Source of the DNA: Gammaproteobacteria bacterium
GTDB taxonomy: Bacteria > Pseudomonadota > Gammaproteobacteria > SZUA-152
DNA: 32,973 nucleotides
Direction of reading: 5' to 3'
Assembly: GCA_022627515.1 (NCBI GenBank)
Contig: JAKEGK010000297.1
Location: 1 to 32,973, forward strand
Below, piece by piece: positions 1 to 32,973 of the stretch. The notes under the pieces were generated by a model, which saw only the letters and a program-made list of their open reading frames with translations, had not been told where the DNA came from and made no database searches. The translations under genes and the position numbers were made by a program. Position 1 is the first letter of the stretch. Each line of letters opens with the position of its first letter.

Positions 1-189
1 CATTTGATGCGTCGTGATATCAAACCCGGTGTAAAGCGGTATCGTCAACAGGAGAGTGACAACGGAGAAAAACAGCGATAACAGGCGCGCGGTAGGGGCG
101 TGTTCATCCTTGCTTGCCAGCAATACCAATCCACCACCGACAATGGGCGTCCATATTACCAGGCTTAACAAAGGTGAATCAGCAAACAT
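1..189 (-). CDS. nuoM: NADH-quinone oxidoreductase subunit M, N-terminal fragment (cut by window edge)
   Basis: A reading frame of 63 codons starts at the ATG complementary to 187-189 and runs off the left edge without a stop. The translation begins MFADSPLLSLVIWTPIVGGG and continues into a second hydrophobic stretch (LLSLFFSVVTLLLTIPLY), which fits the first helices of an antiporter-like complex I subunit. An AAGGAAAG Shine-Dalgarno sequence lies about 8 nt upstream. It follows nuoL by 54 bp on the same strand, exactly where nuoM belongs in a nuoA-N operon. NuoM is one of three proton-pumping Mrp-antiporter-like membrane subunits. Nothing can be said about the missing C-terminal seven-eighths. 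Confidence 0.9.
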   Translation of the reverse strand, partial: MFADSPLLSLVIWTPIVGGGLVLLASKDEHAPTARLLSLFFSVVTLLLTIPLYTGFDITTHQM

Positions 190-243
190 TAAAAGCTTTC
201 CTTATTATTTTTGTCTTGTTATTTATTCACTACTTGATGATCG

Positions 244-2217
244 TTACTTTCCAAACCACCAATCCAGAGCAAACCACGAAATCAGCACCAACAGACCGAT
301 AATCATGGAAAACGCATAATGATACAAATAACCGGTTTGCATGTTGCGGATGCGGGAAGAAATCCAGCCTACGCTCCTGGCGGAACCGTTAACCATTGCG
401 CCATCAATAATCTTGACATCACCCACATTCCATAACACACGCCCCAAACCTCTTGCGCCTCCGGCGAAGAACCAGTCATTAAAATCATCAAAGCCGTATT
501 TCTTCAGCAAAATGTTATAGATCAGGCTGGCCCTTTGAGAAATCATCTCCGGTATATCGGGGCGCTTTTCATAGAAATACCAGGCTGAACCCACTCCCGC
601 CAGCGCCAGCCAGAACGGCGCCGAAACGAGCCCATGGCCAAAGAAATGCGCCATACTAAAATCCTTGCCGATTTGCGCCAGAGTAGCGTGTTCCGGTTTT
701 ACCACGATAGCGTCACCAAAATAGCCGCCAAAAAGAATCAGTTCTATCCAGTAACCGGCAATGACCGACGGAATAGCAAGCAAAATTAACGGAATGGTCA
801 CCACGTAAGGTGATTCGTGTATGTGGGAGCGCGTATGTTCATCCATTCTTTCCCTGGTATGAAATACCAGGAAAAACATCCGGAACGAGTAAAACGCGGT
901 GACAAACACGCCAAACAGCACGCAAACATAGGCGAATCCCGAACCCGGTAATTGCGACGCGCCGACGGCCTGAATAATGGCGTCTTTGGAGAAAAAGCCG
1001 GCAAATCCCGGGAACCCGATTAACGCCAGTGAACCAATGAACATACAGACGTAGGTGACAGGCATGTATTTGCGAATGCCGCCCATTTTCTGTATGTCCT
1101 GTTCATGATGCATGGCGATAATCACCGAACCGGCGGCCAGAAACAGCAATGCCTTGAACGCCGCATGCGTCATCAAATGAAAAATACCGGCGGCGTAAGC
1201 GGACGCGCCCAGCGCAACTGTCATGTAACCCAATTGGGACAATGTTGAATACGCCACGACGCGTTTAATGTCGTTGGCGACGATACCGAGAAATCCCATG
1301 AATAACGCCGTAATTGCGCCGATAACCAGCACGACACTCAAGGCGGTCTCCGATAATTCATAAAGAGGCGACATGCGCGCCACCATGAAAATACCGGCGG
1401 TTACCATGGTTGCCGCGTGGATCAACGCGGAAATCGGTGTCGGGCCTTCCATCGAATCCGGAAGCCAGACATGTAACGGAACTTGCGCGGATTTTCCCAT
1501 GGCGCCGATAAACAACAGGATACAAATCACCGTCATCACGGACCAGGGGGAGCCGGGAAAAATTTCCATGGTCAGATTGGACATGGCGGGCGCCGCTTTG
1601 AAAACTTCGGCATAATCCATGGAGTTGAAATACATCAGTATGGCGGCAATACCCAATATAAAACCAAAGTCGCCCACCCGGTTGACCAGAAATGCCTTGA
1701 GGTTTGCATAGATAGCTGTTTCGCGTGTGTACCAGAAACCAATCAACAAATACGACACCAGGCCCACCGCTTCCCAGCCAAAAAACAGCTGCATGAAGTT
1801 GTTGGACATCACCAGCATCAACATGGAAAAGGTAAACAAAGAAATGTAACTGAAGAAGCGCTGATAACCCGGATCATCGTGCATATAACCGATGGTGTAG
1901 ATATGCACCATAAACGACACGAACGTGACCACCAGCAACATCATGGCGGTCAGCCGGTCGATCAGAAAACCGACTTCGAAGCGGATGCCGTCGCTGACCA
2001 TCCAGGTGTAAACCGAGCCATTAAACGGCGCCACGCCGTCAATAACATGATGCTTGAATACAACAATGGACAACACGAAAGAGATGGCGACACCAAGGTT
2101 CGTGATCCAGTGAGCGCCTGCCCGGCCAATTTGCCTGCCGAACAATCCGGAAACAATTGCCCCAAATAAAGGCGCCAGTACAATGGCGAGATAAATCTGT
2201 TCCATAGATTCGGACAC
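244..2217 (-). CDS. nuoL: NADH-quinone oxidoreductase subunit L
   Basis: This is the distal proton-pumping subunit of complex I, 657 residues and strongly hydrophobic, with the Mrp-antiporter fold and a C-terminal lateral helix region. Recognisable elements are FFGWEAVGLVSYLL (essential-type Glu at about 149 in helix 5), GKSAQVPLHVWLPD (Lys about 242 in helix 7) and the following GPTPISALIHAATMV. The start is taken as the GTG at 2215-2217, because AAGGAAAA lies 6-7 nt upstream; the in-frame ATG at 2203-2205 has no ribosome binding site, although it would give a more typical N-terminus (MEQIYLAIVL). It is 13 bp downstream of nuoK and 54 bp before nuoM. Length is normal for the family. Confidence 0.97.
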   Translation of the reverse strand: MSESMEQIYLAIVLAPLFGAIVSGLFGRQIGRAGAHWITNLGVAISFVLSIVVFKHHVIDGVAPFNGSVYTWMVSDGIRFEVGFLIDRLTAMMLLVVTFVSFMVHIYTIGYMHDDPGYQRFFSYISLFTFSMLMLVMSNNFMQLFFGWEAVGLVSYLLIGFWYTRETAIYANLKAFLVNRVGDFGFILGIAAILMYFNSMDYAEVFKAAPAMSNLTMEIFPGSPWSVMTVICILLFIGAMGKSAQVPLHVWLPDSMEGPTPISALIHAATMVTAGIFMVARMSPLYELSETALSVVLVIGAITALFMGFLGIVANDIKRVVAYSTLSQLGYMTVALGASAYAAGIFHLMTHAAFKALLFLAAGSVIIAMHHEQDIQKMGGIRKYMPVTYVCMFIGSLALIGFPGFAGFFSKDAIIQAVGASQLPGSGFAYVCVLFGVFVTAFYSFRMFFLVFHTRERMDEHTRSHIHESPYVVTIPLILLAIPSVIAGYWIELILFGGYFGDAIVVKPEHATLAQIGKDFSMAHFFGHGLVSAPFWLALAGVGSAWYFYEKRPDIPEMISQRASLIYNILLKKYGFDDFNDWFFAGGARGLGRVLWNVGDVKIIDGAMVNGSARSVGWISSRIRNMQTGYLYHYAFSMIIGLLVLISWFALDWWFGK

Positions 2218-2230
2218 GTTATTTTCCTTA

Positions 2231-2536
2231 TTATCCTTTTAGAGAATCCAGATCTTCTACGTTGATGGTTTGACGGTTACGGAATAAAACAACCAGTATG
2301 GCCAGTCCGATCGCCGCTTCCGCGGCGGCAACCGTTAATATAAAAAATACAAACACCTGGCCGGCGATATCACCCAGATAATGCGAAAATGCGACGAAGT
2401 TCATGTTGACCGCCAACAGCATTAACTCAATCGCCATCAGGAGAATAATCACATTCTTGCGATTGAGAAATATACCGGCGACACTGATACAGAATAATAT
2501 CGCACCAAGAATTAGAAAATGCGCAAGCGATATCAT
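2231..2536 (-). CDS. nuoK: NADH-quinone oxidoreductase subunit K
   Basis: A 101-residue protein with three transmembrane helices, the normal size for NuoK (MrpC-like). It carries the two membrane glutamates known to matter for proton transfer in this family: E37 ([14 protein letters not shown]) and E73 ([12 protein letters not shown]). It begins at an ATG (2534-2536) and lies 79 bp after nuoJ and 13 bp before nuoL. It forms part of the E-channel / antiporter junction in the membrane arm of complex I. The gap to nuoJ contains only a weak 6-bp hairpin. Confidence 0.97.
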
Positions 2537-2615
2537 TGGACCCCTAACCTTCCCTTCATAAATTTATGCAAATTATTAATTTATACAAAACCAACCAGGT
2601 TTTGCCTGTTGGCAG

Positions 2616-3224
2616 TTACGCTTTCTTTTTTTCAGATTCCATTTTTACAAGGCGCACTCTGTCTTTGCGCTGTACCGCAACCTGTTTTTCCGGCGGCATC
2701 AGGTCTCTTACACGGCGCTTGCGCAACGTCAACGCAATCGCCGCGATTATCGCTACCAGCAGGATCGCCGATGCAATCTCAAACGGGTATAGGTATTCCG
2801 TATAGAGAACCCGCCCCAGTTCTTTAGTGTTGCTGTATTCCGTTCCATGCATTGCGGGCGAAGCGATTTTATCCAGGCCAAACTGTTCCGGACCAACAAT
2901 GACCGCCAGCTGCGCTATCAGTAACAGCGCGACAACGATTCCCGCAGGCAAGTACCTGGCGAAACCCTCTTTCAACACCGCCAGGTTGATGTCCAGCATC
3001 ATAACCACAAACAGAAATAACACCATTACAGCACCAACATATACCAAGATAAGCGTCAGGGCGAGAAATTCGGCTTCAAGCAGCATCCAGATGGCCGCGC
3101 TGGTAAAAAATGCCAGCACCAGGAACAGCGCCGCAAACACCGGATTACGCACAGTCACCACCATGCCAGCGGCAAAAACCAGGACGGCTGCAAAAAAATA
3201 GAAGATAATAACGTCGATGCCCAT
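2616..3224 (-). CDS. nuoJ: NADH-quinone oxidoreductase subunit J
   Basis: A 202-residue membrane protein of the NuoJ/ND6 family. It has five predicted helices: residues about 4-22, 28-50, 53-75, 92-110 and 144-165. The stretch LILVYVGAVMVLFLFVVMML is the family's conserved helix 3, whose pi-bulge and Tyr couple quinone reduction to proton pumping. The C-terminus is basic and soluble (TLRKRRVRDLMPPEKQVAVQ), as is usual in proteobacterial NuoJ. The start is an ATG. It lies 30 bp after nuoI in the operon. Confidence 0.96.
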   Translation of the reverse strand: MGIDVIIFYFFAAVLVFAAGMVVTVRNPVFAALFLVLAFFTSAAIWMLLEAEFLALTLILVYVGAVMVLFLFVVMMLDINLAVLKEGFARYLPAGIVVALLLIAQLAVIVGPEQFGLDKIASPAMHGTEYSNTKELGRVLYTEYLYPFEIASAILLVAIIAAIALTLRKRRVRDLMPPEKQVAVQRKDRVRLVKMESEKKKA

Positions 3225-3254
3225 ATTTACTATTGTTCTCTCAATCCGTCCTGG

Positions 3255-3743
3255 TTACCGGTATCTTGCATCAGCGGCTCGATTAGCCGCAATTTCCTTT
3301 TCATATTTATCGCCAATGGCGAGCAATTTTTCCTTGGTCATATACAAATCGCCGCGCTCTTCTCCGTGGTACTCAAAGATGTGAGTTTCAACGATCGAAT
3401 CAACAGGGCAGGATTCCTCGCAAAAGCCGCAAAAAATACATTTTGTTAAATCTATGTCATAGCGCTTCGTTCTGCGTGAACCATCCGCGCGCTGTTCCGA
3501 TTCGATCGTGATTGCCAGCGCCGGACATACAGCTTCGCATAACTTGCACGCAATGCATCTTTCTTCGCCGTTTGGATAGCGGCGCAACGCGTGCAAACCC
3601 CGGAAACGTGGCGACAGCGGCGTCTTTTCTTCCGGGTATTGAACCGTGATTTTTTTCTTGAACAGATATTTGCCGGTCAGCGCCATACCCTTGAACAGTT
3701 CGATAAGAATCAAACTTTTTAGATAATCGGTGATAACTTTCAT
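3255..3743 (-). CDS. nuoI: NADH-quinone oxidoreductase subunit I (8Fe ferredoxin type)
   Basis: A 162-residue peripheral subunit carrying the two [4Fe-4S] clusters N6a and N6b of complex I, which pass electrons towards NuoB. Two complete CxxCxxCxxxCP motifs are visible: C63/C66/C69/C73 and C102/C105/C108/C112. The N-terminal amphipathic segment ([15 protein letters not shown]) is the membrane-contacting helix of the family. Length is normal. The gene starts at an ATG, 31 bp after nuoH. Confidence 0.97.
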
Positions 3744-3774
3744 AACCTGTTCCTCAAATCTGCAACGATTTTCG

Positions 3775-4833
3775 TCAGTCGAACCAGGGTCCGGCTTCCG
3801 CCACCACCAGGCCGCCGACCACCATCAGCCAGACAATAGTTATCGGTATGAATACCTTCCATCCCAAACGCATGATCTGGTCATAGCGATAACGGGGAAA
3901 CGTGGCGCGGAACCACAAATAAAGAAAACAAAAGAATGCGCATTTCGCCAGTAACCAGACAATACCCGGCACCCATGAAAACAGCGTTTCCAGACCCGGA
4001 ATGCCTTCAAATGGCGACAGCCATCCACCGAGGAACATCAAGGCGGCCAGCATCGCAACCAGAATCATGTTCGCATACTCCGCCAAAAAGAATACGGAAA
4101 AAGTCATTGCGGAATATTCCACATGAAATCCCGCCACGATTTCGGATTCACCCTCGGCAACGTCAAACGGCGCACGGTTGGTTTCCGCTACACCCGAGAT
4201 AAAATAAATAAAAAACAACGGCAGCAGCGGCAACCAGAACCAGTGAATAAAACTGCCCTGTTGCGCCGTCACAATTTCACCGATGTTCAGACTGCCGCCC
4301 GCCAGCAATACGCCAACGATTGCAAAGCCCATGGCAATTTCATAAGACACAATTTGCGCCGCGGAACGCAACGCGCCAAGAAATGCGTATTTTGAGTTGG
4401 ATGCCCATCCGGCAATGATAACGCCATACACACCCATGGAGGTCATCGCGAGAATATATAACAAACCTGCATTGACATCCGCCAGCACCCAGCCCTCATC
4501 GAAGGGAATGACTGCCCATGCGGCCAGCGCCGGCGCAAGCGCCAATACCGGTCCCAGTAAAAATAAAAAGCGGTTCGCATTGGAAGGCAATATGGTTTCT
4601 TTCATCAACAACTTCACTGCGTCCGCGATGGGTTGCAATAATCCCCGCGGCCCCACCCGATTGGGACCGATGCGCACCTGGATATAACCGATAACCTTGC
4701 GTTCCGCGAGTGTCAAATACGCCACTGCTCCCATCAAGGGCAGAACAATAACCAGAATCTTCACGATAATAACCGTTAAAATTACGGCATTACCGGGCAG
4801 CCAGCTCAATGATTGTTCCAATAGCTCTACCAT
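3775..4833 (-). CDS. nuoH: NADH-quinone oxidoreductase subunit H
   Basis: A 352-residue membrane subunit (ND1 family) that forms much of the quinone-binding chamber at the junction of the two arms. Family blocks include [37 protein letters not shown], the acidic loop [20 protein letters not shown] and the segment [19 protein letters not shown]. About eight transmembrane helices are expected. It starts at an ATG, 79 bp after nuoG. The gap holds only AT-rich sequence with no recognisable signal. Confidence 0.97.
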
Positions 4834-4912
4834 TTAAATCAGTATCCGTGTTATTTGTTTATTGTCCGAATATTTGGTTTTATTATTATTTATTCCATTG
4901 TGAAGCGATTGA

Positions 4913-7288
4913 TCAGACCGGTTTGATGGTCAATGGCGTCAGACTTGAATCCAAATTACTGCTCGCCTCAAGGCCTGCATGAATCAGTACGCTATCATCA
5001 GTCACTAGTTCGTCGATAATCACCGGCAGTGTTACATTAGCGCCGTTTTGAGACACCACCGCGTTGGCTCCATCGACAACACCAATTTTTCCCGCGAGTC
5101 GTTTGTTGATCCGGATAGCGGCGATATCGGCGTCAAATGTCGCCTGTAAAGCCTGGGCACGGCGCTGCATACTGTCGCCGGCATACATTTGCCATTCAGC
5201 GATTCGCATGATACCGCTGCCTTTACTGGCAATCGGTAAATCCGGACAGCGCCATGGAATATTGTTATTCGCGGTGATCGTTCCCGCTTTTTCCCTGATC
5301 TCTTTCAATACTTCATCGGAAGTCACGTAATCGAAACCTTCGCATTTGAACAAGTTGCCCAATACCCTGAAAACTTTCCAGGCCGGCCGCGCGTCTCCCG
5401 GTGGAGGCACCACCCCGGTAAAACTTTGCCAGGTACCTTGTGCATTCACAAACGTGCCAGAGGTTTCCGCAAACGGCGCGACCGGCAGGATTACATCTGC
5501 GTATTGTTTAATGTTCTCGCTGCCGAAATAACTTAACGCAACCACAAAATCGGCGTTGTTCAGTGCATTTTTAGCGTGCGCCGGATTGGCGGATTCTACA
5601 TCCGGTTCTACATTTAATAACAAATATCCCTTAAGGGATTTATCCAGCATCTGTCCTGCATTCATTCCCATTGATTCAGCGCGCGCGCCGCCTGCAACGC
5701 GGTGTGGCACAAAACCGCAAATCCAGGCGCCCGCACTATTGCCCGCTTCCGGCAGATATCCAAACCGGCTTTGGCTCAGGGACGCAATCAGGCTAGCCAA
5801 CATTCTGATCGAAGATGCATGGGGGTGATTAATCGCCTGCGGACCCAACAGCACCGATGTGTTCTTGTTGCGTTGCAAGTTGTCGGCGATCTGCTGATAC
5901 GCGGTTGTCAGGGTGACGCCTGCGCTGATTTTGTCAAAACCTGCAGGCGCTGGTTTGCCACTGGCTTTCACCAAAGCTGCCGCGATTCCTGCCAATTCAC
6001 TAACGAAGGATTTTGGGCTAACCACGATTTTCGCCGCCACCGGCATATAAAATTCATAATCAACCGCATTAAGGTGCATCAGCTTCAGGCCATTATGACA
6101 GGCTTTGCGCAACCGGTGCGCGGCGATCGGCTGATCTTTACGGACATTTGAGCCAATCAGCAGAACAGCATTATTATTTTCAAGACTTTGTATATCCTGG
6201 CCCAACCATGGATAAACGGGATCTTCGTTGCTGAATGTAAAATCGGTTTGCCGGTATCGGTGATCAATGTTGGCAATACGCAATTGCCGCATGAGTTTTT
6301 GCAACAGGTAAAGTTCTTCTATTGTGGCAGTAGGAGACGCCAAAGCGGCAAAACTCTCAACGCCGGATTCCGCGATTACCCGGTTTATACCGCTTACTGT
6401 TGCCTGCAATGCGGTTTCCCAATCAGTCTCTTTCCATTCCCCTTCCAGTTTTATCAGCGGTGTTTTCAGCCGTTCAACACTGTTGAGCGCTTCATAACTA
6501 AAGCGGTCACGGTCGGAAATCCATGTCTCGTTAATCGCCTCGTTTTCGCGCGGCGCCACACGAACCACTTCCCTGCCGTTGCGCACATGCACCTGAAGGT
6601 TGGAACCGATGCAATCATGCGGCGCTACGGAGTAGCGCGCTGTCAACTCCCATGCACGGGCGGAAAAGCGGAACGGTTTTGAGGTAAGCGCACCAACCGG
6701 GCATAAATCGATAACATTGCCTGACATCTCGGAAGTCACGTTACGGGTAATGTAGGTTCCAATCTCCATATGTTCACCGCGCCCGGTGGCGCCCAGTTCA
6801 CGTATGCCGGCAATTTCGGCGCCAAAACGGACACAACGGGTGCAGTGTATACAACGTGTCATATCAGTGGCAATGAGCGGGCCGAGATCTTTATCCTTGA
6901 CAACGCGTTTTTTCTCCACAAACTTGGAAACATCACTGCCATATCCCATGGCAATATCCTGCAGCTCACACTCCCCCCCTTGGTCGCATATGGGGCAATC
7001 CAGAGGATGATTGATCAACAGAAATTCCATGACGCCTTTCTGGGCATCGATTGCTTTTACTGATTTAGTAAAAACTTTCATTCCGTCAGTAACAGGGGTC
7101 GCGCAGGCCGGCAAAGGTTTTGCCGCTTTTTCCACTTCCACAAGGCACATGCGGCAATTCGCCGCAATGGACAATTTTTTGTGATAACAAAAACGGGGGA
7201 TATAGATTCCCGCTTCGTCGGCGGCTTCAATGACCATTGCGCCGTCGCGGGCCTCTATTTTTTTGCCATCAATTTCAATGTTCGCCAT
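4913..7288 (-). CDS. nuoG: NADH-quinone oxidoreductase subunit G (iron-sulfur, molybdopterin-oxidoreductase-like)
   Basis: This is the large iron-sulfur subunit of the NADH dehydrogenase module, 791 residues from the ATG at 7286-7288 (MANIEIDGKKIEARDG, the family N-terminus). The frame is open for 39 more codons upstream, but those overlap nuoF and are not NuoG-like. Ligands visible are the 2Fe-2S set C34/C45/C48/C62, the H94/C98/C101/C107 set (N5) and C146/C149/C152 with C196 (N4). Only one Cys (C226, in HDCIGSNLQVH) lies where cluster N7 sits in Escherichia coli and Thermus NuoG, so N7 is absent, as in the mitochondrial subunit. The remaining roughly 550 residues are a degenerate molybdopterin-oxidoreductase fold. 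It follows nuoF by 64 bp. Confidence 0.95.
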   Translation of the reverse strand: MANIEIDGKKIEARDGAMVIEAADEAGIYIPRFCYHKKLSIAANCRMCLVEVEKAAKPLPACATPVTDGMKVFTKSVKAIDAQKGVMEFLLINHPLDCPICDQGGECELQDIAMGYGSDVSKFVEKKRVVKDKDLGPLIATDMTRCIHCTRCVRFGAEIAGIRELGATGRGEHMEIGTYITRNVTSEMSGNVIDLCPVGALTSKPFRFSARAWELTARYSVAPHDCIGSNLQVHVRNGREVVRVAPRENEAINETWISDRDRFSYEALNSVERLKTPLIKLEGEWKETDWETALQATVSGINRVIAESGVESFAALASPTATIEELYLLQKLMRQLRIANIDHRYRQTDFTFSNEDPVYPWLGQDIQSLENNNAVLLIGSNVRKDQPIAAHRLRKACHNGLKLMHLNAVDYEFYMPVAAKIVVSPKSFVSELAGIAAALVKASGKPAPAGFDKISAGVTLTTAYQQIADNLQRNKNTSVLLGPQAINHPHASSIRMLASLIASLSQSRFGYLPEAGNSAGAWICGFVPHRVAGGARAESMGMNAGQMLDKSLKGYLLLNVEPDVESANPAHAKNALNNADFVVALSYFGSENIKQYADVILPVAPFAETSGTFVNAQGTWQSFTGVVPPPGDARPAWKVFRVLGNLFKCEGFDYVTSDEVLKEIREKAGTITANNNIPWRCPDLPIASKGSGIMRIAEWQMYAGDSMQRRAQALQATFDADIAAIRINKRLAGKIGVVDGANAVVSQNGANVTLPVIIDELVTDDSVLIHAGLEASSNLDSSLTPLTIKPV

Positions 7289-7352
7289 TGTTACTTCAAA
7301 ATCCCTTGCATTCAGTTGAATGTTGTCTAAACAGTAATATTTACAAACGAAA

Positions 7353-8624
7353 TCAGCCGCCAACCATGCATCGCTTATGGTCAACGTGAAATTGAAATTC
7401 GTCACGGAAATGTTTCAGGAAGCTGGTTACCGGCATGGCGGCCGCATCACCCAGGCCGCAAATCGTGCGCCCGCCAATCTTGTTGGCGACATCGACCAGC
7501 AAATCCAGATCTTCCTGGCGGCCTTTTCCTTTTTCAATCCGGTTAACCACCCGTGATAACCAACCTGTGCCTTCACGGCACGGCGTACATTGCCCGCATG
7601 ATTCTTCATAGTAAAAATAGGACAACCGCGCCAATGACTTGACCATACAGGTCGTTTCATCCATCACGATCACGGAACCCGCGCCCAGCATTGAACCCGC
7701 CTTGGCAATCGAGTCATAATCCATGTTCATATCCATGGCGACTGCCGCGGGCAATACGGGCGTTGAAGAACCGCCGGGTATTACCGCCTTGAGTTTCTTG
7801 CCGCCGCGCATGCCGCCCGCCATCTCCAGCAGTTCGGCAAAAGGCGTTCCCATGGGCACTTCAAAGTTGCCGGGTTTATTAACATGACCTGTAACGCAAA
7901 AAATCTTGGAGCCGCCATTGTTTGGTTTGCCGAGGTCGGCAAACCATTGCCCGCCGTTTGCCAGTATGTAAGGAACCGATGCCAGGGTTTCCGTGTTGTT
8001 GATCGTGGTGGGCCGGCCAAATAATCCGTAACTCGCCGGAAATGGCGGTTTAAACCGGGGCTGGCCTTTTTTACCCTCTAGCGATTCAAGCAGCGCGGTT
8101 TCTTCCCCGCATATATACGCACCCGCGCCGATATGGGAATACAGATCAAAGTCGATTTTCGAGCCCAATACGTTTTTGCCGAGCAGTCCTGCCTTGTAGG
8201 CTTCCTGCAGCGCGGCCTCAAAACGGTCAAACGGTTCGTAAAACTCGCCGCGCATGTAGTTATAACCCACCGTTGCGCCGATGGTGTATCCGGCAATCGC
8301 CATTCCTTCAATCAGCGCATGAGGGTTATAACGCAGAATATCACGGTCTTTACAGGTTCCCGGTTCGCCTTCGTCCGAGTTACAGACAATATACTTTTGT
8401 CCGGGGGTGTTGCGCGGCATAAAGCTCCACTTCAGGCCGGTTGGAAATCCGGCGCCACCGCGGCCCCGCAATGCGGACGTTTTGAGTTCGCTGATTATTT
8501 CTTCCGGCGGGGTTTTCTCTTTCAATATCCGTTTCCAGACTTTATAACCACCCGCGCTTTCATAGGTGGAAAGCGTCCACGGTTTTTTCAGATGCAATGT
8601 GCTAAAGCAGACTTCATTAGCCAT
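7353..8624 (-). CDS. nuoF: NADH-quinone oxidoreductase subunit F (NADH/FMN binding)
   Basis: A 423-residue flavoprotein that oxidises NADH with FMN and passes electrons to cluster N3. The NADH-binding loop [10 protein letters not shown] is at residues 54-63. It is followed by the FMN-site block [16 protein letters not shown] and by [18 protein letters not shown]3 ligands are C343/C346/C349 ([12 protein letters not shown]) and C389 (TICGLGDAA). Length is normal. The ATG start lies 5 bp after nuoE, so translation of the two genes is probably coupled. It works with NuoE and NuoG as the electron-input module. Confidence 0.98.
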
Positions 8625-8629
8625 GGGAA

Positions 8630-9160
8630 TTAATCCAGTTTTTCCAGAATGGCGTCGATTTTTTCCGGAGTTAAGTGTTCATGATATTCTCGGCCAATTA
8701 AACACATGGGTGCGCCCACACATGCGCCTAAACACTCCACTTCCTTAATAGTAAATTTGCCATCAGGTGTTGTTTGCCCCGGCTTGATGCCAAACTTGTT
8801 TTCCAGATGTTTTAAGATTTCCTCACTGCCCAGCAACATGCACGAAATATTGGTGCAGATACTGATTTTGTGTTTGCCGACGGGCTTATGTTCGAACATC
8901 GAGTAAAAACTTGCCACTTCATAAACGGCTATTTCCGGCATGCCCAGATACTGCGCCAGTTCATCCATTAATACTCTTGTCAGATAACCGTTGTTCGCAT
9001 TCTGTATAATATGCAGCGCCGGTATAACCGCCGCTTGGCGGTTTTCCGCAGGATATTTCGCGATCCACTTGTCGATCGCCGCATACGATTCGCGCGAAAT
9101 CAACTTTTCCTGCATTGATCCGGCGTGGCTTGCTGGTTGTTCTACTACGTTCGTGGTCAT
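8630..9160 (-). CDS. nuoE: NADH-quinone oxidoreductase subunit E (2Fe-2S, thioredoxin-like)
   Basis: A 176-residue subunit carrying cluster N1a. The four ligands are visible as C102 and C107 ([11 protein letters not shown]) and C143 and C147 ([11 protein letters not shown]) in the thioredoxin-like C-terminal half. The N-terminal half is helical. The ATG overlaps the nuoD stop by one base (TAATG), indicating translational coupling. It pairs with NuoF, 5 bp downstream. Confidence 0.97.
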
Positions 9161-10413
9161 TATCGGTCAACTTCCCCAAATACAATATCCTGCGTTCCAA
9201 TGATCGCGACAACGTCCGCCAGCATGTGACCCCGGGTCATTTCGTCCAGGGAGGAAAGGTGCGCAAAACCAGGCGCCCGGATTTTGAGGCGATACGGCTT
9301 GTTACATCCATCCGATACCAGATAAATTCCAAACTCGCCTTTTGGATGTTCTACTGCGGTGTAAACTTCACCTTCCGGCAGTGTATATCCTTCGGTAAAG
9401 AGTTTGAAATGGTGAATCAATGATTCCATATCCGACTTCATGTGTTCGCGTGCCGGCGGCGCCAGTTTGTGGTCATCCAGCATCACCGGTCCGGGATTTT
9501 CTCGTAACCATTTTATACATTGCTTGATGATGTGTTGTGACTGGCGCATTTCCTCCATGCGGACGAGGTAACGATCATAACAGTCGCCGTTGACGCCAAC
9601 GGGGATATCGAAATTCAACTGATCGTAGACTTCATAAGGTTGCTTCTTGCGTAAGTCCCACTCCACACCGGATCCACGCAGCATGGGTCCGGTAAATCCC
9701 AGTTGCAATGCGCGTTCGGGTGGCACAACGCCGATGCCTACGGTGCGCTGTTTCCAAATGCGATTGTCCGTTAAAAGCGTTTCGTATTCATCGACACAGG
9801 CGGGGAAACGATCCGCGAAATTCCCGATAAAGTCCAGCAAGGAACCCTGGCGGTTTTCATTCAGCTTTGCCACTTCACTTGCGTTGCGCCACTTGGACGG
9901 TTTGTATTGCGGCATTGAATCCGGAAGATCCCGGTAGACACCGCCGGGACGATAATAAGCGGCATGCATGCGCGCGCCAGAAACCGCTTCGTAAGCGTCA
10001 AACAGGTCTTCACGCTCCCTGAAGGCATATAGAAATACCGTCATGGCGCCGATATCCAGCGCATGCGCTCCTAACCACATCAAGTGATTCAGAATCCGGG
10101 TAATTTCGTCATAGAGCACGCGGATATATTTCGCACGCAATGGTGGTTCTATGCCGAGCAATTTCTCCAGCGCGAGTACGTAGCCATGCTCATTACACAT
10201 CATGGACACATAATCCAGGCGGTCCATGTAGGGGATGCTTTGATTATACGGCTTGGATTCCGCAAGTTTTTCAGTTGCGCGATGTAATAAACCAATGTGC
10301 GGATCGGCGCGTTCAACCGTCTCACCGTCAAGCTCCAGCACCAGCCGCAATACGCCGTGGGCTGACGGATGCTGAGGACCGAAGTTAATCGTGTAGTTGC
10401 GTATCTCCGCCAT
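9160..10413 (-). CDS. nuoD: NADH-quinone oxidoreductase subunit D (49-kDa type)
   Basis: A 417-residue peripheral subunit derived from the large subunit of [NiFe] hydrogenases. It lines the quinone pocket beside NuoB. The N-terminal block [15 protein letters not shown] contains the His pair near the quinone head group, and [26 protein letters not shown] is diagnostic. The usual start is the ATG at 10411-10413; an in-frame TTG directly upstream is unnecessary. That ATG overlaps the nuoC stop (TGATG). NuoC and NuoD are separate genes here, unlike the NuoCD fusion of enterics and Pseudomonas. Confidence 0.97.
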
Positions 10414-11120
10414 CAATCTTCCTCTTCCGTTACCACATGCAGATAACGATGATCATCACGCTTGACTTTAGGCACTAATGTCCGCGGTTCAATGCTTACA
10501 GGTTCGTAAACGACGCGTTGCCTTTCGCTGTCATAGCGCATTTCCACATGCCCTGTTAAAGGAAAATCCTTGCGGAACGGATGTCCGATAAACCCGTAGT
10601 CCGTCAGGATGCGGCGTAAATCAGGATGGGATTTGAAAAGTATGCCGTACAGGTCAAACGCTTCCCGTTCATACCAATTAGCCGAAGACCAGATATTTAT
10701 CACCGTATCGATTACCGGTTCATTATTCGGCAAATAAACCTTTACACGCAGCCGTTCATTATTCCTGACCGACAACAAATGATACACGACCGCGAAACGC
10801 CGGGTTGTTGCGTTGGGTCCGGTTTTACCCGGTGGCGGTGTACCGTCCAGTATACGGGTAACTCCCCGGCTAAATCCGTGACCGGTGGCTTCAATGGTTT
10901 CCCATTCAACATCGCCAAACGCGAGGTAATCAACGCCGCATAAATCGATGAGCTGCTCAAATGCGAAATCAGGCTCATCATGCAGTGCCTGGCAGACCTT
11001 TAAAATATCCAGCGCCGCTACTTCCATGGTTGTTTCAGAAAATACGCATCTAATTTCTAACGCATTCGTGAAGCGGCGTTTAAGGCGCTCTGCAAGAGAT
11101 GTGTTGACGGGATTACTCAT
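10413..11120 (-). CDS. nuoC: NADH-quinone oxidoreductase subunit C (30-kDa type)
   Basis: A 235-residue peripheral subunit that joins NuoD and NuoI in the connecting arm; it has no cofactor. The signature of the family, [39 protein letters not shown], is recognised in pieces at about residues 150-190. An internal segment rich in Gly/Thr/Pro ([19 protein letters not shown]) is a longer loop than in the Escherichia coli protein, and I have seen similar loops in other proteobacterial NuoC. The ATG start is 34 bp after nuoB, and the stop overlaps nuoD by one base. Confidence 0.96.
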
Positions 11121-11154
11121 AGGCTGCTTCTCGGCGTTTTATTATTCTTGTTAT

Positions 11155-11631
11155 TTAACGAGCAATGGTGTTCGTGCGTTTTATTTTGTTCTGCAGTTGA
11201 ATAATGCCATACAATAACGCTTCAGCGGTTGGCGGGCAACCAGGCACATAAACGTCAACAGGCACAATGCGGTCACATCCTCTGACAACTGAATATGAGT
11301 AGTGATAGTATCCGCCGCCATTAGCACAGGAACCCATGGAAATCACCCAGCGAGGTTCTGACATCTGATCGTACACCTTGCGCAAGGCAGGGGCCATTTT
11401 GTTACATAAGGTACCCGCAACAACCATTAAATCTGATTGCCTGGGGCTGGGACGAAATACAATTCCAAAACGATCCAGATCATAACGCGAAGCGCCGGCA
11501 TGCATCATTTCCACAGCGCAACATGCCAGACCAAATGTCATGGGCCATAACGAACCGGTGCGCGCCCAGTTGATGACCTTGTCCGCGGACGTGGTTATAA
11601 AACCTTTTTCAAGTACGCCTTCTATTCCCAC
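11155..11631 (-). CDS. nuoB: NADH-quinone oxidoreductase subunit B (cluster N2)
   Basis: This subunit carries N2, the terminal [4Fe-4S] cluster that reduces quinone. With the GTG start at 11629-11631 the protein is 158 residues ([18 protein letters not shown]), the usual length for this type. AAGGGAG lies 7 nt upstream of that GTG. The upstream ATG at 11650-11652 has no ribosome binding site and would overlap nuoA by 31 bp. N2 ligands are the tandem C37/C38 ([10 protein letters not shown]), C102 ([10 protein letters not shown]) and C132 ([15 protein letters not shown]). The GTG start overlaps the end of nuoA by 10 bp, consistent with coupled translation. Confidence 0.95.
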
Positions 11632-11978
11632 TCCAAGGCTCCCTTCTTCCATTCATAAATGAAACCAATCACCAGTATTCCCAGAAAAACCGCCATCGCG
11701 GTAAATCCGAACCAGCCGATTTCCTGTAACACTACTGCCCATGGAAACAGGAATGCAATCTCCAGATCGAAAATAATAAACAATATGGCGACAAGATAAA
11801 AACGCACATCAAACTTCATGCGCGAATCTTCAAATGCCTCAAATCCGCATTCATAGGGTGACAATTTATCGCTATAAGGTTTTTTGGGAGCAACAATATA
11901 ACTCGCCCCTATCGCCACAACACCGAAGACAACACCGATTACCAGGAAAATCAAAATTGGCAAGTAATTTTCAAGCAT
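11622..11978 (-). CDS. nuoA: NADH-quinone oxidoreductase subunit A
   Basis: A 118-residue subunit of the ND3 family with three transmembrane helices (residues about 7-28, 62-82 and 89-110). The conserved loop [23 protein letters not shown] contains the Cys whose accessibility changes in the active/deactive transition of the mitochondrial enzyme, and [16 protein letters not shown] is the family helix. It is the first gene of the complex I operon. The ATG (11976-11978) has only a distant GGGG as ribosome binding site. It follows a 699-bp stretch that separates it from tRNA-Leu. Confidence 0.97.
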
Positions 11979-12041
11979 AAAAAGGTTGTTACCCCGTTGC
12001 TGTTTAATTATTGTTATCTGGCTGCGGTTGTTTAATGAAAC

Positions 12042-12101
12042 CTAATTCAGATTCGGCATTCGGCTTCGATGTGATGTATATAAGTGTTGGACAACACTCA
12101 T
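12042..12101 (-). CDS. possible 19-codon leader ORF upstream of nuoA
   Basis: An ATG at 12099-12101 is preceded at 6 nt by GAGGGAGGG (12108-12116), by far the strongest Shine-Dalgarno sequence in the intergenic region. It opens a frame of 19 codons ending in TAG: MSVVQHLYTSHRSRMPNLN. It ends 63 bp before nuoA. A 16-bp dyad (12083-12098) covers codons 2-7, and a tandem heptamer lies near the 3' end. The peptide is not rich in one amino acid, so classical attenuation is not suggested. It could be a regulatory leader peptide or chance; I recognise no homologue. Confidence 0.3.
   Translation of the reverse strand: MSVVQHLYTSHRSRMPNLN
12083..12098. repeat. 16-bp perfect dyad (AGTGTTG-GA-CAACACT)
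   Basis: Seven-base arms AGTGTTG and CAACACT are separated by 2 bp, about 105-120 bp upstream of the nuoA ATG and just after the start codon of the possible leader ORF. The compact two-fold symmetry resembles a repressor operator; as RNA it would form a 6-bp stem with a 4-nt loop. No regulator is assigned. Confidence 0.5.
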
Positions 12102-12402
12102 AGATCACCCTCCCTCGTTCTTATACTTTATTTTTATTTTTTTTTTAACTGCTTGATTATATTTTAATGATTTTTACTAACAGCTTCGCGTCTTATTTTT
12201 TTAATAGGCCAGGATACACCATCATTATAATGCCAATGTTCTGGCAATACTTTCAACGAGCATCCAACACGCCGGTAATTTAAGAAGCGTTAAAATTATT
12301 GCAACAACTGGCAATAACTGGCCGCTCACGAGCTAGTTTTAGCATTTAATATTTAATGTTCATTCCAGGGCCAGTCACGAGTCGAACGTAGAGCAGTGGA
12401 CG

Positions 12403-12432
12403 AGTCTAGGCTACTCTGGAGACGCTTGTCAA
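12403..12432 (-). promoter_or_regulatory. candidate sigma-70 promoter for the nuo operon
   Basis: On the minus strand a perfect -35 TTGACA (12427-12432) is followed after 18 bp by TAGACT (12403-12408), which matches 4 of 6 bases of the -10 consensus. Transcription would start near 12396, giving a leader of about 420 nt before nuoA. This is the best sigma-70 match I see upstream of nuoA. It is a prediction from sequence only. Confidence 0.5.
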
Positions 12433-12677
12433 GAAGACAAAATCTGGAAAGGTATATTAACTATAAGAATTGCTTACTAATTTTTACAAGCGGTTATAAC
12501 GTTATTATTTATAAACGGACGCAGTGGGAACATGAAGGGAAACAACGATTATGTGCGAGTATAGTTGTATTCATAGTAGTGTCATTGCATCAACACGCTG
12601 CGTACTTACATCATCAATCATGAACAACATAATAATAGATACTGAATATAAGTGTTTATCAGGATTGTTTGCATGTT

Positions 12678-12762
12678 TGGTGCCGATGGCCGGAGTCGAA
12701 CCGGCACGGCTTACGCCACTGCCCCCTCAAGACAGCGTGTCTACCAATTTCACCACATCGGC
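12678..12762 (-). tRNA. tRNA-Leu (anticodon GAG)
   Basis: Read on the minus strand, the 85-nt gene begins GCCGATG, pairing with CATCGGC before discriminator A and an encoded CCA (12678-12680). The anticodon stem CTGTC/GGCAG encloses the loop TTGAGGG, giving anticodon GAG. The long variable arm is that of a class II tRNA, and the T loop GGTTCGACTCC is standard. A tRNA-Leu(GAG) directly after secG is a conserved arrangement in gammaproteobacteria. It is probably co-transcribed with secG, because the 70-bp gap shows no terminator. Confidence 0.97.
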
Positions 12763-12832
12763 AAGTCTATTAGCACTTTATGAAAAACCAAATTAGCGTG
12801 CAGCCATAACCATCAACGCACACGAAGACCTG

Positions 12833-13309
12833 TTAAGGTTTCGCAGGGCTATCTTGAGGTTTATCGGGCGATGCTTCACCGGCTGACTGTGCTGGTGCTG
12901 TCTCAGTCATCGCGGGTATTTCCGGCACATCTTGCTTTTGTTCGACTGGCGCTCCTTGCGTTTCCTGCAACGCTGAAGGCGGTGCAATCTCGCCGGATTC
13001 CGATGCCGGAACTTCAGAAATGGTTTTCGTTTGCGCATTTTCCAGCAAGCTTGTGGGTTCTTTATTACTCTGCGCAAGGTAGGCCAAAGACAAACTGGTG
13101 ACAAAGAAAACGGTTGCGAGAATCGCCGTGCTGCGCGACAGAAAATTGCCTGAGCCCTGCGCTCCAAATACTGAGCCAGACGCGCCACCCGCAGCGCCCG
13201 CACCAAAAGCGGCGCCTGCGTCCGCGCCCTTACCATGTTGTATTAACACAAGCCCGATAATGCCAATCGCAGCCAGGATATGAATTCCCGTAATAATCGT
13301 TGTAACCAT
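12833..13309 (-). CDS. secG: protein translocase subunit SecG
   Basis: A small membrane subunit of the SecYEG channel that assists SecA-driven export. It has 158 residues, with helix 1 at about 4-22, the Gly/Ala-rich loop [22 protein letters not shown], the conserved [12 protein letters not shown] block, and helix 2 at about 60-79. After residue 82 comes a long Pro/Glu/Ala-rich, probably disordered tail, making the protein longer than the roughly 110-residue Escherichia coli SecG; such tails vary among relatives. The ATG start is at 13307-13309. It lies between tpiA (75 bp upstream) and tRNA-Leu, its usual place. Confidence 0.95.
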
Positions 13310-13384
13310 TTAAACCGAACCTTCTGAATTTCGTAAAATTAAATTAAAGTCCCACACTCTTTATAAGAATGCGATGCCTTAGAA

Positions 13385-14137
13385 TTAGTTTGCTGCGCAA
13401 CATATCGATAAAAATCCTGAAGCGTCCAGCGATGCGCCTCCAATCAGTCCGCCATCAATATCAGCCTGTGCGAACAATGACCGGGCGTTATCCGGTTTTA
13501 CACTGCCGCCGTATAAAATTTGTACTAAATTGGCGACTTCCGGATTTTTACGCGCGAGCCGTTGCCGAATAAACGCATGAACTTCCTGAGCCTGCTCCGG
13601 CGATGCGGTTTTCCCCGTTCCAATGGCCCAAACAGGTTCATAAGCAATGACCGCTTCCCGGAAAGATTCGATTCCCGCTTTGGCTATAACAGCATCTAAT
13701 TGACGGGCAACCACATTCTCAGTGTCGTTCGACTCACGCTCTTCCAGTCTTTCGCCCACGCATAAGATTGGCCGAATTCCAAAATTTTGTGCCGCAACGA
13801 ATTTTGCCGCCACCTGCTGATCCGTTTCATTATAGATCGACCGGCGTTCGGAATGACCGACGATAGCGTATTTACAGTCGAATTCCTTCAGCATCGGGGC
13901 GGAAATTTCACCGGTATAAGCGCCGGATTCATACTCACTGACATTTTGCGCGCCATAGACTATAGCAGAATTCTTCAAACTTTCAGCAACTAGAGGGATG
14001 TAAATATACGGCGCACACACCGCAACTTCGGCGTTTTTGACATCCTGCATACCGCTCAAGATGCCTTGCAAGAGAGTGCTTATAGACTGCCTGGTCCCGT
14101 TTAACTTCCAGTTTCCTGCCACAAATCGTTGACGCAT
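13385..14137 (-). CDS. tpiA: triose-phosphate isomerase
   Basis: A cytosolic glycolytic/gluconeogenic enzyme interconverting dihydroxyacetone phosphate and glyceraldehyde 3-phosphate. It has 250 residues, the normal TIM-barrel length. Catalytic residues visible are K11 (GNWKLNG), H95 (AIVGHSERR) and E167 (AYEPVWAIGTG, followed by the flexible loop 6); GGSVKPDN near residue 210 binds phosphate. The start is the ATG at 14135-14137, 7 nt after GAGGGG; the adjacent in-frame TTG is less likely. It is followed by secG at 75 bp. Confidence 0.97.
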   Translation of the reverse strand: MRQRFVAGNWKLNGTRQSISTLLQGILSGMQDVKNAEVAVCAPYIYIPLVAESLKNSAIVYGAQNVSEYESGAYTGEISAPMLKEFDCKYAIVGHSERRSIYNETDQQVAAKFVAAQNFGIRPILCVGERLEERESNDTENVVARQLDAVIAKAGIESFREAVIAYEPVWAIGTGKTASPEQAQEVHAFIRQRLARKNPEVANLVQILYGGSVKPDNARSLFAQADIDGGLIGGASLDASGFLSICCAAN

Positions 14138-14174
14138 CAAATAGCCCCTCTAGTTTCGTCAAAAACGGGCAGGA

Positions 14175-14203
14175 AGCTTAACCGCTGGCGTAAAAAAAAT
14201 CAA
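14175..14203 (-). promoter_or_regulatory. weak candidate promoter for tpiA-secG-tRNA-Leu
   Basis: On the minus strand TTGATT (14198-14203) and TAAGCT (14175-14180) are separated by 17 bp, 38 bp upstream of the tpiA ATG. The -35 matches well, the -10 only partly. The 142-bp gap after glmM is long enough to hold a promoter and shows no terminator hairpin. Confidence 0.3.
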
Positions 14204-14279
14204 TGAAGACGGACAGTTGTAAGGGATTTCTATGTATTTCGTGTTACGACTACTGGCTTCAATAACGAAAATGCTGCGT

Positions 14280-15629
14280 TTATCTGCATGCATATTCATT
14301 TTCAACAACCTGCGCCAGTTCGCTGGCAACTTGTTTCACTTCCGAGGGATCTTCGCCTTCTACCATCACCCGCACGAGCGGCTCCGTTCCCGATGGCCGG
14401 AGTAACACCCGTCCACGTTTACCCATTTTTGCTTCCACATTGCGAACAGCTGATTGAATTGCACTGGAGGATCCCGGATCCACCCAGCCATTAACTTTTA
14501 CATTAATCAGTAATTGCGGGTATTTTCTCATGCCGGCTTTGATCTCACTAAGGGATTGTCCAGTCTGTTGCATGGCGTACAACACTTGTAACGCGGATAC
14601 AATACCATCACCGGTTGTAGTGCGATCGAGGCAAATGATATGCCCGGAACCCTCTCCACCCAGATGCCATCCATCCTGTTGCAAAAGCTCCATAACGTAC
14701 CGGTCGCCAACCTTGGCGCGCTTAAACGCAATTCCAGAATCATTCAATGCACGCTCCAGACCGAGGTTACTCATGACCGTGCCAACCACGCCACCATTAA
14801 GCTGCGCCTGGCGCTTCCGGGACATTGCAATCACAAAGAGAAGTTCATCACCGTCTACCAATTCTCCGTTATTGTCCACCATCAGAACCCGGTCCCCGTC
14901 ACCGTCCAGCGCGATGCCAATATCGGCGCCCTGCTCAACAACGGCCTTTTGCAATGCTTCCGGTTGGGTACTGCCTACACCCGCATTGATGTTTAAACCA
15001 TTAGGTGATGTTCCAATAGTTGTGACATCCGCCCCCAACTCATCGAACACGCATGGCGCCACTTGATAAGTCGCTCCATGCGCACAGTCGACGACGATTT
15101 TCATGCCTTTCAATTCCATGCCCAGCGGTACTGTGCTTTTACAAAACTCAATGTACCGGCCAGATGCGTCATCAATCCGTTCCGCTTTACCAAGCTTCGA
15201 TGAACTTACGCAGGTAAACTGCTTACCGATTTCCGTTTCAATTGCCAGTTCAATTTCATCTGAAAGCTTGGCGCCATGGGCGGAAAAAAACTTGATGCCA
15301 TTGTCATGGTAAGGATTGTGTGACGCGCTGATAACGATCCCCGCCTGGGCATGTAAAGTACGCGTCAGGTATGCAATACCCGGTGTTGGCATTGGACCAA
15401 GCAATAGAATATCAACACCCGCCGCTGATAATCCCGCTTCGAGCGCGGATTCAAACATGTAGCCGGATATGCGGGTGTCTTTACCGATAATGACCTTATT
15501 GCGCCGCCGGTTGCCGTCTCCTAAAACACGGCCTACAGCCCAGCCCAGCTTCATAATAAAATCCGGCGTGATTACTCCTTCACCCACACGCCCGCGAATT
15601 CCGTCGGTTCCAAAAAATTTTCTATTCAT
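14280..15629 (-). CDS. glmM: phosphoglucosamine mutase
   Basis: This enzyme converts glucosamine 6-phosphate to glucosamine 1-phosphate, feeding UDP-N-acetylglucosamine for peptidoglycan and lipopolysaccharide. With the ATG at 15627-15629 the protein is 449 residues and starts [13 protein letters not shown], as the family does. An ATG two codons upstream (15633-15635) is an equally possible start, because AAAGG lies close before it. The longer open frame up to 15692 overlaps folP and is not family-like. Catalytic Ser is S103 ([13 protein letters not shown]); the Mg-binding loop is [12 protein letters not shown]; the sugar loop GGEGSGH and the phosphate loop [15 protein letters not shown] follow. 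It comes right after folP. Confidence 0.95.
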
Positions 15630-15651
15630 AAACATGCTACCTTTGAAAATT

Positions 15652-16488
15652 TCACGCTGAATGAACCGCATTAATGATTTTAAGCGCCTCAATCGTTGGC
15701 TCTACATCATGCACCCGAAGAATGTCCGCTCCCATCCATAAAGCGAGTGTCGCCAGACTAATACTGCCGGTTAACCGTTCGTTGACCGGTTTATTCAGTA
15801 TGGCGCCAATCATGGATTTGCGGGACAGACCTACCAATAAGGGAACTCCCAATTCTTTAAATTTTTTCAGGTTTTTTATCAGTAGTAAATTATGTTGCAG
15901 CGTCTTGCCGAACCCAAAACCCGGGTCGATGACAATTCTATCCCTGCTGATTCCGGCGGCAAGGCAAACCATGATGCGTTGTTGCAGAAAATGCCACACC
16001 TCGTCGACAACATTTTGGTATTGCGGATTTTTCTGCATAGTACGCGGTTCACCTTGCATATGCATCAGACATACCGCGACATTACTGCTGGCAATTACAT
16101 CCAGCGCGCCGGGGCTGCGCAACGCGTTAATATCGTTTACCAGCCGCACGCCGGCATCAATGGCATCGGTCATTACTTCCGGTTTGCTGGTATCGATTGA
16201 AATGACTGTCTCGGGGAATTCTTTACAGATGCGCTTAATGACCGGTACAACACGCTTTCTTTCCTCCGCCGCCGGCACTGCTTGCGCGCCGGGCCGTGTC
16301 GACTCGCCGCCGATATCGATAATCGCAGCTCCTGCGGCAATTATGTTTCGGGCCTGTTCAGCAGCGGCGTCAACAGAAAAAAAATGACCCCCGTCTGAAA
16401 AAGAATCGGGGGTCACATTCAGTATTCCCATTACGCACGGGCGGCTCAGACCAAGTGTTTTACCAGCGCATTGCAGTGCGTTGCTCAT
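15652..16488 (-). CDS. folP: dihydropteroate synthase
   Basis: A TIM-barrel enzyme of folate synthesis that condenses 6-hydroxymethyl-dihydropterin diphosphate with p-aminobenzoate; it is the sulfonamide target. The 278-residue length is normal. Signature blocks occur in order: [15 protein letters not shown] (pyrophosphate site), [50 protein letters not shown] and the C-terminal RVHDV. The ATG start is at 16486-16488, 70 bp after ftsH. The ftsH-folP-glmM order is widely conserved in proteobacteria. Confidence 0.97.
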
Positions 16489-16558
16489 GCTTCAATTGTA
16501 TCAACCACTGGTATCAGGCCTATCTATATTCACAAGCAGGTGATTGAACTACCAGTGC

Positions 16559-18484
16559 TTAGTGCTCACCAGCGGGTCCGCCGATAGGCCCTTCGGTTTT
16601 AGCGTCAGTTCTGGCTTTTTTCTTTTCTTCCTTGCCACTTGGGCCAAGAGGCGGTTGATCAGACCAGTCTTCTGGCGGTCTTGGCGCCTTGCCTGCCATG
16701 ATATCGCTGATCTGATTCTGATCGATGGTTTCAAACTTCATCAACGCATCCGCCATCATATGCAGCTTGTCTATGTCGCGCTTTAATATTTCCTGCGCGC
16801 GCGCATAGTTCTTATCGATGATTTTCCGGATTTCTTCATCTATAAGATTGGCTGTTGCGCCGGACACGTTTTTGTGTTGTGTCACGGAGTGGCCAAGGAA
16901 CACTTCGCCTTCATCTTCACTGTATGTTAAAGGACCGAGTTTTTCCGAGAGGCCCCACTTCGTCACCATATTACGCGCAATTTCAGTCGCGCGTTGTATA
17001 TCGTTACTCGCGCCAGTCGTTACGCTCTCTTTGCCGAATATCAGCTCTTCCGCGATGCGTCCGCCAAACATGCTGGATATCTGGCTTTCCAGGCGCTGCT
17101 TGCTGTAGCTGTAACGGTCTTCCTCAGGAAGAAACATCGTGACACCCAAGGCGCGGCCGCGCGGAATGATTGTGACTTTGTATACCGGATCATGTGACGG
17201 CACATTAAGGCCGACAATGGCATGTCCAGCCTCGTGATAAGCAGTCAGCTTCTTTTCGTCCTCGCTCATCACCATGGACTTGCGTTCCGCGCCCATCATG
17301 ATTTTGTCTTTGGCTTTTTCAAAATGCGCCATGCTGACCAAACGCTGGTTTTCGCGCGCGGCGAACAACGCCGCCTCGTTAACAAGATTTGCCAGATCCG
17401 CGCCGGAAAAGCCAGGAGTACCCCGCGCTATGATATTCGGTTTTACGTCATCTGCTAACGGCACTTTACGCATGTGCACCCGCAAGATATGCTCGCGGCC
17501 GCGAACATCAGGCAGTGGAACCACCACCTGGCGGTCAAAACGGCCCGGGCGCAACAACGCCGGATCCAACACATCAGGACGGTTAGTCGCTGCTATGACG
17601 ATGACGCCTTCATTGCCTTCAAAACCGTCCATCTCCACCAATAACTGGTTGAGAGTTTGCTCCCGCTCATCATGACCGCCGCCAAGTCCGGCGCCGCGAT
17701 GACGGCCCACCGCATCAATCTCATCGATGAATATAATGCAGGGTGCATGCTTTTTCGCCTGGTCAAACATATCGCGTACACGCGAAGCGCCCACACCGAC
17801 AAACATTTCCACGAAATCGGAACCTGAAATGGTAAAGAAAGGTACTTTCGCTTCACCAGCGATGGCTTTCGCCAGTAAGGTTTTACCGGTGCCGGGAGAT
17901 CCGACCATCAATACACCGCGCGGAATTTTTCCGCCCAGTTTCTGGAATTTACCGGGATCGCGTAAAAACTCCACGAGTTCGGCCACTTCTTCCTTGGCTT
18001 CTTCAACACCGGCCACATCATTAAAGGTAACCTTGACCTGGTCTTCCCCCAGCATGCGTGCTTTAGATTTGCCGAATGACATGGCGCCACGTCCTGCGCC
18101 GCCACCCTGCATCTGGCGCATGAAGAAAATCCACACCGCAATCAAAAGCAGCATGGGAAACCAGGAAATAAACACCTGCATTAACAAGCCTTGCTGTTCC
18201 GGCGGTTTGGCTTCAATCGCTACGCCGTGGTTCAACAAGTCGTCAACAAGTTTGGGATCGCCGGGACTGTAAGTCGTGAAATTCTCGTTACTCGTGGTGC
18301 GTCCGTGAATGCTCCGTCCTTCGATAAGCACCTTGGATACCGTGCCGTCCTTCACATTCCGGACAAACTCTGAGTATTCGATGTTTTTAGCGGGCGCTCT
18401 TGGCGGGCTGAAATTGTTAAATACCGACACGAGCACAATCGCGATTACAATCCAGAGAAGGAGATTTTTTGCTAAGTCGTTCAA
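16559..18484 (-). CDS. ftsH: ATP-dependent zinc metalloprotease FtsH
   Basis: A membrane-anchored AAA+ protease that degrades misassembled membrane proteins and regulatory targets (LpxC and sigma-32 in Escherichia coli). It has 641 residues, with transmembrane helices at about 8-24 and 104-123 around a periplasmic domain. Walker A GSPGTGKT is at 195-202, Walker B IIFIDEID at 250-257, the second region of homology with arginine fingers at RPGRFDR (312-318), and the zinc site HEAGH at 417-421. The start is a TTG (18482-18484), supported by GAGG 8 nt upstream and the family N-terminus [11 protein letters not shown]. The charged, Pro/Gly-rich tail is variable in the family. It lies 114 bp after rlmE, with its own candidate promoter. 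Confidence 0.97.
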
Positions 18485-18545
18485 TAGTCTAGCCTCTGCT
18501 TATTTATTTAAACCGTTTCTACCTTATCTTATCCTGAAATCCCGC

Positions 18546-18559
18546 TGATTGGCCAATCA
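18546..18559. repeat. 14-bp perfect palindrome TGATTGGCCAATCA upstream of ftsH
   Basis: This exact palindrome lies between rlmE and ftsH, 62 bp before the ftsH start codon and at about +8 to +21 from the predicted transcription start. A 14-base perfect palindrome in a short gap, in that position, looks like an operator. No regulator is assigned. Confidence 0.5.
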
Positions 18560-18573
18560 ATGGAACAGGATTA

Positions 18574-18602
18574 TTTATTCCAAACTGTAAATACGCTATC
18601 AA
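18574..18602 (-). promoter_or_regulatory. candidate sigma-70 promoter for ftsH
   Basis: On the minus strand TTGATA (18597-18602, overlapping the rlmE stop codon) and AATAAA (18574-18579) are separated by an ideal 17 bp. The -35 matches 5 of 6 and the -10 4 of 6 consensus bases. Transcription would start near 18567, directly before the dyad at 18546-18559. I saw no sigma-32-type CTTGAA/CCCCAT pair here. Confidence 0.4.
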
Positions 18603-19243
18603 TTCTGTTTCCGAAACCCTCTAGCCAATAAGTATACTTCACGGGAATTTGACTTTGAGGCCTTTGGTTTACGCGTTACCACTTTGTTAAATAGTGACTG
18701 TAACACTCTGAAATAACTATCAAATCCACTTCCCTGAAACACTTTAACCAAAAAATCACCATTTTTACAAAGCACATTTTGAGCCATATCCAGAGCTAAT
18801 TCAGCGAGATACATCGCTCTGGGTTGATCAATTACCTTCATACCACTGATATTGGGTGCCATGTCCGACAATACAAGATCAACTTCCTGACCTTCCAGTA
18901 CTTCTAAGAGTTTGTTAAAAACTGATGGTTCCGTGAAATCCCCCTGGATAAAATCCACGTGCGCGAGTGATTCCATAGGTAAAACATCCAACGCGATTAC
19001 TTTTCCCCCGGAACCGGCAATGTGGCTTGCCACCTGGGACCATCCGCCCGGCGCGGCGCCCAGGTCTACCACGGTCATCCCTGGTTTGAGAATGTGATCC
19101 TTGTCCTGAATTTCGAGCAGCTTGTAAACCGCACGTGAACGGTAACCCGCTTTTTGGGCCTGCTTGACATAGATGTCGTCAAAATGTTCCTTAAGCCATT
19201 GCCGGCTGGATTTGCTGCGAGCCTGGCGCTTTTTTACTGCCAT
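18599..19243 (-). CDS. rlmE: 23S rRNA (uridine-2'-O-)-methyltransferase RlmE
   Basis: This S-adenosylmethionine-dependent enzyme (FtsJ/RrmJ) methylates U2552 (Escherichia coli numbering) in the A loop of 23S rRNA. It has 214 residues, close to the usual 209. The basic N-terminus ([17 protein letters not shown]) binds RNA. The SAM site is [13 protein letters not shown], and the K-D-K-E catalytic residues lie in [20 protein letters not shown] and [11 protein letters not shown]. It starts at an ATG. In many bacteria it precedes ftsH and belongs to the heat-shock regulon, as its position here allows. Confidence 0.97.
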
Positions 19244-19281
19244 ACTTCCATTCCATCGTTCATGCTACGAATACCGGGCGT

Positions 19282-19524
19282 TCATTTTTTCAAGGTTCGC
19301 TGCAATAGATAACGGGTGCGTATAACGAGCCAGAACGCGCCCAGCACACCAAAACTCATTAAAATAACTATCTGGGCGGCGGCGTTGATTGTGATAGAAT
19401 CCACGGCAATCCAAAGCAGCAGACCAACAATCATTATAACTGCCAGTTCCAGCTTGACTGCATTGAATGGACTCGGCGCCACATACAAACCACGATTATC
19501 TTTTTTTTTGTCCGGACTTTTCAT
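19282..19524 (-). CDS. hypothetical two-helix membrane protein
   Basis: I do not recognise this family. From the ATG at 19522-19524 the product is 80 residues: a basic, polar N-terminus (MKSPDKKKDNRGLYVAPSP), then two hydrophobic helices at about 24-44 and 48-70, and a basic end (RTRYLLQRTLKK), suggesting N-in/C-in topology. The frame stays open to a start codon at 19578, but that version would overlap the first codons of yhbY on the opposite strand, and neither start has a good ribosome binding site. It lies 38 bp before rlmE and diverges from yhbY, with 33 bp between the start codons. The hydrophobic pattern supports a real gene. Confidence 0.6.
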   Translation of the reverse strand: MKSPDKKKDNRGLYVAPSPFNAVKLELAVIMIVGLLLWIAVDSITINAAAQIVILMSFGVLGAFWLVIRTRYLLQRTLKK

Positions 19525-19557
19525 CGATTCATACACAGCTGGATAACGCACGCAATC

Positions 19558-19848
19558 ATGGCGCTTAATAATAAACAAATAAAGTTTCTACGCACCCGAG
19601 CGCACAGATTAAAACCGGTTGTCATCATCGGCAATGCCGGTCTTACTGATGCTGTACTCAACGAAATTGAAACCACTATTGAACATCATGAACTGATCAA
19701 GGTTAAAATCAATGCTGCTACGCGGGAAGACCGGCAATCGATCACTGACAGGGTGCGCAGGTCAGTGCATGCTGAATTGGTCAGTCAAGTCGGGCATATC
19801 GCAACGTTCTATCGCGCCGCCGCCATACCTTCCATCAAACTGCCTTAG
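19558..19848 (+). CDS. yhbY: ribosome assembly RNA-binding protein YhbY (CRM domain)
   Basis: A 96-residue single CRM-domain (CRS1-YhbY) protein that associates with pre-50S ribosomal particles. The family pattern is clear: NNKQIKFLRTRAHRLKPVVIIGNAGLTDAV carries the GxxG-type loop (GNAG), followed by the helix LNEIETTIEHHELIKVKI and the C-terminal strand QVGHIATFYRAA. It is the only plus-strand gene in the window. It diverges from the small membrane protein and converges on the DUF4149-like gene, whose stop codon overlaps its own. Association with rlmE fits a shared role in maturing the large ribosomal subunit. Confidence 0.95.
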   Translation: MALNNKQIKFLRTRAHRLKPVVIIGNAGLTDAVLNEIETTIEHHELIKVKINAATREDRQSITDRVRRSVHAELVSQVGHIATFYRAAAIPSIKLP

Positions 19849-20312
19849 TTCACCCCGGTGTTTGTTTTAGTTTCTGCTTGTGTGGTAGATACCCCCAACA
19901 CAACCAGGGCCAGGCCCAGCAAGCTCTCAATTAAATAAATGAAAGATGCGATACCATGCAACATACCAAACTGTTTCCGGGCATCGCTGCCTTCCGTCAA
20001 ACCTTGTATTTTCAGTGATTCCATCATCGGTTGCAGGATAAATTCTCCCGATGCCACCAAGACGATCATGATAAGCAGAATCCAGGCGCGCCACTGCAAA
20101 CCCAAACGTATCACTACGCTGATAAGCAACAACGCTCCGCATGCCAGGCCGATATAACTGATGATATGGAACATCTGTCCGGCGAGCGCGCCCGCCAGTT
20201 GACGGTCGTCCAATGCGGCGAACAAGGATGGCGCCGCAATATAGCCGATTGCCCAGAGTCCACCGACCCACAGGGTCAATAAGACACGCTCACCTACCAT
20301 GGCAAAATACAT
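19845..20312 (-). CDS. DUF4149-like integral membrane protein
   Basis: A 155-residue protein with about four transmembrane helices (residues about 9-28, 43-64, 72-92 and 120-144). The N-terminal pattern ERVLLTLWVGGLWAIGYIAAPSLFA is typical of the DUF4149 (TMEM205-like) proteins that often sit between greA and yhbY in beta- and gammaproteobacteria. The function of the family is not known. The start is the ATG at 20310-20312, with CAGGAAG 8 nt upstream; an upstream GTG at 20345 has no such site. It converges with yhbY, and the two stop codons share two bases, so no terminator fits between them. Confidence 0.8.
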   Translation of the reverse strand: MYFAMVGERVLLTLWVGGLWAIGYIAAPSLFAALDDRQLAGALAGQMFHIISYIGLACGALLLISVVIRLGLQWRAWILLIMIVLVASGEFILQPMMESLKIQGLTEGSDARKQFGMLHGIASFIYLIESLLGLALVVLGVSTTQAETKTNTGVN

Positions 20313-20342
20313 AGTATCAGCTTCCTGTTTTATATGCGGCGA

Positions 20343-20359
20343 CACCCGCGGCGCGGGTG
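20343..20359. repeat. GC-rich hairpin between greA and the DUF4149-like gene
   Basis: CACCCGC and GCGGGTG form a perfect 7-bp stem around GGC, about 30 nt upstream of the DUF4149-like start codon. It has no U-run on either side, so it is not a standard intrinsic terminator. It could affect the 5' end or stability of the downstream message. Confidence 0.4.
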
Positions 20360-20444
20360 ACAGGATATACTTTCAAGACGTACTCAGACAAGAAATCTTA
20401 TACGGCAACCTGGTGCAATTGGTGATTGAAAAGCGAAAGTAACT

Positions 20445-20924
20445 TTAGATGTATTTAATCTCAACTATTTCATAGTTTTTAACACCGCTTGGCGCCTGCA
20501 CTTTCGCTACATCTCCTTCTTCTTTCCCGATCAACGCGCGCGCGATAGGAGATGTAATTGAAACCAGTCCTTCCTTTATATTGGCTTCATCTTCACCGAC
20601 AATTTGATAGGTAATTTCGTCCCCGGTTTCTTCGTCCACTAGAATCACGGTAGACCCGAATATCACCTTGCCCGTGCTGCCATGTTGCGTGACATCAATA
20701 ATTTGCGCATGGCTCAATTTGGCATTTATTTCCGCAATCCGCCCTTCGATAAAACTCTGCTGCTCTCGGGCCGCATGGTATTCCGCGTTCTCTTTCAGAT
20801 CACCATGCGCCCTGGCTTCCGCAATGGCGGCGATAACCTTGGGACGGGCAACTTTTTTCAGTTGCTCCAGTTCAGCCCGCAATCGTTCCGCGCCCCGGGC
20901 AGTAATGGGAATTTTCCTGGTCAT
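20445..20924 (-). CDS. greA: transcription elongation factor GreA
   Basis: This factor enters the secondary channel of backtracked RNA polymerase and stimulates cleavage of the nascent RNA. It has 159 residues, against the usual 158. The N-terminal coiled coil spans about 10-75 and carries the catalytic acidic tip at D42 and E45 ([16 protein letters not shown]). The FKBP-like C-terminal domain contains ISPIAR-like [17 protein letters not shown]. The ATG overlaps the carB stop in an ATGA arrangement, so it is translationally coupled to carB, as in Pseudomonas-type gene orders. Confidence 0.97.
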
Positions 20925-23900
20925 GAATGCAGCTCCTTATGCAGATCCTGCAACCGGTTAATTGTGGATATTTCTCCCAGTTGCATGGCTAAACACGTTG
21001 CCCTCGCACCGGCAATTGTCGTGGTATACATAACCTTGCTCTGCAATGCATTGCTGCGTATGGTGCGTGAATCCGTGATTGCCTGTTTGCCTTCCGTCGT
21101 ATTGACGATGAAGTGTATTTCATCATTCTTGATCATATCAACTATGTGCGGTCGGCCCTCATTGACCTTATTGACCCGGGTACAGGTTATTCCCGCTGAT
21201 TGAAGCGCCTTCGCGGTGCCTTCGGTCGCCACGACATCAAATCCCAGCTTGATAATCTGCTTCGCCACTTCAACCGCGGCTTTTTTGTCAGCATCACGCA
21301 CGCTGATAAATGCGCGACCCGGTATTGGGAACACCACGCCTGCCGCCAATTGCGCTTTTGCAAAAGCTTGCGCGAAATCGCCACCGACACCCATGACTTC
21401 GCCGGTCGACTTCATCTCCGGTCCCAGTATTGGATCACAGAATGGAAACTTGATAAATGGGAACACGGCTTCTTTCACCGAATAATAGTAAGGCGTGATC
21501 TCCGCTGTAAAGCCCTGCGACTTTAGTGACTTGCCCACCATGCAGCGCGCGGCGACTTTTGCCAGGGGAACCCCGGTTGCTTTGGAGACAAAAGGCACGG
21601 TACGCGACGCGCGTGGATTGACTTCAATGATATAAATTTCATTGTCTTTCACCGCAAACTGCGCGTTCATCAATCCGATAACTTTCAGTTCCTGCGCCAG
21701 TTGCCGCGCCTGATCCTTTATTTTTTGCTGAATCTCCTTGCTCAAGCTGTAGGGTGGCAGCGAACACGCGGAATCGCCGGAATGCACACCAGCCTGTTCA
21801 ATATGCTCCATGATGCCACCGGTAATTACCTGCTTGCCGTCGCTGACGGCGTCAAAATCCACTTCAATCGCGTCATCCAGAAAACGGTCCAGCAATACCG
21901 GAGAGTCATTGGAAACACCGACCGCCCGGTTCATATAACGGCGCAACTCGCTTTCGGAGTAAACAATCTCCATGGCCCGGCCACCCAATACATAAGACGG
22001 CCGCACCACCAGTGGATAGCCGATCTGTTCCGCCAATTTTACCGCCTGCTCAATATTGGTTGCCGTCGCATTCGACGGCTGTTTCAGCCCCAACCTGGCG
22101 ACCAATTTCTGGAAACGTTCCCGGTCTTCCGCCAGATCAATGGAATCCGGCGAGGTGCCGATAATGGGCGCGCCTGCGGCTTCCAGTGCCCTGGCCAGTT
22201 TAAGCGGTGTTTGACCACCATATTGAACGATCACACCCTTGGGTTTTTCCAGCGCAATCAACTCCAGAACGTCTTCCAGAGTGAGTGGTTCGAAATACAA
22301 TCGATCCGACGTATCGTAGTCAGTGGATACGGTTTCCGGATTGCAATTCACCATGATGGTTTCATAACCATCCTCGCGCAAGGCAAACGCGGCATGGACA
22401 CAGCAATAATCAAATTCAATGCCCTGGCCGATGCGGTTGGGCCCTCCCCCCAGCACCATGATTTTCTCACGTTGGGTTGGTTGCGCTTCGCATTCCTGTT
22501 CGTAGGTGGAATACATATAGGCGGTGCTGGTCGCAAACTCAGCCGCGCAGGTATCCACACGCTTGTAAACCGGGCGCACACCGAGTTCATGGCGTTTGGC
22601 GCGTAAGGTATTTTCCGAAACCGCTAACAGTTCCGCCAAGCGCGCATCGGAAAATCCTTTACGCTTCAAACGGAATATTTCCTGTTTTGACAGGCTTGCC
22701 AAATTACGGCATTTGACCTGGCTTTCGGTCTGTACGATATCTTCTATCTGCACCAGGAACCACGGATCAATCTTGCTGTAGCCGTGGACTTCGTTAACCG
22801 TCATTCCGGCGCGAAACGCATCGGCGACATAGCGAATGCGATCCGGACCGGGGACACGCAGTTCCTGACGAATCCGTTCCCTGGCTTCTTCTTCCGTTCC
22901 ACTCACAATTTCATTAAATCCTGTGATGCCCGTCTCTAATCCGCGCAAGGCTTTTTGCACTGATTCCTGAAAGGTGCGGCCGATTGCCATCACTTCACCG
23001 ACGGATTTCATTTGCGTGGTCAACACGGGCGCGGCATCGGGAAATTTTTCAAACGTGAACCGCGGAATTTTGGTAACCACGTAGTCGATACTGGGTTCAA
23101 ACGAAGCCGGCGTGGCGCCGCCGGTAATTTCATTCTGCAATTCGTCCAGCGTATAACCCACTGCCAGCTTTGCCGCGACCTTGGCGATGGGAAAACCGGT
23201 CGCCTTGGATGCCAGGGCCGACGAACGTGACACGCGTGGGTTCATTTCGATAATAATCATGCGGCCATTTTCAGGATTAATGGCAAACTGCACATTGGAA
23301 CCTCCGGTATCCACACCGATCTCACGCAACACCGCCAACGAGGCATCGCGCATGATCTGATATTCCTTGTCCGTTAATGTTTGGGCGGGCGCCACGGTAA
23401 TGGAATCGCCGGTGTGCACACCCATGGGATCAAAATTTTCAATGGAGCAAACAATGATGCAGTTATCCTTGTGATCCCGCACTACTTCCATTTCAAATTC
23501 TTTCCATCCCAAAATGGATTCTTCAATAAGCAATTCACTGGTCGGTGACATATCCAGACCGCGTTCACAGATTTCTTCAAACTCTTCCCTGTTATATGCG
23601 ATGCCGCCGCCACTGCCGCCAAGTGTAAATGACGGCCGGATAATGGTCGGATACCCCACCATCGCCTGTACCTGTAACGCTTCTTCCATGCTGTGCGCAA
23701 CCGCGGAATTGGGCGTCTCCAGACCGATATTTTTCATGGCGATACGAAAGCGGTCCCGGTCTTCCGCCTTGTCGATGGCGTCGCGCGAAGCGCCAATCAT
23801 TTCCACGCCGAATTTTTCCAGCACCCCTTCGCGCGCCAGATCCAATGCGCAGTTCAACGCGGTTTGCCCCCCCATCGTGGGCAGCAATGCATCCGGTTTT

Positions 23901-24142
23901 TCCTTTTCGATAATCCTGGCCACGACTTCCCAGGTAATAGGCTCTATATACGTGGAATCCGCCAGACCCGGATCAGTCATAATGGTTGCCGGGTTCGAGT
24001 TGACCAGTATGACGCGATATCCTTCTTCCTTAAGCGCTTTACACGCTTGTGCGCCGGAATAGTCAAACTCACAGGCTTGCCCGATAATAATCGGACCGGC
24101 GCCTATGATTAATATACTGTGTATGTCGGTGCGTTTTGGCAT
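20921..24142 (-). CDS. carB: carbamoyl-phosphate synthase, large (ammonia-dependent) chain
   Basis: This chain makes carbamoyl phosphate from bicarbonate, ammonia and two ATP, for arginine and pyrimidine synthesis. The 1073 residues show the classic internal duplication: two ATP-grasp halves, each starting with a nucleotide-binding-like block ([21 protein letters not shown] and [20 protein letters not shown]). The oligomerisation domain lies between them, and a C-terminal MGS-like allosteric domain starts at about 930. [18 protein letters not shown] and [17 protein letters not shown] are the paired glycine-rich loops. The ATG is at 24140-24142. A strong terminator separates it from carA 125 bp upstream, so it may need its own promoter or read-through. 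Confidence 0.98.
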
Positions 24143-24226
24143 ATCACTGCTGCTGTAACTGGGTTCGTATTATGTCGCTTGTTGTATGTCGTGACTATGT
24201 TGCGTATTACGCTTGAATATTCCAAT

Positions 24227-24254
24227 TAAAAAAAAAGCCTTGCGGCTTGTTTTT
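24227..24254 (-). terminator. intrinsic terminator between carA and carB
   Basis: On the minus strand AAGCC-GCAA-GGCTT forms a 5-bp stem with a GCAA tetraloop (24235-24248), which can be extended by A/U pairs. It is followed by an unbroken run of T (complement of the A-run 24228-24236). Directly upstream is an A-rich stretch, so the plus strand also has a T-rich tail. It lies 13-41 bp after the carA stop. It would terminate or attenuate transcription within what is normally a carAB operon. Confidence 0.75.
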
Positions 24255-24267
24255 GTTGTTATACCGG

Positions 24268-25407
24268 TTATTTTCTTCCTGTTCGTTGTTGCATTAAATC
24301 AATAAACTGATCAAACAAAGGCGCCATGTCATGCGGACCCGGGCTGGCTTCCGGATGCCCCTGAAAACTGAACGCCGGTTTATCCTTATGCCGGATGCCC
24401 TGCAACGAACCGTCGAACAGTGAACGGTGAGTGGCGATCACTGACGCCGGTAACGTTTTTTCATCCACTTCGAAACCGTGATTCTGGCTGGTAATGATCA
24501 CCGCGCTCGTCGCCAGTTCCTTTACGGGATGATTCGCGCCATGGTGGCCAAATTTCATTTTTGTGGTCCTGGCGCCACTGGCAAGGCCGAGCAGTTGATG
24601 TCCCAGGCAAATGCCGAACAGGGGCATTTGCTGTTCCAGGAAAGTTGCTATCGCAGATAACGCATAATCGCAGGGTTCCGGATCACCAGGGCCATTGGAT
24701 AAGAAGACGCCGTCCGGATTCATGCTCAGCGCTTCACTCGCCGGTGTCTGCGCTGGAACGACGGTGACATCACAGCCGCGATCAACCAGCATGCGCAATA
24801 TATTGCGTTTCACACCGAAATCGTACGCAACAACCTTGTAGCGTCTGGTTTCAGCAGATGGCCGGGCAAAACCCTCGCCTAAACGCCAACTTCCTTCGTT
24901 CCATTGATAACTCTCGCGGGTGCTGACTACTTTAGCGAGATCCATACCACTTAATCCGGGAAAAGCCCTGGCTTGCTCCAGCGCTTTTTGTGAATCAATT
25001 TCACCTGCCATGATGCAGCCGGCCTGGGCGCCTTTCTCGCGCAATATGCGTGTCAGCTGCCGGGTATCGATATCGGCAATGGCGACCACCTTGTTGCGCA
25101 CCAGATACGCTTCCAACGGCTCCTGGTTTCGCCAGTTACTGGCCATCAATGGCAGATTGCGGATGATCAGGCCACTGGCCCAGATTTTACCGGATTCTTC
25201 ATCTTCGGCATTGGTGCCCGTGTTGCCAATATGGGGATAGGTTAAGGTGACGATCTGGCGGCAGTAAGAAGGATCGGTGAGAATTTCCTGGTAACCGGTG
25301 ATCGCGGTATTGAAAACAACTTCCCCTACGGTAAGACCATCACTGCCAATGGACTCACCCTGAAAAATACTGCCGTCTTCAAGGGCCAAGATTGCCGGTT
25401 TCCTCAA
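24268..25407 (-). CDS. carA: carbamoyl-phosphate synthase, small (glutamine amidotransferase) chain
   Basis: This chain hydrolyses glutamine and channels ammonia to CarB. It has 379 residues: an N-terminal CPSase small-chain domain ([35 protein letters not shown]), then a class I glutamine amidotransferase with the catalytic triad C267 ([11 protein letters not shown]), H351 and E353 ([13 protein letters not shown]). The start is TTG (25405-25407), with GGGAG 7 nt upstream; the resulting N-terminus matches the family. It follows dapB after 263 bp that contain a terminator and a dyad, so it probably has its own promoter. Confidence 0.97.
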
Positions 25408-25430
25408 CCAAAGTCTCCCGTTGTTTAGGT

Positions 25431-25462
25431 ATTGTGTACGCCTTGGATGTTAAGTACACAAT
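25431..25462. promoter_or_regulatory. 9-bp inverted repeat upstream of carA (ATTGTGTAC-N14-GTACACAAT)
   Basis: Perfect 9-bp arms (25431-25439 and 25454-25462) are separated by 14 bp, 24-55 bp upstream of the carA start codon. Arm centres are 23 bp apart, about two helical turns, as expected for a dimeric regulator binding one face of DNA. The arms include TTGTGT- and CACAAT-like hexamers that could double as promoter elements with a long spacer. It does not match the Escherichia coli PurR, ArgR or RutR boxes that I know at carAB. The regulator is unknown. Confidence 0.45.
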
Positions 25463-25479
25463 GTAAATATGAATCTTGC

Positions 25480-25515
25480 ATACAAAGCGGGAGAGACGAC
25501 CCTCGCCTCTCCCGC
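25480..25515 (-). terminator. intrinsic terminator after dapB
   Basis: On the minus strand GCGGGAGAG (complement of 25507-25515) pairs perfectly over 9 bp with CTCTCCCGC (complement of 25487-25495) around an 11-nt loop, and is followed by TTTGTAT. It lies 156-191 bp downstream of the dapB stop and before the carA dyad. The U-run is short, so efficiency may be moderate; on the plus strand the same stem is followed by CAGAATTTTT. Confidence 0.5.
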
Positions 25516-25670
25516 CAGAATTTTTGCCCAATGCTGAGGCGCGATTTTACTTCGATCGTGAGGAAGTGTCCACGGCTAAAACAGGTGACTTTGCCGTTTC
25601 AACCTTGCTGCCGCCGGTTCAATGCTTCCATTATTTATGCAATTCACGCAATCTACTGAACCAAGCCAAT

Positions 25671-26507
<837 letters not shown>

Positions 26508-26515
26508 CTAACTAT

Positions 26516-26699
26516 TTCTACTTTGTTACATTAAATGGCCGTGTGCACAGCATGGGAAGCGGAGGCGTCGGGCAAGTCCGTTGGCGGCAGGGATGCCGCC
26601 ATCGAGCCTACATGGAGGTATTTACGGCGTGTCTTGCCAGACGCCTCCGCTTCCCGTGCCGGATTGTTCATTAACATAAGTTAAAGTAACAAAGTAGAA
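26516..26699. mobile_element. 184-bp MITE-like palindromic element upstream of dapB
   Basis: The element has nested symmetry. Terminal inverted repeats of 14 perfect bases (TTCTACTTTGTTAC at 26516-26529; GTAACAAAGTAGAA at 26686-26699) are flanked on both sides by CTAT (26512-26515 and 26700-26703), as expected for a 4-bp target duplication. Inside are 27-bp inverted arms (26550-26576 and 26633-26659) with one mismatch and one G.T pair, and within these a 7-bp hairpin GGCGGCA-GGGA-TGCCGCC (26583-26600). It has no coding capacity. The core looks like dispersed palindromic intergenic repeats I associate with gammaproteobacterial genomes, which I cannot verify here. There is no second copy in the window. 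Confidence 0.65.
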
Positions 26700-26774
26700 C
26701 TATAAAATCCCAATAATATTCAAAGATTGGTGGTTTGCCTTCTGAAATGGAAACCCATCCCGTTGGCTACCAAC

Positions 26775-27311
26775 TTACCAACTAATGTAGGCATAACCTT
26801 GTTGTTGCAATTCCATCAGGTCAGCCGCTCCGACTTCCACGATTTTCGCCGATTCGAGAATATCCTGTTCGGTCCATCCCAGCGACTTCATGGTGTTCCC
26901 GCAGGCGTGAAACTCCACACCATACTGCAACAGGCTGGCGATGCGTTCCCGTACCTCGTTGCTGACCGGACGTTCAGGTTTCTTGGCCAGAACATGAATA
27001 CCAGGACCAATGCTTACTACTACGATATGAATATTATCGCCATATTTACGCAGCATGGCCCCGACCGAAAACAACACGGCGTTATGGTAGGCTTCATCCG
27101 CCTTATTAAATTGATAGACAACCTTATTCTCTGCCGGATCACCGGGAAAACGCGGTTCTTCATTAGCGCCGGGATCGGGTTCAGCCGCTTGTGTCCTGCT
27201 GGATTTGGCCGCCAGAAAAAAACCGCCCGATGCCAACAAACCTCCAAGTAAATTGCGCCGCGCACGGCTGGTGGAATCACTTTTAAAAAGTTTGGGAATA
27301 CTGAATTTCAA
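26775..27311 (-). CDS. exported DsrE-family-like protein, probable Tat substrate
   Basis: A 178-residue protein. Residues 1-43 form an export signal: basic region with twin Arg (R18-R19 in SRARRNLLGG), a hydrophobic stretch at 20-36 and a likely cleavage site near TQA-AEP. The mature part alternates strands and helices like DsrE/DsrF/TusD proteins: VVYQFNKADEAYHNAVLFSVGAMLRKYG, IHIVVVSIGPGIHVL, then GVEFHACGNTMKSLG with a single conserved-type Cys at 137, and a C-terminal VEVGAADLMELQQQGYAYI. Cytosolic relatives carry persulfide sulfur; the periplasmic members have no established role. The TTG start (27309-27311) has AAGGA 6 nt upstream. It sits between dnaJ and dapB, which are neighbours in many relatives. 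Confidence 0.75.
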   Translation of the reverse strand: MKFSIPKLFKSDSTSRARRNLLGGLLASGGFFLAAKSSRTQAAEPDPGANEEPRFPGDPAENKVVYQFNKADEAYHNAVLFSVGAMLRKYGDNIHIVVVSIGPGIHVLAKKPERPVSNEVRERIASLLQYGVEFHACGNTMKSLGWTEQDILESAKIVEVGAADLMELQQQGYAYISW

Positions 27312-27476
27312 CCTCGTTCCTTCTACCTGTTGGTTTTTGGTGTTGTTATGAATGTGGTTTATAAATCCCGGTTAGAATCCCTTGTTTCAAATCCAGGCTA
27401 TATATCCAAAATTAAAGGCATAACTTGCACATGCCCCGGGTGATTAAAGAACGCTGTCATTGTACAGCTTTGCTGC

Positions 27477-28607
27477 TCAGGGTTTAAGATCGTCAAAAAA
27501 CTTCTTCACGCCATCCATCCAGGAACTTTCTTTGGGCCGGTGTTTTTTACCGTTCAGGCTGGCTTCAAGCTCCTTCAGCAATTCTTTCTGTCTACTGGTC
27601 AGATTCACCGGAGTTTCTATCGCAACGCGGCAAATCAGATCACCCGCGGGACCACCCCGCACTGATTTTACACCTTTGCCCCGCAAGCGGAACAATTTAC
27701 CGCTTTGAGTTTCGGCCGGAATCTTGAGTTTAACACGGCCTTCCAGCGTGGGCACTTCCAGTTCGCCACCCAATGTTGCGGTTACAAAACTGATAGGAAC
27801 TTCACAATAAAGATCGCTTTCATCCCGCTCGAAGATGGGATGGGGTTTCACTGCTATCTGAACATATAAATCACCCGGCGGCGCACCCCTGTCACCCGCT
27901 TCGCCTTCACCACTGAGCCGGATGCGGTCACCGTTGTCCACGCCCGGCGGCACTTTCACGGATAAGGTTTTCTGCTCCTGTACGCGGCCCTGGCCATGGC
28001 AGTTGGGGCAAGGGTCCTTAATGATTTCACCCGTACCCCGGCAATTGGGACAGGTTTGCTGCAGTGAAAAAAATCCCTGTTGCATCCGCACCTGGCCAAT
28101 ACCATTGCAGGTGCCACATTTGACCGGCGAAGTGCCCTTGCGTGCTCCACTACCGCCGCAATCCGAACATTCTTTCGTGGAAGGAACCCGGATTTTTACC
28201 GTCGTTCCCTGCACGGCTTCTTCAAGGCTGATTTCGAGGTTATAACGCAGATCAGCGCCGCGTCTTACGCGGGCGCCGCCCGCCGCTCTTCCGCCACCGA
28301 AAATATCGCCAAACACATCGCCAAAAATATCGCTAAAGGTGGCACCGCCCGCGCCAAAGCCTCCAAACCCAGCGGAACCGCCTTCAACACCGGCATGCCC
28401 AAATTGATCATATGCCGATCGTTTTTGCGCATCCGACAGGACATCGTAGGCTTCTTTTGCTTCCTTGAATTTTTCTTCGGCGGTTTTATCGTCAGGATTG
28501 CGGTCTGGATGGAATTTCATGGCCAAACGCTTAAAGGCTTTTTTTAATTCCGCCTCGCTTGCGTTTTTCGCAACTCCCAGAACTTCATAATAATCACGTT
28601 TCGCCAT
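27477..28607 (-). CDS. dnaJ: molecular chaperone DnaJ (Hsp40)
   Basis: A DnaK co-chaperone that delivers unfolded clients and stimulates ATP hydrolysis. It has 376 residues, the full type I architecture. The J domain covers 1-70 with HPD at 33-35, followed by a Gly/Phe-rich linker (about 75-110). A zinc-finger region with four CxxCxGxG repeats ([32 protein letters not shown]) follows, then the C-terminal substrate domain and dimerisation region. The ATG start is at 28605-28607. It follows dnaK by 110 bp, a gap that holds a strong hairpin. Confidence 0.98.
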
Positions 28608-28639
28608 ATTGCCTACGCACTAATGCTGTTTATAGATAC

Positions 28640-28676
28640 ACAAAACGCAAAGGCCGTCAGCGACGGCGCTTTGCGT
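28640..28676 (-). terminator. hairpin between dnaK and dnaJ, possible attenuator
   Basis: ACGCAAAG-GCCGTC (28645-28658) pairs with GACGGC-(G)-CTTTGCGT (28662-28676): 14 pairs, a 3-nt loop and one bulged G. On the transcribed strand the stem is followed by TTTTGTG. The short U-run suggests partial termination or a 3'-end stabilising structure that lowers dnaJ expression relative to dnaK. Confidence 0.6.
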
Positions 28677-28717
28677 ATGCAGAGTAATCGAGTGATGAAG
28701 CGCCTCGTTGGATAGGT

Positions 28718-30652
28718 TTATTTATTGTCTTCTTTCACTTCTTCAAACTCGGCATCGACAACATCGTCACCTTTTGGGGCTTCAGTTTCAGCACCTCGTG
28801 CGCCGCCAGTACCGCCAGCTTGCTGGCCCTGGGCACTTTGCTGGTAGGCGCGTTCGGCGATTTTACCGGATGCTTCCACAAGCACCTTGGTCTTGGCTTC
28901 AATGGTATCCTTGTTATCGCTTTTCATGACTTCTTCCAGTTCCTTGATAGCGCTTTCGATCTTTTGCTTTTCGTCGGCGCTGACCTTGTCACCCAGGTCA
29001 GTCATGGATTTACGGCTGGCATGTATCAGGTTGTCCGCCTGATTGCGCGCGCTGACCAGCTCATGGAATTTCCTGTCTTCGGCAGCGTGGGCTTCGGCGT
29101 CTTTCACCATTTTTTGGATTTCCTCATCCGACAAACCACTGGATGCCTTGATGACAATGGATTGCTGTTTGCCCGTCGCTTTATCCTTGGCTGAAACATG
29201 CAATATACCGTTTGCATCAATATCAAATGCGACCTCGATTTGTGGTATACCGCGCGGCGCCGGCGGAATGTCTGACAGGTCAAACCGGCCCAGGGATTTG
29301 TTGGCCGACGCCATTTCGCGCTCACCCTGCAGCACGTGCACGGTAACCGCGGTTTGGCTGTCGTCCGCCGTTGAAAATACCTGTTGCGCCTTGGTCGGTA
29401 TGGTGGTGTTTTTCTCAATCAACTTGGTCATTACACCGCCCAGTGTCTCAATACCCAATGACAAGGGGGTAACATCCAGCAGTAATACGTCTTTGACTTC
29501 GCCGCCCAACACACCGCCTTGAATCGCCGCGCCTACCGCCACCGCTTCATCCGGATTCACGTCTTTGCGCGGTTCCTTGCCGAAGAAATCCTTTACGACC
29601 TGCTGCACTTTTGGCATCCGGGTCTGACCACCGACCAGAATGACATCTCCGATTTCGCTCGCGCTCAAACCGGCGTCTTTCATGGCGATTTTGCAAGGCT
29701 CCAGTGTGCGCGCGATCAAATCGTCGACTAACGATTCCAGTTTGGCGCGGGTTAGTTTGATATTCAGGTGTTTCGGACCGGTCGCATCGGCAGTGATATA
29801 GGGCAGATTCACATCGGTTTGCTGCGCGGAGGACAATTCGATCTTTGCCTTCTCGGCGGCTTCTTTCAGGCGCTGCAACGCCAACGGATCCTTGCGCAGA
29901 TCTATACCCTGTTCTTTCTTGAATTCGGAGACCAGATAATCTATCAGGCGCTGGTCGAAGTCTTCACCGCCCAGGAAGGTGTCACCGTTGGTGGACAGCA
30001 CTTCGATCTGGTGTTCGCCGTCGATGTCGGCGATTTCAATAATGGAAATGTCAAACGTGCCACCGCCAAGGTCATAGACGGCAATCTTGCGGTCACCCTG
30101 TTTTTTATCCAGGCCAAATGCCAGCGCCGCCGCTGTTGGTTCATTGATGATGCGCTTGACTTCAAGCCCGGCGATTCTGCCGGCATCCTTGGTGGCCTGG
30201 CGCTGGGAATCATTAAAGTACGCGGGTACGGTGATTACAGCCTGGGTGACCGGCTCACCCAGGTACTCTTCCGCCGTCTTCTTCATTTTCATCAACACGC
30301 GCGCGGAAATTTCCGGCGGCGCCATTTTCTTTCCGGCGGCGTCTACCCAGGCATCGCCATTATCCGCTTCAATAATCTTGAAAGGCACCAAAGAAATATC
30401 TTTCTGCACTTCGGCATCTTTAAAACGTCTGCCGATCAATCGCTTGATCGCATACAACGTATCTTTGGGATTGGTGACCGCCTGGCGTTTGGCGGACGCG
30501 CCTACCAGCACTTCACCATCTTTCGTAAAAGCGACCACCGAAGGAGTCGTACGATCGCCTTCGCTGTTCTCGATAACGCGAGGTTTGCCACCCTCCATTA
30601 CCGCGACACAGGAGTTAGTCGTGCCCAAGTCGATTCCGATTATTTTGCCCAT
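28718..30652 (-). CDS. dnaK: molecular chaperone DnaK (Hsp70)
   Basis: An ATP-driven chaperone working with DnaJ and GrpE. The ATG at 30650-30652 gives 644 residues ([18 protein letters not shown]); CAGGAAA lies 4 nt upstream. The frame extends eight codons further up, but without family similarity. The three Hsp70 signatures are visible: [22 protein letters not shown] and [14 protein letters not shown]. The linker [16 protein letters not shown] leads to the substrate-binding domain, a helical lid, a Gly/Gln-rich stretch ([12 protein letters not shown]) and the acidic tail [16 protein letters not shown]. It lies 94 bp after grpE. Confidence 0.98.
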
Positions 30653-30746
30653 GTTTCCTGGTCTCCAAGTTACCAATTCTTTATTAATTTATAAAATTGC
30701 CGGTTTGTTAATAACTAAACTGTAAGTAAGGCCATACCCATTGATT

Positions 30747-31454
30747 TCAAGCTTTTGTATCCGTTTTCACTTCTTCAGCGTGACTTTTTTGCGTTTCGTG
30801 TCCTGTTGCATCAGTTACTTGCTCAGCTGTCTTGGAAACCACTACCATGGCAGGACGCACTAACCGTCCGTTTAACAAATAACCTTTTTGCATTACGGCG
30901 ATCACGGTATCCGGGGCATAGTCGCTAGTCTCCTGAATGGACACTGCCTGATGGTACTGCGGATTAAACGGCTCTCCTTGCGGATAGACTGGCTCTACGC
31001 CAAACCGGCTCGCGCAATCATTGAACATTTTAAACGTCAGCTCGGCGCCCTCTTTCAAAGTTTTTATGTCAGTGTCCATTTCCTTGGCGGCGCTAATACC
31101 CCTCTCAAGGCTGTCAATAACCGGCAGCAGATCCTGAACAAATTTTTCGACGGCGTACTTATGGGCGTTTTCAACTTCGCGCTGCAGCCTTTTCCTGGTG
31201 TTTTCAAGATCCGCTTTGGCGCGGAGCAATTCGTCCCAATGTTTTGCAGCTTTATTTTCAGCTTGCTTCAGCTGTTCTTGCAGCTTCATAAGTTCTTCTT
31301 TTACGTCCTTGGATTCCTGAGCCACTGCGGTTTTTTCCATACCTGATTTAGCTTCAGAGGTTAAACCGGATGTTAATTTATTTTCAGCGGCCGCTTGTGT
31401 ATCACTGGTCGCCTGATCCGTTGATTCTGAAACTGCATTTTCGTCAGTTGCCAT
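30747..31454 (-). CDS. grpE: nucleotide exchange factor GrpE
   Basis: This factor releases ADP from DnaK and acts as a thermosensor. The start is the ATG at 31452-31454 (235 residues), with GGAG 7 nt upstream; the open frame above it to 31559 lies in the heat-shock leader. Residues 1-50 are Ser/Thr/Ala/Glu-rich and probably disordered. A long helix (about 55-110: EELMKLQEQLKQAENKAAKHWDELLRAKADLENTRKRLQ) forms the dimer, and the C-terminal beta domain contains GVEPVYPQGEPFNPQYHQAV and VIAVMQKGYLLNGRLVRPAMVVV, the family signature. It is the first gene behind the sigma-32-type promoter. Confidence 0.96.
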   Translation of the reverse strand: MATDENAVSESTDQATSDTQAAAENKLTSGLTSEAKSGMEKTAVAQESKDVKEELMKLQEQLKQAENKAAKHWDELLRAKADLENTRKRLQREVENAHKYAVEKFVQDLLPVIDSLERGISAAKEMDTDIKTLKEGAELTFKMFNDCASRFGVEPVYPQGEPFNPQYHQAVSIQETSDYAPDTVIAVMQKGYLLNGRLVRPAMVVVSKTAEQVTDATGHETQKSHAEEVKTDTKA

Positions 31455-31612
31455 AAAATTTCTCCATACGACGTTTTTAAAATGATTAATTCTTTGCGTT
31501 TTATGTGAGTATTTACCAGCGCTACACCCCCATTCCTGGAGTACTACTTTAAGAATCAATCATAACAAATTGAATTATTGAGCTATTCTAGTCAACTTAA
31601 GCGTTCACTAGG

Positions 31613-31640
31613 ATATGGGGGCAGTATTGTAAGTTTCAAG
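31613..31640 (-). promoter_or_regulatory. sigma-32 (RpoH) type heat-shock promoter before grpE
   Basis: On the minus strand CTTGAAA (31634-31640) is followed by CCCCATAT (31613-31620), with 14 bp from the end of CTTGAA to CCCC. This is essentially a perfect match to the RpoH consensus (CTTGAA ... CCCCAT-T). It lies between hrcA and grpE, and transcription would start about 150 nt before the grpE ATG. It makes grpE-dnaK-dnaJ a heat-shock operon independent of the hrcA promoter. Confidence 0.85.
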
Positions 31641-31682
31641 AGGAAAAATGCAAACAGAAGGTTCTGGTACAGAGCGGATAAG

Positions 31683-32732
31683 TCAGCTACGTTCTTTGAG
31701 AATGGTGCCTAGTAACTTCGCCGTGACGTCCACGATGGGAATGACCCGGTCATAAGCCATACGAGTCGGACCGATTACACCAAGTGCGCCCAATACCCTG
31801 TCGCCATCGGAATAGGTTGCGGTTACCACGCTGCAATCATCCAGCGCTTCGTAGCCCGACTCGTTGCCAACAAAAATCTGTACGCCGGGCGCGTTTAGTG
31901 ACTGATCGAGCAAATGCAGTATGCCGCGCTTTTCATTGAATGCCTCGAATAACTGGCGCAAGCGGGTAATATCCGCCATGTCTTCATATTTCATCAGATT
32001 AGCTTCGCCCGCCATGACGAAATCATGCTGTGGGGTTTCTTCCGCAAATACCTGTTGCGCCATTTCAATGGCCTTTAGCATGAGGCGGTCCATGCTATCC
32101 CGGGCTTCCCGCATTTGCTTTAACAACGACTCCCTGACGCGCAAGACATCCTTGCCTACCAATTCTGTGTTCAGGCAATTGGACACGTGCACCAGTTCCT
32201 GCTGTGAATAATTCCGGTCTATATGAATAATTCGATTCTGCACTTCACCCTTATCGAACACCATGATCGCCAGTACCCGCCGGTCGGAAAGCGGCAGGAA
32301 TTCGATATGCCGGATATGGGCTTGCTTGCGGTCCGGCAACATGACAACACCCGCCATGCGGGTCAGTGCGGATAACATACTTGATGCCGATTCGACCAGT
32401 ACTTTTGTGTTCGCACCGGAACTCAAACGGATTTTGATCCGCTCAACCTCCTGCTGATCCATGGGTTTTACCGTCAATAAATTATCAATAAACATGCGGT
32501 AACCTTCCACGGTTGGAATACGGCCCGCCGAGGTGTGGGGAGAACGGACCAGTCCTAACCGTTCAAGATCAGCAATGACATTGCGAACTGTTGCGGAACT
32601 GAGTTCCAGTTTGGATTCGCGCAACAAGGTAGTTGATCCAACAGGCTGCCCTTCCCGGATATAATACTGCACCAGGGTTTTCAGCAAATGCTGAGCACGT
32701 TCATTTAACTTTACTTCTGTCACGTTCGTCAT
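31683..32732 (-). CDS. hrcA: heat-inducible transcription repressor HrcA
   Basis: This repressor of class I heat-shock genes binds CIRCE operators and depends on GroEL. The N-terminal winged helix (residues about 5-75) has LSSATVRNVIADLERLGLVRSPHTSAGRIPT, the DNA-reading helix and wing of the family; a GAF-like dimer domain follows. The ATG at 32730-32732 gives 349 residues (MTNVTEVKLNERAQHLL); a TTG four codons upstream (32744) is possible, and neither has a clear ribosome binding site. It lies 228 bp upstream of grpE. No CIRCE sequence was found in the window, so its targets (for example groESL) would lie elsewhere, or its operator here is divergent. Confidence 0.96.
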   Translation of the reverse strand: MTNVTEVKLNERAQHLLKTLVQYYIREGQPVGSTTLLRESKLELSSATVRNVIADLERLGLVRSPHTSAGRIPTVEGYRMFIDNLLTVKPMDQQEVERIKIRLSSGANTKVLVESASSMLSALTRMAGVVMLPDRKQAHIRHIEFLPLSDRRVLAIMVFDKGEVQNRIIHIDRNYSQQELVHVSNCLNTELVGKDVLRVRESLLKQMREARDSMDRLMLKAIEMAQQVFAEETPQHDFVMAGEANLMKYEDMADITRLRQLFEAFNEKRGILHLLDQSLNAPGVQIFVGNESGYEALDDCSVVTATYSDGDRVLGALGVIGPTRMAYDRVIPIVDVTAKLLGTILKERS

Positions 32733-32788
32733 GTACCGCGGCAATTGAAATTAAATCGATTTATTGGACCGCTATTCTGCGCTAACAT

Positions 32789-32818
32789 ACTTTAGCATTG
32801 CCTTATTAAGGGTGCCAA
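32789..32818 (-). promoter_or_regulatory. candidate sigma-70 promoter for hrcA
   Basis: On the minus strand TTGGCA (32813-32818) and TAAAGT (32789-32794) are 18 bp apart, matching 5 of 6 and 4 of 6 consensus bases. Start of transcription would be near 32782, giving a leader of about 50 nt. GCTAA-N6-TTAGC (32781-32796) overlaps the -10 and start point. Confidence 0.4.
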
Positions 32819-32888
32819 GCTGGCTTCTGTTGGAATTATTGGGGCAAATTCTGTTTTTTAAACTCGCGCAATATCAATATTTAAAAAG

Positions 32889-32924
32889 CATGAAATCGCC
32901 GCTTATTTGTTTTATGATTTCATG
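32889..32924. repeat. 9-bp inverted repeat CATGAAATC-N18-GATTTCATG
   Basis: Perfect 9-bp arms lie at 32889-32897 and 32916-32924. On the minus strand the second arm is followed by CTTTTT, so it might end a transcript arriving from beyond the window. The low GC content and 18-nt loop make that a weak terminator, and a protein-binding site is equally possible. Confidence 0.4.
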
Positions 32925-32935
32925 GAATATACCAA

Positions 32936-32947
32936 TATTACGTAATA
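32936..32947. repeat. 12-bp perfect palindrome TATTACGTAATA
   Basis: A perfect AT-rich palindrome lies 12 bp from the inverted repeat at 32889-32924, near the window edge. It may be an operator or part of an upstream promoter region, but AT-rich palindromes of this size also arise by chance. Confidence 0.3.
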
Positions 32948-32973
32948 GGGTGCGGTAATGCTGTAAGCCAGGA

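Follow-up and report, generated by a model that had tools for sequence, protein, structure and literature searches.

What is the nested palindrome that lies between dapB and a DsrE-like gene at 26512–26703 of the window (the whole 32,973-nt stretch of DNA that was analysed), and by what route did it come to lie there? The first-pass annotation had described 14-bp terminal repeats, 27-nt inner arms, a core hairpin and a flanking CTAT, all of which we found again in the sequence, and had taken the structure for a non-autonomous mobile element. What that reading overlooked is that the element is a composite, in which an IS701-type MITE holds a YPAL-type passenger; the explanation as a whole, in which the dapB-adjacent element is a complete IS701-type MITE carrying a YPAL/RU-2-type passenger, is very probably correct. 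Its parts and its two neighbouring genes are listed here:

25671–26486, minus strand: dapB, the downstream neighbour, an open reading frame whose orthologues in relatives are 67–74% identical
26512–26515, no strand: left target-site duplication CTAT, in direct repeat with 26700–26703
26516–26529, plus strand: left 14-bp terminal inverted repeat TTCTACTTTGTTAC, recurring in the genome copies and as the ends of IS701-family elements of relatives
26530–26546, plus strand: left subterminal segment ATTAAATGGCCGTGTGC, common to long and short copies in the alignment
26550–26576, plus strand: left arm of the inner palindrome, from arm pairing and covariation
26582–26601, plus strand: core hairpin 1, stem TGGCGGCA/TGCCGCCA and loop GGGA, the NGGA loop being kept and the stems covarying in 70 cores from many genomes
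26604–26629, plus strand: YPAL/RU-2-type core signature GAGCCTACATGGAGGTATTTACGGCG, including hairpin 2 (TACA-TGGA-GGTA), from the Ysr224 match, the RU-2 sequence and the strict signature
26633–26659, plus strand: right arm of the inner palindrome, from arm pairing and covariation
26660–26685, plus strand: right subterminal segment, common to long and short copies, with an end match to IS701
26686–26699, minus strand: right 14-bp terminal inverted repeat, perfect inverted GTAACAAAGTAGAA, an inverted copy of the left end
26700–26703, no strand: right target-site duplication CTAT, in direct repeat with the left CTAT
26775–27311, minus strand: DsrE-like gene, the upstream neighbour, an open reading frame

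The two inner arms, each of 27 nt, are 93% complementary, and the outer inverted repeat of the element stretches to 22 nt at 91%. Chance does not account for the structure: compared with 200 shuffles, the element folds with a z of -10.8 as DNA and of -10.3 as minus-strand RNA.

The same ends recur throughout the 4.45-Mb source assembly of this gammaproteobacterium, in which the exact 14-mer TTCTACTTTGTTAC occurs 51 times (the reversed control pattern, 0 times), while each of the 23 family relatives has 0–2 occurrences. We delimited 22 complete family copies of 69–236 bp in the source genome, together with about 20 partial loci; many of these end at contig edges, so that some may be halves that belong to a single copy. 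The target duplication of 4 bp is perfect in 17 of the 22 complete copies and matches at three of four positions in the remaining five; shifted controls gave 0/22 or 1/22, and 4 bp is the only width that fits. The duplication is YTAR-like, with T at position 2 in 21/22 copies and A at position 3 in 21/22, and wherever there was enough flank to judge, the copies proved to be intergenic, lying outside open reading frames after the element had been excised in silico (17/17). The family is multicopy, shorter than 300 bp and without coding capacity. Copies with both ends and with differing 4-bp duplications were the check that the first-pass annotation had proposed for its reading, and this is the form that the 22 complete copies take; they do not have the inner hairpin only, which it had named as one outcome that would speak against mobility. 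One 233-bp copy is itself nested (L163:320-904, corresponding to G000:C40:5119-5703) within a 348-bp element that has degenerate versions of the MITE ends, a TTAA duplication and another palindrome with a YPAL-type core.

Twelve of the complete copies are short (69–81 bp), and each corresponds to a long copy minus its inner palindrome. The nested symmetry that had been noted at the outset stands as a structure, but the inner hairpin is no intrinsic part of the mobile unit: it belongs to a passenger that these 12 complete copies have lost. At their junctions, the short copies have CGTGC or GTGC (five copies), CGGGA (three), CCG (two), GC (one) or a single base (one), so that 10 of the 12 show deletion microhomology of 3–5 bp, where random deletions in the same sequence show a mean of 0.66. 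The inner unit is flanked on either side by CGTGC, readable as a target duplication or as a deletion repeat, and for the common 71-bp form the junction alone would fit either direction, insertion or deletion.

It is conceivable, if rather unlikely, that the 71-bp copies represent the ancestral empty MITE and that a YPAL-like element was inserted into it later, duplicating CGTGC, in which case the short forms would not be deletion products. The 71-bp form is the simplest one, the 5-bp CGTGC duplication that flanks the inner unit fits such an insertion, and YPAL (Yersinia palindromic sequence, about 168 bp) has been reported with duplications of 3–26 bp and with dyad-symmetric targets (PMC2229807). 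However, the forms of 78, 81 and 76 bp, with junctions at CGGGA or GC, retain pieces of one arm only and are therefore deletion products of long forms. This pattern favors loss of the passenger from a composite MITE, a loss that would have occurred through slippage from one short direct repeat to another at the stem base, leaving forms of 69–81 bp behind; the passenger would be unstable because it is a long palindrome. The core also appears to flip between the arms, to judge from three long copies (L014, L018 and L016) in which its orientation with respect to the outer ends is reversed. In the arms, six pairs have changed on both sides, a number that 0/500 shuffles reach and of which all slid controls fall short; templated repair between the arms and selection for the stem would both explain this covariation. 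On this account the composite would preserve, inside a single genome, the traces of a small repeat that rides a transposable element, flips, and is lost by palindrome deletion.

As to the passenger, the minus strand of 26575–26677 matches Rfam Ysr224 (RF02770) with 36.1 bits (E 5e-7), under the gathering score of 70. The sequence of RU-2/YPAL is printed in PMC2759123, and the core in the window differs from its core, TCGAGCCTACATGGATGTATTTACGGCGT, by one mismatch in 29 bases. The window element resembles YPAL/RU-2 (PMC2229807, PMC2759123) and Ysr224 in having this core after an NGGA-loop hairpin and within a long stem; the MITE carries a second repeat, a YPAL/RU-2-type two-hairpin core inside the loop of a 27–28 bp stem. 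Unlike them, it has stem arms unrelated to those of Yersinia, which sets it apart from the YPAL unit of about 168 bp, and its core rides an IS701-type MITE. Because the arms are unlike those of Yersinia and the Rfam score of 36 lies under the gathering score, we name the passenger YPAL-type and not YPAL. In the searchable literature, cores of this type come mainly from Yersinia, with RU-2 detected in Erwinia carotovora too, and when the literature text was searched by sequence to see whether the core had been named in bacteria other than enterobacteria, the RU-2 paper was the only relevant return.

The core itself is widespread, with the strict 26-base signature occurring in 31 of 369 sampled gammaproteobacterial genomes, and up to 254 times in a single genome, against a control of zero. 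In most of these genomes, a long inverted repeat has the core in its loop, and the arm sequence differs by genome (mean arm score 18 vs 6 for mismatched pairs), and in the source genome, the stems of stand-alone cores are quite unlike those of the MITE. Hairpin 1, which lay outside the search pattern, has GGA in its loop in 66 of 76 cases, with a stem that varies and covaries, and in 70 of 77 the two core GGA motifs have a spacing of 20–21 nt. With a double NGGA-loop core conserved inside lineage-specific stems, it becomes testable what recognises these hairpins. In many gammaproteobacteria (L199–L209, L270–L309 and other loci), the long stems are near-perfect and reach 49 bp (L284); their arms are specific to the family inside any one genome, with no relation from one genome to the next. 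At L210, at L296 and in the 233-bp copies, hairpin 1 has a larger loop, extended by TTTATAACCTAAAGGTCACAAGTGCCCTTCGGGTA or by its last part, and the occurrence of TTTATAACCTAAAGGTCACAAGTGCCCTTCGGGTA in both stand-alone and MITE-borne cores suggests exchange between them.

The form of the two hairpins invites comparison with CsrA/RsmA sites, for which the SELEX consensus is RUACARGGAUGU and the loops are ANGGAN (PMC7652899): both core hairpins have ANGGAN hexaloops, 20 nt apart, and csrA is present in the host genome. Gene orientation nevertheless does not support the core as a CsrA site within messages: the loops fit, but the orientation is the wrong way or unbiased, in that the GGA strand is transcribed in 14 tandem gene settings and antisense in 28 (p 0.04), and at the locus in the window this strand, too, is antisense to dapB. 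Since the GGA strand is not preferentially transcribed, we keep the idea only as a speculative case, and it seems improbable that YPAL-type cores form a widespread, mobile RNA-binding module whose transcribed copies would bind or titrate CsrA, with IS701 MITEs as one vehicle of its spread.

Regarding the outer element, the first-pass annotation had suggested that the 4-bp duplication and the terminal sequence could identify the transposase, and together these led to the IS701 family. This family, which has been separated from the IS4 family, makes exactly 4-bp duplications and has the end consensus ---YACT-Y--YR (PMC2266710), with which TTCTACTTTGTTAC agrees at every fixed position. Through exact 14-mers in relatives we reached two IS701-family elements. 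The one in G008 is 1529 bp long, with TTCTACTTTGTTAC at the 3' side of the transposase gene, one mismatch at the other end and CTAA on both sides, and its 447-aa product matches NF033540 transpos_IS701 (NCBIfam, 313 bits, cut-off 150) and Pfam DDE_5; that in G019 is a disrupted copy with the 14-mer at the transposase 3' end and TTAG on both sides. The opposite ends of these two elements have 1–2 mismatches to the 14-mer. The closed genome G343 holds four relatives of 1476 bp with perfect ends TTCTACTTTGTCAG and duplications TTAG, CTAA, CTAG and TTAG. A transposase gene bounded by the same terminal repeats, for which the annotation had proposed a search, is thus present in relatives.

The right end of the MITE, taken as 23 bp of subterminal bases and terminal repeat in the 71-bp form, is 96% identical to the IS701 ends on the transposase 3' side in G008 and G019, and likewise 96% identical to an end in G012; at the left end, likeness to the IS ends is limited to the terminal repeat and a few A/T-rich bases. 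The window element thus has its terminal consensus, its duplication length and 23 bp of end sequence in common with IS701-family ISs and the MITEs derived from them, but it is without a transposase, belongs to a family of 69–236 bp as opposed to about 1.5 kb, and has its centre replaced by an unrelated repeat. IS5-group elements too make 4-bp YTAR-like duplications. Ends that derive from such a non-IS701 transposase family are nonetheless very improbable, given that relatives contain full elements of the IS701 family in which these ends and duplications recur, and that the ends agree with the published IS701 consensus (PMC2266710). The outer element is an ordinary kind of bacterial MITE, and ends, duplications and full-length elements together link this unnamed family to IS701.

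Protein and Pfam searches of the source assembly (97% complete, 312 contigs) returned no IS701/DDE_5 transposase, and mobilisation in trans is for this reason an inferred step: an IS701-type transposase absent from the assembly would have cleaved the ends and integrated the element through a 4-bp staggered cut at YTAR. The family may have no resident mover, or its mover may have been left unassembled; a relic MITE family does not strictly need a resident transposase. We considered the elements at the contig edges of C115, C213, C298 and C251 as the autonomous partner and rejected them, as they look like other ISs, with TA-type targets, that were inserted into MITE ends. At these edges (L150, L151, L153 and L155), the ISs lie in or beside MITE ends; their own termini resemble (T)AACTAAAGTTTAGAG and CTAGAGTTTAGAGTC and follow TA in every case. 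A second IS701-type MITE occurs in the relative G011 (contig C711; L196:275-423), where a 149-bp element has the same ends, a TTAT duplication and an unrelated centre.

At the locus itself, the distance from the end of the element to the start of dapB is 29 nt for the GTG (26486) and 35 nt for the ATG (26480), the latter agreeing with the distance of about 35 bp given earlier. The order dnaJ, DsrE-like gene, dapB (25671–28607 in the window) is conserved in most family relatives, and element ends occur upstream of dapB in 0/20 relatives with sequence there. The orthologous gap without the element, which the first-pass annotation had asked for, is therefore represented by 20 relatives; these belong to other genera, and a same-species empty site that is exact to the base is not among them. 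Far from occupying the same place in all relatives and occurring nowhere else, the element behaves as the non-autonomous mobile element that had been proposed, with copies, duplications, empty relatives and a partner transposase in agreement.

A consensus scan of 26400–26850 gave no sigma70-like promoter, and a dapB promoter inside the element was rejected on the same scan; the main stem includes no classical terminator. That the hairpin evolved locally as a terminator or regulatory leader of dapB, and is not mobile at all, is scarcely credible, for its very stable minus-strand RNA fold and its intergenic position between two co-directional genes would suit such a role, but it is refuted by some 20 further complete copies with duplications at unrelated sites, and the element-free gap of relatives and the lack of promoter and terminator matches also count against it. 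As an IS701-type MITE in the dsrE-dapB gap, the element would fold into a very stable hairpin wherever a transcript reads through it and might in that way influence expression of dapB or of the DsrE-like gene. In being small, intergenic and able to form long hairpins in read-through transcripts, it resembles ERIC, NEMIS/Correia and other long-hairpin bacterial MITEs, from which it differs in its ends, in its duplications (4-bp YTAR in the window element) and in its transposase family.
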